The notes under the pieces were generated by a model. It searched no databases, was not told the DNA's origin, and saw only the letters and a list, made by a program, of their open reading frames with translations. A DNA stretch of 64,000 bases from Demequina sp. NBRC 110051. Lineage in GTDB: Bacteria > Actinomycetota > Actinomycetes > Actinomycetales > Demequinaceae. The translations under genes and the position numbers were made by a program. The stretch spans positions 124,001-188,000 of the forward strand of contig NZ_BBRH01000008.1 of assembly GCF_002090055.1 (NCBI RefSeq), given 5' to 3'. Of this stretch, positions 1 to 64,000 are shown in pieces. The stretch's first letter is position 1. Each line of letters starts with the position of its first letter.

Positions 1-97
1 GCGGCAGCGCCGCACCCGCATCGTGGCCGGCGTGACCATCGTCGCCCTCATCCTCGGCACCACCGGAGGCGTGCTGCTCACGACGCTCTTCAGCTGA
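1..97 (+). CDS. C-terminal end of a membrane protein (partial)
   Basis: An open frame enters from the left edge (first full codon at base 2) and stops with TGA at 95-97. The visible 31 residues begin with an Arg-rich stretch (RQRRTR) followed by about 20 hydrophobic residues (IVAGVTIVALILG...VLLTTLFS), so the protein ends in a single membrane helix with basic residues on its inner side. It converges on folA with 9 bases between. Too little is present to name a family. Confidence 0.6.
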   Translation, partial: RQRRTRIVAGVTIVALILGTTGGVLLTTLFS

Positions 98-106
98 GCC
101 GTGCGC

Positions 107-616
107 TCAGCGGCGCTCGTAGGTGACGAACCGGTGGCGCGGCCCCGTCTCGGAGTCCCGCCAGCCCGAATCCTCGACCTCGGCCCACACCGCCGGATCC
201 ACCGCGGGCGCGAATGTGTCGCCGTCCACCTCGAGGTCGATTTCGGTCACCTCGAGCCCGTCGACGGCCTCGAGCGCGGCCCCGTAGACCCGCCCGCCGC
301 CGATCACCCATACGTCACCGTTGGGGGTCAGGCGAGCCGCGGTCTCGAGCGCGGCCGCGAGCGAGGCGACCACGGCATCGGCCCCCGGAACTGACGCCGC
401 AGACGAGACGACCACGTTGACCCGGCCCGGGAGCGGGCGGAACTTTTCGGGAAACGACTCCCAGGTGCGCCGGCCCATGACGACCGCGCCGCCGCGGGTG
501 AGCGCGGAGAATCGCTTGAGGTCCTCCGGCAGGTGCCAGGGCATGTCGCCGCCGGCGCCGATGACGGGGCGCCCGGCGCCGTCGCGTGCCTGTGCCCAGA
601 TCGCCTTGAGTGCCAC
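107..616 (-). CDS. folA: dihydrofolate reductase
   Basis: Reduces dihydrofolate to tetrahydrofolate with NADPH, regenerating the folate oxidised by the adjacent ThyA. The 169-residue product has the family signatures AIWAQ near the N-terminus, GDMPWHLPEDLKRF (active-site loop with the acidic Asp/Glu position), MGRRTWES and IGGGRVYG (NADPH binding). The open frame extends further upstream into thyA, but the GTG at 616 begins exactly where DHFRs begin (VALKAIWAQ) and lies 7 bases after the thyA stop, so I chose it. Same strand and downstream of thyA, probably one transcript. A copy of the repeated 14-mer lies inside it at 370-383, encoding GADAVV. Confidence 0.95.
   Translation of the reverse strand: MALKAIWAQARDGAGRPVIGAGGDMPWHLPEDLKRFSALTRGGAVVMGRRTWESFPEKFRPLPGRVNVVVSSAASVPGADAVVASLAAALETAARLTPNGDVWVIGGGRVYGAALEAVDGLEVTEIDLEVDGDTFAPAVDPAVWAEVEDSGWRDSETGPRHRFVTYERR
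370..383 (+). repeat. copy 1 of the CCACGGCATCGGCC element
   Basis: 14 of 15 bases of GCCACGGCATCGGCC. Inside folA, read in the ADAV frame. Confidence 0.9.
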
Positions 617-623
617 AGCGGCG

Positions 624-1427
624 TCAGACGGCCACGGGCGCCTTGATGCCCGGGTGGTGCTGGTAGTTCTCGAACACCACATCGTCGATGTCGTAGTCGA
701 ACAGCGAGTCCTTCACCGGCAGCGACAGGGTCGGATACGGGTATGGCTCGCGCGTGAGCTGCAGTTCGACCTGCTCGAGGTGGTTGGAGTAGATGTGGCA
801 GTCGCCGCCGGTCCAGACGAAGTCGCCCACCTCGAGCCCGGTCTGCGCCGCGATCATGTGGGTGAGGAGGGCGTACGACGCGATGTTGAACGGCACGCCC
901 AGGAACAGGTCCGCGGAGCGCTGGTAGAGCTGGCACGACAGCTTGCCGTCCGCGACGTAGAACTGGAACATCGCGTGGCACGGGGGCAGGGCCATCTCGT
1001 CCACGAGCGCGGGATTCCAGGCGCTCACGATGTGCCGGCGAGAGTCGGGCTTGGTGCGGATCGACTCGATCACCTGCGCGATCTGGTCCACGTGCGAGCC
1101 ATCCGGAGCGGGCCACGAGCGCCATTGATAGCCGTAGACGGGGCCAAGCTCGCCCTCGTCATCCGCCCACTCGTCCCAGATGGAGATGCCGCGCTCCTGC
1201 AGCCAGCGCACATTCGTGTCGCCGCGCAGGAACCACAGCAGTTCGCCCACCACGGAGCGCACGTGGACGCGCTTGGTCGTGATGAGGGGGAAGCCCTGAT
1301 TGAGGTCGTAGCGCAGCTGGCGGCCAAAGACCGAGAGCGTTCCCGTGCCGGTGCGGTCGTCCTTGCGCGTGCCGGTCGCGAGCACGTCGCGCAGCAGGTC
1401 CTCGTACGGCGTGGGGATCGCGGGCAT
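624..1427 (-). CDS. thyA: thymidylate synthase
   Basis: Makes dTMP from dUMP using methylene-tetrahydrofolate as carbon donor and reductant. The 267-residue length matches the E. coli-type enzyme (264). Visible landmarks are the phosphate-binding Arg in KDDRTGTGT, the catalytic Cys150 in [12 protein letters not shown], the RSAD...PFNIASYA block and the C-terminal KAPVAV, which matches the family's mobile C-terminal end. Operon with folA downstream. The 102-bp upstream gap shared with the divergent cupin gene carries one copy of the repeated 15-mer. Confidence 0.97.
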
Positions 1428-1445
1428 GGCGACAGACTACGCCGC

Positions 1446-1460
1446 GGCCGATGCCGTGGC
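1446..1460 (-). repeat. copy 2 of the repeated element
   Basis: Exact 15-mer (GGCCGATGCCGTGGC on +), intergenic between divergent thyA and the cupin gene; the extended GGC flank is also present. Confidence 0.9.
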
Positions 1461-1529
1461 GGGCTCGCCGCGCGGGCTCGGCTCCGGTGGGGTTGACTGA
1501 GGAGATCAGCAGCGTCCGAAGGAGGACCC

Positions 1530-1871
1530 ATGTTCACCGTCACCGACCTGACCGAGGCCATCGACGAGCACCTGGCGTTGGCCTATGAGGCCTCGAGCGG
1601 GAGGTCTTCGGTGACGGTGACGGGGGACAGGCACGCCGACTTGCGCCAGACCCTCATCGCGATCGCTGGCGGGAACAGGCTCCACGATCACGACAGCCCG
1701 GGGGAGGCGACACTGCAGGTCTTGCGCGGCGAGATCACCCTCACCGTCGGCGAGGGGCAGATGGCTCTCGGGGAGGGCGAGCTGATGGTCCTTCCCGCCG
1801 CGAGACATGGCGTGGAGGCGGTCACCGACTGCGCGCTGCTGCTCACCGTCGCGACGCGAGCCGAGCGCTGA
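1530..1871 (+). CDS. small cupin-domain protein
   Basis: A 113-residue single-domain beta-barrel protein. Cupin motif 1 is seen as HDHDSPGEATLQVLRGEITLTVGE (metal-binding His/His/Glu pattern) and motif 2 as ELMVLPAARHGVEA (His). The start ATG at 1530 is preceded by a strong AAGGAGGA at 1519-1526. Cupins of this size include metal-dependent isomerases, dioxygenases and plain sensors, and nothing here fixes the substrate. Divergent from thyA and upstream of dapA on the same strand. Confidence 0.8.
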   Translation: MFTVTDLTEAIDEHLALAYEASSGRSSVTVTGDRHADLRQTLIAIAGGNRLHDHDSPGEATLQVLRGEITLTVGEGQMALGEGELMVLPAARHGVEAVTDCALLLTVATRAER

Positions 1872-1912
1872 AGCCGGCCACCGCATCGGCCGGTCGCAAG
1901 GCCCGGACACGA

Positions 1913-1918
1913 TAGGTT
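1913..1918 (+). promoter_or_regulatory. -10 element, probable leaderless promoter of dapA
   Basis: TAGGTT ends 7 bases before the dapA ATG (1926) and no Shine-Dalgarno sequence precedes that ATG, so the transcript probably begins at or next to the start codon. Confidence 0.5.
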
Positions 1919-1925
1919 TGGCCCC

Positions 1926-2819
1926 ATGACCTCCTCGCGCCCCTTCGGGACGGTGCTCACCGCCATGGTGACGCCGATGCATGACGACGGCTCCCTCGAC
2001 ATTGACGGGGCCGTCACGCTCGCGAAGCACCTGCTGGACCACGGCTCCGATGGGCTCGTGATTTCCGGCACGACGGGCGAGGCGCCGACCACCCACGCGC
2101 CGGAGAAGGCGGAACTCACCGCCGCGTTGGTCGAGGCCGTCGGTGACCGCGCGACCCTCATCGCGGGTGCAGGGTCCAACGACACCGCGCACGCCGTCAT
2201 GATGGCCGAGCAGGCCGCCGAGGCGGGCGTCGACGGCGTCCTCGCGCTGGTGCCGTACTACTCGAAGCCCTCCCAGAAGGGCATCGTCGCGCACCTGTCG
2301 GCGATCGCGGGCGCCACCGACCTGCCGGTCATGCTCTACGACATCCCCGGTCGCACGGGCGTCGCGCTCACGGACGAGTCCTTCGACTCTCTCGCTGAGA
2401 TCGACACCATCGTTGCCAACAAGGATGCGACGGGCAATGTCGCGGCCGCCAAGGATCGCATCGCGCGCACCGGCCTTGCCTGGTATTCGGGCGACGACCC
2501 GCTCACCCTTGAGTTTCTGCGCGCCGGCGCCGTGGGAGTGGTCTCCGTGTCCGCCCACGTTGCAGGTCAGCGCATCGCGGCGATGATCGCCGCACATGAC
2601 GCCGGCGACACCGCCGGCGCCGACCGTCTGCACGAGGAACTGCTTCCCGTGCACGACGCCATCTTCACCGGCCCCGGGGCCGCGAACGCCAAGGCAGCCA
2701 TGGAGCTGCTGGGCGTCATCCCGGGGCGCCACATGCGTCTGCCGCTGCTGCCGCTCGACGACGACGAGTACGCCTCGCTCGCCTCGGCGCTACGCGCGGG
2801 AGGCGTCACCATCCCCTAG
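1926..2819 (+). CDS. dapA: 4-hydroxy-tetrahydrodipicolinate synthase
   Basis: First committed step of the diaminopimelate/lysine branch: condenses pyruvate with aspartate semialdehyde through a Schiff base. In the 297-residue product the lysine forming the Schiff base is K166 (VANKDATGN) and the catalytic Tyr is Y138 (MLYDIPGRTG). The GTTGE motif appears as SGTTGEAPT. The usual GIKEATGN around the lysine reads ANKDATGN, an ordinary variation. Followed 7 bases later by rnj, an order common in actinobacteria. The start lacks a ribosome site and fits a leaderless mRNA. Confidence 0.96.
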   Translation: MTSSRPFGTVLTAMVTPMHDDGSLDIDGAVTLAKHLLDHGSDGLVISGTTGEAPTTHAPEKAELTAALVEAVGDRATLIAGAGSNDTAHAVMMAEQAAEAGVDGVLALVPYYSKPSQKGIVAHLSAIAGATDLPVMLYDIPGRTGVALTDESFDSLAEIDTIVANKDATGNVAAAKDRIARTGLAWYSGDDPLTLEFLRAGAVGVVSVSAHVAGQRIAAMIAAHDAGDTAGADRLHEELLPVHDAIFTGPGAANAKAAMELLGVIPGRHMRLPLLPLDDDEYASLASALRAGGVTIP

Positions 2820-2826
2820 GAGAGAC

Positions 2827-4509
2827 GTGACCTTCCACCCCGAACTGTCCGCCCCGCCGGCGCTTGAGCCCGGCACCCTGCGCATCGTCCCGCTCGGCGG
2901 GCTCGGCGAGGTGGGCCGGAACATGACGGTCTTCGAGATCGACGGCCGCCTGCTGATCGTCGACTGCGGCGTGCTGTTCCCCGAGGACCACCAGCCCGGC
3001 GTCGACCTGATCCTGCCGGACTTCGCGTATATCGAGGACCGCGTCGACGACATCGAGGCGATCGTGCTCACGCACGGCCACGAGGACCACATCGGCGCCG
3101 TGCCCTACCTGTTGCGCCTGCGCCAGGACATCCCCATCATCGGCTCGCAGCTCACCCTCGCGTTCATCGAGGCCAAGCTCCAGGAGCACCGCATCAAGCC
3201 CGTGACCCTCGCGGTCAAGGAGGGCGGCAGCGAGCAGCTCGGTAAGTTCGGCCTCGAGTTCGTCGCGGTGAACCACTCCATCCCCGACGCGCTTGCGGTG
3301 TTCATCACTACGACGGCCGGCACCGTGCTCGGCACGGGCGACTTCAAGATGGACCAACTGCCCCTCGATGGCCGCATCACGGACCTGCGTGCCTTCGCCA
3401 AGCTGGGCGAGCGCGGCGTGGACCTGTTCATGACGGACTCCACCAACGCGGAGTCGCCCGGCTTTACCGCCTCCGAGGTGGAGATCACCCCGGTGCTCGA
3501 CCAGACCTTCGCGAACGCCACCGGCCGCATTGTGGTCGCGAGCTTCTCGAGCCACGTGCACCGCGTGCAGCAGGTCATCAACGCCGCGCACGCGCACGGC
3601 CGTCGCGTGGCCTTCGTGGGCCGCTCGATGGTGCGCAACATGAACATCGCCGCGGACATGGGCTACCTCAAGGTGCCCGCCAACATCCTCATCGACGCCA
3701 AGAAGGCCGACGACATGCCGGCCGACAAGGTCGTCTACATGTGCACCGGCTCCCAGGGCGAGCCGATGGCCGCGCTCAGCCGCATCGCGAGCCTGGACCA
3801 CAAGCTGCGCGTGGGTCCCGGCGACCTCGTGGTGCTGGCGTCGTCGCTCATCCCCGGCAACGAGAACGCGGTGTTCCGCGTGATCAACGGCCTCATGCGC
3901 CTGGGTGCCACCGTGGTGCACCAGGGCAGCGCGCGTGTGCACGTCTCGGGTCACGCCAGTGCCGGCGAGCTCCTGTACTGCTACAACATCGTGCGTCCCA
4001 AGAACGTCATGCCCATCCACGGTGAGGTCCGTCACCTGCTCGCCAACGGCAAGCTCGCGATCAAGACAGGTGTGCCGGAGAAGAACGTCATGTTCGCCGA
4101 GAACGGCGTGGCGGTGGACCTCAAGGACGGCGTCGCGAAGATCGTCGGTGCCGTCGAGGTGCACAACGTGTACGTGGACGGCTCCTCGGTGGGTGAGATC
4201 ACCGACACCGAGCTCAAGGACCGGCGCATCCTGTCGGAAGAGGGCTTCGTGTCCGTGTTCGCCGTGGTCGACTCGACCAACGGCAAGGTGGTCTCCGGCC
4301 CCGAGGTGCACGCCCGTGGCCTCGCCGAGGACGACTCGGTCTTCGACGCGATCCTGCCCAAGATCAAGAACGCGCTCGAGGAGGCCGCCGCGAGCGGCAA
4401 GGCCGACAACCACCAGTTGCAGCAGGTCATGCGCCGCGTCCTTGGCCGCTACGTGGGCACCAAGCTGCGCAGGCGCCCCATGATCATCCCGATCGTCATC
4501 GAGTCGTAG
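2827..4509 (+). CDS. rnj: ribonuclease J
   Basis: Endo- and 5'-to-3' exoribonuclease of the metallo-beta-lactamase/beta-CASP family, acting in mRNA decay and rRNA 5'-end maturation. The 560 residues match the family length. The zinc motif HGHEDH is at 83-88 (LTHGHEDHIGA), followed by TGDFKMD and the beta-CASP domain (SFSSHVHRVQQ, SSLIPGNE, HVSGHA). The GTG at 2827 follows AGGAGAG at 2818-2824 and gives the standard N-terminus. The frame is also open upstream inside dapA, but that extension has no family similarity that I recognise. RNase Y is encoded about 10 kb downstream, so both decay nucleases are present. Confidence 0.96.
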   Translation: MTFHPELSAPPALEPGTLRIVPLGGLGEVGRNMTVFEIDGRLLIVDCGVLFPEDHQPGVDLILPDFAYIEDRVDDIEAIVLTHGHEDHIGAVPYLLRLRQDIPIIGSQLTLAFIEAKLQEHRIKPVTLAVKEGGSEQLGKFGLEFVAVNHSIPDALAVFITTTAGTVLGTGDFKMDQLPLDGRITDLRAFAKLGERGVDLFMTDSTNAESPGFTASEVEITPVLDQTFANATGRIVVASFSSHVHRVQQVINAAHAHGRRVAFVGRSMVRNMNIAADMGYLKVPANILIDAKKADDMPADKVVYMCTGSQGEPMAALSRIASLDHKLRVGPGDLVVLASSLIPGNENAVFRVINGLMRLGATVVHQGSARVHVSGHASAGELLYCYNIVRPKNVMPIHGEVRHLLANGKLAIKTGVPEKNVMFAENGVAVDLKDGVAKIVGAVEVHNVYVDGSSVGEITDTELKDRRILSEEGFVSVFAVVDSTNGKVVSGPEVHARGLAEDDSVFDAILPKIKNALEEAAASGKADNHQLQQVMRRVLGRYVGTKLRRRPMIIPIVIES

Positions 4510-4562
4510 TCGGGATGCCCACTTCCGCGGGGTGGCATCGCGCAGTGGGGTCGATGCGGCGG

Positions 4563-4568
4563 TAGGGT
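4563..4568 (+). promoter_or_regulatory. -10 element, probable leaderless promoter of ftsK
   Basis: TAGGGT lies 8 bases before the ATG at 4577, with no Shine-Dalgarno sequence between. This is also the argument for choosing 4577 over the in-frame ATG at 4532, which lies upstream of this element. Confidence 0.45.
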
Positions 4569-4576
4569 CCGGGACC

Positions 4577-7270
4577 ATGGCATCTTCACGCCCTGCGAGC
4601 ACCGGTAACAAGCCCGCGACCAAGCGCGCCCCCGCGAAGGGAGCGGCGAAGAACCAGCCGCAGCGGCCCCCGGCCGTGCTGCGCGGTGCCGCGGCGGTGG
4701 GCAGGGGAGTCTCCGGCGCCGTCGGGTCGGGTGTGAGGTCGATCGGTCATGGAGCGCGTGAGGTGAGCCCCGAGGTGCGCCGCGACGGCCAGGCCATCCT
4801 GATGGTCATCGCCGCGATCCTGATAGCCGCGCGCGAGTGGTTCGGCATGACCTCCTGGGCCGGCACGGCCATCCACGTGGTGGTCGCCGGTGCCGTGGGC
4901 GCCGTCGCGGTGCTGCTTCCGCTCGTGCTGATCGCGGCCGCGATCCGACTGTTCCGCGCGCCCCAGGAGGAGCAGGCGAACCACCGCCTGTCCCTGGGGG
5001 CCTTCATCCTGTTGCTCACGGTGACGGGCCTCATCGCGATCGCCGAAAGCAGGCCCAGCCCGAACGGCGGCTGGGAGGGCCTGCGCGAGGCCGGCGGCTT
5101 CGTGGGCTGGGTAGTCGGCAACGGCCTGGCCAACCTGCTGTCCACGCCGCTGGCCGTGATCGTGCTGATCCTGCTCACGCTGCTGGGCATCCTCGTGGTG
5201 ATCGGGCTGCCGCTGCGTGAGCTCATCGCGCTGATCCGCGCGCGCTTCACCCGCCACGCACCCGAGGACGACGACGAGCTCGACCTGCCCGAGCACCGCA
5301 CCCTCGAGCGCGGCACCTCGGCAAAGGCGCCGTCGCGCCCCAAGGCCCCCAAGGCTCCCAAGGAGCCCAAGAAGCGCCGTAGCCTCTTGGGCCGCCGTGC
5401 GGAGGAGCCGGTGGAGGCGGACCTCGACGAGTACGAGGGCGACCACGCCTTCGCCACCTCCGTGGACCACGCGAACGTCGACACGGGCCAGACCGAGGTC
5501 TACGGCTCTGTGCCCTCCGCACCCGCCGACCCCGCCGCCCAGGCCACCGAGGTGCTCACCACCACGACCGGCCCGGTGTCTCCCTACGCCGACGATCCGT
5601 ATGCGGATGGCGAACCCTACGGCGCGAGCGACCCCGAGGCCTCCACAGAGGCCCTCGGCGAGGTCGCCGGCGAGGGCGCGCATGCCGCCCCGCCGCGCAC
5701 CCACCTGGTGCCCGCAGGCGAGCAAGGCGAACTGGAGAACGCCAAGCCCTACGTGCTTCCCAGCATGGACTCGCTCGTGCAAGGAGCGCCGCACAAGGCA
5801 CGCTCGGCCGCGAACGATCGCGTGGTGGAGGCGCTGACAGCCGTGCTCGAGGACTTCGGCGTGAACGCCGAGGTCACGGGCTTCACCCGCGGACCGACGG
5901 TCACGCGCTACGAGGTCGAGCTGGGCCAGGGCGTCAAGGTCGAGCGCATCACCAACCTCTCCAAGAACATCGCGTACGCGGTGGCGAGCCCCGACGTGCG
6001 CATCCTGTCGCCCATCCCGGGCAAGAAGGCCATCGGCATCGAGATCCCCAACGTCGACCGTGAAACGGTCGCGCTGGGCGACGTGTTGCGCTCGGCGGCC
6101 GCGCAGAAGAACGACCACCCGATGGCGATCGGCATCGGCAAAGACGTCGAGGGCGGCTACGTCCTCGCGAACCTCGCGAAGATGCCGCACCTCCTGGTCG
6201 CCGGTGCGACCGGCGCCGGTAAGTCCTCGTTCGTCAACTCGATGATCACGTCGATCCTCATGCGCGCCACCCCCGACGAGGTGCGGATGGTGCTCGTCGA
6301 CCCCAAGCGTGTCGAGCTCACCATCTACGAGGGCATCCCGCACCTCATCACGCCCATCATCACCGATCCCAAGAAGGCCGCGCAGGCCCTCGAGTGGGTG
6401 GTGAAGGAGATGGACATGAGGTACGACGACCTCGCGATGTTCGGCTTCAAGCACGTCGACGACTTCAACAAGGCCGTGCGCTCGGGCAAGGTCAAGCCGC
6501 TGCCGGGTTCGAACCGCACCCTCACCACCTACCCGTATCTGCTGGTGATCGTCGACGAGCTCGCGGACCTCATGATGGTCGCGCCGCGCGACGTCGATGA
6601 GTCCATCCAACGCATCACGCAGCTCGCGCGTGCGGCGGGCATCCACCTGGTGCTCGCCACGCAGCGCCCGTCCGTGGACATCATCACGGGAACGATCAAG
6701 GCGAACGTGCCCAGCCGCCTCGCGTTTGCGACAAGTTCGCTCGCCGACAGCCGCGTGGTGCTCGACATGCCGGGTGCCGAGAAGCTCATCGGCCAGGGCG
6801 ACGCCCTGTTCCTGCCGATGGGGGAGTCTAAGCCCATGCGTGTGCAAGGCTCGTGGGTGTCCGAGACCGAGATCCATGCGGCCGTGGAGCACACCAAGCG
6901 CCAGGCCGATCCCGAGTACCGCGACGACGTGACCCAGGCCGCCTCGAGCGCGGTGGTCGACGCGGACATCGGCGACGACCTCGACGACCTCATCGCCGCC
7001 GCAGAGCTGGTCATCACCACCCAATTGGGGTCCACGTCGATGCTGCAACGTAAGCTCAAGATGGGCTTCGCGAAGGCCGGTCGCCTCATGGACTTGCTGG
7101 AGACCAGGGAGATTGTGGGACCCTCGCAGGGCTCGAAGGCGCGCGATGTGTTGGTCAGGCCTGACGATTTGGCGGGAACTCTGGCTATTCTTCGGGGTGA
7201 AAGCTCGGCGCCCGTGGGGGGCTCGGACATCGATGAGGAGGCTGAGGACGCACCGTGGGAGGACTCGTAG
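4577..7270 (+). CDS. ftsK: DNA translocase FtsK/SpoIIIE
   Basis: Septum-anchored hexameric motor that pumps chromosome DNA during division and dimer resolution. About 897 residues: a basic Ala/Pro-rich leader, roughly four membrane helices (about residues 70-225), an acidic/Pro-rich linker, then the motor with Walker A GATGAGKSS (about 543-551), Walker B-like LLVIVDELADLMM and the ATQRPS motif. The C-terminal gamma winged helix (TQLGSTSMLQRKLKMGFAKA) would read KOPS sites. The downstream gene overlaps it by 16 bases. An in-frame ATG at 4532 would add 15 residues. Confidence 0.95.
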   Translation: MASSRPASTGNKPATKRAPAKGAAKNQPQRPPAVLRGAAAVGRGVSGAVGSGVRSIGHGAREVSPEVRRDGQAILMVIAAILIAAREWFGMTSWAGTAIHVVVAGAVGAVAVLLPLVLIAAAIRLFRAPQEEQANHRLSLGAFILLLTVTGLIAIAESRPSPNGGWEGLREAGGFVGWVVGNGLANLLSTPLAVIVLILLTLLGILVVIGLPLRELIALIRARFTRHAPEDDDELDLPEHRTLERGTSAKAPSRPKAPKAPKEPKKRRSLLGRRAEEPVEADLDEYEGDHAFATSVDHANVDTGQTEVYGSVPSAPADPAAQATEVLTTTTGPVSPYADDPYADGEPYGASDPEASTEALGEVAGEGAHAAPPRTHLVPAGEQGELENAKPYVLPSMDSLVQGAPHKARSAANDRVVEALTAVLEDFGVNAEVTGFTRGPTVTRYEVELGQGVKVERITNLSKNIAYAVASPDVRILSPIPGKKAIGIEIPNVDRETVALGDVLRSAAAQKNDHPMAIGIGKDVEGGYVLANLAKMPHLLVAGATGAGKSSFVNSMITSILMRATPDEVRMVLVDPKRVELTIYEGIPHLITPIITDPKKAAQALEWVVKEMDMRYDDLAMFGFKHVDDFNKAVRSGKVKPLPGSNRTLTTYPYLLVIVDELADLMMVAPRDVDESIQRITQLARAAGIHLVLATQRPSVDIITGTIKANVPSRLAFATSSLADSRVVLDMPGAEKLIGQGDALFLPMGESKPMRVQGSWVSETEIHAAVEHTKRQADPEYRDDVTQAASSAVVDADIGDDLDDLIAAAELVITTQLGSTSMLQRKLKMGFAKAGRLMDLLETREIVGPSQGSKARDVLVRPDDLAGTLAILRGESSAPVGGSDIDEEAEDAPWEDS

Positions 7271-9525
7271 AGCTGTTCCAGCAGCCCGCCGTCGCCGCGA
7301 CGGCCACCGCGCTGGTCCTCGTCCTCGCCGCGCTCACCTTCTTCTTCTTCTGGCGCTCCACCCGCGCTCGCCAGGTGCGCGATCAGGTGGTCGCCCGCGA
7401 AAGGCGGATGCAACGCCGCTTCGAGGCGGTCATGTCGTCCACACGCGACGGCATCATCATCGTGACCCAGTCCGACGAGATCGCGCTGCTGTCCGACGTC
7501 GCGGCGTCCGTCCTGGGCGTCTCACGCGAGGACGCGGTGGGACGCCCGCTGTCCCGCCTGAACCTGCGCGCCGTCGACGACCGCGTGCACCCCATCATGC
7601 TGCGCCAGGCCTTCGGCATCGGCTCCGATGACGAGACGCCGCGCATCGTGGGCGTTCCCGGGCGGCGTGGCGCCGACGACATCCGCTGGGTCCAGGTGCG
7701 GGCGCGCGTGGTGCCCGAGGGGCTCGATGACGGGCCCGTCACGGTCGTCACCATCATGGATACCTCGGGCCTGCGCGAGGCGGCCGAGGCGATCAGCCGC
7801 TCCGACGCCCAGTTCCGCAAGGCGATGGAGAACGCGCCCGTGGGCATGGCCCTAGTGGACCTCGAGTGGCGGCTCATGGAGGTCAACCGCGCGTTCGCCG
7901 AGATGATGGGCTCCACCGTCTCTGCGCTCAGGGGAACCCCGTTCTCCGCGCTGAGCCACCCGCAGGACCTGCAGGCCGAGTCGGACCAGCTGCAGCGCCT
8001 GTACGAGGGCCGCCAGAACCGCTTCAGCGTCGAGAAGCGCTACGTGCGCGTCGACGGCAACGTGGTTTGGGCCGTCCTCGACGTGGGGCTCGTGCGCTAC
8101 GCGGGTGGTGCACCCGACCACTACGTGGTGCAGGTGCGCGACAGCACCGACGACCGCATGCACACCGAGCTCATGGCGCACCGAGCGATGCACGACCCGC
8201 TGACGGGCCTCGCCAACCGCACGCTGCTGCAAGAGGTTTTGCAGGAGGTGCTCGACCAGCCCAACCCCGAGCAGTACGTGGGTGTGCTCGCGGTCGACCT
8301 GGACGGCTTCAAGGCGCTCAACGACCGGTTCGGCCACGCCACCGGCGACACCGCGCTCGTCCATGTCGCGGGGATCCTTCGCGCCGCCACGGCCGGCCAC
8401 GGCACCGTCGCGCGCACGGGCGGAGACGAGTTCGTCATCGTCGTCCAGCACGAGGAGTGCTCCAAGACGATGTATGGCATCGCGACCGCGATCCACGAGG
8501 GCCTCAAGCGGCCCATGCCCATCAAGCGTCACCAGATTCAGCTCCACGCGTCGATTGGCATCGCGGTCGCGGACTCCGACACCATCGCGGGCGGTGCTCC
8601 CACCCTGCTCAGCGCCGCGGACGCCGCGATGTATCGCGCCAAGCAGACCGGCAAGGCACGCACGGAGGTGTTCGAGCCCTCCATGCACACGGCGTCCGAC
8701 ACGGCCGCGGCGCTCGTGGGCGAGATGGCGGAGGCGATCGACCGCGGCGAGTTGGTGCTGTACTACCAGCCCATTCTCGAACTCGCGACGCGCACCATCG
8801 TGGGCTACGAGGCCCTGGTGCGCTGGCAGCACCCCACCAGGGGCCTGCTGCTGCCCGGGGCCTTCCTGCCTCACCTCGAGGACCGGCAGGTCTCGACGCA
8901 GCTGGGAGCCGCGCTTGTCGATCAGGCCGCGAAGTTCCTCGCGGACGGGCCCAGCCAGCACACGTGGGTGTCGCTCAACGTCTCCGCCGACCAGCTGGGC
9001 GACTCCGAGTTTGCCGACAGGGTGCTGTCGGCGATCGGGCGTCATCAGCTCAGCCCTCAGCGACTCGTCGTGGAGCTCACCGAGGCCTCGCTCGTCGCGC
9101 CCAACACGCGCATCAGGCACGAGCTCACCGAGCTGCGCAACGCCGGCGTGCCGATTCTCCTCGATGACTTCGGCACGGGTGTGTCGCCGCTGAGCTATCT
9201 GCGCGACCTACCCGTCTCCGGTGTGAAGCTCGACATGTCGTTCGTCGCGGGCATTCCCGAGGACCCCGCCGGCGCACGCGTCTCGCGCGCCCTCGGAGCG
9301 CTCGCGCGCGAGCTGGGTCTCGCGACCATTGCGGAGGGCATCGAGACCGAGGCGCAGGCCGAGTACCTCGCACGCTGCGGCTGGCGCTACGGCCAGGGGT
9401 GGCTCTTCGGCGTCGCTCAGCCCGCCCAGGCGGTGACCGAGGCGGTTCCGGTGGTCGTGTCGAGCCTCATCGATCCGCGGCCTTACGAGGCGACGTCGCT
9501 CGACGCCGCCCGCACGGAGAACTAG
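7255..9525 (+). CDS. membrane-anchored PAS-GGDEF-EAL cyclic-di-GMP protein
   Basis: Probable bifunctional diguanylate cyclase/phosphodiesterase of 756 residues. In order: an N-terminal membrane helix (about 12-34), two PAS-like sensor regions (about 48-160 and 178-300), a GGDEF domain with intact GGDEF at 389-393, and an EAL domain with intact EAL at 519-521 (GYEALVRW), plus the DDFGTG loop and VKLDMSFV. Both active-site signatures are complete, so neither half is obviously degenerate; which activity dominates cannot be read from sequence. The GTG start lies inside ftsK (16-base overlap), suggesting translational coupling. It sits between ftsK and pgsA. Confidence 0.92.
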   Translation: MGGLVELFQQPAVAATATALVLVLAALTFFFFWRSTRARQVRDQVVARERRMQRRFEAVMSSTRDGIIIVTQSDEIALLSDVAASVLGVSREDAVGRPLSRLNLRAVDDRVHPIMLRQAFGIGSDDETPRIVGVPGRRGADDIRWVQVRARVVPEGLDDGPVTVVTIMDTSGLREAAEAISRSDAQFRKAMENAPVGMALVDLEWRLMEVNRAFAEMMGSTVSALRGTPFSALSHPQDLQAESDQLQRLYEGRQNRFSVEKRYVRVDGNVVWAVLDVGLVRYAGGAPDHYVVQVRDSTDDRMHTELMAHRAMHDPLTGLANRTLLQEVLQEVLDQPNPEQYVGVLAVDLDGFKALNDRFGHATGDTALVHVAGILRAATAGHGTVARTGGDEFVIVVQHEECSKTMYGIATAIHEGLKRPMPIKRHQIQLHASIGIAVADSDTIAGGAPTLLSAADAAMYRAKQTGKARTEVFEPSMHTASDTAAALVGEMAEAIDRGELVLYYQPILELATRTIVGYEALVRWQHPTRGLLLPGAFLPHLEDRQVSTQLGAALVDQAAKFLADGPSQHTWVSLNVSADQLGDSEFADRVLSAIGRHQLSPQRLVVELTEASLVAPNTRIRHELTELRNAGVPILLDDFGTGVSPLSYLRDLPVSGVKLDMSFVAGIPEDPAGARVSRALGALARELGLATIAEGIETEAQAEYLARCGWRYGQGWLFGVAQPAQAVTEAVPVVVSSLIDPRPYEATSLDAARTEN

Positions 9526-9540
9526 TCCCGCACCGCGTGC

Positions 9541-10920
9541 TCAGCCACCCACGGTCGGTGACGGAGATGCGGTCGCCGCCACGGCATCGGCCGTCCTGGC
9601 GAGGGGAGTCACGGAGGTGGCGAACGCCTCGACGGGCGAGGTGACCTCGGGGGCGTCCTCGCCCATGGCGGCGGCGACGCGCGCGTGCCGCTCGCGCGCC
9701 TCGACGGCGCTCATGGAGCCCGCACCGTCGTCGAGAATCTCGCTCAGCACGTACATGCGATGCCCGTCGAGCCGGTCGACCGTGACGCCGGTCCAGCCCG
9801 CCTGGACAGTGACAGGGCCATCGCTCGGGACGGTGAGTGTCGCGCTCAGCAGCGCGCCGGAGTTGGTGTCGGCTACGCAGCACTGGGGGCCCTGGTTCGA
9901 CAGGAAATTGCCCAGCCCGTACGCCGTCCACATGCCCTCGCCGGACGGTCCGCCGTCCAGCAGTTCGAGCGGCTGCGGCACGTGGGCGTGGTGGCCCACA
10001 TACAGGTCGACCTCGCCCGAATCGGCGATGGCCTGCGCGATGGTGCGCTGCGCGGCGGTGGGTTCCGTGCGGTACTCGACGCAGCAGTGGACGGAGGCGA
10101 TCACCACGTCTGCGCCCTGCTCGCGGGCCCGCGCCGCGGCGTCGATGATCGGCTGGGCGTCGGCGGCGTCGGCATCGAACGTGTTGACGGACCACGGCAT
10201 CCCGTCCGGCTTGGGGAGGCCGTTGAGCCCGTAGGTGTAGGAGACGTTCGCGACCGTCACCGTCGCGTCCGCACCCACCACCTCGTACATCTGGGTCACC
10301 GCGGCCTCCTCCTCGGTGCGCGCGGTGCCGGCGAAACCCAGGCCCGCCTCCTCGAGGTCGGTGGCGGTCACCTCGAGGCCGGCGAACCCACGGTCGACGG
10401 AGTGATTCGAGGCCGTCGAGCAGCCGTCGAAGCCCATGCCCGCCACCCCCGCGACGATCTCGGGAGGCGCGGCAAAGACGGGATAACCCGACGCGACACC
10501 ATTGGGAGAGACGGGCGTCTCCATGTGACACAGGGCGAGGTCGGCCGCGCTGACGAAGGGCTCGACGCCTGCCAGCAGCGGCGCGAAGTCGATACCATCG
10601 GCGGTGGTGGCCGAGCGCACCACGGGCATGTGCGGCAGTACGTCGCCGCCGGCGACCAGCGTGAACGTGACCGGCTCGTCCGGCGTGGGGGACGGTGTCG
10701 CGGCCGCGTCGCTCGGCCCGGCGTCCGGCTCCACCGGCGCGGCGGTCACCGTGGTGACGGCCGATGCCGTGGCTGGCTGGCCGGTCGCGGCGCCTGGGGT
10801 GGTCGCTCCCAGCGCCGCCCCGGCGGCGATGGCGAGGACCGCTCCTGTCGTCAGAACGGTGGGCGCGATCCAGGCGGTGCGGCTGGAGCGGTGGCTCGCG
10901 CGTGAAGGCATGGGGGACAT
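9541..10920 (-). CDS. exported CapA-family (PGA_cap) metallophosphatase-fold protein
   Basis: 459 residues. A basic N-terminus and hydrophobic stretch (about 18-38, ending in an Ala-rich region) predict export. A low-complexity Pro/Thr/Ala linker leads to the CapA/PGA_cap domain with GGDVLPH, SNHSVDRG, the HCCVEY region and GHHAHVPQP, the metal-ligand pattern of this calcineurin-like fold. Relatives take part in poly-gamma-glutamate or capsule attachment, but no other capsule genes are nearby, so the role is open. Two copies of the repeated 15-mer fall in its disordered parts: the N-terminal linker (TASA) and the C-terminal tail (ADAVA). An alternative ATG lies three codons in (10911). Confidence 0.85.
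   Translation of the reverse strand: MSPMPSRASHRSSRTAWIAPTVLTTGAVLAIAAGAALGATTPGAATGQPATASAVTTVTAAPVEPDAGPSDAAATPSPTPDEPVTFTLVAGGDVLPHMPVVRSATTADGIDFAPLLAGVEPFVSAADLALCHMETPVSPNGVASGYPVFAAPPEIVAGVAGMGFDGCSTASNHSVDRGFAGLEVTATDLEEAGLGFAGTARTEEEAAVTQMYEVVGADATVTVANVSYTYGLNGLPKPDGMPWSVNTFDADAADAQPIIDAAARAREQGADVVIASVHCCVEYRTEPTAAQRTIAQAIADSGEVDLYVGHHAHVPQPLELLDGGPSGEGMWTAYGLGNFLSNQGPQCCVADTNSGALLSATLTVPSDGPVTVQAGWTGVTVDRLDGHRMYVLSEILDDGAGSMSAVEARERHARVAAAMGEDAPEVTSPVEAFATSVTPLARTADAVAATASPSPTVGG
9578..9592 (+). repeat. copy 3 of the repeated element
   Basis: Exact 15-mer in the C-terminal tail of the CapA-like gene, ADAVA frame. Confidence 0.9.
10759..10773 (-). repeat. copy 4 of the repeated element
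   Basis: Exact 15-mer in the N-terminal linker of the CapA-like gene, TASA frame; extended flank GTGGC-T-GGC. Confidence 0.9.
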
Positions 10921-10963
10921 GATGACAGGAGCACTCGTGGCCTCGCGAGCCGCGCGCTCGGGC

Positions 10964-10969
10964 TAGGGT
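10964..10969 (+). promoter_or_regulatory. -10 element, probable leaderless promoter of pgsA
   Basis: TAGGGT ends 6 bases before the GTG at 10976, with no ribosome-binding site between. It lies in the 55-bp gap shared with the divergent CapA-like gene. Confidence 0.5.
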
Positions 10970-10975
10970 GGGCGC

Positions 10976-11545
10976 GTGACCGGAACCGTGCCCAACGCGC
11001 TGACGGCGCTGCGACTCATCGTCGTGCCGATCGCCGTGGTGCTGCTCGTCGTCGACGACGGCGCCGAGGGCCCTGCGCGCTGGTGGGCGTTCGTGCTCGT
11101 GGCGCTCGCCGCCGCGACCGACTGGCTCGACGGCTACCTCGCGCGGCGCTGGGAGGTGGTCTCGGCCTTCGGCAAGCTGGCGGATCCCATCGCGGACAAG
11201 GCGCTGGTACTGGGCGTCCTTGCGTGCCTGGTGGTCGTCGACGGGATTCCGTGGTGGCCCCTCGCGATCCTCCTGGTGCGTGAGGTGGGGGTCACGATCG
11301 GACGTCTCGCGGTGGCCTCCGAGGTGGTCATCCCTGCCTCGCGGGGCGGCAAGATCAAGACGACCCTGCAGCTCACAGCGCTGTTGATGTTCCTGGTCCC
11401 CGGCTTCCCCTCGTGGTTCGACACGATTGCGTGGTGGGTGTTGGTCGCGGCGGCCGTCGTCGCCATCGTCACCGGCATCGATTACGCGCGCACCATCAGG
11501 GATGCCGCGCGGGCCCACCGCGAGGGCGTGGCCGGTGCCCGCTGA
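10976..11545 (+). CDS. pgsA: CDP-diacylglycerol-glycerol-3-phosphate 3-phosphatidyltransferase
   Basis: Makes phosphatidylglycerol phosphate from CDP-diacylglycerol in the membrane. The 189-residue protein has several hydrophobic helices and the complete CDP-alcohol phosphotransferase signature D-x2-DG-x2-AR-x8-G-x3-D-x3-D (DWLDGYLARRWEVVSAFGKL followed by ADPIADK). The ftsK...pgsA-cinA-clgR order is typical of actinobacteria and supports PgsA over other family members; here a c-di-GMP gene and a CapA-like gene are interposed. Confidence 0.92.
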   Translation: MTGTVPNALTALRLIVVPIAVVLLVVDDGAEGPARWWAFVLVALAAATDWLDGYLARRWEVVSAFGKLADPIADKALVLGVLACLVVVDGIPWWPLAILLVREVGVTIGRLAVASEVVIPASRGGKIKTTLQLTALLMFLVPGFPSWFDTIAWWVLVAAAVVAIVTGIDYARTIRDAARAHREGVAGAR

Positions 11546-11558
11546 CGCGGGTGAGGAC

Positions 11559-12059
11559 ATGGGTGCCGGCGACGACGGCGTCGAAGGTGCGTCCCTTGCC
11601 GCGGCGGTCGCGACCGCGGCGCGCGAGCGGGCCGCGACCATCGCGTGCGCCGAGTCGCTCACGGGTGGGGCGCTGTGCGCGCGCCTGGTCGACGTGCCGG
11701 GAGTGTCCGACGTGCTTCGCGGCGGGGTGGTGTCCTACCAGCTCGCGGTGAAGTCCGCAGTGCTGGGTGTCCCCGCAGACTTGCTCGACGACCCCGGGCC
11801 CGTGAGCGCCCAGGTGGCAGCGGCCATGGCGACGGGTGTGCGGTCCGTGTGTGACGCGAGCCTGGGGCTGTCCACCACCGGTGTGGCCGGTCCCGAGCCG
11901 CACGGCGGGCACGCGCCGGGCACGGTCTGGGTGGGTGCCGCGTGGGGCGATGACGTCCGCACGCGCATGGTGCACGTCGACGGAGACCGTGCGCGCGTGC
12001 GCGCGGGCGCGATCGACGCTGCGCTCGCACTGGCTCTCGAGATCCTCGAAGAGGCGTAG
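11559..12059 (+). CDS. pncC: CinA C-terminal domain protein, nicotinamide-nucleotide amidohydrolase
   Basis: About 166 residues holding only the CinA C-terminal (PncC) domain: [44 protein letters not shown] and [13 protein letters not shown]...GTVWVG are the family blocks. PncC recycles NMN to nicotinate mononucleotide in pyridine-nucleotide salvage. The N-terminal MoCF-like half of full CinA is absent, as is usual in actinobacteria. The start is uncertain: ATG 11559 is chosen, but the in-frame GTG 11535, overlapping the pgsA stop, is equally possible. Confidence 0.88.
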
Positions 12060-12091
12060 GGGCCTTCTGGCCCTGGGGAACACAACTGGGG

Positions 12092-12097
12092 TACCCT
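12092..12097 (+). promoter_or_regulatory. -10 element of a clgR promoter
   Basis: TACCCT in the 97-bp gap between pncC and clgR would start a transcript near 12104, leaving a leader of about 50 bases before the clgR ATG, which has its own ribosome site. No convincing -35 is visible. Confidence 0.4.
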
Positions 12098-12156
12098 GCG
12101 TTGCTACAGGCGTGACCAGTAATGTCATGTCCACGCCAAATGTGAGGAGGGGACGC

Positions 12157-12468
12157 ATGCCCGTGTTGCGCACCGAGATCGGAGACGTCCTGCGTGACGC
12201 TCGCCTGACCCAAGGCAAGACGCTGCGCGACATCTCCTCCGGAGCCCGGGTGTCCCTCGGCTACCTCTCCGAGGTCGAACGCGGCCAGAAGGAGGCGTCC
12301 TCCGAGCTGCTGGCGTCCATCTGCGAGGCGCTTGACGTGCCGATGTCGGCCATCCTTCGTGAGGTCTCCGACCGTTTCGCGACGGCCGAGTCCCTTGAGG
12401 GTGTGTCCGTGATGCCGTCCATCCCCGACACCGTCCCGGAGCTGCTGGGCGAACTGCGCTCGCGCTAG
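12157..12468 (+). CDS. clgR: ClgR-like helix-turn-helix transcription regulator
   Basis: 103-residue Cro/C1-type regulator: [20 protein letters not shown]...[30 protein letters not shown] is the helix-turn-helix core. In corynebacteria and streptomycetes ClgR activates clp protease genes and affects DNA repair genes; the position directly upstream of DUF3046-recA-recX matches. GAGGAGGGG at 12144-12152 decides for ATG 12157 over in-frame ATGs upstream (12125 region). The stop overlaps the next start as TAGTG. Confidence 0.88.
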
Positions 12469-12701
12469 TGCGCCTGAGCGAATTCTGGGAGCTCGCCGAC
12501 GACGTCTTCGGCGCCGCCTCTTCTCGTAGTCTCGCGCGCGACCTCGCGCTCGACAGGCTCGAGTCGCGCACCGTGGCCGAGGCGCTGGAGGACGGCGTTC
12601 CCGCGCGCGACGTATGGCATGCGTGGTGCGCTCAGATGGATGTCCCCGTCGCTCAGCGCGACGGCGGCGACCGCACGCGTATGGTCCCGCCGGCGCGCTA
12701 G
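12468..12701 (+). CDS. DUF3046 family protein
   Basis: 77 residues with the family-type opening MRLSEFWELADDVFG and the central LALDRLESRTVAEALEDGV...VWHAWCAQMDVP. DUF3046 proteins are small, actinobacteria-specific and sit next to recA; no function is known to me. The GTG start shares one base with the clgR stop (TAGTG), so it is translationally coupled. Confidence 0.85.
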   Translation: MRLSEFWELADDVFGAASSRSLARDLALDRLESRTVAEALEDGVPARDVWHAWCAQMDVPVAQRDGGDRTRMVPPAR

Positions 12702-12743
12702 CCGGCGCCTTCCGACGCTCCCGCGTCGGCGTGTCGCACGCCC

Positions 12744-12759
12744 TCGAACAGATGTTCGA
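12744..12759 (+). promoter_or_regulatory. LexA-binding SOS box of recA
   Basis: TCGAAC-AGAT-GTTCGA is a perfect match to the actinobacterial/Gram-positive SOS palindrome. TACTGT at 12761-12766, directly after it, is a good -10, so LexA bound here would block recA transcription. The implied recA leader is about 130 bases. Confidence 0.92.
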
Positions 12760-12900
12760 TTACTGTGATGCACAGGAACCCGCGAGAAGGAGTCTCGGCA
12801 CGCGTGCGGCGGCCCCCTCGTCACGATGTCACAGGCGAGTCGTACCGTCGACACGTACCGCATGATTCGGCAGCGATGCCTCGAACGACAAGGACAAGAC

Positions 12901-13962
12901 ATGGCACAGGCAGCAGACCGCTCGAAGGCTCTCGAGGCGGCTCTCGGACAGATTGATCGGCAATTCGGCAAGGGCTCGGCCATGCGACTCGGAGAGCGCA
13001 AGACCGTCGCGGTTGAGGCGATTCCCACCAGTTCGCTCGCTCTCGACATCGCGCTTGGCATTGGCGGACTTCCGCGCGGCCGCATCGTCGAGATCTACGG
13101 TCCCGAGTCCTCCGGTAAGACCACGGTCGCCCTCCACGCGGTGGCCAACATGCAGAAGCAGGGCGGAACGGCCGCGTTCATCGATGCCGAGCACGCGCTC
13201 GACCCCGAGTACGCCAGGAAGCTCGGCGTCGACATCGACAACCTGATCATCTCGCAGCCCGACACGGGTGAGCAGGCGCTCGAAATCGCCGACATCCTGG
13301 TGCGTTCGGGTGGCGTGGACATCCTCGTCATTGACTCGGTCGCGGCTCTGGTGCCCAAGGCCGAGATCGAAGGCGAGATGGGTGACAGCCACGTGGGTCT
13401 CCAGGCGCGCCTCATGTCGCAGGCCCTGCGCAAGATCACCGGTGCGCTTAACACGACCGGCACCACCGCGATCTTCATCAACCAGCTGCGCGAGAAGATC
13501 GGCGTGTTCTTCGGTTCGCCCGAGACCACCACGGGTGGCAAGGCGCTCAAGTTCTACGCGTCGGTGCGCCTGGACGTGCGTCGCATCGAGACCCTCAAGG
13601 AGGGCACCAACCCCGTCGGTAACCGCACCCGCGTCAAGGTGGTCAAGAACAAGATGGCTCCGCCCTTCAAGCAGGCCGAGTTCGACATCCTCTACGGCCA
13701 GGGCATTTCGCGCGAGGGTGGCATCATCGACCTCGGTGTGGAGCACGGCTTCGTGAAGAAGTCCGGCGCCTGGTACACGTACGAGGGCGATCAGCTGGGC
13801 CAGGGCAAGGAGAACTCCCGCAACTTCCTCAAGGACAACCCTCAGTTGGCCGACGAGATCGAGCTCAAGGTTAAGCGCAAGCTCGGCGTGGGCATGGCCG
13901 CCGCGGACGAGGCAGAGGAGTCTGCCGACGACGCCGCCGCGCAGGAGGGCGCCACCTTCTGA
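12901..13962 (+). CDS. recA: recombinase RecA
   Basis: ATP-dependent strand-exchange protein and LexA co-protease. 353 residues; Walker [10 protein letters not shown] at 67-75, the [21 protein letters not shown] block and [23 protein letters not shown] (L2 region). No intein. The frame is open upstream (ATG at 12826), but that would bring translation into the leader; ATG 12901 gives the canonical [20 protein letters not shown] start. Controlled by the SOS box at 12744-12759. The stop overlaps recX as TGATG. Confidence 0.98.
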
Positions 13963-14471
13963 TGCCGCGGGGAGGCCAGGACTCCGCCGCCGCGCTCGAC
14001 CCCGCGGAGCGCGCCCGGGAGATCGCACTTAGACTCCTGACGCACTCCGCGCGGTCGAGCGCGCAGCTGCGCGACGGCCTGGTATCCCGCGATGTGCCCG
14101 AGGAGATCGCGGACGCGGTGGTCGCGCGCTACCAAGAGGTGGGATTGCTCGACGATGCCGTCCTTGCTGGCACCATCGCCCGCACCCGTCATCATGAGCG
14201 CGGCAAGTCACGCCGCGCCATCCAGCAGGAACTGGCCCGCAAGGGCTTCGAGGCCCAGGACGTCGAGAACGCTCTCGAGCAGATCACGGACGAGGACGAG
14301 CACCAGGCCGCCCGGGCCCTTGCCCGCAAGCGCTGGGATCAGCTAGCGGGCGTGGACTACGACGCCCGTGTACGGCGGGTCGTGGGGATGCTGGGTCGAC
14401 GGGGGTATTCGCCATCCTTGGCCTTCGCACTCGTGAAAGACTTCTCCCGTGCCGATGACATAGGCGCGTAG
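13962..14471 (+). CDS. recX: RecA regulatory protein RecX
   Basis: 169-residue all-helical modulator that caps or inhibits RecA filaments. The three RecX repeats are recognisable: LRLLTHSARSSAQLRDGLVSR, YQEVGLLDDAVLAGTIARTR with KSRRAIQQELARKGF, and the C-terminal RRVVGMLGRRGYSPSLAFALV. Its ATG lies in the recA stop (TGATG), ensuring coupled low-level synthesis and SOS induction with recA. Confidence 0.93.
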   Translation: MPRGGQDSAAALDPAERAREIALRLLTHSARSSAQLRDGLVSRDVPEEIADAVVARYQEVGLLDDAVLAGTIARTRHHERGKSRRAIQQELARKGFEAQDVENALEQITDEDEHQAARALARKRWDQLAGVDYDARVRRVVGMLGRRGYSPSLAFALVKDFSRADDIGA

Positions 14472-14504
14472 TGTGACCTGACACGGAGAAAGGGTGGTGC
14501 CACA

Positions 14505-15965
14505 GTGCCGCAGTTGATCGCGACGGTGGCCACCCTGGCGTTGCTCCTCGTCTCGCTGTTGTTGGTGTTCTACGCGCGCCGCGAGGCTGAGGCGATCCGA
14601 CGCTCCGTCGCGGCCGAGACGCAAGGCACCCGCGAGGAGGCGCGTGACCTGGTCTCGGAGGCGCAGCGGCGCGAGGAGCGTGTGGCCCAGCGCGAGAAGG
14701 ATCTTGCCGCCGATCAGCGTGCGGCGCAGACATACGCGCGCTCCCTCGAGGAGCGTGCCGCGGTGGTGGCGCGCGATGAGCGCCGCCTCGCGTCCGAGCG
14801 CGACGCGATCGGGGAGCAGACCCGCCGTGCGCTCGCCGAGACCGCGGGTCTGAGCGCTGCCGAGGCGAAGGAGCAGCTGCGCGCCCACCTGGTCGCGGAG
14901 GCCAAGGAGGAGGCGCGCGCCGACGTGCGCCGTATTGAGCGCCAGGCCAAGAACTCCGCCGACAGGCGGGTGCGTGAGATCCTCGTGGGCGCGATGCAGC
15001 GCCAGGCGGCGCGCACGTCTGCCGAGGCGGCAGCCACATGGATCGACCTGCCCAGCGATGACATGAAGGGTCGCATCATCGGCCGTGAGGGACGCAACAT
15101 CCGCGCCTTCGAGTCCATCACCGGCGTCAACGTGCTCGTCGAGGAGGGCGTCAACGCCGTCCAGCTGTCGTCCTTCGATGTCGAGCGGCGCGAGGTGGCG
15201 GAGATCACCCTGCGCGAGCTCATCGACGACGGCCGCATTCATCCCCACCGGATCGAGTCCGTGTACCACGCGGTCGTCGAGGGGGCTCAGGCCCGCCACC
15301 TCGAGGCCGGCCTTGACGCCATTGAAGCTGCGGGCGTGCGCGGCATCACCGAGGACATGTGCGTCACCCTCGGGCGCCTGCGGCTGCGCAGCAGTTACGG
15401 CCAGAACGTCCTGTCGCACCTGGTCGAGGCCGCTCAGATCGCCGGGGACATCGCGCGAGAGTTGGGCGCCGACGTCGAGCTCGCCACCCGCGCGACCTTC
15501 CTGCATGACATCGGCAAGGCCTTCACCCACGAGCGGCCCGGGACACATGCGACGCTCGGCGCCGCCTACGCCCGCGACAACGGCGAGGCGGACGAGGTCG
15601 TGAACGCCATCGCCGCGCACCACGACGAGGTCCCCCCGGCCACGCTCGAGGCGCTCATCGTGCAGGTGGCGGACGCGATCTCCGCGTCGCGGCCCGGTGC
15701 GCGCCGCGACGATGCCGATGCGTACATCGAGCGCATGGAGAACCTCGAGAAGCTGGTGGCCGAGCACCATGGCGTGTCCAAGGTCATCGCGATGGCCGCA
15801 GGTCGTGAGGTGCGTGTGGTCGTGGAGCCCGACGAGGTGGACGACGCGGGGGTTCAGGCCTTGGCGCGTACAATTGCCGAGCACATCAGCAGCGACTTCA
15901 GCTTCGCTGGAGAGATCAAAGTGACCGTGATCCGCGAACTTCGCGCGGATGCCGTCGCAGGGTAG
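14505..15965 (+). CDS. rny: ribonuclease Y
   Basis: Membrane-tethered endoribonuclease that initiates mRNA decay. 486 residues: N-terminal membrane helix (about 4-22), a long charged coiled coil (about 25-170), a KH domain ([16 protein letters not shown]) and an HD domain with FLHDIGKA and later AAHHDEV. GTG start at 14505. Shorter than the Bacillus enzyme (about 520), mainly in the coiled coil. Located between recX and miaB, as in other Micrococcales, two bases before miaB. Confidence 0.94.
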
Positions 15966-15967
15966 GC

Positions 15968-17509
15968 ATGACAGACACCGCACCAGCACCCACGTACCTC
16001 GTCCGCACCCTCGGGTGCCAGATGAACGCCCACGACTCCGAGCACATGGCCGGCCTCCTGGAGGGCGCCGGCTACGCGGCCGCGCCCCTCGGCGCCGACG
16101 AAGCGGACGTGGTGGTCATCAACACGTGTGCGGTGCGTGAGAACGCCGCGACGCGCCTGTACGGCAACCTGGGTCAGCTCGCGTCGGTCAAGGCGCAGCG
16201 TCCGGGCATGCAGATCGCGGTGGGCGGCTGCCTCGCGCAGAAGGACCGCGGCGAGATCATCGAGAAGGCTCCGTGGGTCGACGTCGTTTTCGGCACCCAC
16301 AACCTCGACGTGCTGCCGGTCCTGCTGGAGCGCGCGCGCCACAACGCCGAGGCCCAGGTGGAGATCGAGGAATCGCTCCAGGTGTTCCCCTCGACCCTGC
16401 CCAGCCGTCGCGACGCGATCGCGAGCGGGTGGGTGTCCATCTCGGTGGGCTGCAACAACACGTGCACCTTCTGCATCGTGCCGTCGCTGCGCGGTAAGGA
16501 GCGTGACCGCCGGCCGGGAGAGATCCTGGCGGAGGTTCAGGCGCTCGTCTCTCAGGGCGTCGTCGAGGTGACGCTGCTCGGACAGAACGTCAACTCCTAC
16601 GGCGTCGAGTTCGGTGACCGAGGCGCCTTCGCCAAGCTCCTGCGGGCTTGTGGCGAGATCGAGGGGCTCGAGCGGGTGCGCTTCACGTCGCCTCACCCCG
16701 CGGCCTTCACCGACGATGTGATCGACGCGATGGCGGAGACCCCCAACGTGATGCCCAGCCTGCACATGCCGCTGCAGTCGGGTTCCGACGCCGTGCTGCG
16801 AGCCATGCGCCGCTCGTACCGCTCCGCGAAGTTCCTGGGGATCCTCGAGCGCGTGCGAGAGCGTATGCCCGATGCCGCGATCACCACCGATATCATCGTG
16901 GGCTTTCCTGGGGAGACCGAGGAGGACTTCCTTGAGACCATGCGGGTCGTCGAGGCCTCGCGATTCTCGTCCGCCTTCACGTTCCAGTATTCGCCGCGGC
17001 CCGGCACCCCCGCCTACGACCTCCCCACGATTCCCAAGGAGGTCGTCCAGGAGCGCTATGAGCGCCTGTGGGCCCTCCAGGAGCGCGTGTCGCTGGCCGA
17101 GAACGAGGCGCACGTGGGCCGCACGGTCGAGCTGCTGGTGCTCGACAGCTCCGGTAAGGAGGCCGGCGGCCGCAAGGACGCCGCCAACGCGCGCCTGTCG
17201 GGCCGCACGCCGGGCAACCTGCTGACGCACTTCACGGTGCCGGGTGGCGCCGACGTGCCGCGGCCGGGCGACATGGTGACTGTCGAGGTCACCCACGGCG
17301 CCCCGCACCACCTCATCGCCGACTCCGGCCTGGTGGGCGGCACATACTCCGTGCGTCGCACGCGCGCCGGTGACGCGTGGGACTCGGTCCAGGCCGGCGA
17401 GCACGACCACGGTACGGGCGGCTGCGGCGACTCGTGCGGCACCGGGGGCAGTGCCGCATCGGGCCCGGTGGGCCTGGGCATGCCGCGCCTGCGCCCCGTC
17501 GACGCCTAG
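15968..17509 (+). CDS. miaB: tRNA-2-methylthio-N6-isopentenyladenosine synthase
   Basis: Radical-SAM methylthiotransferase acting on position 37 of tRNAs after MiaA. 513 residues: the UPF0004 cluster cysteines C17, C54 and C88 ([20 protein letters not shown]), the radical-SAM triad C162/C166/C169 ([12 protein letters not shown]), then a TRAM domain (about 385-455). The last about 50 residues are a Gly-rich tail with a His/Cys cluster ([12 protein letters not shown]), not part of the catalytic fold. Two bases after rny and 3 bases before miaA. Confidence 0.96.
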
Positions 17510-17512
17510 GTC

Positions 17513-18472
17513 ATGACAGCGTCTCACGCGACGGCCGATCTCCCGGTCGTCGCGATCGTCGGCTCGACCGCAACCGGGAAGTCCGCCATTTCGTTGGCGG
17601 TCGCCGAGGCTCTCGACGGCGAGATCGTCAATGCCGACGCGATGCAGTTCTACCGCGGCATGGACATTGGCACGGCCAAGCTCCCCGTGGTCGAGCGGCG
17701 CGGGATCGCCCACCATCAACTCGACACCCTCGACGTGTCCGAGGATGCCTCGGTCGCGCGCTTCCAGCGCGAGGCGCGGGCCGACATCGCGGCGATCCGC
17801 GAGCGGGGGAGGACCCCCATCGTCGTCGGCGGATCCGGGCTGTACCACCGTGCGCTGCTGGACCGCTTCGAGTTTCCGCCCACCGACGCGCAGGTGCGCG
17901 CCCGGCTCGAGGCTCGCGGCGAGACCGAGGGGCCCGGGGTGCTGTACCGAGAACTTTTGGAATCCGATCCCGAGGCCGCCGCGAGCATCGGCCCGTCGAA
18001 CACCAAGCGCCTGGTGCGGGCACTTGAGGTGATCGAGATCACCGGCCGCCCGTTCTCGTCGGGCCTGCCACGCCACGAGTATCAGGTGCCCGCGATTCAG
18101 ATCGGTCTTGAGGTGTCGCACGACGTCCTCGACCCGCGCATCGACGCGCGAGTGGACGCGATGTGGGAGCAGGGCCTGGTGGACGAGGTCACGGGCCTCG
18201 TCGCGCAGGGACTGCGCGACGGCACCACCGCCCGGCGTGCCGTCGGCTACGCCGAAACGCTGCGCCACCTCGACGGGGAACTCACGGCGGATCAGACCCG
18301 GGCGCTCATCGCGCAGCACACGCGCCGGCTCGCGCGTAAGCAGCGTCAGTGGTTCCGTCCCGATCCTCGCGTGACGTGGATCGAGGGGCCGATCGATGAG
18401 GCCGATGCCGCACGCGCGGCCGCCGATGCCCTCGCCGTCGTCACCGGTGGCGCCGGTACCCTGAGCGCATGA
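17513..18472 (+). CDS. miaA: tRNA dimethylallyltransferase
   Basis: Transfers dimethylallyl to A37 of tRNAs reading UNN codons, giving MiaB its substrate. 319 residues; P-loop GSTATGKSA, NADAMQFYRGMDIGTAK, HHQLDTLDV, VVGGSGLYHRALLD and RRAVGYAET with RRLARKQRQWFR are all family motifs. Sits three bases after miaB; its stop overlaps the dapF ATG. Confidence 0.97.
   Translation: MTASHATADLPVVAIVGSTATGKSAISLAVAEALDGEIVNADAMQFYRGMDIGTAKLPVVERRGIAHHQLDTLDVSEDASVARFQREARADIAAIRERGRTPIVVGGSGLYHRALLDRFEFPPTDAQVRARLEARGETEGPGVLYRELLESDPEAAASIGPSNTKRLVRALEVIEITGRPFSSGLPRHEYQVPAIQIGLEVSHDVLDPRIDARVDAMWEQGLVDEVTGLVAQGLRDGTTARRAVGYAETLRHLDGELTADQTRALIAQHTRRLARKQRQWFRPDPRVTWIEGPIDEADAARAAADALAVVTGGAGTLSA
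18457..18462 (+). promoter_or_regulatory. -10 element, possible leaderless promoter of dapF
   Basis: TACCCT inside the end of miaA ends 6 bases before the dapF ATG (18469). It would give dapF an independent leaderless transcript in addition to read-through from miaA. Confidence 0.35.
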
Positions 18473-19347
18473 CCACGCTGCGCTTTGCCAAGGGACACGG
18501 CACCGAGAATGACTTCGTGCTGCTCATGGACGAGCGCGGCGACATCGATCTCACCCCCGAGGTGGTGCGCTTCCTCGCGGACAGGCGCGCGGGCCTGGGA
18601 GGCGACGGGGTGATCCGGGCGGTGCGCGCGGACGCGCTGCCGTCCGGCACCGTGCCGGGCGCGGACTCCCTTCCCACGGACGCCTGGGTCATGGACTACT
18701 GGAACTCCGACGGCACCACCTCCGAGATGTGTGGCAACGGCGCGCGGGTGTTTGGCGCATTCCTCGAGTCTCACGCGGCGGTGGATCTGTCCGGCGGGCT
18801 GGAGTTCGGCACCCGCGGCGGCCCGCGCACCGTGACGGGACTCGGCGACGGTCGCTTCGCGATCGGCATGGGCGGATATGTGTGGGGCGAGGGCGGCTTC
18901 GATGCCACCGTCGAGGCCCGCGGCCTCATCCCCGCGCGCCCGGGGCTGTCGGTGGACGTCGGCAACCCCCATCACGTGGTCGCGCTCGGCTCGCTCGACG
19001 AGCTCGCCGCGGTGGACCTCTCCGTCGCCCCCATCGTGAGCCCCACGCCGCCTGCGGGCTCGAACGTCGAGTTCGTGGTGCCGCTGGGCGAGACCGAGGT
19101 CGATGGTGAACTGCGCGGCCGCGCTCGCATGCGCGTGCACGAGCGTGGTTCCGGCGAGACGCGCTCGTGCGGCACGGGGGCGTGCGCGGTGGCGCTCGCC
19201 GTCCGCGAGTGGGCCGGACCCGGTGCGCCCGACGTGTGGGACATCGACGTGCCCGGCGGCCAGGTCACGGTGCGCATCACACCCGACCACACGGTGCTCG
19301 AGGGCCCCGCAGTGCTGGTGGCCGAGGGCACCGTCACGCTGCCCTGA
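18469..19347 (+). CDS. dapF: diaminopimelate epimerase
   Basis: Interconverts LL- and meso-diaminopimelate, near the end of the pathway begun by DapA. 292 residues. The two catalytic cysteines are C88 (SEMCGNGARVFG) and about C234 (ETRSCGTGACAVAL). KGHGTENDFV near the N-terminus is the usual opening. ATGA overlap with miaA; convergent with the methyltransferase gene that follows. Confidence 0.96.
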   Translation: MTTLRFAKGHGTENDFVLLMDERGDIDLTPEVVRFLADRRAGLGGDGVIRAVRADALPSGTVPGADSLPTDAWVMDYWNSDGTTSEMCGNGARVFGAFLESHAAVDLSGGLEFGTRGGPRTVTGLGDGRFAIGMGGYVWGEGGFDATVEARGLIPARPGLSVDVGNPHHVVALGSLDELAAVDLSVAPIVSPTPPAGSNVEFVVPLGETEVDGELRGRARMRVHERGSGETRSCGTGACAVALAVREWAGPGAPDVWDIDVPGGQVTVRITPDHTVLEGPAVLVAEGTVTLP

Positions 19348-19354
19348 CGGGTCG

Positions 19355-19972
19355 TTAGTCGCGCACCAGGCGCAGCACCCTGAAGCCCTTGGCGGAGCCG
19401 ATCTTGTCGATCTCGCCCCAGCGCTTGCCGTCGGCGTCGCGCTGCGAGGCGATCCAGGTGGCCAGCGAGTCCGCACCCAGGTTCTTCTGCACCACGAGGT
19501 GAGCCTGTGCCCCGGACGAGAGGCGCGGCAGCCATAGCGTGAGCAGGTCATGCAGCTGCTTCTTGCCGATGCGGATGGGCGGGTTGGACCAGATCGCGTC
19601 GAAGCGGCGCTTGGCAGGCACGTCGCCCGGCTCGCAGGCCTGGATGGCGCCCGCGGCGCCCAACCGCGCCGCGTTGCGCTGCAGGAGGTCGAGCGCGCGG
19701 CGGTTGACGTCGACCGCTGTGACCTTGACCTCGGGCTTCAGCAGCGCCGCGGTGAGTGCGAGCGGACCCCAGCCGCACCCAAGGTCCAGCAAGCGGCCGT
19801 CGGGCGGTGGCGGCAAGTGGCGCAGCAACACCTGGGTGCCCAGGTCGAGGTGCCCGGGGGAGAACACCCCTGGAGCCGTCTCGAGGTCCACCTCGCGGCC
19901 CGCGAGATTCACGCGGATCAGCCTGCGCTCGTCGGCGGAGGCCGGCTCGGCGGTGAAGTAGTGGTCGGTCAT
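19355..19972 (-). CDS. RsmC-like class I methyltransferase
   Basis: 205-residue SAM-dependent methyltransferase of the RsmC/RlmG (MTS) type: the SAM loop LLDLGCGWGPLAL, VTAVDVNRRAL and the catalytic SNPPIRIGKKQLHDLL. RsmC modifies G1207 of 16S rRNA; single-domain versions like this are common in actinobacteria and the exact rRNA site is inferred only. Translation probably starts at ATG 19972. On the minus strand TACCCT (19985-19980) lies 7 bases before it, fitting a leaderless mRNA, although a short AGGA is also present. Confidence 0.82.
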   Translation of the reverse strand: MTDHYFTAEPASADERRLIRVNLAGREVDLETAPGVFSPGHLDLGTQVLLRHLPPPPDGRLLDLGCGWGPLALTAALLKPEVKVTAVDVNRRALDLLQRNAARLGAAGAIQACEPGDVPAKRRFDAIWSNPPIRIGKKQLHDLLTLWLPRLSSGAQAHLVVQKNLGADSLATWIASQRDADGKRWGEIDKIGSAKGFRVLRLVRD

Positions 19973-20035
19973 TCCTGCGAGGGTACAGAAACCTTGCTGG
20001 TTCGTGGTGCCGTGCGGTGCGACAATGGACGGAGC

Positions 20036-21526
20036 ATGACAGACGACCGCGACGACATCGCCGACCAGAATTCCATCGCACGCGCCGAGGCGAGCCTTGA
20101 GCGCGTGCTCTCGCGCGCCGGGACGGCGGTGGCCGAAGGGGCCACCGCGTACACCGATTACGACGGCGACCAGTTCGAGCGTGAGGAACGCGCCGCCCTG
20201 CGCCGTGTCGACAATCTGTCGACCGAGCTCGAGGACATCACCGAGGTCGAGTACCGCCAGCTGCGCCTCGAGAAGGTGGTCCTCGCGGGCCAGTTCTCCC
20301 GCGGCACCTACGCCGAGGCGGAGATCGGCCTGCGCGAGCTCGCGGCACTCGCCGAGACCGCGGGCTCGGAGGTGCTCGACGGCGTGCTGCAGCGTCGCCC
20401 GCACCCCGATCCGGCCACGTACCTGGGTCAGGGCAAGGCGAACGAGTTGGCCGACATCGTCAAGGCCGTGGGCGCGGACACGGTGGTCGTCAACGACGAT
20501 CTCGCGCCCTCGCAGCGTCGCGCACTCGAGGACGTCGTCAAGGTCAAGGTCATCGACCGCACCGCCTTGATTCTCGACATCTTCGCCCAGCACGCGAAGT
20601 CCCGCGAGGGCAAGGCGCAGGTGGAGTTGGCGCAGCTCGAGTACCTGCTTCCGCGCCTGCGCGGCTGGGGTGAGTCGATGTCCCGCCAGGCCGGTGGCCG
20701 TGTGGCCGCCGGTGCGGGAATCGGCTCCCGTGGTCCCGGTGAGACCAAGATCGAGCTCGACCGTCGTCGCATCCGCACCCGCATGGCGCAGCTGCGCCGC
20801 CAGATCAAGGCGATGGCGCCTGCACGCGAGGTGCGCCGCTCCAACCGCACCGCCCTGCCCAACGTCGCGATCGTGGGATACACCAACGCCGGCAAGTCGT
20901 CGCTGCTGAACCGCGTGACCGGTGCCGGTGTGCTGGTCGAAAACGCGCTGTTCGCGACCCTTGACCCCACCGTCCGCCGCTCGTCGACCCCGGACGGTCG
21001 CGCCTTCACGGTGTCGGACACTGTCGGGTTCGTGCGCGACCTGCCTCACCAGCTGGTGGCCGCGTTCGCCTCGACCCTCGAGGAGGTCGCCCACGCCGAC
21101 CTGATGCTGCACGTGGTCGACGCCTCCCACCCCGACCCCGAGAGCCAGATCTCCGCGGTGCGCGAGGTCCTCTCGGACGTCCCCGGGGCCGATCAGGTCA
21201 AGGAGGTGCTGGTCCTCAATAAGGCCGACATCGCCGAGCCCGAGACGCTGCTGAGGCTGCGTGCCAGGCGCGAGCCCACCATCGAGGTCTCGGCGCTGAC
21301 GGGCGAGGGTATCGACGCCCTCATGGACCTCATCGCACGCGAGTTGCCGCGTCCCGCGGTCAAGGTCGACCTCACCGTGCCGTACACGCGTGGCGACCTC
21401 GTGAGCGAGGCCCACCGCCACGGCGAGATCCTGTCCGAGAGCCACGAGGCCGACGGCACCCGCCTCGTCGCCCTGGTCGACGAGGCCCTCGCGGCACGCC
21501 TGCAGGCCGCGGCTCACGCCGCGTGA
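20036..21526 (+). CDS. hflX: GTPase HflX
   Basis: Ribosome-associated GTPase that splits stalled 70S ribosomes under stress. 496 residues: the HflX N-terminal domain (LRLEKVVLAGQF...DPATYLGQGKANELA), the coiled linker (ETKIELDRRRIRTRMAQLRR) and the G domain with G1 GYTNAGKSSL (about 280), G3 DTVGFVRDLPH and G4 NKAD. The frame is open far upstream antisense to the RsmC-like gene; ATG 20036 is the first start with a normal HflX N-terminus. GTGA overlap with dinG. Confidence 0.95.
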   Translation: MTDDRDDIADQNSIARAEASLERVLSRAGTAVAEGATAYTDYDGDQFEREERAALRRVDNLSTELEDITEVEYRQLRLEKVVLAGQFSRGTYAEAEIGLRELAALAETAGSEVLDGVLQRRPHPDPATYLGQGKANELADIVKAVGADTVVVNDDLAPSQRRALEDVVKVKVIDRTALILDIFAQHAKSREGKAQVELAQLEYLLPRLRGWGESMSRQAGGRVAAGAGIGSRGPGETKIELDRRRIRTRMAQLRRQIKAMAPAREVRRSNRTALPNVAIVGYTNAGKSSLLNRVTGAGVLVENALFATLDPTVRRSSTPDGRAFTVSDTVGFVRDLPHQLVAAFASTLEEVAHADLMLHVVDASHPDPESQISAVREVLSDVPGADQVKEVLVLNKADIAEPETLLRLRARREPTIEVSALTGEGIDALMDLIARELPRPAVKVDLTVPYTRGDLVSEAHRHGEILSESHEADGTRLVALVDEALAARLQAAAHAA

Positions 21527-23577
21527 GCGGGGCCGATGCCGTGGCCGGCTCGGGTACCCCGCCCACCCCAGCGATAGGTGACGGGACGGCGCAAGCCGCG
21601 CCGGCATCGGCCGCCGAGACGGAAGCCGTCCGGCTCCTCGACCTCGCCGTAGGCACGCTCGGGGGAGCGCGCCGCGAGGGGCAGACGCGCATGGTGCAGG
21701 CCGTCGAGCGCGCCCTCTCAAGCAACGGTCACGCCCTAATCCAGGCGGGCACGGGTACCGGAAAGTCGCTCGGCTATCTGGTGCCCGCCGTCGCGCACGC
21801 GGCCCGCGAGGGCAAGCGCGTGGTGGTGTCGACGGCCACACTCGCGCTGCAACGCCAGGTGTTCACCAAGGACATCCCGCTCGTACTCGACGCGCTCGAG
21901 CCAGAGCTGGGCGAGCGCCCCCTCGCGGCGCTGTTCAAGGGCCGCTCCAACTACCTGTGCAAGCACAAGCTCGCGGGCGGTTACGGCGAGCCCGACGAGG
22001 ACATGCTGCCCATCGTGGCCGGTCCCACCAGCGAACTGGGCCGCGAGGTGGCGCGGCTGCACCAGTGGGCCGACGAGACCGACACGGGCGATCGCGACGA
22101 CCTAGTGCCGGGCGTGTCCCACCGCGCCTGGGCTCAGGTCAGCGTCAGCGGCCGCGAATGCCTCGAGTCCAAGTGTCCGGTGCTCAAGGAGTGCTTCTCG
22201 CAGCGCGTGCGCGACCAGGCCGCCGACGCTCACGTGGTGGTGACCAACCACGCGGTGCTGGGCGTGCAGGCCGCTAGCCACGACATGCTGGGCGAACACC
22301 ACGCCCTCATCGTCGACGAGGCCCACGAGCTGGTGGGGCGCATCACCGGCGCCGCCACCCACGAGCTCACGGTCGCGCGGGTGGACCGCGCCTCGAGCGC
22401 CACGCGCCGGGTGGGCATCACCACCGAGGATCTCGACCGCGCCGCGCGAGCGCTCGATGCGGCGCTCGGAGACGCCCGTCCCGCACGCCTGCGACAGGGG
22501 CTGGGCGAGGAGCTGGCCGCCGCGGTCGAGCTGGTCCGCGGCGCGGCCCGCGCGGTCCTCAGCGCGGTGCAGAAGGCGACCAAGGACACACCGGAGTCGA
22601 AGGTGCCAGGGGATACGGCATCGGCCACCGCCAAGATGGCCAGCGCCGCGCTTCAAGAAATCCATGACGTGTGCGAGGAACTCGCGGGGGAACACGGCCG
22701 CTACGTCATCTGGCTCGCCCCGCCCGACGGGGACTACGAGTCCGAGCGAGCCGAGCGGATTGTCGCCGCGCCGCTCGACGTCGCGGGGCTGATCCGCGAG
22801 CGGCTCATCGCCGAGCGCTCGTCGGTGTTCACGTCCGCCACGCTCGCCCTGGGAGGCAACTTCGACGCGATGGCGCGCCACCTCGGCATCGACGACCCCG
22901 AGACGCTCGATGCGGGCAGCCCCTTCGACTACGGACGCCAAGGCATCCTGTACGTCGCGAAGCATCTGGAACGCCCCGGTGCGGGCGGGATCTCCGACGC
23001 GGCGCTGGACGAGCTCGCCGCGCTAATCGAGGCCGCTGGTGGGCGCACGCTGGGACTCTTCTCGTCCCACCGGGCGGGCCAGGCGGCGGCCGAGGCCATG
23101 CGCGAGCGCCTCGACGTCCCCGTGCTCTACCAGCTCGACGATCAGCTCCCCACGCTCGTCGAGCAGTTCAAGGCGGACCCGCGCGCGTGCCTATTCGGGT
23201 CCACGTCGCTGTGGCAGGGCATCGACGTGCCGGGTCCTACGGCCTCCCTCGTGGTGATCGACCGCATCCCCTTCCCGCGGCCTGACGAGCCCATCTCGCA
23301 GGCGCGCACCGAGGCGGTCGCTCAGCGCGGAGGCAACGGCTTTATGGCGGTCTCGGCGACCCACGCGGCGCTCCTCATGGCGCAGGGCGCGGGCCGGCTC
23401 ATCCGCGCCCACGACGACAGGGGAGTGGTCGCGGTGCTGGACTCACGCCTCGCTACCGCGCGCTACGGCGGGTTCCTGGCGAGGTCTATGCCCGAGCTCT
23501 GGCCCACGACCGACCGCGAGACCGTCCTCAGCGCGCTGCGGCGCCTGGACGAGGCCGCGACCGCCGACGGGCGGTGA
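21523..23577 (+). CDS. dinG: DinG/XPD-like ATP-dependent DNA helicase
   Basis: Superfamily 2, 5'-to-3' iron-sulfur helicase. 684 residues: Walker A GTGTGKS at 76-82, the cysteine set for a 4Fe-4S cluster (YLCKHK then CLESKCPVLKECF), VDEAHEL (DEAH box), TSATLALGG and a C-terminal QGAGRLIRAHDDRG motif VI. The GTG start lies in the hflX stop. One copy of the repeated 15-mer is at codons 4-7 (GADAVAGSG), in a disordered Ala/Pro-rich leader before the helicase. No SOS box is seen upstream despite the gene name. Confidence 0.93.
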   Translation: MSGADAVAGSGTPPTPAIGDGTAQAAPASAAETEAVRLLDLAVGTLGGARREGQTRMVQAVERALSSNGHALIQAGTGTGKSLGYLVPAVAHAAREGKRVVVSTATLALQRQVFTKDIPLVLDALEPELGERPLAALFKGRSNYLCKHKLAGGYGEPDEDMLPIVAGPTSELGREVARLHQWADETDTGDRDDLVPGVSHRAWAQVSVSGRECLESKCPVLKECFSQRVRDQAADAHVVVTNHAVLGVQAASHDMLGEHHALIVDEAHELVGRITGAATHELTVARVDRASSATRRVGITTEDLDRAARALDAALGDARPARLRQGLGEELAAAVELVRGAARAVLSAVQKATKDTPESKVPGDTASATAKMASAALQEIHDVCEELAGEHGRYVIWLAPPDGDYESERAERIVAAPLDVAGLIRERLIAERSSVFTSATLALGGNFDAMARHLGIDDPETLDAGSPFDYGRQGILYVAKHLERPGAGGISDAALDELAALIEAAGGRTLGLFSSHRAGQAAAEAMRERLDVPVLYQLDDQLPTLVEQFKADPRACLFGSTSLWQGIDVPGPTASLVVIDRIPFPRPDEPISQARTEAVAQRGGNGFMAVSATHAALLMAQGAGRLIRAHDDRGVVAVLDSRLATARYGGFLARSMPELWPTTDRETVLSALRRLDEAATADGR
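21531..21545 (-). repeat. copy 5 of the repeated element
   Basis: Exact 15-mer at codons 4-8 of dinG. The identity with the lexA copy extends to 23 bases (21531-21553 and 24007-24029). Confidence 0.9.
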
Positions 23578-23589
23578 CGCCGGCGGCGA

Positions 23590-24297
23590 TCAGACCCGCC
23601 GCATCACCGAGACGACCTTGCCCATGATCGACGCGTGGGTGCCGTCGATGGGGGTGTAGGCGGGGTTGTGCGGCATGAGCCACACCTGGCCGTCGCGGCG
23701 CCTGAACGTCTTGACGGTCGCCTCGTCATCCAGGAGGGCGGCGACGATGTCGCCGTTTTCCGCGGTCTGCTGACGGCGCACCACCACCCAGTCGCCGTCG
23801 CAGATCGCGGCATCCACCATCGAGTCACCCGTGACGTTGAGCATGAACAGTTCGCCGTCGCCGGTGAGTTGGCGCGGTAGCGCGAAGATGTCCTCGACGG
23901 CCTGGTCGGCGAGGACCGGGCCTCCGGCCGCGATGCGGCCCACGAGCGGCACCATCGAGACGTCCTCGCGTCCGTCCGGGTGGGCCAGGGGGGCGGGTTC
24001 GGGGGCGGCCGATGCCGTGGCCGGCTCGGCCTCCGGCATCACCACCTCGATGGCACGGGGGCGGTGGGGGTCCCGGCGCAGGTAGCCCTTGGCCTCAAGC
24101 GCCGTCAACTGGTGCTTGACCGAGGAGGTGGAGGTCAGGCCGACGGCCTGACCGATCTCGCGCATGGACGGCGGATAGCCACGGGAGTCGACCGAGTCGC
24201 GAATGGTGAGGAGGATGCGGCGCTGGCGGTCGGTGAGGCCGCCGGTGGCGCCGGGGAACTCGTGGATGGTCGCGCCCGGCTCGGACTGCTCGGCCAT
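23590..24297 (-). CDS. lexA: LexA repressor
   Basis: SOS master repressor, cleaved with RecA help. 235 residues: winged helix domain ([23 protein letters not shown]...[16 protein letters not shown]), linker, and S24-type peptidase with cleavage site A124-G125 (RIAAGG), nucleophile S159 (TGDSM) and K196 (ATVKTF). The linker contains the repeated 15-mer, read as ATASA. Three SOS boxes lie upstream in the 186-bp gap shared with the divergent LysM gene, showing autoregulation. Confidence 0.97.
24007..24021 (-). repeat. copy 6 of the repeated element
   Basis: Exact 15-mer in the lexA linker, TASA frame on the opposite coding strand to the dinG copy. Confidence 0.9.
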
Positions 24298-24388
24298 GTC
24301 TCCTCCTCGCGGGCACGGGGCCCGCCGTCGATGTCAGACCCCTCTGGTGTGCTGACACCCATGACGCTAGAGGAGAACACGCACGGAA

Positions 24389-24404
24389 TCAAACACATGT
24401 TCGA
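24389..24404. promoter_or_regulatory. SOS box of lexA
   Basis: TCAAAC-ACAT-GTTCGA, one mismatch from TCGAAC-N4-GTTCGA. It lies 92 bases before the lexA start; TAGCGT on the minus strand (24369-24364) is a possible lexA -10 about 20 bases away, so LexA would sit over the -35 region. Confidence 0.82.
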
Positions 24405-24440
24405 GCGTGTCTTGTCAGCGTCGGCCCCTGGTGCTACAAA

Positions 24441-24456
24441 TAGAACATGTGTTCGA
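24441..24456. promoter_or_regulatory. SOS box 1 of the LysM gene
   Basis: TAGAAC-ATGT-GTTCGA, one mismatch from consensus. It follows TACAAA at 24435-24440, a possible -10, and overlaps the next box by one base. Confidence 0.82.
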
Positions 24457-24471
24457 CGAACAAGTGTTCGA
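24456..24471. promoter_or_regulatory. SOS box 2 of the LysM gene
   Basis: ACGAAC-AAGT-GTTCGA, one mismatch from consensus, ending just 12 bases before the LysM ATG and abutting its ribosome site. Tandem with box 1, sharing base 24456. Confidence 0.82.
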
Positions 24472-24483
24472 ATGGAGGATGAC

Positions 24484-24858
24484 ATGACCGCAATGGCCCC
24501 CGCCGCCACGCTGTTCCCCACCGGTGTCCGCGCCCCGCGCCCCGTCACGGGCATGCGTCTGCACCGCATCGACACCCCCGTCGCGCGCCGTCGCCGCCGC
24601 ACCCTTGCCGCCGTCGTGGTCGCGATCGCCGTCGCCATCGTGGGCCCGCAGGCCGTCGCGGGTGACGAGCCCACCGCTCCCGTGGCCTTCGACACCTACG
24701 CGGTGGCGCCCGGCGAGACCCTGTGGTCGATCGCCGCGGCCCTCACCCCTGCGGGCGAGGACGTCAACGAGACCGTAGTGGCGATCCAAGAGTTCAACGC
24801 CAAGGGATCCTCGTCCCTGCGTGCCGGCGAGCAGCTCATCATCCCGGCGCTCGACTGA
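24484..24858 (+). CDS. SOS-induced LysM membrane protein, probable division suppressor (YneA/ChiZ/DivS-like)
   Basis: 124 residues: a basic cytoplasmic leader with RRRRR (35-39), one membrane helix (about 40-58), then a LysM domain (about 70-122, TYAVAPGETLWSIAA...LRAGEQLIIPAL). It is divergent from lexA with two tandem SOS boxes over its promoter; nrdR follows. The same neighbourhood and architecture define Bacillus YneA and mycobacterial Rv2719c (ChiZ); corynebacterial DivS shares the position. All are damage-induced cell-division inhibitors. Inferred role: block septation after DNA damage by binding septal peptidoglycan. GGAGGA at 24474-24479 sets the ATG at 24484. Confidence 0.85.
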   Translation: MTAMAPAATLFPTGVRAPRPVTGMRLHRIDTPVARRRRRTLAAVVVAIAVAIVGPQAVAGDEPTAPVAFDTYAVAPGETLWSIAAALTPAGEDVNETVVAIQEFNAKGSSSLRAGEQLIIPALD

Positions 24859-24918
24859 CTCCCTGCGCCCACGCGCATGCGGCACGGCACGGTGCCCTAT
24901 TCGTGGGAAAGTAGTTCC

Positions 24919-25389
24919 ATGCACTGCCCGTTCTGCCGCAACCCCGACTCGCGCGTGGTCGACTCCCGTACGGCCGACGACGGCGCCTCCATCCGTCGCC
25001 GTCGCGAGTGCCAGGAGTGCGGACGCCGGTTCTCCACCGTCGAGACGGCGAGCCTCACGGTGCTCAAGCGCAACGGCGTGGCCGAGCCCTTCAGTCGCGA
25101 GAAGGTCGCGTCGGGCGTGCGGAAGGCCTGCCAGGGCCGGCCCGTCTCCGACGACGACCTCGCGTTGCTCGCACAGCGTGTCGAGGAGGCGATCCGCGCA
25201 CAGGGAACGGCGGAGATCGACGCCACGGACATCGGCCTCGCGATCCTGCCGCCCCTGCGCGACCTCGACGAGATTGCCTACCTGCGTTTCGCGAGCGTGT
25301 ACCAGGGTTTCAAGACGCTCGACGATTTCGAGGCGGCGATCGTAAAGCTGCGCGCCGAAGATGAGGCGGCGGAGTCCCCTTCGCTGTAG
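24919..25389 (+). CDS. nrdR: transcriptional repressor NrdR
   Basis: Zinc-ribbon plus ATP-cone repressor of ribonucleotide reductase genes, sensing dATP/ATP. 156 residues: cysteines C3/C6 (MHCPFC) and C31/C34 (CQECGRRF), then the ATP cone ([24 protein letters not shown]). The ATG at 24919 gives the canonical MHCPFC start; the upstream in-frame ATG at 24877 is not used by the family. No nrd operon is in the window. Confidence 0.96.
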
Positions 25390-25406
25390 CGACTCGCTGT
25401 CGCGCC

Positions 25407-25420
25407 GGCCCGCGAGGGCC
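25407..25420. terminator. short hairpin between convergent nrdR and the unknown gene
   Basis: GGCCC-GCGA-GGGCC, a 5-bp GC stem with a GNRA-type loop, in the 50-bp gap between convergent genes. No U-tract follows, so termination is only a guess. Confidence 0.35.
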
Positions 25421-25439
25421 ACGCGCCTCGTGACGGCGG

Positions 25440-26285
25440 CTAGCTCTCCAGCGGAGCGGTCGCTGCGGTGACGAGGACCTCCAACATCTGCTCGGGCGGG
25501 AGCGTGGTGCGCACGTGCACGATTTCGCGGTCCTCGCCCATGACGTCGTCGATGCCAGGCGTGGCAAGCAGGCGCGGCTCGAGCGCCTCGTACACGTCGC
25601 TTCCGTACGTGTATTCGTGGGCCTCATCGACCCACAGGGTGTAGGTCCATCCGGCGAGGTCCGCAGTGCTCACCGCGAAGAGGAGCTTGTCCGCGCCCAC
25701 CTCCTGTCGCGCCAACTCCACGCTCGAACCCTCCACGGTGGCCGGCGCGGGCGCCGCGGGCGGGGCCCACACGCGCGCCGATGACAGGGTGCCCGGAATC
25801 TCATCGAAGGCCCGCGCGTGGCGCTCCAGGCCCGCGACGGTGCGCGCCCCGATCGCCTGGGTAAGGTCCAGCGGCAGCTCGCTCATCAGCGGGAAGCCCG
25901 TGAGGAAACGCGGGGACAGGTAGCCGCGATGGGTGGGATCGAGTTCGATGGCCCACTGCTGGGGGGAGTGTGCGTGCGCGAGCGAGGCGTAGTAGCGCGC
26001 CAGCGCGTCGACGAGCTTGGTGCCGTGCAAGGTGAGACGGTTGCCCAAGTCGCTGCGTCGTCCCCACGCGGTGCTGCGGGTGAAGGGGTTGCGTGAGGCG
26101 TCCTGGACGACGTAGTGGCATGCCGCCATGAACTCCTCGGGCGCCCACGTCAGGGTGTGGCCCGTTGACTTGTGCATGGTCTTGGCGAGGTAGCCGCGGC
26201 TCGCGTCGCCCTCGCCGAGCCACTCTCGCATCCACCTATCCGCGGTAGCGGCATCGACCGGCTGTGGTCCCCCTAGCATCCCCAT
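25440..26285 (-). CDS. conserved-looking protein of unknown function
   Basis: 281 residues that I do not recognise. No signal peptide or membrane helix is apparent. It is rich in Trp/His/Tyr in its first half (MREWL, TGHTLTWAPEEFMAACHYVV, GRRSDLGNRLTLHGTKLVDALARYYASL) and has an acidic C-terminal half, features of a folded soluble enzyme or binding protein. Codon use matches its neighbours. It lies between nrdR (convergent) and the DEAD-box gene (same strand, 39 bases upstream), so it may be the last gene of the serA-helicase operon. Confidence 0.7.
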   Translation of the reverse strand: MGMLGGPQPVDAATADRWMREWLGEGDASRGYLAKTMHKSTGHTLTWAPEEFMAACHYVVQDASRNPFTRSTAWGRRSDLGNRLTLHGTKLVDALARYYASLAHAHSPQQWAIELDPTHRGYLSPRFLTGFPLMSELPLDLTQAIGARTVAGLERHARAFDEIPGTLSSARVWAPPAAPAPATVEGSSVELARQEVGADKLLFAVSTADLAGWTYTLWVDEAHEYTYGSDVYEALEPRLLATPGIDDVMGEDREIVHVRTTLPPEQMLEVLVTAATAPLES

Positions 26286-26324
26286 GGCGGGAATGTAGCA
26301 GGGAGGATAATTCCAGGGAAGGGG

Positions 26325-27986
26325 TCAGCGCTTCTTCTTGGGACGGGGCTTGCCCTTGCGACCGCGGCTCGGAGCGGGCGCCGACTTCTTGGTCCCCGGT
26401 GCGCGCTTGCGAGGGTTGGGGTTGGGCTGGCGTTCGCGCCGAGGCGTGGACTCACGCTGGCCATCGCGCTCCGTCGACGCCGCACCGCGCTCAGATCCGC
26501 GCTTGCTGTCTCGCTGGGGAGACTCGTCGCGTCCGCGACCGGAGCGAGCGTCCTTCCCGCGGCTCCCGCCCCGGGCGGCACGCTCGTCCTTTGCCGGCCG
26601 GTCGCCCTTGCCAGACCGCTCGTCCTTGGTGGGGCGTGACGCGGGCCGTGACGCAGGGCGTGATCCGGGGCGTGAACCCTTGGCAGGCCGGCCATCGCGA
26701 GTGGGCCGCGCGTGGTCGGCGCCGCGCTCGCCAGCGGAGCCGCGGGTGTCGGCGGACCCGCGCCCTCCGGTGCGAGGCTCCCGCACAGGCACGCCAGAGG
26801 GCTCGCGTGCGCCCGTGAGCGCGTCGATCATCGCGAGCGTCTCCGCGTCGGTCTCGCGCACCTTGCGGAACGTCGGCTCGATGCCCGTGGCATCCACCAC
26901 CCGGTCCATGGCCTTGCGCTGATGGGGCAGGGCCAGCGTCACCACGAGACCCTCGGCACCCGCACGCGCGGTGCGCCCGGCACGGTGGGTGTAGTCCTTG
27001 TAGTCGCCCGGCGGGTCCAGCTGGAGCACGAGGTCCACGTCCTCGACGTGAATGCCGCGGGCGGCGACATCCGTCGCGACGAGTACGGGGACGCGGCCCG
27101 CACGGAACGCGGCGATCGCCGTGTTGCGCTCGTTCTGCTCCTTGTCGCCATGCAGCGCGATGGCGTTGACGCCGGCGGCGCGCATCTGGTCGGCGATGCG
27201 GTCGCACGCCATCTTGGTGCGCACGAACACGATGGTGCGTCCTCGGCGAGCGGCGATCCGTGTCGCGACCTCGTATTTGAGATGAGGGGCGATGTTGAGG
27301 ACCACGTGGCGCATGGCGGCGTCCGCGTCGTGGGTGACGTCGTGCAGGACGGGATCGTGCATGTGCTCGGCGATGAGCCGGTCCACGTCGCCGTCGAGCG
27401 TCGCGGAGAACAGCAGATGCTGCGCGTCGTCGGGGACGTCGGCGAGGATCTCCTCGATCTCGGTCATGAAGCCCATCTCGGCCATGTGGTCGGCCTCGTC
27501 GAGTACCACGATCTGTGTAGCCGAGGTATCCGCGTGCCCGCGCCTGACGAGGTCCGCCAGGCGACCGGGCGTCGCGATGACGAGCTTCACGCCGCGCTCG
27601 AGCGCGGCAATCTGCTTGGGCATCGACAGGCCGCCGGCCACCAGCTTGAGGGAGACCTCCATGGTGTGCGCGAGGGGCTCGAGGGCGTCGTGGACCTGCA
27701 TCGCGAGCTCACGCGTGGGCACCAGCACGATGGCATGCGGACGGTGCGCTCGAGGGCGCCCCGAGTCCGCCAGCCGGGCCAGCATCGGCAGGCCGAAACC
27801 GAGCGTCTTGCCCGACCCCGTACGGGCCTTGCCCAACACATCCAGCCCCGCCATGGCATCGGCGATCGTGGCCGCCTGAATGGGGAACGGGTGAGTGATC
27901 CCCGCGGCCGCGAGGGCGCGCACGAGCGCGTCAGGAAGGCCGAGGCCCGAGAAGGACGCGGCGTCGAGGTCCTCGTGGTGCGTCAG
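26325..27986 (-). CDS. DEAD-box RNA helicase with basic disordered tail
   Basis: ATP-dependent RNA helicase of the RhlE/DbpA kind. Motifs: Q motif (ITHPFPIQAATI), I ARTGSGKT, Ia PTRELA, II VLDEAD, III SAT, V ATDVAARGI, VI HRAGRTARAG. The last about 170 residues are Lys/Arg/Ser/Gly-rich (repeated SRPASRP-type and RG units), typical of RNA-binding tails. No ATG or GTG lies upstream of codon 22; the first GTG (27923) would remove the conserved FSGLGLPDALV just before the Q motif. A CTG at 27986 overlaps the serA stop as CTGA with AGGG 7 bases before it, so I place the start there, with reservation. Confidence 0.82.
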   Translation of the reverse strand: MTHHEDLDAASFSGLGLPDALVRALAAAGITHPFPIQAATIADAMAGLDVLGKARTGSGKTLGFGLPMLARLADSGRPRAHRPHAIVLVPTRELAMQVHDALEPLAHTMEVSLKLVAGGLSMPKQIAALERGVKLVIATPGRLADLVRRGHADTSATQIVVLDEADHMAEMGFMTEIEEILADVPDDAQHLLFSATLDGDVDRLIAEHMHDPVLHDVTHDADAAMRHVVLNIAPHLKYEVATRIAARRGRTIVFVRTKMACDRIADQMRAAGVNAIALHGDKEQNERNTAIAAFRAGRVPVLVATDVAARGIHVEDVDLVLQLDPPGDYKDYTHRAGRTARAGAEGLVVTLALPHQRKAMDRVVDATGIEPTFRKVRETDAETLAMIDALTGAREPSGVPVREPRTGGRGSADTRGSAGERGADHARPTRDGRPAKGSRPGSRPASRPASRPTKDERSGKGDRPAKDERAARGGSRGKDARSGRGRDESPQRDSKRGSERGAASTERDGQRESTPRRERQPNPNPRKRAPGTKKSAPAPSRGRKGKPRPKKKR

Positions 27987-29188
27987 GACAGGACCCTGAG
28001 GCGCACGGTGCCGTCCATCGCGCCCAACGCGGCCACCGCCTCGCGGGTGAGGCCCGCGGCGATGTCGGTGACCACGTATCCGAGCTCTCCACGGGTGGCG
28101 AGCAGCTGGCCCTCGATGTTGACCGAGTGCTCGGCAAAGACGCGGTTGACGGCCGCAAGGACACCGGGCACGTTGAGGTGCAGGTGAGCGATGCGGTGAA
28201 CGCCAGGGGCCTGGTCCAGTTGCAGGTTGGGCAGGTTGACGCTGAGCGACGTCGAGCCCTTCTGCACGTAGTCGCGCAGGCGCGTGGCGACAAAGATGCC
28301 GATGTCGCGCTGCGCCTCCTCGGTCGAGCCGCCGATGTGGGGCGTGAGGATGACGTTGGGGATGTTCTGCAGTGCCGAGGTGAAGGGGTCGCCCTTCTTC
28401 TTGGGCTCCTCGGGGAACACGTCGATCGCGGCGCCACCGATCGCGCCGGACTCGAGGCCCTCGCGCAGCGCATCCACGTCGACGATGAAGCCTCGCGACA
28501 GGTTGAGGAAGATCGCGCCCTGCTTCATGGCCTCGAACTGTTCGCGGCCAAAGAAGCCGCGGTTGCCGCTGCGTCCATCCACGTGGAGCGTGACGACATC
28601 GGCCTCGGCTAGCAGAGCCTCGAGAGAGGGCATGCGGGTGGCGTTACCGAGAGCGAGCTTCTCGGCGGCGTCGTAGAAGATCACGTTCATGCCCAGCGCC
28701 TCGGCCACGACGGACAGCTGCGAGCCGATGTTGCCGTAGCCCACGATGCCGAGCGTGCGCCCGCGGATCTCGTGCGCGCCGTCAGCGGACTTGTTCCACA
28801 CGCCCTCGTGCATGAGCTTCTGGTGCACGGGCAGGCGGCGTGTCAGCGAGATCATCTCCGCGACCGCCATCTCCACCACGGAGCGCGTGTTCGAGAAGGG
28901 GGCGTTGAACGCCGCAATGCCCTTCTTCGCCGCCGCCTCGAGGTCGATCTGGTTGGTGCCGATCGAGAACGCACCCACCGCGATAAGCGAGGGCGAGGCC
29001 TCGATGACCCGCTCGGTCAGCATCGTCTTGGAGCGAATACCCAGCAGCTCGACGCCGTCGAGGGCCTCGATCAGCTCGTCCTCGTCCATCGCGCCGGCGT
29101 GGTTGATGACCTCGATGCCAGCCGCCTCGAGGATTTCGGTGGCGGTGTGGGACAGGTTCTCCAGAAGAAGTGCTCGCACGGCGCCCAT
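27983..29188 (-). CDS. serA: D-3-phosphoglycerate dehydrogenase
   Basis: First enzyme of serine synthesis. 401 residues, the short E. coli-like form with one C-terminal ACT domain (about 325-401), not the long mycobacterial form. NAD-binding GYGNIG at 150-155; catalytic Arg232 (NLSRG) and His284 (TPHIGGST). The ACT domain suggests serine feedback. It shares a CTGA junction with the helicase downstream. Confidence 0.95.
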   Translation of the reverse strand: MGAVRALLLENLSHTATEILEAAGIEVINHAGAMDEDELIEALDGVELLGIRSKTMLTERVIEASPSLIAVGAFSIGTNQIDLEAAAKKGIAAFNAPFSNTRSVVEMAVAEMISLTRRLPVHQKLMHEGVWNKSADGAHEIRGRTLGIVGYGNIGSQLSVVAEALGMNVIFYDAAEKLALGNATRMPSLEALLAEADVVTLHVDGRSGNRGFFGREQFEAMKQGAIFLNLSRGFIVDVDALREGLESGAIGGAAIDVFPEEPKKKGDPFTSALQNIPNVILTPHIGGSTEEAQRDIGIFVATRLRDYVQKGSTSLSVNLPNLQLDQAPGVHRIAHLHLNVPGVLAAVNRVFAEHSVNIEGQLLATRGELGYVVTDIAAGLTREAVAALGAMDGTVRLRVLS

Positions 29189-29279
29189 CTTTGCGTACGG
29201 CGCCCCCTGTTACCAACTCCACACCATTTGTCGGGCAGGGCGCGCCGTGGGGGAGCGCGTGCGTGGCAGGCTAGGGCGC

Positions 29280-30074
29280 ATGACTCTCACGGGCCGCCTG
29301 GTGGTGCTGTGCGGCGCCGGCGCCGTCGCGATTGGCCTGGTGGCATGGCAGGGAGGGCTGGGCTGGCAAGACCTCGCCCACCTGGGCCAGGCCCGCAATG
29401 TGGTCGAGTTGGATGGTCAGGAGATCCGCATCCCGCACGTGGACTCGACCGGCGAGCGCCTCGCGCCCGCGGTGCCCGTGAGCACGGCCGGCGAGCACAC
29501 CTTCCTGTTCGAGGAAGACGGCGAGCCGGTCCGGCTGGACCCCTGTATGCCCGTGGGATGGGTACTCAACCCCGCCGGCATGCCCGACGACGTCGAGCCG
29601 CTCGTCCACGCGGCCACCGCCGATCTCGCGCAGTACACGGGCCTCGTGTTCCAGTACGAGGGCACCACGGACGAGCCGGCGTCTTTCGACCGGCTCATCG
29701 TGCAGGAGCGCTACGGCGACCGGCTCGCGCCGGTCGTGATCGGATTCTCCGATGAGACGGAGACCCCTGATCTTGGGGGCGCGACGGCGGGACTCGGAGG
29801 GTCGACGTCGATCACGGGCGCCTACGGCGACCAGCGCTACCTGGGCGCGGGCGTCGTGGTGCTCGACCGCGACGACTTCGCGGAGCTCATGCGGTCGCAA
29901 AGCGGCACGGCGCTGGCCGAGGCCGTCATCCGCCACGAGCTCGCGCACGTGGCGGGGCTGGGGCACGTCGAGGCCGCAACCGAGCTGATGCACGACGAGA
30001 ACACCGCGATCACCGAGTGGGGCCCGGGCGACCGCGAGGGCCTCGCGATCGCCGGCGCGGGGCCCTGCGCATAG
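29280..30074 (+). CDS. matrixin-like secreted metzincin protease
   Basis: 264 residues: N-terminal hydrophobic segment (about 6-24, signal peptide or anchor), then a zinc-protease domain with the full metzincin motif HELAHVAGLGH (H219, E220, H223, H229) and a Met-turn at M237 (ELMHDE). The gene order gives no substrate. Start ATG 29280; TAGGGC at 29272-29277 is too close to serve it as a leaderless -10. Divergent from serA, convergent with helD. Similar predicted Zn-dependent proteases occur across actinobacteria, mostly uncharacterised. Confidence 0.85.
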   Translation: MTLTGRLVVLCGAGAVAIGLVAWQGGLGWQDLAHLGQARNVVELDGQEIRIPHVDSTGERLAPAVPVSTAGEHTFLFEEDGEPVRLDPCMPVGWVLNPAGMPDDVEPLVHAATADLAQYTGLVFQYEGTTDEPASFDRLIVQERYGDRLAPVVIGFSDETETPDLGGATAGLGGSTSITGAYGDQRYLGAGVVVLDRDDFAELMRSQSGTALAEAVIRHELAHVAGLGHVEAATELMHDENTAITEWGPGDREGLAIAGAGPCA

Positions 30075-30094
30075 CCAGCCCGGCGCCTCACCGG

Positions 30095-32299
30095 CTAGCC
30101 CAGGTCCGCGAGCCCCTCAGGAAGCGGCAGGGCATGCACCATCTCGAGGCGTCGCGTGGGACGCGTGAGTGCGACGTAGAGGTCGCCGGGACGCTGAGCG
30201 ATCTCGCTGGGCTCGACCACGATCGCGACGTCGAACTCCAGCCCCTTGGACTGGCGTGCCGTCATCACCGAGACACCCTCGACCTCGCCGCCGAGCGCCT
30301 CGCGCAGCGCGGGGATCAGCGCATGCGGCGCGATGACTGCGACCAGGCCGCCGTCCTCGCCGGCCATCTGGGCCGCGTGGGTACGCGCGGCCGATGCCGC
30401 GGTTGAGGCGAGCGCGTCGCGGCCTACCGTCGTGGTCGCCACGGCATCGTCCAGATCCCTCGCGGCCGACAGGTCGCTCACGGGCAGGCCGGCCGCCATG
30501 GCGTAGGACTGCGCGGCCCGCGCGACCGCGGCGGGGATGCGGTAGGACACGGTGAGCTCGCGCAGCTGCCACGAGGGCCCGAACAGCGGGTCCATGGCCT
30601 CGGGCCACCAGCGGGTGCCGGCGGCCGAGGCAACCTGAGCCACGTCGCCGACGATGGTGAACGACCTGGTGGGGCAGCGGCGCAGCAGCATGCGCCATGC
30701 CATCGCGGAAAGTTCCTGGGCCTCGTCGACCACCACGTGACCATAGGTCCACGAGCGGTCCTGAGCGGCACGCTCGGCGACCGTCAGGCGAGACGAGCTG
30801 CCCTTCATGCGCGCCGCGAGGTCCTCTGCGGTCACCATGCCGTCGCCGCCGAAGGTCTCGAGGACCTCCCGCGCGTAGTCGAGCTCCTCCTGGCTGGCCT
30901 CTTGCGACTCGCGCGGGGCGCCGCCTGGCATGTCGCCCAACAGCTCGGCGGCCTCGTCGAGTAGCGGCACGTCGGCCTCGGTGAAGGGGGCGGAGGCCGG
31001 ACGCAGCAGCAGGTCGCGCTCGGCCCGGCTGAGCCCGCGCGCGGCGTGATCGATGAGGTGCGCCTTCGAGAACAGGTCACGCAGCAGCTGCGCGGGGGTC
31101 ACCGGCAGCCAGCACAGGTTGAGGGCAACCCGGATGGTGCGGCTGTCGCGCACGTCGCGCTCCAGCTCGAGCCGGTCCTCGGCGTCCAGTTGGCTCTCCA
31201 ACTGTTCGAGCAGCTGGGTGGTGAGGCGTCCGATCATGTCCTTCGCGAACGAGGCACGGGCCTCATTGTGCGGACGACCGTCGCGCCGGGCACGTGCCTG
31301 AGCGTCGCGGATGTCGGCGCGGCGGATGACCACCGTGCGCCCGTCGATCTTGACCTCCTGGTCGCGCCGGGGCAGGCGCTGGCGCTCGCGGACGGCGGCC
31401 TTGATGACCCCCGCCATCTCGACGCGGCCCTTGATCGCGGCAACGGCATCGGATTCCACGGCGGACGTGTCGATGCCTCGCACCAGGCCCGACAGCGTCG
31501 TGGAGACCGCGCCGGTCTCACCCAGGGACGGCAGCACATGGTCGATGTAGCGCAGGAACTGGCCCGAGGGTCCGATGAGGAGCACACCACGACGCTCCAG
31601 GCGCTCGCGGTGGTGGTACAGCAGGAACGCCGCGCGGTGCAGCGCCACCGCGGTCTTGCCGGTGCCGGGGCCGCCCTGCACCACGAGCGCGCCGTCGAGG
31701 TCGGCGCGGATCACCGCGTCCTGCTCGGCCTGAATAGTGGCGACGATGTCGCCCATGCGGCCCGTGCGGCGCGCGTCGAGCGCCGCGAGCAGGGCGCCCT
31801 CTCCGGCGAGCGTGCCCTCCAGGCCGGACTCGCGCAGCGCCTCGACGTCGAGCACGTCGTCCTCGATCGCGGCGACGCGGCGCCCGCGCGTGGTGAGGTG
31901 GCGGCGGCTGACCACGCCCGAGGGGTCGGCCGCGGTGGCGGAGTAGAAGGCACGCGCCGCCGGAGCGCGCCAGTCGGTCAGCAGGGGAGCGTGGTCGGCG
32001 TCGGACAGTCCGATGCGCCCCACGTACAGCCGGTCGCCGTCGCGCATGTCCAGCCGGCCAAAGCAGAGCCGGTCCTCGACCGCGTCGAGTTGTGCGATGC
32101 GGTCCTCGTACAGTGTCGCGAAGGCGTCGCGCTCGGAGCGGTTCTGCGGAGATCCCGACGGTCCATCGCGGCGAATGGACGCGAGCCTGCGCTCGGTCTC
32201 GCCGCGCAGCTCATCGAGCCGGCCATACAGCCCATCAACGACCCGCTGCTCGGCATCCAGGCCCTCCTTGAGAGCGGTCCGGGTGCTGTCCTCCTGCAT
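30095..32299 (-). CDS. helD: HelD-like RNA polymerase-associated helicase
   Basis: UvrD/Rep-type ATPase; HelD relatives recycle RNA polymerase and in mycobacteria protect it from rifamycins. About 734 residues: N-terminal coiled coil, GGPGTGKTAVALHR (Walker A), VVDEAQELS (Walker B), GDVAQ, TARQSKGLEFD and VALTRPTRRL (motif VI). The frame is open 48 codons further upstream, but ATG 32299 has GGAAGG about 8 bases before it and begins where HelD proteins begin (QEDSTRTAL...EQRVVDGLYGRLDEL). No rifamycin-associated element is seen upstream. Confidence 0.88.
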   Translation of the reverse strand: MQEDSTRTALKEGLDAEQRVVDGLYGRLDELRGETERRLASIRRDGPSGSPQNRSERDAFATLYEDRIAQLDAVEDRLCFGRLDMRDGDRLYVGRIGLSDADHAPLLTDWRAPAARAFYSATAADPSGVVSRRHLTTRGRRVAAIEDDVLDVEALRESGLEGTLAGEGALLAALDARRTGRMGDIVATIQAEQDAVIRADLDGALVVQGGPGTGKTAVALHRAAFLLYHHRERLERRGVLLIGPSGQFLRYIDHVLPSLGETGAVSTTLSGLVRGIDTSAVESDAVAAIKGRVEMAGVIKAAVRERQRLPRRDQEVKIDGRTVVIRRADIRDAQARARRDGRPHNEARASFAKDMIGRLTTQLLEQLESQLDAEDRLELERDVRDSRTIRVALNLCWLPVTPAQLLRDLFSKAHLIDHAARGLSRAERDLLLRPASAPFTEADVPLLDEAAELLGDMPGGAPRESQEASQEELDYAREVLETFGGDGMVTAEDLAARMKGSSSRLTVAERAAQDRSWTYGHVVVDEAQELSAMAWRMLLRRCPTRSFTIVGDVAQVASAAGTRWWPEAMDPLFGPSWQLRELTVSYRIPAAVARAAQSYAMAAGLPVSDLSAARDLDDAVATTTVGRDALASTAASAARTHAAQMAGEDGGLVAVIAPHALIPALREALGGEVEGVSVMTARQSKGLEFDVAIVVEPSEIAQRPGDLYVALTRPTRRLEMVHALPLPEGLADLG

Positions 32300-32482
32300 G
32301 CGCCTGCCCTTCCGAGCCTCGCGACGGAACTGACGAGGCAGTCGTCCATTATCCCCATTCCTGACGCGCTGCGCTACAGCCTGACAGCGATTGTTCACCC
32401 GGGAATCAGGCGCGCGTCGCCCGCGTTGACGCCCGGAGCGCATCAGCAGATGCGTGCCAGGGCGTGAAACAATGACGGGATT

Positions 32483-33406
32483 ATGACTTCACCACTCATC
32501 ACTTGGGATCCTCAGGGCGTCGCGGCGTGGGCCGAGACGGCCCCGAAGGAGGGTGCGGTGCTGCTGCACTCGCTGCGTGGCTTCATCGACGCGGGCAAGG
32601 CGGGGCTGCTGGTCGCCCAGCAGATTCTCGAGTCGAGCGAACCGCAGCGGGTCGCGACCTTCGACATCGACCAGCTGCTCGACTATCGCTCGCGCCGCCC
32701 CGAGATGACGTTCTCCGTGAACCAGTGGACCGACTACGACGAGCCGCACCTGGCTCTCGACCTGGTGCGTGACACCGAGGAAACCCCGTTCCTGCTGCTG
32801 CACGGCTTCGAGCCGGACATCCGCTGGGAGGGTTACATCCACACGGTCAAGGAGATCGTGACGCGCACGGGCGTGGGCCTCACGCTCGGCACGTACGGGA
32901 TCCCCATGGCGGCACCCCACACGCGTCCGCTCACCACGACCGTGCACGGCACGCCTCAGGACCTGCTGCCCGACTCCGCATCGTTTTTCGGCACGGTCAA
33001 CGTCCCCGCGAGCGCGCAGAACCTCATGGAGTACCGCTTTGCGCAGTGGGACCTGCCCGCGATCAACATCGCCGTGCACGTCCCTCACTACCTGTCGCAA
33101 AGCTCGTACCCGCAGGCAGCGGAGCGCGCGATCCAGAGCATCGAGGACATCTCGGGCCTGCTGATCGACACCACGGGCCTGGACGAGGATGCCGAGCGCG
33201 CCGAGGAGGAAATTGCCCGCCAAACGGCCGAGTCGGACGAGGTGCAGGCCCTCGTCGCCGGGCTCGAGCGCCAGTACGACGCGTACATGGAGCAGCGCGA
33301 GGAGGGCCTCGATATCTCCGGCCCGCTGCCCTCGGCAGAGGAATTGGGTGCCGAATTCGAGAAATTCCTGCAACAACAGCGCGGAGACACTCCCCCTGGA
33401 GCATGA
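32483..33406 (+). CDS. PAC2-family protein
   Basis: 307 residues of the PAC2 (proteasome assembly chaperone 2-like) family: GAVLLHSLRGFIDAGKAG near the N-terminus, TFDIDQLLDYRSRRPEMTF, LLHGFEPDIRWEGY and VGLTLGTYGIPMAAPHTRP. In actinobacteria these proteins are widespread and their role, perhaps in proteasome-linked assembly, is unsettled. The C-terminal 70 residues are charged and helical (EDAERAEEEIARQ...EELGAEFEKFLQQQ). Divergent from helD with a 183-bp gap. Confidence 0.85.
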   Translation: MTSPLITWDPQGVAAWAETAPKEGAVLLHSLRGFIDAGKAGLLVAQQILESSEPQRVATFDIDQLLDYRSRRPEMTFSVNQWTDYDEPHLALDLVRDTEETPFLLLHGFEPDIRWEGYIHTVKEIVTRTGVGLTLGTYGIPMAAPHTRPLTTTVHGTPQDLLPDSASFFGTVNVPASAQNLMEYRFAQWDLPAINIAVHVPHYLSQSSYPQAAERAIQSIEDISGLLIDTTGLDEDAERAEEEIARQTAESDEVQALVAGLERQYDAYMEQREEGLDISGPLPSAEELGAEFEKFLQQQRGDTPPGA

Positions 33407-33549
33407 TTTCGTGTCATGCTTGACCCGGTTGCAAGAACGTAGTGTGCATGAACCGGTCTGACCAGACCCGGGACGCGGCATTGCGGCGACGAGCGGGGAC
33501 ACGGTGTCCGCGCTTCCCGTCACCCGGGCAGTACAGATAGGAAATACTC

Positions 33550-33753
33550 ATGGCACAGGGTTCTGTGAAGTGGTTCAACGCCGAAAAGGGCTATGGCTTC
33601 ATCGCCCAGGACGGTGGCGGCGCTGACGTCTTCGTCCACTACTCGGCGATCGAGACCGACGGCTACAAGTCGCTCGAAGAGGCGCAGCGCGTCGAGTTCG
33701 AGGTCACCGACGGCCCCAAGGGTCCCCAGGCCGCTGCGGTTCGCCCGCTGTAA
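33550..33753 (+). CDS. cspA: cold-shock protein
   Basis: 67-residue single OB-fold nucleic-acid chaperone: RNP1 as KGYGFIAQ and RNP2 as DVFVHY, the standard length. ATG 33550 preceded by AGGAAATACTC. The 143-bp gap upstream, with TAGTGT at 33440-33445 as a possible -10, would leave a leader of about 100 bases, as is common for csp genes. A strong hairpin follows, so it is monocistronic. Confidence 0.96.
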
Positions 33754-33780
33754 GGCTTCTCCGGTCTTCTGACTGGACCT

Positions 33781-33809
33781 GGCCGCCGTCCCCGTGTGGG
33801 GCGGCGGCC
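33781..33809 (+). terminator. terminator hairpin after cspA
   Basis: GGCCGCCGTCCCC-GTGT-GGGGCGGCGGCC: a 12-bp GC stem with one bulged T, starting 27 bases after the cspA stop and followed by TTCGCC. The U-tract is weak, as in most high-GC actinobacteria. Confidence 0.75.
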
Positions 33810-33836
33810 TTCGCCGTCTCCGGGCAGATTTCGGAC

Positions 33837-33851
33837 GGCCGATGCCGTGGC
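33837..33851 (-). repeat. copy 7 of the repeated element
   Basis: Exact 15-mer, intergenic, 28 bases after the cspA terminator hairpin. Confidence 0.9.
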
Positions 33852-33895
33852 AGGCGTGTGTACCTCGCCTCCGGTCGTGCGTCGTCCGTCGGGCG

Positions 33896-34675
33896 CTATC
33901 GCGCCCAGGCCGTGTCGACCACGGTGGGGAGAGGAGCGGACGCCGCGTAGCGGCGCAGGTCGTGGACGTCGAATCCCGCGCCGGCGACCAGGACGACGTT
34001 GCCGCGGCGCTTGCCCTTGAGGACGGCCGGCTCGCCCACGGCGACCACGTCACCAAACGCGGCGCGAGCCGCCGCGGCATCGGCCACATGCGTGGCCTGT
34101 CCCGGCACCGTTCCCACGTTGGCGAGTACCAGCCCGTCGCCGCGTAGCACGCGGCGCGCGTGCGCCCACCACGCGTTGTCGGCGAGCGACGGGGGTGTGA
34201 GGGCCTCCGAAAAGGCGTCGCGCAGCAGCAGGTCGAGGCTGGCGTCGTGACGAGAGGCGACGGCGTCCAGGCCATCCTGGGCGCGGATGCGCAGCTGCGG
34301 GGAGCGCGGCAGATCCCACCACTGGCGTGCCAGTTCGGGCAGCGTCGCGTCGATGTCCACCGCAATGTGGCGCGAGTCCGGATAGGCGTGCACCAGGTGA
34401 CGTGCCATCGTGCACACGCCGGCGCCCACGTGCAGGGCGAGGAACCGCTCGGGACGCTGCCATGCCGCCACAGCGGCGGAAAAATGCCGCATGTACTCGA
34501 AGTCGAGCACGTCGGGTTCGGCTCTCATCGAAGAGCTGGGAACACCACGCACCCATACAGTCGTTGAACCATCAGGCTCGTCCGTGAGCCGTACCATCCC
34601 CGTGGCAATGGGCATGTCGACGTCGCGATCCACGCCTGGCGCCACCGAGGAAGATGAGCGGGAACGTCGGGGCAT
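33896..34675 (-). CDS. spermidine synthase-fold methyltransferase-like protein
   Basis: 259 residues with a Rossmann aminopropyl/methyltransferase core: FLALHVGAGVCTMARHL (SAM or dcSAM loop), HIAVDIDATLPELAR, DGLDAV and LLLRDAFSEALTP. It resembles the SpeE-like proteins of actinobacteria that lack an adenosylmethionine decarboxylase partner and whose substrate is unknown; the usual GGGDG loop of true SpeE reads VGAGVC here, so polyamine synthesis is not assured. Alternative start at codon 21 (MPIATGMV). Divergent from the DUF3040 gene. Confidence 0.72.
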   Translation of the reverse strand: MPRRSRSSSSVAPGVDRDVDMPIATGMVRLTDEPDGSTTVWVRGVPSSSMRAEPDVLDFEYMRHFSAAVAAWQRPERFLALHVGAGVCTMARHLVHAYPDSRHIAVDIDATLPELARQWWDLPRSPQLRIRAQDGLDAVASRHDASLDLLLRDAFSEALTPPSLADNAWWAHARRVLRGDGLVLANVGTVPGQATHVADAAAARAAFGDVVAVGEPAVLKGKRRGNVVLVAGAGFDVHDLRRYAASAPLPTVVDTAWAR

Positions 34676-34760
34676 GACGCGGTGTTCTCCTCGGGGTAGT
34701 GGAAGCGGGCAGTGCTGACTAGACTAGGTGCCTACTGCGCACCGCACGAAAGAGGAGGGC

Positions 34761-35138
34761 ATGATGCCGCTGTCGGAGTATGAGCAGCGCGTGCTGGACC
34801 AGCTCGAGCACGACCTCGGGCAGGACGCCTCTCTTCACCGCGCCATGAACCGCGGTCCCCGCACCCCCGCTCGCATCATCGCCGCGATCGCCGGTGTGGT
34901 CGTGGGCCTCGGTGTGGTCCTCCTCGGCGTCGTCACCCAGATCCCGCTTGTCGGTGTGCTCGGCTTCGTCATCATGGCCGGCGTGACCCTGTGGGCCCTC
35001 CTCACTCCCCGCAAAGGCCAGACGCCCGCGACGCAGGCTCGCCCCGCTGCCGGTCCTGCTCCCAAGAAGCCCAAGAAGGACTTCATGCAGACCTTCGAGG
35101 AGCGCTTCGACCGTCGCCGCGAGAACGGCGACCTCTAG
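34761..35138 (+). CDS. DUF3040 membrane protein
   Basis: 125 residues: MPLSEYEQRVLDQLEHDL at the start is the DUF3040 hallmark, followed by two membrane helices (about residues 37-79) and a Lys/Pro-rich C-terminus ending in FEERFDRRRENGDL. Actinobacteria-specific, usually a little upstream of mraZ; function unknown. AGAGGAGG at 34751-34758 selects ATG 34761 or the adjacent ATG 34764. TAGACT at 34720-34725 is a possible -10. Confidence 0.85.
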   Translation: MMPLSEYEQRVLDQLEHDLGQDASLHRAMNRGPRTPARIIAAIAGVVVGLGVVLLGVVTQIPLVGVLGFVIMAGVTLWALLTPRKGQTPATQARPAAGPAPKKPKKDFMQTFEERFDRRRENGDL

Positions 35139-35141
35139 GCC

Positions 35142-37313
35142 CTACCGCCCGGCCGCGCCGGCGGTCGCGGTCGCTTGCGACGCCTCCCGAGTGACGGCGT
35201 CTGACCAGCCCTGAAGTTGCGCGACAGTCGCCGACGTTCCCGCGGGTGCATAGCGGTGATCCGCGACGGCGTGGCTGAGCCGTACGAGCGCCTGGTCTGC
35301 GTCGCTCGACAGCCGGACGCCCTTGCGGCTGAGGACGTCCCTCACGTGCTCCACGGACTCGGATGGCGTCAGCGCGGGTGACCACTGGGCCTCGGACGTC
35401 AGCGAGGCGCGCAGCGTCTCCCACGCCTGTTCGGCCGGTGGCAGGATCACGGGCGCGAGCGAGCGGCGCCTTCGCGACGCGAGCACGATCGCTGCGACGA
35501 CGGCGGCCAGGGCGACCGCAGCCACGGCGAACCACCACCACGGCGTGCCCTCGTCGGTCACGCTCTCACCGGCCACCGAGGGCTCGGCCGGGGTATCGGG
35601 GCGCTCGGGTCGCTCAGCGGGGGCCGTCGTGGGCAGCGCCGCAGGGTCGGACTGCCCGCCCGTCTCGGGGTCCTGGGCCTGTTCGGCGTACACCGGCGCG
35701 GACCCCGTCTGGACGGCGGGGGTGGGCTCGAAGCGCACCCAACCGACCTCGGGGAACCACAGCTCCGGCCACGCGTGTGCATCGCCGCCTTGCACGATGT
35801 AGGTGTCGCCCTCGCCCTCGGAGCCCGGCAGGAAGCCGATCGCCATGCGGGCGGGGATGTCGAGCGTGCGCGCCATCATCACCATGGTCGTGGCGAACTG
35901 CACGCAGTAGCCCACGCGATCGTCGAGGAACGTGCTGACCGTGTCGCCGGAGGACGGGCTCACCGACGTGTCGTAGTCGAATTCGGCCGGGTCGCGCAGG
36001 TAATCCTGCAAGGCGATGGCCTGCGCAAACCTGCTCGTGGCATCGGCCGTCAGGCCCTGAGCCAACTCGGTGACGCGCACGGCGTCGAGCGCGCCGGGAA
36101 GCTCGAGGTATTGCGAGCCCACGGCGGCGTCTGCCGCCGCGTCGACAGGCGAGGCGAGAAGGCGCTCGGGGGTGAGGTAGCCCGTGTCCGCGGTGACTGT
36201 GTAGCGAAGCCCCAGGGTGGAGTCCTGCGGCGAGACCACCTCGTCGGTCGCGGCCGAGTACCCCCAGTCCCCGTCGACGTCGACCGAGCGCGGTACCGAC
36301 GGCAGCGCGAGGTTACTCTCGGCGGAGTCGACCGCCTCGATCTCGTAGGTGGCGATGTCCTCGCTGGGCGCGGGGACATCGACCGGCCACAGCACGCCGT
36401 CCGTCGGGGCCAGGTCGCTGGGCTCGGGAGTGCCGTAGTCCCAGCCCACGCCGTCGAAGTCCGCATAGCTGTACAGGCGCAGCACGTCGGGCCGCGGGCC
36501 CTCGGCCGTGTAGACCAGCGCCGGGGCGGTCGAGTTGGTGGTTAGTGACGTGCGCAGGTCGAGGTCGAGATTGAGGCGCGTGGTGGTCGCGAGGGACGAT
36601 GGCGCGTCGATACGAGGGATCACGCCCCAGCCGTTGCCGCCCAGCGCGGACGGCACCACCATTAGGGACACCGCGAGCGTGGCGGTGGTCGCGGCGACCG
36701 CGCCGCTCACGGTGGAGGGCGGCTGGCGCGTGTCGCCTCGGCGCGCGAGGCCCAGGGTGAGCAGCCATGCGGCCAGCGCGACGAGCAGCCACACCAGGGG
36801 CACCCGCTGCTGGAAGATTGCGGCGGGCAGCCATGGCAGCATGAGCACCAGGCCCGCGCTCGCGGCCGCGCGCCACGACACCGCGATGTGCTCGGCCACG
36901 AGGAACAGTCCCATGACCCCCGCACAGATCAGGCTCAGCAGCGACGGCACCATCTCGGCGGGCGCGACCGTGGTCGCGGCGTAGTCGATGCCGTCGCGCA
37001 TCACCACGCCCAGGTCGCGAAGAGCGCCCGGCGTGGGCAGTACGTGGCGTCCGTCGTCCTGGCCGCGAGCGAAGAACAGCACCAAGAGCTCGACGGCGAC
37101 GAGCGCCCCGATCGCGGTCGGGATGCCGCGTGAACGGGTAAGCAGCCTGGTGACCACCACCGCCGCGGTGACGGTGGCCAGGCTGGCCGCGACCGTCGCG
37201 AGCCACATGCCGGCGACCACCATCGAGGACAGGGCGAAGGTGCTCGCCATGGTGGCGATCGCGACGGTCAGCGACGCTGGCCAGGGGGCGCGTGGCCGTG
37301 CTCCGGCGCTCAT
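35142..37313 (-). CDS. TgpA-like membrane transglutaminase
   Basis: 723 residues: about six N-terminal membrane helices (to about 210), an extracytoplasmic TgpA N-terminal domain, a transglutaminase core with catalytic Cys in GYCVQFATTMVMMART and His in GGDAHAWPELWFPEVGW, a Pro/Thr-rich spacer, one more membrane helix (WWWFAVAAVALAAVVAAIVLA) and a C-terminal DUF4129-like domain. Last gene of the moxR-DUF58-tgpA set; its ATG overlaps the DUF58 stop (ATGA). Confidence 0.9.
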   Translation of the reverse strand: MSAGARPRAPWPASLTVAIATMASTFALSSMVVAGMWLATVAASLATVTAAVVVTRLLTRSRGIPTAIGALVAVELLVLFFARGQDDGRHVLPTPGALRDLGVVMRDGIDYAATTVAPAEMVPSLLSLICAGVMGLFLVAEHIAVSWRAAASAGLVLMLPWLPAAIFQQRVPLVWLLVALAAWLLTLGLARRGDTRQPPSTVSGAVAATTATLAVSLMVVPSALGGNGWGVIPRIDAPSSLATTTRLNLDLDLRTSLTTNSTAPALVYTAEGPRPDVLRLYSYADFDGVGWDYGTPEPSDLAPTDGVLWPVDVPAPSEDIATYEIEAVDSAESNLALPSVPRSVDVDGDWGYSAATDEVVSPQDSTLGLRYTVTADTGYLTPERLLASPVDAAADAAVGSQYLELPGALDAVRVTELAQGLTADATSRFAQAIALQDYLRDPAEFDYDTSVSPSSGDTVSTFLDDRVGYCVQFATTMVMMARTLDIPARMAIGFLPGSEGEGDTYIVQGGDAHAWPELWFPEVGWVRFEPTPAVQTGSAPVYAEQAQDPETGGQSDPAALPTTAPAERPERPDTPAEPSVAGESVTDEGTPWWWFAVAAVALAAVVAAIVLASRRRRSLAPVILPPAEQAWETLRASLTSEAQWSPALTPSESVEHVRDVLSRKGVRLSSDADQALVRLSHAVADHRYAPAGTSATVAQLQGWSDAVTREASQATATAGAAGR

Positions 37314-38581
37314 GCCTGCTCCTGCATCGCGACAAGCGACCGCCACACCTCGGCGATGTCCGCGCCGGTGCTGACGACGCTGACGCGCCAGCCGGCACGC
37401 CCCAGGCGCGTCGCGGTGATCTCGGCGTCATCGGCGTTGTGGGTGTCTGCCCTCACGATGGCCCACGCGCGTCCGGTGGCGCCGATGGGGGCCATGGCAT
37501 CCAGGACGTCGTCGGTGGCGGGGTCGATGATCGCGACGGTCACCTCGCCCTCGATCGCCCCCTCGGCGGCGGCGCGGGCCGCCTCGCTCAGGCGCGCGTC
37601 CCCCGCGGCTCTGGTGACGGGTGAGGTGAGGTCGACCGTGAGGTCGAGCAGCTCGGCGCGGGCGAGGTCGCCGCCGCGCTGACCCAGATGGGTCGCGGCT
37701 GTCGCGGGGCCGGCGCCCAGGAGGCGCACGGGATGGCCTGTTTCGAGCACGGACACGCCGATCGAGGCCGCCGCGCTGATGGACCATTCGAGGGCCTCGT
37801 GACCCAGAGGCAGGTCGAGGATGACGGTGGCGGGCCGGCGTCCTGCATGCTCGTCGGAGCGCACCAGCATCGCGCCGCGCCTGGCGGAGCTGGCCCAGTG
37901 AATGCGCCTCAGGTCGTCTCCCTCGCGGTACTCGCGCAGCGCCGCATCGTCGGTCGACGGGGTGCGCGCGCGCACCACCACCCGGTCCGCCTGACCCATG
38001 AGCGCTCCGGCGGTGCCGACGAGGTCGGTCACCTGGGGCCATACCGACACCGATTCGGCCGTGCCGAAGGCGGTGTCGGACAGCAGCATGCCGAAGGGGT
38101 CGGCGGCGTGCATGAGGGCGGGGCCCACATCCCAGCGTCCGCGGCGCACGGGGTGGAGCGCGTACTCGAGGACCAGGGCGTCGGGGGAGCGAGTGACGGC
38201 CGCACGGGTCGCGGCGCCGCCGGTGAGCTCCGCCGCGGCCTGCTCGCGCACCTGAAGGCGGCCGATGACCCCCCTGCCAGGGCCGCGGTGCGCGCGGCTG
38301 GCGCGGATCGCGACGGTGACGGAGCCGGGCACCCCCACCGTGAGAGGGCGAGGCCGGATGGTGCGCTCGGCGTGAGGGAAGCGCCTGACAAAGGCGCCGA
38401 GTGCCAGCATCATCCACACCCACGCGAGGACCACGGCGCAGGTCATCGCGACGCCCACGTACACCATCACGGGCGTCGATAAGCCGACGCCCAGGGCGCC
38501 GATGACGATGCCGCACGCGAGCATGCCGACCCCACGCGAGGTGAGGCTCATGCTGGCGTTGACGGTGGTGGTGGGCTTCAT
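37310..38581 (-). CDS. DUF58 domain protein
   Basis: 423 residues: two N-terminal membrane helices (about 15-62) and a DUF58 domain whose signature REYREGDDLRRIHWASSARRG is clear, with a von Willebrand-like C-terminal region. It works with MoxR ATPases in membrane-linked complex assembly, partner unknown. Four bases after moxR, ATGA overlap with the transglutaminase gene. Confidence 0.9.
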   Translation of the reverse strand: MKPTTTVNASMSLTSRGVGMLACGIVIGALGVGLSTPVMVYVGVAMTCAVVLAWVWMMLALGAFVRRFPHAERTIRPRPLTVGVPGSVTVAIRASRAHRGPGRGVIGRLQVREQAAAELTGGAATRAAVTRSPDALVLEYALHPVRRGRWDVGPALMHAADPFGMLLSDTAFGTAESVSVWPQVTDLVGTAGALMGQADRVVVRARTPSTDDAALREYREGDDLRRIHWASSARRGAMLVRSDEHAGRRPATVILDLPLGHEALEWSISAAASIGVSVLETGHPVRLLGAGPATAATHLGQRGGDLARAELLDLTVDLTSPVTRAAGDARLSEAARAAAEGAIEGEVTVAIIDPATDDVLDAMAPIGATGRAWAIVRADTHNADDAEITATRLGRAGWRVSVVSTGADIAEVWRSLVAMQEQA

Positions 38582-38585
38582 GTGC

Positions 38586-39605
38586 TTAGCGGGCCTCGCT
38601 ACGGACCGCCCCGACCGGCGCCATGCGCGAGGCGCGCGCCTCGGTGGGCACCGGGGTGCGCTCGACGATCTGAGTCACCACGTCATGCGCCGAGCGTCCA
38701 CCCAGGCGAGCCTCGGTCGAGACCACCAGGCGGTGCGACAGCACGGCGCCGGCGAGGGCCTTCACGTCATCGGGAAGCACGTGGTTGCGCCCGGCCATCG
38801 CGGCGCGGGCCTTGGAGGCAGCGAGCAGTTGCAGCGACGCGCGTGGCGATGCGCCCAGGCGCAACGCCGAGTCGTTGCGCGTCTGGGAGACGAGGTCCAC
38901 GATGTGTTGCTTGACCGCGGGCGCCGCATAGATGCGTCGGGCGACATCGATGAGGCGGGCGAGGGTCGCGGTGTCGGTGACGGGGCGCACCTCGGCGAGC
39001 GGGTCGGTGCCGTCGTGGCTGTCGAGCATCGCCATCTCGTCGTGCGGCTGCGGGTAGCCCACGGAGACCTGAGCCATGAACCGGTCGCGCTGCGCCTCGG
39101 GCAGGGGATAGGTCCCCTCCATGTCGATCGGGTTCTGCGTCGCGACCACCAGGAAGGGTTCGGGCAGCCGGCGCGTCACGCCATCGACGGTGACGGCGTG
39201 CTCCTGCATGGCCTCGAGGAGGGCGGACTGTGTCTTGGGGGAGGCGCGGTTGATCTCGTCGGCGATCACCACCTGCGCGAAGATGGGCCCCGGGCGGAAC
39301 TCGAAGCGGTGGTCGTCGGAGCGGAAGATGCTCACGCCCGTCACGTCGGCCGGCATGAGGTCGGGCGTGAACTGGATGCGCCCCAGGGTGCAGTCGACCG
39401 AGGCGGCGAAGGCGCGCGCCAGGGTGGTCTTGCCCACGCCGGGCACGTCCTCCATGAGCAGGTGGCCGCCCGCGAGCGCCGTGGCCAGCGTCGCCGTGAT
39501 GGCGCCATCCAATCCCGACAGCACCGAGCCGATCGATGCGCGGATGGCGGAGGCGACCTCCGCCACCTCCGTGAGGTCGTCCTCGGTGGGCAGGGGGTGG
39601 GTCAT
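38586..39605 (-). CDS. moxR: MoxR-family AAA+ ATPase
   Basis: 339 residues: Walker A DVPGVGKTTLARAF, Walker B VVIADEINRASPKTQSALLEAMQE, sensor 1 ATQNPIDMEGTYPLPEAQRDRF. MoxR proteins act as chaperone-like ATPases, often for the DUF58 partner encoded next. The longer open frame upstream is not used: AAGGAG 6 bases before ATG 39605 sets the start. Divergent from mraZ. Confidence 0.93.
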   Translation of the reverse strand: MTHPLPTEDDLTEVAEVASAIRASIGSVLSGLDGAITATLATALAGGHLLMEDVPGVGKTTLARAFAASVDCTLGRIQFTPDLMPADVTGVSIFRSDDHRFEFRPGPIFAQVVIADEINRASPKTQSALLEAMQEHAVTVDGVTRRLPEPFLVVATQNPIDMEGTYPLPEAQRDRFMAQVSVGYPQPHDEMAMLDSHDGTDPLAEVRPVTDTATLARLIDVARRIYAAPAVKQHIVDLVSQTRNDSALRLGASPRASLQLLAASKARAAMAGRNHVLPDDVKALAGAVLSHRLVVSTEARLGGRSAHDVVTQIVERTPVPTEARASRMAPVGAVRSEAR

Positions 39606-39776
39606 GGATGCTCCTTCGCGCTGTGACGACGAGCCTAGGCGATGGGTGGCCTGTGGCCCAGGGGACCGCCGCGTGTCCGTCATCCTCGCGCGAAAATCCC
39701 TCCACTGCACTCAACGGCGGTTTACCTGCGAAAATAAGTGGAGTTGAGGGTGAATCTTGCCGATTTTCCTATCCAC

Positions 39777-39800
39777 GTGGAGAGAAGTGGAGTAAAGTGG
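39777..39800 (+). promoter_or_regulatory. MraZ-box array and mraZ operon promoter
   Basis: Three direct repeats beginning GTGG at 39777, 39787 and 39797 are spaced exactly 10 bp (GTGGAGAGAA, GTGGAGTAAA, GTGGGGGCAT), with one further AAGTGGAG around 39736-39743. Short regularly spaced GTGG/TGGG repeats upstream of mraZ are the known binding sites of MraZ itself. TAAAGT at 39793-39798, inside the array, is a likely -10, so binding would compete with RNA polymerase. Confidence 0.8.
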
Positions 39801-39837
39801 GGGCATCGGGCGAGTCGTGGCGCTGGGAGGTGATCGG

Positions 39838-40305
39838 GTGTCGGAGCTACTGACGCACGGTCTGGGCCCCACCGGGGTCTTCCTGGGCACGTTCACGCCT
39901 CGTCTCGATGACAAGGGCCGGCTGATCCTTCCCGCGAAGTTCCGCGGGAGGCTCGCGTCGGGCCTGGTGGCCACGCGCGGGCTGGACCGTTGCGTGTTCC
40001 TGTTCCCGCTGGACGAGTTCGCGGTCATCCACGACCGACTGCGACGCGCTCCGCTCGAGAACAAGAACGCGCGCGACTACCTGCGCAACTTCCTCGGTCA
40101 CGCCTCGGACGACATCCCGGACAAGCAGGGGCGCATCCTCATCAGCGCGCCCCTGCGCAAGTACGCGGGTCTCGAGCGTGACGTGGCCGTGGTGGGCATG
40201 GGATCCCGGGTGGAGATCTGGGACGCCCAGGCATGGGAGGACTACCTCGAGCGCGGCGAAGACGACTACGCGGCCACGGCCGCGGAGGTGTTCGACGCCA
40301 TGTAA
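39838..40305 (+). CDS. mraZ: transcriptional regulator MraZ
   Basis: 155-residue AbrB-like ring-forming regulator and first gene of the division cluster: FLGTFTPRLDDKGRLILPAKFR, then the second repeat LRNFLGHASDDIPDKQGRILISAPLRKYAGLERDVAVVGMGSRVEIWD. GGGAGGTGAT at 39825-39834 before GTG 39838 decides the start over GTG 39817. Expected to repress its own operon through the repeats just upstream. Confidence 0.95.
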   Translation: MSELLTHGLGPTGVFLGTFTPRLDDKGRLILPAKFRGRLASGLVATRGLDRCVFLFPLDEFAVIHDRLRRAPLENKNARDYLRNFLGHASDDIPDKQGRILISAPLRKYAGLERDVAVVGMGSRVEIWDAQAWEDYLERGEDDYAATAAEVFDAM

Positions 40306-40419
40306 CCCCTCGTGCCCCGCGGCCTCCTCCCGCGCGACTCTGACGGACTTCCCCCCGCCAGAGAGCCGGTGGGAGACCGAGGGGCACGAACCCTAGTAGC
40401 AACGATCAAGGAGCGGGAC

Positions 40420-41403
40420 ATGACCGATGCGGCCTCGCGTCACCAGCCGGTGATGCTCGAGCGCTGTGTCGACCTGCTCGCGCCCGCGCTCGACCACGAC
40501 GGCGCCCTGGTCGTCGACGGCACGCTCGGCATGGGCGGCCACACCGAGGGCATCCTCGAGCGCTGTCCCCAGGCGCGGGTCGTGGGCATCGACCGCGACC
40601 CGCAGGCCATCGCGCTGGCAAGCGCGCGGCTCGCGCGCTTCGGCGACCGCTTCATGGCCCACCACGCGGAATACGACGACATCGCCGGCGCCGTCGCCGC
40701 CGCGGGTGCCACCCACGCCGACGGCGTGCTGCTGGACCTGGGAGTCAGCTCGCTGCAGATCGACGAGGCGGACAGGGGCTTCTCCTACGCGCAGGACGCC
40801 CCGCTCGACATGCGTATGAACCCCGAGGACCCCGTCAGTGCCGCGGACCTGCTGCGCGACGCGGACCAGCGTGAGCTCGCGCGCATCCTCAAGGTGTATG
40901 GCGAGGAGCGCTACGCGGCGCGCATCGCGGAGTCGATCGTGAAGCGCCGCGAGACGGCTCCGCTCACGCGCTCGGCCGAGCTTGTCGACCTGGTGCGCGC
41001 GTGCATTCCGGCCGCGAGCCGCACCCCGGGCTCGAACCCCGCCAAGCGCACGTTCCAGGCGCTGCGCATCGCCGTGAACCGCGAGCTCGAGGTGCTCGAG
41101 GACGCCCTTCCGGCCGCCATCGAGTCGGTGCGGGTGGGTGGACGCGTGGTGATCGAGTCCTACCACTCGCTCGAGGACAAGCTCGTCAAGGCGGCCTTCG
41201 CCGCCGGCATCGAGTCCACGGCGCCTCCCGGGCTGCCCATCGTTCCCGAGGAACACCAGCCGTATCTGCGCGCGCTCACGCGTGGCGCCGAGAAGGCATC
41301 GGCCGCCGAGGCCGAGGCCAACCCCCGCTCCAAGCCGGTGCGCCTGCGCGCCGTGGAGCGGATCCGCATCACCCCGCCATCGCGCCTGAGGAGGCCCGCA
41401 TGA
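40420..41403 (+). CDS. rsmH: 16S rRNA m4C1402 methyltransferase RsmH
   Basis: 327 residues; also called MraW. HQPVMLERCVDLL start, DGTLGMGGHTEGIL (SAM loop), DGVLLDLGVSSLQIDEADRGFSY and SNPAKRTFQALRIAVNRE, VVIESYHSLEDKLVK. AAGGAG at 40408-40413 sets ATG 40420, 114 bases after mraZ. An AAGGCATCGGCC variant of the repeated motif lies near its 3' end (41293-41304). ATGA overlap with ftsL. Confidence 0.96.
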   Translation: MTDAASRHQPVMLERCVDLLAPALDHDGALVVDGTLGMGGHTEGILERCPQARVVGIDRDPQAIALASARLARFGDRFMAHHAEYDDIAGAVAAAGATHADGVLLDLGVSSLQIDEADRGFSYAQDAPLDMRMNPEDPVSAADLLRDADQRELARILKVYGEERYAARIAESIVKRRETAPLTRSAELVDLVRACIPAASRTPGSNPAKRTFQALRIAVNRELEVLEDALPAAIESVRVGGRVVIESYHSLEDKLVKAAFAAGIESTAPPGLPIVPEEHQPYLRALTRGAEKASAAEAEANPRSKPVRLRAVERIRITPPSRLRRPA

Positions 41404-41810
41404 GCGCCGCTCCCGTCCGCCAGCACCGCCCCGCAACCCTCGGCGCGCCCTCGCGGCGCGCCTCGGCGACCCCGGCGGAGCCGCACCGGCATCTGAGGGC
41501 GGTCCAGGCTCCCGAGCAGGCGCGCTCCATCGCCCCCTTCGCGTGGACCTGCATCCTCATCGTGTTGGCCGCCATGGCGGCCGTGTTGCTCATCAACACC
41601 CAGATGGCGAAGGGTGCGTACGAGCGCCGTGACCTCAAGATCGAGATCGCGTCGCTGCACACCCAGGCGGAGTCGCTCAGCGGCGAACTTGAGCGCAACG
41701 CCGCACCGTCCTACCTCGCCCAGCGTGCCTCCGACCTCGGGATGGAGCTCGCGCCTACGCTCGGTTCCATCTCGATCGCCGACGGGGCGGTGCTGGAGCA
41801 GGGGGAGTAA
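41400..41810 (+). CDS. ftsL: FtsL-like divisome protein
   Basis: 136-residue bitopic protein: Pro/Ala-rich cytoplasmic tail, a membrane helix (about 44-66, PFAWTCILIVLAAMAAVLLIN) and an extracytoplasmic coiled coil (KIEIASLHTQAESLSGELERN). Weakly conserved in sequence; identified by position between rsmH and ftsI, topology and coiled coil. Starts ATGA with rsmH, ends TAATG with ftsI. Confidence 0.85.
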   Translation: MSAAPVRQHRPATLGAPSRRASATPAEPHRHLRAVQAPEQARSIAPFAWTCILIVLAAMAAVLLINTQMAKGAYERRDLKIEIASLHTQAESLSGELERNAAPSYLAQRASDLGMELAPTLGSISIADGAVLEQGE

Positions 41811-43696
41811 TGGGCGACTCGGACCAGCGGCGGCCGGCGGCGGGACGCCGCCCGCAGCCCCGCCAAGGCGCGCGTCCGTCGCGAGCCCGAGCCACCGCAT
41901 CGGCCGCCGCCAAGCGACCCCGCGGCCTCAGCATCGGCCGCCCGCACATGCGTCAGCAGGCGATCACGCTAGGCGCGCTCGGCATCCTCACCGTCTTCGC
42001 GGCGCGCTTGGTGATGATCCAGGGCGTCGACCCCGACGACCTCGCCACGCAGGCGCTCGAGAGCCGCCTCGCGACCTCGACGGTGGCGACCGACCGCGCG
42101 GACATCGTCGACCGCAACGGCGAAGTGCTCGCGACGTCGGTCAACCGCTACCACGTGTGGGTGAACCAGCAGAAGATCGCCGAGTTCAAGCGGGTCGAGG
42201 ACGGGGTGGTGGTCGCCGAGGGCGCGCTCGACGCAGCCGAGATCCTCGCCCCCATCCTGGACATGGACGAGTCCGAACTCGCCGCCAAGCTGGTGGGCGA
42301 CGAGACGTTCGTCTACATCGCGAAGTACGTGACGCCCGAGACCTGGAACCTCATCAGCGATGAGGGCATCTACGGCATCGAGCCCGAGGCGGTCTCCGAG
42401 CGCACCTATCCCAATGGCGACCTCGCGGGCAACATCGTGGGCTTCGTGGGCGGCACGGCGGACAAGCAGGGCGTCAACTGGGGCCTCGCAGGCATGGAGA
42501 AGTCCCAGGAGGAGAACCTGCTGGGCACGGACGGGTCGCTGACCTACGAGCGTGGCGGCAACGGCACGGCCATCCCCACGGGCGTGCTCGAGGAGACGCC
42601 GGCGGAGCCCGGCCAGGACGTGGTCCTCACCATCGACCGCGACATCCAGTACTACGCGCAGTCCCGGCTCGAGGAGGCGCTGTCGGTCACGGGCGCGAGT
42701 CACGGGTTCGTCACGGTCGAGGACGCCAAGACCGGCGAGATCTACGCGCTCGCAGACTCGGGCACCGTCGACCCCAACGACCCCGGCGCCACGGACGGCA
42801 GTAGCCGCAGCTCGCGCGCGATCGAGGACGTCTTCGAGCCCGGCTCAACCGCGAAGGCCATCACCATGGCAGCCGCGATCGAAGAGGGCGTCATCACGCC
42901 GACGAGCCGGTTCGAGGTGCCGTACGAGTACACCACCGCGAACGGGCAGACCTTCAAGGACTCCCACGAGCACGGGCTCGACAAGATGACCGCCGCGGGC
43001 ATCCTGGTCGACTCGTCCAACACGGGCACCATCATGATCGGCCAGCAGCTGACCGAGCAGCAACGCTACGACTACCTGCGCGCGTTCGGCTTTGGCCAGA
43101 CCACCGGCATCGGCATGCCCTCGGAATCCGCGGGCCTGCTGAGCAACTGGGAGAACTGGGACGGCCGCTCCAAGTACGCCGTCCTCTACGGCCAGGCGGT
43201 CGCCGTGACGGCGCTCCAGACCTCGCAGGTCTACCAGACCCTCGCCAACGGGGGAGAGCGCATCACGCCCACCCTCATCAAGGGCTACCGCAACGCCGAC
43301 GGCACCATCACGGAGCGCGAGCAGGAGGAGCCGGTACGCGTGGTCTCGGAGGAGACCGCGGACCAGGTGATGCTGATGCTCGAGGACGTGACCGAGGACG
43401 GCACCGGTAAGCAGGCGCAGATCGACGGCTACCGCGTGGCGGGCAAGACGGGTACCGCACAGGCCGTGGGGCCCACCGGGGAACTCGACTCGATCGTCGC
43501 GTCCTTCGTGGGTGTCGCGCCGGCCGACGACCCTGCGATTGTGGTCTCTGTCAGCCTCTTTGACCCCAAGAGCTCGATCTGGGGCGGCGAGGTAGCCGCG
43601 CCGGTCTTCTCGGATGTGGCAACCTTCGCATTGCAGACACTCCGTGTCCCGCCCTCAGGGCCGGACGAGGAGCTCTACCCGACGACCTGGGAGTGA
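41810..43696 (+). CDS. ftsI: septal peptidoglycan transpeptidase (class B PBP)
   Basis: 628-residue penicillin-binding protein. Cytoplasmic basic tail, membrane helix (about 52-72), dimerisation domain, and transpeptidase with S346-x-x-K349 (PGSTAK), SSN at 402-404 and KTG at 546-548. Partner of FtsW in septal wall synthesis. No PASTA domains. Its disordered N-terminal tail carries a near-copy of the repeated motif (41891-41905, one mismatch). Confidence 0.95.
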   Translation: MGDSDQRRPAAGRRPQPRQGARPSRARATASAAAKRPRGLSIGRPHMRQQAITLGALGILTVFAARLVMIQGVDPDDLATQALESRLATSTVATDRADIVDRNGEVLATSVNRYHVWVNQQKIAEFKRVEDGVVVAEGALDAAEILAPILDMDESELAAKLVGDETFVYIAKYVTPETWNLISDEGIYGIEPEAVSERTYPNGDLAGNIVGFVGGTADKQGVNWGLAGMEKSQEENLLGTDGSLTYERGGNGTAIPTGVLEETPAEPGQDVVLTIDRDIQYYAQSRLEEALSVTGASHGFVTVEDAKTGEIYALADSGTVDPNDPGATDGSSRSSRAIEDVFEPGSTAKAITMAAAIEEGVITPTSRFEVPYEYTTANGQTFKDSHEHGLDKMTAAGILVDSSNTGTIMIGQQLTEQQRYDYLRAFGFGQTTGIGMPSESAGLLSNWENWDGRSKYAVLYGQAVAVTALQTSQVYQTLANGGERITPTLIKGYRNADGTITEREQEEPVRVVSEETADQVMLMLEDVTEDGTGKQAQIDGYRVAGKTGTAQAVGPTGELDSIVASFVGVAPADDPAIVVSVSLFDPKSSIWGGEVAAPVFSDVATFALQTLRVPPSGPDEELYPTTWE

Positions 43697-43699
43697 CCC

Positions 43700-45289
43700 G
43701 TGCCCGACATGGCGCTGCGTCCCTCGCGAGCGCTCACGTGCACGCTCGCCGAGGCCGCCACCCGCATCGGCGCTACCGCGCCGACCGATGCCGCTGATCT
43801 GACCCTCTCCGGCGCCACCGTCGACTCGCGCGACGTGCGCGAGGGCGACCTCTTTGGCGCCTTCCCCGGCTACACCGTGCACGGCGCCCGTTTTGCGGCC
43901 GATGCCGTGGCCGCCGGGGCTGTCGCCGTCCTCACCGACGGCGAGGGAGAGCGGCTCGCCCGCGAGGCCGGGCTCACCGTGCCGATCCTCGTGGTGGACG
44001 ACCCCCGCGCCGCGATGGGCGAGGCCGCCGCCGCCATCTATGGCGACCCCAGCCGTGCGCTGACGTTCGTGGGCGTCACCGGCACCAACGGCAAGACCAC
44101 CACGAGCTACTTCATCGAAAGCGCGCTGGCCACCGTGCACGAGCGCACGGGAATCATGGGAACGGTCGAGCTGCGCCTGGGCGACGAGACCATCGAGTCC
44201 CCGCGCACCACGGTCGAGTCTCCCGTGCTGCACGGCCTCCTGGCGCGCATGCGCGAGGAGGGCGTCACCGCGGCCGTGACGGAGGTCAGCTCGCACGCCG
44301 CCGCGCTCGAACGCATCGCGGGCGTCGACTTCGCGGTCGCCGTCTTCACCAACCTGCAGTGGGACCACCTGGACTTCCACGGCACCATGGAGGCCTACCT
44401 CGACGCCAAGGCGCGGCTGTTCGAGCCCGGCCGCGCTCGCCACGGCGTGATCAACGTCGACGACCAGTGGGGCCGCGCCCTCGCCGCGCGCGTCGAGATC
44501 CCCGCGTGGACCGTGTCGACCCACGTCGACGATCCCCACGACGCCGACTGGACCGTCGTGGAGGCCGAGATCGGCCTGGATGGGGTGGGCTCGTCGTTCG
44601 TCTTCACCGACCCCGAGGGCGGTCCTCACGAGGCGACCTCGCCCCTTCCCGGACTCGTCAACGTCTCCAACGCCATCGTCGCGATCGTGGCCGCCCATGC
44701 CGCGGGGCTCACGCTCGACCAGGCGATTGCGGGAGTGGCCTCGGCGCACGGCGTGCCCGGACGCATGGAGCGCGTCATCGAACGCTCCGAGACCGATCCG
44801 CTCGCGATCGTTGACTACGCCCACACCCCGGACGCGCTCACCCTCGCGCTCGAGGGCGTGCGGCCCATCACGCCCGGGCGGCTCATCCTCATCTTCGGCT
44901 CCGACGGCGACCGCGACCAGGGCAAGCGCCCCGTCATGGGCGAGATCGCCGCGAACCTCGCCGACGTCATCGTGCTGACGGATGAGAACCCGCGCTCAGA
45001 GGAGCCTGCCGCCGTGCGCGCCATGATCCGCGCGGGGATTGAGAAGGTGCGCCCCGACCTCGCCGACGTGCACGAGGTCGAGCCGCGCGTGCTCGCGGTC
45101 GAGACGGGGCTGCGCCTTGCGGGACCTCTCGACACCGTCATCGTCACCGGCAAGGGCCACGAACCTACCCAGGAGATCAAGGGCGTGTTCCACCGCTACA
45201 ACGACCGCGACGCCTACCTCGAGGCGCATGCACGCATCGTCGCCGAGCGCGGCACGGCGCCCGCAGGCGACCAGGGGGAGGACGCATGA
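43700..45289 (+). CDS. murE: UDP-MurNAc-tripeptide synthetase MurE
   Basis: Adds the third amino acid of the stem peptide. 529 residues: [14 protein letters not shown] (P-loop), carbamoylated-Lys region and YAHTPDALTLAL. The amino-acid-selecting motif, DNPR in diaminopimelate enzymes, reads DENPRSEEP (ENPR), so the amino acid cannot be assigned; ornithine or lysine are possible besides DAP. GTG start 3 bases after ftsI. Contains a copy of the repeated 15-mer (43897-43911, AADAVAAG) near the N-terminus. Confidence 0.94.
   Translation: MPDMALRPSRALTCTLAEAATRIGATAPTDAADLTLSGATVDSRDVREGDLFGAFPGYTVHGARFAADAVAAGAVAVLTDGEGERLAREAGLTVPILVVDDPRAAMGEAAAAIYGDPSRALTFVGVTGTNGKTTTSYFIESALATVHERTGIMGTVELRLGDETIESPRTTVESPVLHGLLARMREEGVTAAVTEVSSHAAALERIAGVDFAVAVFTNLQWDHLDFHGTMEAYLDAKARLFEPGRARHGVINVDDQWGRALAARVEIPAWTVSTHVDDPHDADWTVVEAEIGLDGVGSSFVFTDPEGGPHEATSPLPGLVNVSNAIVAIVAAHAAGLTLDQAIAGVASAHGVPGRMERVIERSETDPLAIVDYAHTPDALTLALEGVRPITPGRLILIFGSDGDRDQGKRPVMGEIAANLADVIVLTDENPRSEEPAAVRAMIRAGIEKVRPDLADVHEVEPRVLAVETGLRLAGPLDTVIVTGKGHEPTQEIKGVFHRYNDRDAYLEAHARIVAERGTAPAGDQGEDA
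43897..43911 (-). repeat. copy 8 of the repeated element
   Basis: Exact 15-mer in murE, ADAVA frame. Confidence 0.9.
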
Positions 45290-46683
45290 GGCCGCTGACA
45301 GCCCAGTGGGTCGCCAACGCCGTGCGCGGCGACCTCGCGGCCGACGTCACCGCCACGGTGACCTCCGTCGAGAAGGACTCGCGGCTGGTCCAGCCGGGGG
45401 CGCTCTACGTCGCGTTCATCGGCGAGCAGGTTGACGGGCATGACTACGCGCCGCAGGCCTTCGCCGCCGGAGCGAGCCTCGCGCTCGTGAGCCAACCCGT
45501 GCCCGGCCCGCACGTCCTGGTCGAGGACGTGGTGGCCGCGCTCGGCCTGCTCGCGCAGGCCTACCTCGCGCTGCTGCGCACCGAGGGTGACATCACCGTC
45601 ATCGGCATCACGGGCTCCAATGGCAAGACCACCACCAAGGACCTGCTCGCGCAGGTGCTGCCCGACTCGATCGCGCCGGTGGGCTCGTTCAACAACGAGA
45701 TCGGGCTGCCGCTGACCGTCTTGCGCGCCGACAACGCCACGCGGCACCTGGTGCTCGAGATGGGCGCCTCGGCGCCGGGCGACCTCGCCTACCTGACGGG
45801 GATCGCGCCGCTCGACGTCGCCGTCGAGCTCACGGTGGGCTCCGCACACCTGGGCGGCTACGGCTCACCCGACGCGCTCGCCGAGGAGAAGGCGAGCCTC
45901 ATCGACGGGCTCGTGCCCGGCGGCGTCGCCGTCCTGAACGCCGACGATCCGCGCGTGGCCGCGATGGCCGCGCGCCCGGCGCTCGCGGCGGAGGGCCGCC
46001 GCGCCCGCACGTTTGGCGTCGGTTCACGTGCGGGTCTCGATGTCGCCGCGACGGAGCTGACCAGCGACCGCGGCCGTGCGTCGTTTATCCCCGAGGCCGA
46101 TGGCCTCGTCGGTGAGCGCGTGACGCTCGCCCTGGTGGGCGAGCATCACGTGACCAACGCCCTGGCGGCGCTGACGACGGCACTCGCGTGTGGCATCGGC
46201 CTGCCGGACGCCGCCGCCGCGGTGGCCGCCGCGACTCCGCTCAGTCCCCACCGCATGGCGCTCACCGAACGCGCGGACGGCGTGTGGATCCTCGACGACG
46301 CGTACAACGCGTCGCCCGAGTCCATGCGCGCGGCCCTGCGCGCCCTCAAGGACGTGGCCGTCACCGGCAGGTCGTTTGCGGTCGTGGGGGAGATGCTCGA
46401 GATGGGCGAGGCCTCGCTCGCCGCGCACGAGGAGGTGGGGCTCGACGCGGTGCGCCTGCGCATCGACCACCTCGTCGTGGTCGGGGCGGGCGCTCGCGCC
46501 GCCTACGTCTCCGCGGTGCGAGAGGGCTCGTGGGGCGACGAGGCCGCCTTCGTCGCTACCATTGACGAGGCCCGTGAGTTCCTCGACGGGCGCCTCACGC
46601 GTGGCGACACCGTGCTCGTCAAGGCGTCCCACGGCTCCGGGCTGTGGAAGCTGGCCGATGACCTGGTGGGAGAAACTGCATGA
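45286..46683 (+). CDS. murF: UDP-MurNAc-tripeptide:D-Ala-D-Ala ligase MurF
   Basis: 465 residues: [21 protein letters not shown] (P-loop), [51 protein letters not shown] and [15 protein letters not shown], all MurF signatures. Completes the UDP-MurNAc-pentapeptide. ATGA overlaps on both sides with murE and mraY. The ddl ligase that makes its D-Ala-D-Ala substrate is not in the window. Confidence 0.96.
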
Positions 46684-47777
46684 GAGCCGTGGTGTTCGCG
46701 GGAGGAATCTCGCTCGTCATCGCGCTGCTGGGCACGCCGCTGTTCATCCGCTACCTCACCCGCCACCAGTACGGCCAGTTCATCCGCCAGGACGGACCCG
46801 CCTCGCACCTGGTGAAGCGCGGCACGCCCACCATGGGTGGCGTCGTCATCATCATCGCGCTGGTGCTCGGCTGGCTGGGAGGAAACTTCTTCACCGGTCG
46901 TACGCCGTACGCGTCGTCGATGCTCGTGGTCTTCCTCATCGTCGGGCTCGGCTTTGTGGGCTTCCTCGACGACTACATCAAGATCCGCCAGGAACGCTCG
47001 CTGGGGCTGAGGGCCCGTTACAAGATCCTCGGACAGGCCGTGGTGGGCATCGCGTTCGCCGTGCTGGTCCTGCAGTTCCCCAACGTCCACGGCGACACGC
47101 CCGCCTCGACGGCGATTTCGTTCCTACGCGACACCGTCATTGACCTCGCGTATTGGGGTCCCGCCGTCGGCATCATTCTGTTTGTCATCTGGTCCAACTT
47201 CCTCATCACGGCATGGTCCAACGCGGTGAACCTCACCGACGGTCTCGACGGCCTCGCGACCGGGGCATCCCTGATTTTCTTCGGCGCCTACACGCTCATC
47301 TGCATCTGGCAGTACAACCAGTGGTGCGGCTTCACCTCCGCGAACTCTCAGTGCTACGAGGTACGCGACCCGCGCGATCTGGCGATTTTGGCCGCCGCGA
47401 TCGCCGGAGCCTGCTTTGGCTTCCTGTGGTGGAATGCGTCGCCGGCCAAGATCTTCATGGGCGACACCGGCTCGCTGGCCCTCGGAGGCGCGATCGCGGG
47501 CATCACGATCATGTCCCGCACCGAGCTGCTGGGTGTCATCATCGGCGGCCTGTTCGTCATCATCGTCGCCTCGTCGGTCATCCAGATCGGCTACTTCAAG
47601 ATCTCCGGCGGTAAACGCGTGTTCAAGATGGCGCCGCTGCATCACCACTTCGAGCTCATGGGCTGGGGAGAGGTGACGATCGTCATCAGATTCTGGATCA
47701 TCGCGGGCCTGTGCGCCGCGGTGGGCGGAGGCATCTTCTACGCCGAGTGGGTGGCCTCGCTGCCGTCCGGCGCATGA
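46680..47777 (+). CDS. mraY: phospho-MurNAc-pentapeptide translocase MraY
   Basis: 365-residue integral membrane enzyme moving phospho-MurNAc-pentapeptide to undecaprenyl phosphate (lipid I). About ten helices; signatures [20 protein letters not shown] (catalytic Asp pair), [29 protein letters not shown] and the His-rich loop [19 protein letters not shown] overlaps with murF and murD. Confidence 0.97.
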
Positions 47778-49147
47778 CGGGCCGGCTCGACGGCCTGGCC
47801 GTCCTGATCCTGGGGTTCGGTGTGGCGGGCCGCTCCGCGCGTGAGGCGGCCTTCGCCGAGGGCGCCACCGCCGTCGTGGTCGACCCGCACGCGGCCGATG
47901 CCGACTGCACCTCGCTCGACGGCGTCGCCTTGGATGGGTTCGACCTGTGCATGTCCTCGCCCGGGTTCGCCCCGCACCACCCGTGGGTGGTCGCGGTGGC
48001 CGATGCCGGGGTCGAGATCGTCTCCGAGATGGAGTTCGCGTGGCGGGTGCGCCGCGAGGGCATCCCGTGGGTGCTCGTCACCGGGACCAACGGCAAGACG
48101 ACGACCACGCAGATGGTGGGCGCGATTGCCGAGGCCGGCGGGCTCGACGTCGCCGTGTGCGGCAACATGGGCATTCCCGTCATCGGCGCCGCCCGGGAGA
48201 GCCATGACCTCGTGGCCGTCGAGATCGCGTCGCTGCAACTGCACTTCACCACCACCCTGTCGCCGCATGCGGCCGTGTGCCTCAACGCCGACGAGGACCA
48301 CCTGGATTGGCACGGCTCCGTCGAGGCCTACCGTGCCGACAAGGCGCGCGTGTACAGCCATGTGCAGGTCGCGTGCGTCTACGGCGCCCACGACTCGGTC
48401 GTCGAGGAAATGGTGGCCGATGCCGACGTGGTCGACGGCGCCCGCGCGGTCGGCATCACTCTTGGCAGCCCCTCCGTGAGCCACCTGGGCGTGGTCGAGG
48501 GTGTACTGGTCGATCGCGCGTTCCACGACGACCGGCGCCGCGAGGCCCTCGAACTGGGCCACGTCGACGACCTCGCCCACCTGGTCGCGGGCGACGTGCC
48601 GCCCTATCTGATCTTCAACGCGCTCGCCGCCGCGGCCCTGTGCCGGGCGGTAGGGGTGGCTCCCGAGGCCGTCGCGCGCGGCCTCGCAGGCTTCTCGCTC
48701 GACGCGCACCGCACGGCGTTTGTGGCGCGCGTGGACGAGGTGGACTACGTCGACGATTCGAAGGCGACCAACGCGCACGCCGCTATCGCCGCATTCGGTG
48801 GGCGCGCCCCGCAGTCGGTGGTGTGGCTCGCCGGGGGACAGGCCAAGGGTCAGGAGTTCGATGCCCTGGTGCAGTCCGTGCGCGACCGGGTACGCCACGT
48901 GGTGCTGCTGGGCGAGGACCCCGAACCGCTCGCGAGCGCACTCGCGGGACACGCGCCCGATATCCCGGTGACCCGCATCGAGCCGGGAGACACTGTGATG
49001 CAGCGGGCGGTCCAGGCGGCCCGCGAGGTGGCTCGCGCTGGGGACACCGTGTTGTTGTCGCCGGCGTGTGCATCGTTTGACCAGTTCCGCTCCTACGCGG
49101 ACCGAGGAGAGACCTTCGCTCGCGCGGTGGAGGCGCTCAAGGCCTAA
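47774..49147 (+). CDS. murD: UDP-MurNAc-L-Ala:D-Glu ligase MurD
   Basis: 457 residues: N-terminal Rossmann domain ([13 protein letters not shown]), P-loop [20 protein letters not shown]-like [12 protein letters not shown], and C-terminal [15 protein letters not shown] with [16 protein letters not shown] 47774 overlaps the mraY stop; longer in-frame starts lie inside mraY. Three GGCCGATGCC cores of the repeated motif fall in it (47893, 47998, 48415), all without the conserved GTGG flank. Confidence 0.95.
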
Positions 49148-49158
49148 GAGGAGGCGTC

Positions 49159-50379
49159 ATGACGGCCACGGCCCCGCGACGCACCCAGGCAGAGCCCGCC
49201 GCCAGCGGCTCTCCCGTCGCGACCTACTACCTGCTGATCGCGTCCACGTCGATCCTGATCCTCGTGGGTCTGGCCGGCGTGCTGTCGGCGTCGTCCAACG
49301 CCGCCCTGCGCGCCGACTCGGGTGGCAACCCCTACCGCCTGTTCATCGTGCAGCTCATCGCCCTCGGCATCGGCCTCACCGCCGCCGTCATCGGCTCGCG
49401 GCTGTCCATCACCATGTGGAAACGGCTCGCGCCCTGGGTGCTGGCGGCGTCGATCGGCCTGCTCGTCGTGGTGCTCGTGGCCGGTGAATCCGTGGGCGGA
49501 AACCGCAACTGGATCCGCATCGCCGGCATGAGCTTCCAGCCGTCCGAGGCCGCCAAACTGGGCCTCGCGCTATTCCTCGGCGTGGTGCTCGCGACGTTCC
49601 GCAGAGAGCTCACCACCTTCAAGGGCATCCTCGTGCCCGGCGGCATCGCCTCGATCATCGTGATCGGCCTCGTCGGCGCGGGCGGCGACCTCGGAACCGC
49701 CATGGCCATCGGGCTGGTGATCGGCGCCTGCTACTGGGTGGCGGGGGTGCCACTGAGGTATTTCGCGGTGCTTGCCGCGGCAGGGGTCGCGGGAGTGCTG
49801 TACATGCTCGAGCAGGGCTCGACCCGCGGCGGCCGCATCGATGTGTGGCTGAACCCCGAGAACTGCGACCCCCAGGGCACGTGCATGCAGGCCATTCACG
49901 GCCTGTGGGCGCTCGCCTCCGGCGGCGTGTGGGGGCTGGGCCCCGGCATGAGCCGCGAGAAGTGGGGTGGCCTGCCCGTCGCGGACTCCGACTTCGTCTT
50001 CGCCGTGTGGGGCGAGGAGTTCGGCCTCATCGGAGCCCTCGTGGTGCTGGTCGCCTTCGGCATGATGGCCGTCGCGATCAACCGGCTCGTCAAGCGCCAC
50101 CGCGACCCGTTCGTGCAGATCGCCGCCGCGGGTATTGGTGCGTGGCTCGTGGGTCAGGCGCTCATCAACATCGCGGTCGTCATCGGCCTGCTGCCCGTCA
50201 CGGGCGTGCCGCTACCGCTCGTGTCTTCCGGAGGATCGTCACTCATCATGTCCCTCACCGCAGTCGGGGTGCTCCTCGCCTTCGCGCGCCGCGAGCCGGG
50301 AGCCGAGGCCGCCTTTGCCGCCCGCCCCAGCCTCATCAAGCGTTCGGTCGCCATCGTGTCGCGGGGCCGGCGTGGCTAG
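49159..50379 (+). CDS. ftsW: septal SEDS glycosyltransferase FtsW
   Basis: 406-residue polytopic (about ten helices) peptidoglycan polymerase paired with FtsI. SEDS motifs: NRNWIRIAGMSFQPSEAAKLGLA, DLGTAMAIG, LASGGVWGLGPGMSREKWGGLPVADSDFVFAVWGEEFG and LPLVSSGGSSLIMSL. RBS AGAGGAGG upstream of ATG 49159, one of the few non-overlapping junctions in the cluster. Overlaps murG by 8 bases. Confidence 0.96.
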   Translation: MTATAPRRTQAEPAASGSPVATYYLLIASTSILILVGLAGVLSASSNAALRADSGGNPYRLFIVQLIALGIGLTAAVIGSRLSITMWKRLAPWVLAASIGLLVVVLVAGESVGGNRNWIRIAGMSFQPSEAAKLGLALFLGVVLATFRRELTTFKGILVPGGIASIIVIGLVGAGGDLGTAMAIGLVIGACYWVAGVPLRYFAVLAAAGVAGVLYMLEQGSTRGGRIDVWLNPENCDPQGTCMQAIHGLWALASGGVWGLGPGMSREKWGGLPVADSDFVFAVWGEEFGLIGALVVLVAFGMMAVAINRLVKRHRDPFVQIAAAGIGAWLVGQALINIAVVIGLLPVTGVPLPLVSSGGSSLIMSLTAVGVLLAFARREPGAEAAFAARPSLIKRSVAIVSRGRRG

Positions 50380-51481
50380 TTTCCTGGTCGCCGGCGGTGG
50401 CACAGCCGGGCACGTGAACCCGATGCTCGCCACCGCGCTCGAGCTGCGCGAACGCGGCCACGAGGTTGCCGCGCTCGGCACCGCCGTGGGCCTCGAGGCC
50501 GACCTCGTCCCGCGCGCGGGACTGACCCTCCACGAGGTCCCCAAGGTGCCGCTGCCACGCCGGCCCTCCGCGGACCTGCTGCGCCTGCCCAAGAATTGGG
50601 CGGCCGCCGTCGGCGCCGCCACCCGGGCCATCGAGGCGACGACGGCCGATGCCGTGATCGGCTTTGGCGGCTACGTCTCCACTCCCGCGTATCGGGCCGC
50701 CCGCAAGGCCGGCATTCCGATCATCGTCCACGAGGCGAACGCCAAGCCTGGCCTCGCCAACCGCCTGGGCGCGCGCTGGACTGAGCATGTGGCCATCACC
50801 GCGCCCGGCACGCCGCTGCCGCACGCAACCGTGACGGGCATGCCGCTGCTTCCTCCCGTGCGCGACCTGGCGAGAAAACTCGCCGACCCGGCCACGGCAC
50901 AGGCCCTGCGCTCCGAGGCCCGCGCGGCGCTCGGCTGGGACGCCGGTGCCACGGTGCTGGTGGTCACGGGAGGTTCGCTGGGTGCAGCGAGCCTCAACGC
51001 GGCGACGGTCGGCGCGATCGGCGACCTCGTGGCCGTCGGCGTCCACGTGTGGCACCTCAGCGGCCGCGGCAAGGCGGACGAGGCCCTCGCGGCTCGCGAG
51101 GCGCTGCCCGCCGCACTGCGCGAGCGCTACCGCGTGGACGAGTACAGCCACGACATGGCCCAGGTCTTCGCCGCCGCCACGGCCGTGGTGTGCCGCTCGG
51201 GCGCGGGCGCCGTGGCAGAGGCGACCGCCATGCGCCTGCCCACGCTCTATGTGCCGCTGCCGCACGGCAACGGCGAACAGGCACTCAACGCCCGGCCCGC
51301 GGTCAACGCGGGAGCGGCCACGCTTGTCGCGGACGCGGACCTGAGCCCCGCACGCCTGCTCCAAGAGGCGACCCGCATCCTCGAGCCCGGCACGGCCCGC
51401 ACCATGAGCGAGGCCGCAGCCGACTTCGGCATCACGGACGGCGCCGAGCGCCTGGCGACCATGGCGGAGGCGGCGCTATGA
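50372..51481 (+). CDS. murG: UDP-GlcNAc transferase MurG
   Basis: Adds GlcNAc to lipid I to give lipid II on the inner membrane face. 369 residues: GGGTAGHVNPMLATALELRERGHEV (GGTxGH motif), IGFGGYVSTPAYRAARKAGIPIIVHEANAKPGLANR, VTGGSLGAASLN and CRSGAGAVAEATAMRLPTLYVPLPHGNGEQALNA. GTG 50372 within the ftsW end; longer starts lie inside ftsW. Contains one GGCCGATGCCGTG motif variant (50644-50656). Confidence 0.96.
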   Translation: MASFLVAGGGTAGHVNPMLATALELRERGHEVAALGTAVGLEADLVPRAGLTLHEVPKVPLPRRPSADLLRLPKNWAAAVGAATRAIEATTADAVIGFGGYVSTPAYRAARKAGIPIIVHEANAKPGLANRLGARWTEHVAITAPGTPLPHATVTGMPLLPPVRDLARKLADPATAQALRSEARAALGWDAGATVLVVTGGSLGAASLNAATVGAIGDLVAVGVHVWHLSGRGKADEALAAREALPAALRERYRVDEYSHDMAQVFAAATAVVCRSGAGAVAEATAMRLPTLYVPLPHGNGEQALNARPAVNAGAATLVADADLSPARLLQEATRILEPGTARTMSEAAADFGITDGAERLATMAEAAL

Positions 51482-52821
51482 GCCGCGTGCACTTCATCGG
51501 CGTGGGTGGATCGGGCATGTCCGCTGTGGCGCGCCTCACGGCCGCGCGGGGGCACACCGTGACGGGCTCCGATCAGCGCGAGTCGCACTACTTCCTCGCG
51601 CTGCGCGAGGCCGGCATGGACGTCCGGATCGGGCACGACGCCGCCTTCGTCGAGGGCGTCGACGCCGTCGTGATCTCCTCCGCGGTACGCGAGACCAACC
51701 CCGAGCTCGCCCGCGCGCGCGAGCTCGGCATCGAGGTCATCCACCGCTCCGAGGCCCTGGTGCGGGCGCTCGACGACCAACGCCTGATCGCGGTCGCGGG
51801 CACCCACGGCAAGACCACTACCTCCGCGATGGTGGCCCACGTCCTGCACGGCGCGGGCATCGACGCGGGCTTCGCGGTGGGTGCGAGGGTGTTCGGCGTC
51901 GAGGGCGCGGTCGCGGGCGGCTATGCCGGCTCCGCGGGCATCAGCGCAGTCGAGGCAGACGAGTCCGACGGCTCCTTCCTGCGCTATCACCCCGAGGTCG
52001 CGATCCTGCTTAATGTGGAGCCCGATCACCTGGACCACTACGGCACGGTCGAGGCGATGCACGAGGCCTTCGTGCAGTTCGCGAGCGACTGCCGCGTGCT
52101 CATCGCCTGCGCCGACGATCCGGTGGTCATGACCATCGCCGCCCGCGCCGCTGAGGCGGGCGTGCAGGTCGTCACCTACGGCACGGGCGAGGCAGATGTG
52201 GTCCTCACCGACCGCGCCATGGTGCGCGACGGCGAGGCCTTCCCCTTGCACGTGCCCGTTCCTGGCGCGCACATGCGGCTGAACGCGGCCGCCGCATGGG
52301 CCGCCGCCGTCGCCGTGGGCGCCGACCCGTCTCGCGCCGCGGGTGCCGTCGCGACCTTTGCCGGCACGGGCCGGCGCTATCAGTACCGCGGCGAGGCCGC
52401 CGGTGTCTCCGTGGTCGACGACTACGCGCACCACCCCACGGAGGTGGCGGCGCTGCTCGCCGCGGCGCGTTCGGCGGGCGCTGGGCGCCTGGTGGTGCTG
52501 TTTCAGCCGGCCCTGTTTACACGCACTCAGCTGCATGCCGCCGCCTTCGGCGAGGCGCTGTCGGTGCCGGACGCCGACATCGTCATCGCGGGCGTGCACG
52601 GCGATCGCGAAGACCCGATCGAGGGCGTGTCGTCGGACTCGATCCTCGCGGCGGTTCTGCCGCGGGAGGGGTCGACCGCACGGGTGGTCGAGGACCTCTC
52701 CGATGCTGCCGCCGAGGCCGCACGCCTGGCCCAGCCCGGTGACCTGGTGCTGACCGTCGGCTCGGGCCCTGTCACCTACGCCGCCGACTGGATTCTTGAC
52801 GCCCTGAGGCTGCGGCAGTGA
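51478..52821 (+). CDS. murC: UDP-MurNAc:L-Ala ligase MurC
   Basis: First cytoplasmic ligase of the stem peptide. 447 residues: HFIGVGGSGMSAVARL, GSDQRES, VAGTHGKTTTSAMV (P-loop), EADESDGSFLRY, NVEPDHLDHYG and VDDYAHHPTEV. The block usually reading FQPH reads FQPALFTRT here (His to Ala). ATGA overlap with murG, GTGA overlap with ftsQ. Confidence 0.95.
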   Translation: MSRVHFIGVGGSGMSAVARLTAARGHTVTGSDQRESHYFLALREAGMDVRIGHDAAFVEGVDAVVISSAVRETNPELARARELGIEVIHRSEALVRALDDQRLIAVAGTHGKTTTSAMVAHVLHGAGIDAGFAVGARVFGVEGAVAGGYAGSAGISAVEADESDGSFLRYHPEVAILLNVEPDHLDHYGTVEAMHEAFVQFASDCRVLIACADDPVVMTIAARAAEAGVQVVTYGTGEADVVLTDRAMVRDGEAFPLHVPVPGAHMRLNAAAAWAAAVAVGADPSRAAGAVATFAGTGRRYQYRGEAAGVSVVDDYAHHPTEVAALLAAARSAGAGRLVVLFQPALFTRTQLHAAAFGEALSVPDADIVIAGVHGDREDPIEGVSSDSILAAVLPREGSTARVVEDLSDAAAEAARLAQPGDLVLTVGSGPVTYAADWILDALRLRQ

Positions 52822-53963
52822 GCGACAACCGTCGCCCGCAGCCGCCGAGCGTCCCGCCGCGCAGACCGGCCGCACCCCAGGCGCCCGCGTCGCGCGCGAG
52901 TGCGACGTCTGCCGGCGCCACGCGCGCGCCCGGCTCGACCGCGACCACCACGCGCCCCGCATCGACTGCGACGCGCACCGCGACGCCCCCGACGACCCGT
53001 CCCAAGCCCGGCGCCGCGCGCCCGAAGGCGACCACCCCACGACCCACGGCCGCCACGGCGACCCCGGAGGCCGGCTGGCTGCGCAGCTGGACGCGCAAGG
53101 TCACGCGGAGGTCAGGCGCCGAGACGAACCCCACCACGGCATCGGCCATCCGCAAGGACGTGGGCGACGGCACCATCGCCACGCCCTGGGCGCGCGTGAG
53201 CGCGCGCCTGCGCCCCGACACGGTGACGCAGCGCCTCCAGGAGCGGCTGCGCGAGCGCCGCAGCGCGGACCGGCGGCTGTTTCTCATCCGCTGGGGCACG
53301 CGTGCGGGCATCGCGCTCGCGGTGCTGGCGGGAGTGTGGGCGCTGCTGATGTCGCCGCTGTTCGCCTTCGACGAGGGCAAGGTGGAGGCGACCGGCTACG
53401 GCACCGTGGTCGATCCCGCGGACGTGGAGGCGATCGTCGCGCCCTATGAGGGCGAGTCGCTCGCCATGGTGAGCACGTCGCACGTCGAGCATCAGCTGAC
53501 CGATCTCGTGGGCGTCGCGTCCGCGCAGGTGGAGAAGGTGTGGCCGCAGGGGCTCAGGATCACGCTCACGCCGTCCGAGCCTGTCGCGGCGATTCCCGAC
53601 GCCGAGGAGGGCTACCGGCTGGTGAACCTCGCCGGCGAGCAGGTGAGTGCCTCCGAGGAGGCGCCGGCCGACCTGCCGGTGATCTCCATCCCCGTGGGGG
53701 AGGAGCACGAGCGCATCCTCAGCGGTGTGCTCGCGGTCGTCGACGAGATCCCGGCCGACCTGCGCGTGCGGGTTGAGGGCATCGAGGCGGCGACGGAAGA
53801 CTCGATTCACTTCACGCTGCGCGACGGGCCCGCGGTGGAGTGGGGCAGCGGCGAGGACTCGGCGACCAAGGCGGCTGTGCTGGGGGTCCTACTCGAGTCC
53901 GACAAGGCAGAGGGGGCGGACCTGATCGACGTGTCCGCGCCCACGCTGCCGACCGTCTCGTAG
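52818..53963 (+). CDS. ftsQ: division protein FtsQ with long disordered N-terminus
   Basis: 381 residues: an unusually long Pro/Thr/Ala/Arg-rich cytoplasmic tail (about 1-155), a membrane helix (about 157-178, GIALAVLAGVWALLMSPLF), a POTRA domain (FDEGKVEATGYGTVVDPADVEAIV...QVEKVWPQGLRITLTPSEPVAAI) and the beta domain. Bitopic divisome scaffold. The tail includes the repeated 14-mer (53134-53147, TTASA). GTG start overlaps the murC stop. Confidence 0.92.
   Translation: MSDNRRPQPPSVPPRRPAAPQAPASRASATSAGATRAPGSTATTTRPASTATRTATPPTTRPKPGAARPKATTPRPTAATATPEAGWLRSWTRKVTRRSGAETNPTTASAIRKDVGDGTIATPWARVSARLRPDTVTQRLQERLRERRSADRRLFLIRWGTRAGIALAVLAGVWALLMSPLFAFDEGKVEATGYGTVVDPADVEAIVAPYEGESLAMVSTSHVEHQLTDLVGVASAQVEKVWPQGLRITLTPSEPVAAIPDAEEGYRLVNLAGEQVSASEEAPADLPVISIPVGEEHERILSGVLAVVDEIPADLRVRVEGIEAATEDSIHFTLRDGPAVEWGSGEDSATKAAVLGVLLESDKAEGADLIDVSAPTLPTVS
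53134..53147 (+). repeat. copy 9 of the repeated element
   Basis: 14 of 15 bases, in the disordered ftsQ N-terminus, TASA frame. Confidence 0.9.
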
Positions 53964-54050
53964 CCCCGATTGCCGCGTTTATCCACGACACGCGCGCGCC
54001 GCTCTCGCGATTGTGCGGGGTGCGACCGTACCGTCGTGCGTGGACAGTAG

Positions 54051-54083
54051 TTGACATAACTATAACCCTCAAGTAGAGGGTTA
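54051..54083 (+). promoter_or_regulatory. ftsZ promoter with inverted repeat
   Basis: TTGACA at 54051-54056, then a 17-base spacer and TAGAGG at 54074-54079 as -10. An inverted repeat TAACCCTC-AAGTA-GAGGGTTA (54063-54083) spans the spacer and covers the -10, the arrangement of a repressor operator. It is AT-rich relative to its surroundings. Confidence 0.6.
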
Positions 54084-54101
54084 AGGTTGGGAGAGGGTCT
54101 C

Positions 54102-55280
54102 ATGGCCGCACCGCAGAATTACATCACCGCCATCAAGGTCGTCGGCGTGGGCGGCGGCGGCGTGAACGCCGTCAACCGCATGATCGACGTCGGCCTCAAG
54201 GGCGCCGAGTTCATCGCCATCAACACCGACGCTCAGGCGTTGCTGATGTCCGATGCCGACGTCAAGCTGGACATCGGCCGCGAGCTGACGCGTGGCCTGG
54301 GCGCCGGCGCCGACCCCGAGGTGGGCCGCCAGGCCGCCGAGGACCACGCCGACGAGATCGCCGAGGCGCTCAAGGGCGCCGACATGGTCTTCGTGACCGC
54401 GGGCGAGGGCGGCGGCACCGGCACGGGCGGCGCGCCCGTCGTGGCCCGCATTGCCCGCGAGCTCGATGCGCTGACCGTGGGCGTCGTGACGCGCCCGTTC
54501 GGCTTCGAGGGCCGCCGTCGCGCGGACCAGGCGGACGCCGGCATCCAGACGCTGCGCGAAGAGGTCGACACCCTCATCGTCATCCCCAACGACCGCCTGC
54601 TCGACATCTCGGACGCCCAGCTGAGCGTCCTGGGCGCCTTCGCGGCGGCCGACCAGGTCCTCCAGGGCGGCGTGCAGGGCATCACCGACCTCATCACCAC
54701 GCCCGGCCTCATCAACGTTGACTTCAACGACGTGAAGTCCGTCATGAAGGGCGCGGGCACCGCGCTCATGGGCGTCGCGAGCTCGCGCGGCGAGTCCCGC
54801 GCGCTCGAGGCCGCCGAGGGCGCGATCGCGTCGCCGCTGCTCGAGGCCTCGATCGAGGGCGCGCACGGCGTGCTGCTGTCGATTGCGGGTGGCTCGAACC
54901 TAGGCATCAAGGAGGTCGAGATGGCCGCCCGCCTGGTGCGCGAGGCCGCTCACCCCGAGGCCAACATCATCTTCGGAACCGTCATCGACGACTCGCTGGG
55001 CGACGAGCTGCGCATCACCGTGATCGCGGCAGGCTTCGACGGCGGAGCGCCGACCACGCGTCGCCACGAGGGCGCCATCGGCGGCTTCGAGAACGCCTCG
55101 GCCGCCCCGGCCGCCGCCGAGAAGGAGCCGGTCGAGGCCCCGGTGGAGCAGGCATCGGCCGGCGTCACCCCCGCGGTGCCGCAGGCGATCGATGCCGACG
55201 AGCCGGCGCCCGACACGGACGCGATCCCGGTGCGCCAGTCACGCGAGGACGTCCTGGACGTACCCGAGTTCCTGCGGTAA
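54102..55280 (+). CDS. ftsZ: cell division protein FtsZ
   Basis: Tubulin-like GTPase forming the Z ring. 392 residues: [21 protein letters not shown], the G-box [35 protein letters not shown] and the T7 loop [11 protein letters not shown]. The variable linker (about 318-380) carries a GGCATCGGCC core, and the C-terminal peptide [10 protein letters not shown] is the SepF/FtsW-binding tail. ATG 54102 with GGGAG at 54089-54093 preferred over ATG 54087. Own promoter upstream. Confidence 0.98.
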
Positions 55281-55285
55281 CCCGC

Positions 55286-55999
55286 ATGATCGACGCCGGG
55301 CTCCCGGTCCGCGCGTTTTTCACGACGAGGGACGGGGGAGTCTCCCTCGCGCCCTACGCCTCGCTCAACGTCGCCGACCATGTGGGCGACGACCCTGCGG
55401 CGGTTCACGAGAACCGCCGCAGGGTGGAGCAGGCGGCCGATGCCGTGGTCACCTTCTTGACCGCCGAGCACGGCATCCGCGTGGCGCACGTCGACACTCC
55501 CGGTGCACCGTCGCCGCGCGCGGATGTGCTTGTGACCACGACGCCGGGCGTGGCGCTGGCGGCCATCGCGGCCGACTGTGTGCCTGTGCTGCTCCATGAC
55601 TCTGTGACGGGCGCGGTCGCGGCCGTTCACGCGGGACGGCCGGGTCTGTTCGCCGGCGTGATCGACGCCGCGTGGGCGGCGCTGCTTGATTTGCGCCCCC
55701 GAGACGCGGCGCGCGACGCGATCCGCGCGGCCATTGGGCCTGCGATCTGCGGGCGCTGCTACGAGGTGCCAGAGGACATGCGTGCCGAGGTCGCACGGCG
55801 CCACCCGCTCGCGTTCTCGCGCACGTCCTGGGGCACGCCCGCGCTCGACCTGCCGCGAGCGATTGAGGCGCGGCTGGGGGAGCTCGGCATCCGCGGCATC
55901 ACGCGCATCCCCGTGTGCACCCTCGAGGATGAGCGCGTGTTTTCCTACCGCGGCGAGCGCGTCACGGGTCGCCACGCCGGAGTCATCGTTCACCCGTGA
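55286..55999 (+). CDS. pgeF: PgeF/YfiH (DUF152) polyphenol oxidase-fold protein
   Basis: 237 residues with the copper/zinc site of the family: FTTRDGGVSLAPYASLNVADHVGDDPAAVHENR, AADCVPVLL (Cys) and AAVHAGRPGL (His). YfiH proteins act on purine nucleosides or remove misincorporated L-Ser from peptidoglycan precursors (PgeF in E. coli), and lie between ftsZ and sepF in many Gram-positives. The repeated 14-mer is at 55435-55448 (AADAVV), in a helix between the first two motifs. Confidence 0.87.
   Translation: MIDAGLPVRAFFTTRDGGVSLAPYASLNVADHVGDDPAAVHENRRRVEQAADAVVTFLTAEHGIRVAHVDTPGAPSPRADVLVTTTPGVALAAIAADCVPVLLHDSVTGAVAAVHAGRPGLFAGVIDAAWAALLDLRPRDAARDAIRAAIGPAICGRCYEVPEDMRAEVARRHPLAFSRTSWGTPALDLPRAIEARLGELGIRGITRIPVCTLEDERVFSYRGERVTGRHAGVIVHP
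55435..55448 (-). repeat. copy 10 of the repeated element
   Basis: 14 of 15 bases, in pgeF, ADAV frame. Confidence 0.9.
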
Positions 56000-56086
56000 C
56001 GGGGCGCGGCGTGTCGCTCCCGAACCTCGGCAGGATGCGCCCGTACCTTGAGAGAGAACTTCAGGTGACCACCGGCAGGAGAGATC

Positions 56087-56566
56087 ATGAGCGCCATGCG
56101 CAAGGCGATTCAGTACCTCGGCTTCGACACGAGCCAGCACGAGGACTACGACTACACGGATGAGGAGCTCGCTCCCGTGACGCACCTGCATGACGTCTCC
56201 GACGTCCGCGAGAAGCCCGAGCCTTCCCACGCCGCTCCCCGCGAGCGTCACCGCACCCCGGCATCGGCCATGTCCGAGGGCGACCTCCGTCGCATTCAGA
56301 CCATCAAGCCGCGTACGTACAACGACGCGCGCCTCATCGGCGAGGCGTTCCGTCAGGGCGTGCCGGTCATCATGAACCTCACCGAGATGTCGGACGCCGA
56401 CGCGAAGCGTCTAGTGGACTTCTCCGCCGGTCTGTCCTTCGGCCTCCACGGCTCCATTGAGCGCGTCACGACCTCGGTGTTCCTGCTGTCGCCCGCGCAC
56501 GTCGAGATCGGCGTGGACGAGGAGCCTCCCGCTCGCAAGGAGAGCGAGTTCTTCAACGAGCGCTGA
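56087..56566 (+). CDS. sepF: cell division protein SepF
   Basis: 159 residues: N-terminal amphipathic membrane-binding helix (MSAMRKAIQYLGF), disordered acidic/Pro linker (containing a CCGGCATCGGCC motif variant, 56258-56269), then the SepF core (TYNDARLIGEAFRQGVPVIMNLTEMSDADAKRLVDFSAGLSFGLHGSIERV...FLLSP). In actinobacteria it is the main membrane tether of FtsZ. RBS AGGAGAG before ATG 56087. Confidence 0.95.
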   Translation: MSAMRKAIQYLGFDTSQHEDYDYTDEELAPVTHLHDVSDVREKPEPSHAAPRERHRTPASAMSEGDLRRIQTIKPRTYNDARLIGEAFRQGVPVIMNLTEMSDADAKRLVDFSAGLSFGLHGSIERVTTSVFLLSPAHVEIGVDEEPPARKESEFFNER

Positions 56567-56573
56567 CGTCGGT

Positions 56574-56579
56574 TAGGCT
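56574..56579 (+). promoter_or_regulatory. -10 element, probable leaderless promoter of yggT
   Basis: TAGGCT ends 6 bases before the GTG at 56586; no Shine-Dalgarno sequence between them. Same geometry as at dapA and pgsA. Confidence 0.5.
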
Positions 56580-56585
56580 CACCGC

Positions 56586-56876
56586 GTGTCAGCAGCAATC
56601 TCGGTGGTGCAGTTCGTCCTGTTCCTTTTCATGATGGCCCTCATTGGCCGCATGATCCTGGGCTTTGTGATGTCGTTTTCGCGCGACTGGCGTCCCGCCG
56701 GCGCGATGCTCGTCGTCACCGAGTCGATCTTCACGGTGACGGACCCGCCGCTCAAGGCCCTGCGGAAGATCATTCCGCCGCTCCAGTTGGGACAGATCCG
56801 TTTCGATCTGGCGTTCCTGGTGCTGTTCCTTGGCTGCTCGATTCTGAGCAACATGCTCAATTACTTTGTCCCGTGA
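56586..56876 (+). CDS. YggT-family membrane protein
   Basis: 96 residues with two membrane helices (about 4-27 and 70-94) and the family loop DPPLKALRKIIPPLQLGQIRFDLAF. Usual neighbour of sepF and wag31; homologues are linked to envelope or osmotic functions and, in actinobacteria, possibly to division-site membrane organisation. GTG start placed by the -10 just upstream. Confidence 0.9.
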   Translation: MSAAISVVQFVLFLFMMALIGRMILGFVMSFSRDWRPAGAMLVVTESIFTVTDPPLKALRKIIPPLQLGQIRFDLAFLVLFLGCSILSNMLNYFVP

Positions 56877-56970
56877 CTCATGTGCGCGTCGATAGACATG
56901 TGAGTACAGTGAAAACTCATCAGCCCTGGTCGGCGCCTGCCGGCCGCGACTCAACCCGAGGTGGTCACCC

Positions 56971-57846
56971 ATGGCACTTCTGACGGCAGAGGACGTCCTC
57001 AACAAGGCGTTCTCCAAGACCAAGTACCGCGAAGGATTCGACCAGGACGAGGTCGACGACTTCCTCGACGAGGTCGCCCACACCATCTCGTCGCTCATCG
57101 CCGAGCGCGACGACCTCGCCCAGCGCCTCGCGCAGGCGCAGGCCGGTCAGCCCGTGGCGGAGGCCCCCGCACAGGGTGACAACCTCCTCCAGGCCGCGAC
57201 CGACCCCACGCCGCCCAGCGCGACCGGCATGCTCGCCATGGCGCAGAAGCTCCACGACGAGTACGTCGCCGCGGGCGAGGAGGAGCGCGACCGGCTTATC
57301 GACGAGGCCAAGACCAAGGCCGAGTCGATCGTCGAGCAGGCGGAGACCGACGCCAAGGCGCGCATGGACGACCTCGCGACCGAGCGCACCGGGCTCGAGT
57401 CGAAGATCGACGACCTGCGCCGCTTTGAGCGCGACTACCGCGGTCGTCTCAAGAGCTACCTCGAGAACTTGTTGGGCGACCTCGACCACGGTGGCGACGA
57501 GACGCCCGCCGCTCCGGCCGCGCCGTCCGCCGCTCCCGCGGTCGCGGGAGGCTTCGGTCTCGCCAGCGCCGCCGCGGCCGTGAACTCGGCCACCGAGGCG
57601 CCCGCGGAAGACGCGTCCGAGGAGGCCTCCGACGAGGTGGAGCGTCCCGAGCCCACGCCCAGCCCCTGGGCGCAGGTGCGCGACCAGTCGTCCGCCTCGG
57701 CCGTCTCCGCGCAGGAGACCGGCGAGGAGGAGGCACCCGCCTGGGGCGCCTCGCAGTACACGCCCCGCCTCGAGCTGGCCGACGACGCCGGACAGTCGAA
57801 CGTGGCCCGTACCTTCGGTGCGGAGCCCGAGGGCGAGCAGCACTAA
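56971..57846 (+). CDS. wag31: polar growth protein Wag31 (DivIVA)
   Basis: 291 residues: DivIVA domain with the actinobacterial opening LTAEDVLNKAFSKTKYREGFDQDEVDDFLDEV (1-45), a variable linker, a second coiled coil (about 85-170, DRLIDEAKTKAESIVEQAETD...FERDYRGRLKSYLENLL) and an acidic Ala/Glu tail. Recognises negatively curved membrane at poles and septa and organises apical wall synthesis. TACAGT at 56905-56910 is a possible -10. Confidence 0.96.
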   Translation: MALLTAEDVLNKAFSKTKYREGFDQDEVDDFLDEVAHTISSLIAERDDLAQRLAQAQAGQPVAEAPAQGDNLLQAATDPTPPSATGMLAMAQKLHDEYVAAGEEERDRLIDEAKTKAESIVEQAETDAKARMDDLATERTGLESKIDDLRRFERDYRGRLKSYLENLLGDLDHGGDETPAAPAAPSAAPAVAGGFGLASAAAAVNSATEAPAEDASEEASDEVERPEPTPSPWAQVRDQSSASAVSAQETGEEEAPAWGASQYTPRLELADDAGQSNVARTFGAEPEGEQH

Positions 57847-57859
57847 GACCACACCGCGC

Positions 57860-57894
57860 GGGGCGCCGCACCGGCTCAGGCTGGGCGGCGCCCC
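57860..57894 (+). terminator. hairpin after wag31
   Basis: GGGGCGCCGC (57860-57869) pairs with GCGGCGCCCC (57885-57894) across a 15-base loop, beginning 14 bases after the wag31 stop. No U-tract follows. Confidence 0.6.
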
Positions 57895-57971
57895 GTCGTG
57901 TGCCGCGCGGCGCTTTGCTCGCGCGCTGGAATCGGACTAACATCTCGTCACTACCCGAAACGAGGATGGGC

Positions 57972-58424
57972 ATGACTAGTACAGACCTGACGGTGGTGGT
58001 GATCGACCCCGCCGATCTGAAGGCCTCCGACGCGAAGGCCATGCCCGTGCGCGAGGGCGACGAGCCGTGGAAGCTCTCCGAGCTGCGTGGAATCGTGACG
58101 ACGCTCAACGAAGACGTCGAGCGACTCGTGGCCGAATTCGAGGGCGCCGAGAGCGAATTGGACGACCTCCTGCACACCTCCGAGGGTGCCGGGGATGACC
58201 AGGCCGACGCCGGCTCGACCGCCCTCGAGCGCGAGCAGGAGATGTCGATCGTCAAGAACACCCGCGAGATGCTCGAGCAGAGCATCGACGCGCTGCGCCG
58301 GGTCAAGACCGGTCACTATGGCGCGTGCCAGGTGTGCGGCCAGGGCATCGGCAAGGCTCGCCTGCAAGCGTTCCCGCGCGCCACTCACTGCGTCACCTGC
58401 AAGCAGCGCGAGGAGCGTCGTTGA
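57972..58424 (+). CDS. DksA/TraR-type zinc-finger protein
   Basis: 150 residues: acidic helical N-terminal half (ELRGIVTTLNEDVERLVAEFEGAESELDDLL, EREQEMSIVKNTREMLEQSIDALRRVKTGHYGAC) and a C4 zinc finger with CQVC and CVTC. Such DksA/TraR proteins bind RNA polymerase in other bacteria; the partner here is not known. Two starts are possible, ATG 57966 and ATG 57972; the latter is better spaced from GAGGA. The stop overlaps the TTG of lspA. Confidence 0.88.
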   Translation: MTSTDLTVVVIDPADLKASDAKAMPVREGDEPWKLSELRGIVTTLNEDVERLVAEFEGAESELDDLLHTSEGAGDDQADAGSTALEREQEMSIVKNTREMLEQSIDALRRVKTGHYGACQVCGQGIGKARLQAFPRATHCVTCKQREERR

Positions 58425-59044
58425 CCTGGCGACCAGCCTTCTGGCTGGTCGCAGCCGCCGTCGTTGCCGTTGACCAGGCCACGAAGATCTGGTCGCTGAA
58501 CACCCTGGTGCCGTATGAGAAGCACGAGGTCCTGGGCGAATGGCTCCAGATCCAGTTGGTGTTCAACTCAGGAGCGGCGTTCTCCTTGGGCGCCGACTTC
58601 ACCTGGGTGGTGACGCTCATCATGCTCGCGATCACCGTGGGCATCATCTGGTACGCGAGGCGGGCGCAGTCGCGCCTGGCGACCTGGCTGTTTGGCCTGG
58701 GTCTCGGCGGCGCCGTGGGCAACCTGATTGATCGGCTGTTCCGTGAGCCGGGCTTCATGCGCGGCCACGTGGTCGACATGATCAACTACAACAACTGGTT
58801 CGTGGGCAACGTCGCGGACATCGCGATCGTCGGCGTGGCCGTGGCGATGCTCCTCGTGACGCTCGCGGGACGCCCCGTGCTCGCGCCGGTCGGTAGTGAC
58901 GGTCAGAGTGACGGCACGGACGCCGTCGAAGGCGCGGGCGACCCCGACAGTGGCGACGCGGATGACACGCCAGCCACGGCATCGGCCGCTCCTACGGACG
59001 CCCCGTCGCCCACGACCCCCGAGCCGGGGACCCCGCGTGGCTGA
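58421..59044 (+). CDS. lspA: lipoprotein signal peptidase
   Basis: Removes signal peptides from prolipoproteins. 207 residues: four membrane helices, [18 protein letters not shown], catalytic aspartates in [22 protein letters not shown] and NVADIAI. The start is a TTG forming a TTGA overlap with the preceding stop, with AGGAG at 58411-58415. After the last helix there is a tail of about 50 acidic/Pro/Thr/Ala residues not part of LspA, which contains the repeated 15-mer (PATASAAP). Confidence 0.93.
58973..58987 (+). repeat. copy 11 of the repeated element
   Basis: Exact 15-mer in the non-catalytic lspA tail, TASA frame; with its flank it reads GCCAGCCACGGCATCGGCC (58969-58987). Confidence 0.9.
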
Positions 59045-59954
59045 CACGCGTTACCTGCCCGTTCCCGACGCGCTCGTGGGGGACCGAGCCGACGCGGCGC
59101 TGTCGCGCATGCTGGGCCTATCGCGCACGAAGGCGGCCGATGTGCTCGCCGCGGGCGGCGTGATGCAGGACGGGCGCACGCTCGCGAAGTCCGACCGCGT
59201 CGGTGACGGCATGCTGATTGTTGACCTGCCCGACGAGCGCTCCGCGGCCCCCGAGCCGGAGGTCCCCGGCGGCCTCACGCTCGTTTATGAGGACGACGAC
59301 CTTGCGGTGGTCGACAAGCCCGTGGGCGTCGCCGCGCACCCCTCGCCGGGCTGGACGGGTCCCACGGTCGTGGGCGCGCTCGCCTCGGCAGGCGTCACGC
59401 TCGCGTCGTCAGGGGCGGCCGAGCGTCAGGGCATCGTGCACCGGCTCGACGTCGGCACGTCCGGCCTGATGGTCGTCGCGAAGTCGGACATCGCCTACTC
59501 GCACCTGAAGCGCGCCTTCAAGGAGCGCACGGTGGAGAAGATCTATCACGCCGTCGCGCAGGGCCACCTCGACCCCACGGCCGGCACCATCGACGCGCCG
59601 ATCGGCCGTCATCCCAGCTCGGACTGGAAGTTCGCCGTGACGCAGGACGGCCGCCCGTCCATCACGCACTACGAGGTGCTCGAGATGTTCCCCGCGGCCT
59701 CGCTGCTGGAGATCCACCTCGAGACCGGCCGCACCCACCAGATCCGTGTGCACATGGCCGCCATGCGTCACCCGCTCGCCGGCGACCTCACGTATGGCGC
59801 GGACCCCACGCTGGCCACGCGCCTGGGGCTCACCCGCCAGTGGCTCCACGCCCACGAGCTCGCCTTCGCGCACCCCACTCGCGAGGGCGAGGTGCGCGTG
59901 CGCTCCGAGTACCCCGCGGACCTCGCGGCGGCGCTGGAGAAGCTCCGCGGCTAG
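59037..59954 (+). CDS. rluD: 23S rRNA pseudouridine synthase, RluD family
   Basis: 305 residues: N-terminal S4 RNA-binding domain ([25 protein letters not shown]), then the RluA-type catalytic domain with the catalytic Asp in [15 protein letters not shown] and later [11 protein letters not shown]. Expected target is helix 69 of 23S rRNA, by homology. GTG 59037 lies inside the lspA end (8-base overlap). Confidence 0.93.
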
Positions 59955-59968
59955 ACCCCCCCGGCGTC

Positions 59969-60066
59969 GGTTTGGCCCACGGTGGTGAGCAGTGTGGCTG
60001 ATGAGACGCGTGCGCGCGTCACATCAGCCACGTGAGTATGCATGAGCCCCACATGTGGGCCAAACC
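59969..60066. repeat. 98-bp nested inverted repeat
   Basis: Outer arms GGTTTGGCCCAC (59969-59980) and GTGGGCCAAACC (60055-60066) are perfect 12-bp complements. Inside them a second pair, 59994-60010 and 60015-60031, are 17-base arms (GTGGCTGATGAGACGCG) with one mismatch and a 4-base loop (TGCG). It fills most of the gap between convergent rluD and the hydrolase gene. It may be a two-way terminator, a structured RNA or a short non-autonomous element; no U-tract or terminal duplication is evident. Confidence 0.85.
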
Positions 60067-60074
60067 AATCGGAA

Positions 60075-61028
60075 TCAGGGGAGGGCCGCGAGGAAATCCA
60101 GCATCGCCTCGCTGATCTGGGTGCGGGCCTCGTCGTCGTCGAGCGTCGGCGTGCCGTCGCCGGGCTGGACCCCGTAGTCGCCGAACGACGCGTGACTCGC
60201 GCCATCGATGACGGTGAAGGTGGCGTCGGTGGGAAGGTCCGCTCGGGACGCTTCGATCTTGGCGGGAGTCGACAGGCCGTCCTCGGAGGCGGAGATCGAC
60301 AGCACGGGCACGGTGAGCGACTCAGAGATGTCGCCGGCGGGGTAGGAGCCCAGGAGCATCAGCCCGGCGGCGTCCTCGTCGTCGCGGTCGTCGGCCTGCA
60401 TGGCCGCCACCGTGCCACCCAGCGAGTGCCCGGCCACCACCCACTCCGTGGCATACGGCTCGCGCAGGGGATCGGGCCAGCGCGATAGCGCCGTGAACGC
60501 GATGCCGAGGGGCTGCTTGATGATGATGACCGGATACCCGGCCTCGGCGAGCGGCAGGAGTTCGGCGACATACGCGCGGGCGTCCACACGGGCGCCGGGC
60601 TGGAACAGCACTCCCACCGCGGTGCTGTCGTTGCCCGATGGCTCGATGAGGATCTGGCTGGGGGACTCGGTGACGATCGCCTCGGCAGAACCGTCCATCG
60701 CGCTGAGTGAAGGCTCGGTGGCGCCGAACGGCGTGAGCCACACCAGGAACGCCACCCATGCCGCCGCGAGGACGTGGCCCGCGAACCGCACGGCTACCCG
60801 CCAACCCCTGCTGCGGGGCGGGCGGCGCCACGACCGCCACAGGGCGACGGTGCCGAGCACCGCCGTGCCGAGGAGCAGGACGGCGTAGGCGGGAGAGCCG
60901 TGGGTGACCGGCGACCACGCCGTGAGGAAGACCCACGCGGGAGCGAGGACCGCGGCCACGGCGACGAGGCGACCGGTCCAGATGGCCCACGTGGCCCCGG
61001 TGGCGGGGGTGGTGTCGCTGCCTGTCAT
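60075..61028 (-). CDS. membrane-anchored alpha/beta hydrolase
   Basis: 317 residues: three predicted N-terminal membrane helices (about 12-95), then an alpha/beta-hydrolase domain with the nucleophile elbow GHSLGG (VVAGHSLGGTVAAM), a late Asp (SASEDGLST) and His (GASHASFGDYG). Resembles the dienelactone-hydrolase-like PF12695 type; substrate unknown. Its ATG overlaps the hrpA stop (ATGA), so it is co-translated with the helicase. Confidence 0.83.
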   Translation of the reverse strand: MTGSDTTPATGATWAIWTGRLVAVAAVLAPAWVFLTAWSPVTHGSPAYAVLLLGTAVLGTVALWRSWRRPPRSRGWRVAVRFAGHVLAAAWVAFLVWLTPFGATEPSLSAMDGSAEAIVTESPSQILIEPSGNDSTAVGVLFQPGARVDARAYVAELLPLAEAGYPVIIIKQPLGIAFTALSRWPDPLREPYATEWVVAGHSLGGTVAAMQADDRDDEDAAGLMLLGSYPAGDISESLTVPVLSISASEDGLSTPAKIEASRADLPTDATFTVIDGASHASFGDYGVQPGDGTPTLDDDEARTQISEAMLDFLAALP

Positions 61029-64000
61029 GCGAGCTCCTTGAGGATGCGTTTGGCGGAGACGGGTTCCGAGGTGCCGAGACGCTGCGCGAACAGCGAGACG
61101 CGCAGCTCCTCGATGAGCCAACGGGCTCGTTCGAGCCGGGCCGCCCTCTCGGGATCGGGGCGCCCGCGCTCGTACGCGGTCGTCGCCTCCGCGACGGTGT
61201 CCGCGACGTCGCGCACCTGGCCGGCGAGGACCGCGTCCTGGTGGGGGTTCGAGGCGGCCTTGTCGAGCCTCTGCGTCAGCGCGGTGAGGTAGCGCGCGAG
61301 GTGGGGCAGTCGCTCGGGCGGGGTCGCCGCGATGAAGCCGTCGTAGATCAGCGTGCCGGCGACTGCGCGCAGGTCCGCGAGCGTGGTGAGCAGCGCGAGG
61401 GAATTGGCGCCGCCGATCGCGACATCGAGCTCGCGATACGCGGTGAGCGCCTGGGCGACGACCGCTGCCACCGCGAGAACCTCGTCCTCGAGCGCCGCCC
61501 GCACGCGCTCTCGCAGTGACTCGTAGGCTGAGCGGTCGCGCACCTTCGCGAGATCGTCGTCTGCCGTGAGTCGCGCGATGGCCGCGCGCTGCAGGTCCGT
61601 CACGAGGGCGTCGGTGGTGCGGTACGGCGAGGCGCCAAGCGCCATCGCCTGCTGCGTGTTCCACCGCGTGGTGACGCGCTTGGTCACGAGGGCGCACTCG
61701 GTCAGCAGCAGGGCGGCCACCCCCGCCGCGTGGGAAGGCGCGACGGCCTCGGCGTGGGCGAGCACGCGGAGCGCAACCGCGCCCTTCTCGACCGCGAGGG
61801 AGGGATAGCCGCGTACCGTCGCGGTGCCGGCCTGGACGGTGACCTCGGTCGGAAGCGCGTCGGAGGCCGAGCCCGCGATCACCGGCCAGCCGGTGAGGTC
61901 GCCTTGCTCGATGGTGCCGGTGAGCACGGGAGTTCCACCCTGTGCGGTGGCGCCCGCCGCGGGCCCACCGGCGCGTGGGTCGGCTTGAGGTGCGGCCTTC
62001 CCCGGTTCGCGGCGCGCCAGTCCGGCGGGAGTTCCGATGGCCGCAGCGACGGCCGCCTGAGCCTCGGGCGCGAGACGACGTTGCAGAGACAACAGCGACG
62101 TGGACTCGCCCAGCACCTCGCGCCCGTCCTCGACGCGGAAGGTCATCCGCAGGTGGTCGGGCAGGCGCTCCTCGTGGCCGTCCCACGCCTCGGCGGGGAT
62201 CTCGACGTCGCGCAGCGCGCGGACGGCCCGCGTGAAGGCCGCGCGGTAGGGCTCGGCCATGTCGCCCGCGCGGGCCACGTCCTCCCACGCGGGAGTCTCG
62301 GCCCGCAGCCACGCTACGATCGCCCGCGCCGCATCGGGAGCCGGCACCAGGAGCCTGCGCACCGTCTTGGGCAGCGCCCTGATCGTGGCGGTCGCGAGGT
62401 CGTCGGCCATGCCCGGCACCATCCAGTCGAACCCGTCCGGCACCACGCGGGCGAGGACGGCGACGGGAATGTGGACTGTCACGCCGTCCGCCGCGGAGCC
62501 GGGGGAGATCTGGTACGTCAGCGGCAGGGTGAGGTCGCCCTGGGGCCAGGCATCGGGGAAGGCGTCGAGGTCGAGGTCCTCGTGTTCGGGCGCGACGTCG
62601 TCGAGGGAGAACGTCAGCAGCCGCGGGGAGCGCCGGCGCTCGCGGTCCCACCACCTGTCGAAGTGACGCTGGGACACGATCGACTCGGGGATGCGCTCGT
62701 CGTAGAAGTCGAACAGCGTGTCCTCGTCGACGATCAGCCCGCGCGAGCGCGTGCGCGCCTCGAGCTCCTCGGCCTCGGCGAGGACCCGCTGGTTGTCCTT
62801 CCAGAACCGGTGATGCGTACGCCACTCGCCCTGCACCAGGGCGTGCCGGATGAACAGTTCTCGTGCTTCCTCGGGGTGGAGGCGTCCCCACAGCACCGTG
62901 CGGTCGGTGACGATCGGTACGCCGTACAGCAGCACGCGCTCGGTGGCGACGGCCGCGCCGCGCTTGGCCGACCACACGGGCTCCGAGTGGGTGCGCTTGG
63001 CGAGGTCGCCTGCGAGCTCCTCGGCCCACTCAGGCTGGATCGCCGCGACGTCGCGCGCCCACAGGCGCGAGGTCTCGACCAGCTCCGCAGCCATGACGAA
63101 GGCCGGCGGCTTCTTCGACAGCGCCGAGCCGGGGAAGATCGCGAACCGCGTGCCACGCGAGCCCAGGTACTCGTTGCGTGCCTGCTTCTTGGCGCGACGC
63201 ATGGCCGCCTCGCGCGCCCCGCCGCTCAGGTGAGAGAACTGGGATGCCTTGGGCTCGCCCGTCTCCTGCATGCCGATCTGGCTGAGCAGGCCGGACAGCA
63301 CGGAGCGGTGGATCGCCTCCTCGTCCCACACGTAGCGCACGGACCCGGCCCGCGGGCCGTCGCCATGACGACCACCGACCGAGCCGCCGTCGCCGCCCGA
63401 CCCAGCCACGGCATCGGCCGCTACCGCGTCCTTGCGCGCCCACTCGATGCCCAGCGGCTTGGCCGCGATGCGGATCTGCTCGACGACGTCCTGCCACTCG
63501 CGGATGCGCAGATAGTTCAGGTGCTCGGCGCGCACCTCGCGGCGGAACTGATTGCCCGAGAGTTCACGGCGCCGCGCGCGCAGGTGCTCCCACAAGTTCA
63601 GATACGTGAGCACGTCGGACGTGGGGTCGGCGAAGCGGCGGTGCAGGGCGTCGGCGGTCTCGCGCACCTCGGCAGGGCGCTCGCGGGGGTCCTGGATGGA
63701 CAGGGCGGCGGCCACGATCGCGACCTCGCGGGCCACGCCGCGGCGCGAGCCCTCGACCACCATGCGGGCCGCACGCGGGTCCATCGGCAGGCGAGAGAGC
63801 GACCGTCCCGTGGCGGTCAGGCGGGTGACGCCGCCCGAGATCTCGATTGCGCCCAGTTCGCTCAGCAGCTGCACGCCGTCGCGGATGGCGCGCGTGTCCG
63901 GCGGCTCCACAAACGGGAACGCGGCGACGTCGTCAGGCGAGGAGACCACGCCCACGGCGATCATCTGCAGCAGCACCGAGGCGAGCGACGTGCGGAGGAT
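61025..64000 (-). CDS. hrpA: HrpA-type DEAH-box RNA helicase (C-terminal part; 5' end outside window)
   Basis: About 990 residues are visible; the frame runs on past the right edge (EILRTSLASVLLQM... reads through 63977-64000). Present are the helicase-associated domain (LGAIEISGGVTRLTATGRSLSRLPMDPRAARMVVEG), the OB/DUF3418 region (FPGSALSKKPPAFVMAAELVETSRLWARDVAAIQPEW; FDRWWDRERRRSP; LTYQISPGSAADGVTVHIPVAVLARV) and the C-terminal helical end. Motifs I-VI lie outside. HrpA processes mRNA and resolves ribosome collisions in E. coli. The repeated 15-mer is at 63405-63419, inside a Gly-rich insert (ADAVAGSGGDGG). Confidence 0.92.
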   Translation of the reverse strand: MLRTSLASVLLQMIAVGVVSSPDDVAAFPFVEPPDTRAIRDGVQLLSELGAIEISGGVTRLTATGRSLSRLPMDPRAARMVVEGSRRGVAREVAIVAAALSIQDPRERPAEVRETADALHRRFADPTSDVLTYLNLWEHLRARRRELSGNQFRREVRAEHLNYLRIREWQDVVEQIRIAAKPLGIEWARKDAVAADAVAGSGGDGGSVGGRHGDGPRAGSVRYVWDEEAIHRSVLSGLLSQIGMQETGEPKASQFSHLSGGAREAAMRRAKKQARNEYLGSRGTRFAIFPGSALSKKPPAFVMAAELVETSRLWARDVAAIQPEWAEELAGDLAKRTHSEPVWSAKRGAAVATERVLLYGVPIVTDRTVLWGRLHPEEARELFIRHALVQGEWRTHHRFWKDNQRVLAEAEELEARTRSRGLIVDEDTLFDFYDERIPESIVSQRHFDRWWDRERRRSPRLLTFSLDDVAPEHEDLDLDAFPDAWPQGDLTLPLTYQISPGSAADGVTVHIPVAVLARVVPDGFDWMVPGMADDLATATIRALPKTVRRLLVPAPDAARAIVAWLRAETPAWEDVARAGDMAEPYRAAFTRAVRALRDVEIPAEAWDGHEERLPDHLRMTFRVEDGREVLGESTSLLSLQRRLAPEAQAAVAAAIGTPAGLARREPGKAAPQADPRAGGPAAGATAQGGTPVLTGTIEQGDLTGWPVIAGSASDALPTEVTVQAGTATVRGYPSLAVEKGAVALRVLAHAEAVAPSHAAGVAALLLTECALVTKRVTTRWNTQQAMALGASPYRTTDALVTDLQRAAIARLTADDDLAKVRDRSAYESLRERVRAALEDEVLAVAAVVAQALTAYRELDVAIGGANSLALLTTLADLRAVAGTLIYDGFIAATPPERLPHLARYLTALTQRLDKAASNPHQDAVLAGQVRDVADTVAEATTAYERGRPDPERAARLERARWLIEELRVSLFAQRLGTSEPVSAKRILKELA
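63405..63419 (+). repeat. copy 12 of the repeated element
   Basis: Exact 15-mer in a Gly-rich insert of hrpA, ADAVA frame. Confidence 0.9.

Follow-up and report, generated by a model that had tools for sequence, protein, structure and literature searches.

The inverted repeat between an rluD-like gene and a hydrolase gene of Demequina sp. NBRC 110051 is, we consider virtually certain, one copy of a dispersed family of palindromic elements. Members of this family also stand in pairs around genes for a predicted two-domain protein, here called AbiEi-nuclease, and we are confident that the family is tied to these genes. The reading we favour, at slightly better than even odds, is that the elements are REPIN/RAYT-like non-autonomous repeats, spread or converted by AbiEi-nuclease and settled mostly at gene 3′ ends. 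The window, the whole 64,000-nucleotide stretch of DNA analysed, covers positions 124001-188000 of contig C8 in a 2.75-Mb genome of 25 contigs (G000); the end types and the partner gene become visible only beyond it.

The copy in the window is a complete, palindromic element of 100 bp (type A; 59968-60067). Its left terminal repeat, CGGTTTGGCCCAC (59968-59980, forward strand), is near-invariant among copies, and its right terminal repeat (60055-60067, reverse strand) is inverted, with the outermost base off the family consensus. A preliminary description had reported a 98-bp inverted repeat with perfect 12-bp outer arms and 17-bp inner arms around a 4-nt loop; this structure is present, with the outer arms exactly as claimed (59969-59980 and 60055-60066) and the inner arms (59994-60010 and 60015-60031) 94% complementary, and only the extent needs revision, the family unit being 100 bp. 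The left array of 9-bp units (59984-60007, forward strand), placed by column counts in alignment A1 at family columns 17, 26 and 35, reads GGTGAG, TGTGGC and TGAGAC against the consensus TGTGAC, and the right array holds GTCACA, an inverted TGTGAC unit (60018-60023, reverse strand). The inner hairpin (59994-60031) is no general family feature. A covariance model, R1, built from 16 type-A copies, matches 59962-60073 with 88.2 bits, the sole match in the window with E <0.1.

The neighbours are convergent, as had been described. Upstream lies an RluD-like RNA pseudouridylate synthase gene (PF00849, E 2e-31; forward strand), with a listed open frame of 58896-59954 and a true start probably near 59038; facing it is an alpha/beta hydrolase gene (60075-61028, reverse strand; PF12695, E 8e-39). 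The element starts 13 bp past the stop of the synthase gene, which ends at 59954, and ends 7 bp short of the hydrolase stop codon (60075-60077). Folded as RNA it reaches -61 kcal/mol, compared with -36.2 kcal/mol (sd 3.48) for shuffled sequence (z -7.13), and none of 200 shuffles folds as well. The reported lack of a U-tract was borne out, with no terminator-like site in 59700-60300.

Searching the genome with the element returned 52 matches on many contigs. Twenty of these places were fetched, and 16 hold full type-A copies of 98-100 bp with ends CGGTTTGGCCCAC...GTGGGCCAAACCG; L016, L021 and L027 are not copies, and the copy at L022 is degenerate, only one of its ends being good. The preliminary description had offered a MITE- or REP-like element with GGTTTGGCCCAC ends as one option, which was right in outline, these ends being common to all 16 full copies, and the element is far from single-copy. 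With at most one mismatch the 11-bp end occurs 63 times in the window genome, against 24 for a reversed control pattern. The exact 11-bp end matches 27 times there, only twice outside full copies (once at a degenerate copy on contig C7 and once without a surrounding element), and a transposase search covering Y1 found none at either place. Among the 13 copies that measure exactly 100 bp the ends are near-invariant, whereas similarity over the central 56 positions averages 40%. This central part consists of 9-bp units that mirror each other across the midpoint, TGTGACnnn in the left half (columns 17, 26 and 35) and nnnGTCACA in the right (columns 84, 75 and 66). TGTGAC/GTCACA was observed 31 times, compared with 4.0 expected. 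No target duplication is evident at copy borders or at aligned absent sites, which are not clean, and no clean insertion junction was seen at the latter. The degenerate copy on C7 (L061 7917-8102, about 129.9-130.1 kb; 45.5 bits, one perfect end) adjoins a DnaA-box-like cluster in which TTATCCACA is joined within 50 bp by two near matches; a rhomboid gene lies alongside, and a sortase gene is nearby. Elsewhere, a tRNA-Leu (taa) gene (L012 2130-2204) begins 31 bp past a type-A copy.

A small structured RNA, also suggested earlier, is disfavoured, since the arms carry no two-sided changes and Rfam gave nothing near its thresholds. Of the 208 cells in the 13 arm pairs, 8 are broken, 4 are changed on one side and none on both; one pair further in, the purine varies independently of the pyrimidine (GC 5, AC 4, AU 4, GU 3). 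RNAalifold predicted 20 pairs with a covariation term of +0.4, and none of the three pairs with two-sided change is among the 13 arm pairs. The best Rfam match, naRNA4, scored 22.3 bits against a gathering threshold of 59.5 (E 0.37 and 0.69). Interior folding compared with shuffles is modest in most copies (mean z -2.1), and the strong inner hairpin is confined to a few, with the strongest interior folds in L018 (z -13.0), L013 (-3.8) and the window copy (-3.2). Because the arm changes are uncompensated, the constraint seems to lie on DNA sequence rather than on RNA pairing; the pattern resembles conserved DNA half-sites more than a conserved RNA stem.

The partner gene emerged from a second end type, type B, whose end is TACCGCTCAACACAC. 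In G000 a pair of type-B elements 1 kb apart encloses a gene (C6:184517-185386) that encodes about 280 residues; a type-B pair in G015 encloses a homologue of similar size, and a third such homologue, in G004, ends beside an element. Among the best 30 homologue loci, R1 places elements on both sides of all six closest homologues (L120-L125), the downstream element of L125 overlapping the gene end by 27 bases; L149 also has elements on both sides and L126 on one. In a flank test that kept 28 of the 30 Demequina homologues, leaving out L137 (at a contig end) and L142 (short flank), the 270-bp flank pairs beat all 60 of their own shuffles in 24 of 28, and 21 of 28 scored at least 22, compared with 1 of 48 control intervals. 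A control pairing the upstream flank of gene i with the downstream flank of gene j was set aside, since many of the genes have locus and neighbours in common. Beyond Demequina, 43 of the 75 genomes taken from the rest of the family and order contain AbiEi-nuclease homologues, and at the best 30 of these loci, which were compared with their own shuffles only, 17 pass and 14 score at least 22, the best pair outside the genus scoring 118 over 124 bp. The ten strongest outside loci include non-palindromes: L221 and L226 are plain direct or inverted repeats, and the flanks of L233 look like tandem repeats. Bracketing by paired repeats is general for the AbiEi-nuclease gene family. Two of the three paralogues in the window genome, on C16 (L167 ~1900-3000) and C15 (L168), have no element by R1; each has paired repeats of its own in the flanks, different in kind and scoring 42 and 28.

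The repeats carry a two-tier code of core motif and end type, both of which agree with the protein tree. A second core motif, CGACACGCCG (motif II; at most one mismatch), lies in both flanks of 17 of 29 genes and in 58 of 624 single control windows. As a label on the protein tree it requires one change, against 9.4 when shuffled (0 of 500 shuffles as low), in a count that sets motif II against the other 12 genes across a split with support of only 74/67. A strict motif-based "class I" label was rejected as too strict, applying to only 4 of the 29 genes. The genes of G000, G039 and G015, a single clade on the protein tree, have type-B ends in their flanks; A-like ends flank those of G010 and G043, in another clade, and G004 has ends of its own. 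Within a genome, flanking ends are the same as dispersed ends in G000 and G015 (type B), G043, G010 and G004.

The type-A pattern is narrowly distributed and the wider family is not. Of 119 genomes, three carry the exact paired ends, and these belong to a single genus, the named records being Demequina sp. NBRC 110055 and D. litorisediminis NBRC 112299; a wider contig search with this pattern gave 16 loci, 8 of them in Demequina. R1 has matches in 27 of 44 Demequina genomes (E≤0.01). The inspected members outside type A have similar length and keep TGTGAC-like units with other ends, including, besides type B, TCGGTTTGGCACAC, TCGGTTTGACACA, GTGCAGTTCTGCACGC, TACCGGTTCTGCACAC and GATTCCCAATGACA. 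The window genome carries both type A and type B; type-B copies also occur in G033, G029 (a fragmented assembly), G031 and G016, for which the listed homologues include no close relative of the type-B proteins. A strict form of the class-II ends was found in 1 of 13 genomes, at two sites, so class-II dispersal rests on these and on the L024 and L013 sites described below.

One locus has changed type. The sole type-A gene seen is broken and lies between two decayed type-A elements in G041 (D. litorisediminis); ranked by summed tblastn score, the pair of genes bearing A-like ends comes closest to it (244 and 237 bits, with 217 for the runner-up). It sits where G000 and G039 have a type-B cassette, the neighbouring DNA aligning at 78-88%, so the locus has switched type. 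The cassette locus (L099 2001-3201, L153 2388-3555) stands beside a large open frame, presumably ftsH. We found no type-A gene in the window genome and, as the relative's gene is broken, the type-A solos, the window copy included, are probably orphaned; the window copy may now act only as a 3′-end barrier between convergent genes. Copies cluster near the gene in G000, where 8 of 16 type-A copies lie on contig C6 (P 0.0004), and in G039 (P 0.011) but not in G041 (P 0.33); these tests are not independent, as copies are partly orthologous.

The bracketed protein is predicted to join an AbiEi-antitoxin-like fold to a Vsr/EDxHD-like nuclease (MTES_1575/DUF559). Among 29 aligned homologues, Pfam (E≤0.01) finds MTES_1575 in 29, AbiEi_4 in 25 and DUF559 in 23; the window-genome protein scores below the curated cut-offs (AbiEi_4 16.6 bits, cut-off 25), PADLOC gives weak AbiEi matches, and NCBIfam has no match for the three proteins searched. 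In a structure model with pLDDT 92, residues 1-176 resemble the AbiEi antitoxin 6y8q_A (Z 10.2, rmsd 3.9, 169 aligned). Residues 180-279 of the model resemble NGO0050 (3hrl; Z 8.8, rmsd 2.9, 79 aligned) and residues 181-279 the homing endonuclease I-Bth0305I (3r3p_B; Z 8.4, rmsd 4.6, 87 aligned), with a weaker match of the modelled nuclease domain to Vsr (1cw0; Z 5.4, rmsd 5.4, 99 aligned); these come from a Foldseek list re-ranked by VIA-align, the ranking being confined to that list. E184, D211, D223, H228 and D237 are invariant across the 29 homologues, and we read them as fitting the EDxHD pattern. Among the open-licence papers listed, no title or abstract links DUF559 genes with flanking palindromes.

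Solo copies turn over between species. Many are orthologous between G000, G039 and G041, and in 18 orthologous element pairs mean identity is 0.91 for ends, 0.69 for interiors and 0.77 for the nearest 35-bp flanks. Over 28 ortholog pairs in proper orientation, interior identity runs from 0.38 to 0.95 (8 pairs at 0.70 or above, 14 at 0.55 or below; the mean over all comparisons is 0.48), a continuum and not two clean classes. The interiors of L010/L182 and L012/L180 are at background level (0.50 and 0.52) despite flanks of 0.89 and 0.90, which suggests replacement in place; fast mutation may be an alternative source of interior divergence. Inversion of the interior between the arms fails as an explanation, the two orientations giving 0.50 and 0.43 for L010/L182 and 0.52 and 0.41 for L012/L180. 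The ends have changed species-wide: in G041, 16 of 20 arms have C as their second end base, whereas G stands there in 30 of 32 arms of G000 and in 30 of 32 of G039. G041 has just two G arms, both in L195, an element with a conserved interior (0.88 and 0.95). Elements also differ in presence. At the L024 site the type-A element is absent from G039 and G015, and G041 has a class-II-like element; at the L013 site G015 has a class-II-like element, and G039 and G041 are unaligned on one side (three genomes aligned of eight searched at each site). Directly beside the type-A copy of L024 (~2120-2230) stands a degenerate type-B element, which G039 and G015 also have without the adjoining type-A.

Placement favours gene 3′ ends. 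By a crude gene caller that misses some genes, solos lie between convergent genes in 10 of 18 cases in G000, 9 of 16 in G039 and 5 of 10 in G041, compared with 3 of the 23 remaining gaps that are 100 bp or longer; of the 18 G000 solos, 14 are within 60 bp of a gene 3′ end, and none of the 16 full copies is inside a called gene. This fits tolerance of elements at 3′ ends, terminator-like use, or both.

We suggest that AbiEi-nuclease would recognise the terminal repeat and TGTGAC units as duplex half-sites and would cut or nick DNA at the elements; repair from another copy would then spread copies and overwrite resident ones, a homing-like conversion under which end sequences would drift together within a species. 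Binding, cleavage and copying by the protein are what we infer. Against this proposal, type-A ends are conserved though no intact type-A gene was found, and type-B copies occur in four genomes whose listed homologues include none close to the type-B proteins; a role maintained by selection would explain both equally well. Also counting against it are the lack of any target duplication or clean insertion junction, the continuum of interior identities, the failure of copies to cluster near the gene in G041, the non-palindromic flank pairs outside Demequina, and the two paralogues in the window genome without an element by R1.

The alternative that survives best, though we think it unlikely, makes the elements the binding sites of an AbiEi-like autoregulator that happens to carry a nuclease domain as well, the flanking pair controlling its own gene and the dispersed copies being regulatory or chromosome-organising, selected and immobile. 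The Streptococcus suis AbiEi is reported to bind a pair of palindromes within its promoter (PMC11062541). The better conservation of ends than of 35-bp flanks in the 18 orthologous pairs and the persistence of ends where no cognate gene was found also agree with such an operator. Against an operator speak the elements downstream of the gene, the solos at 3′ ends instead of promoters, the sites that differ between species, and the ends that changed together in one species.

We give still less weight to a reading in which the elements are bidirectional terminators of convergent genes, multiplied by recombination, and the nuclease gene merely has such terminators on both sides. The excess between convergent genes in all three genomes and the strong RNA fold of the window copy speak for it. 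But no T-tract follows the hairpin, the arm changes are uncompensated, the core motif tracks the protein clade, and a terminator has no need of fixed length, conserved ends or 9-bp arrays. A terminator role for individual copies in place is another matter: as copies are mostly at gene 3′ ends it may well hold for some, and a 3′-end role for the window copy, which would be compatible with nuclease-driven spread, seems to us a reasonable conjecture, though one we would sooner doubt than assert. Least probable are plain MITEs of a lost or unseen insertion sequence with the nuclease gene as passenger, which terminal inverted repeats, fixed size and intergenic dispersal would suit, but which is at odds with the general bracketing of the nuclease gene family, with 25 of 27 exact 11-bp ends in G000 lying within full copies, and with the absence of a Y1 transposase from nine genomes.

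To our knowledge, REP-type repeats have so far been tied to one enzyme class, the RAYTs. If spread by AbiEi-nuclease is correct, an unrelated enzyme shares the gene-between-repeats plan, which would then have more than one origin, and there would be a first handle on a family of proteins without known function. More tentatively, and with rather less than even confidence, AbiEi-MTES_1575/DUF559 proteins, which are widespread in this actinomycete order, could form a new repeat-propagating class, with paired repeats, a two-part code and homing-like copying and without an HUH or DDE transposase; the code would then combine a clade-level core motif with a fast-switching end sequence. Target recognition is open to direct testing, since the putative target of each gene lies in the gene's own flanks and one locus has switched between types.

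Several known systems share parts of this arrangement. A MITE of a DDE insertion sequence likewise has terminal inverted repeats. The AbiEi antitoxins of type IV (AbiE) toxin-antitoxin systems have a fold of a winged helix and a second domain, which the prediction for residues 1-176 resembles, and bind palindromes; here a nuclease domain follows in the same chain. The EDxHD/Vsr-type I-Bth0305I, a homing endonuclease of the kind whose site-specific cuts drive copying of the enzyme's own gene, is similar in the modelled fold of that domain, whereas the Demequina protein is encoded by a free-standing bacterial gene, with an AbiEi-like head and repeats on either side. CGTC-type REPs are also palindromic extragenic repeats, reported to be without a dedicated transposase (PMC3733652), and an AbiEi-nuclease system would bear on them; they have 8-9 bp stems and an unpaired CGTC tag, whereas in Demequina elements CGTC is only one part of the end-proximal majority sequence and has its match on the opposite side.

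The closest parallel is with REPIN/RAYT systems (REPtrons) and TIRtrons, in the latter of which RAYT-like genes lie between long inverted repeats (PMC3116915; PMC3733652). Like REPINs, the Demequina elements are short extragenic palindromes, dispersed, of several types per genome and with a preference for sites downstream of genes; as in REPIN/RAYT and TIRtrons, the enzyme gene is flanked by repeats, here in 6 of 6 closest homologues. The enzymes differ, an AbiEi-MTES_1575/DUF559 nuclease here and a Y1 HUH transposase in RAYTs, and the Demequina repeats carry 9-bp arrays and type-specific ends. Y1_Tnp (PF01797) was found in 0 of 9 Demequina genomes searched and in 5 of 14 control genomes, and the GTAG tetranucleotide tag of REPIN/RAYT is absent from the element majority sequence and its 6-bp borders. 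On this evidence, the Demequina system resembles REPIN/RAYT in how it works and is not a member of it.
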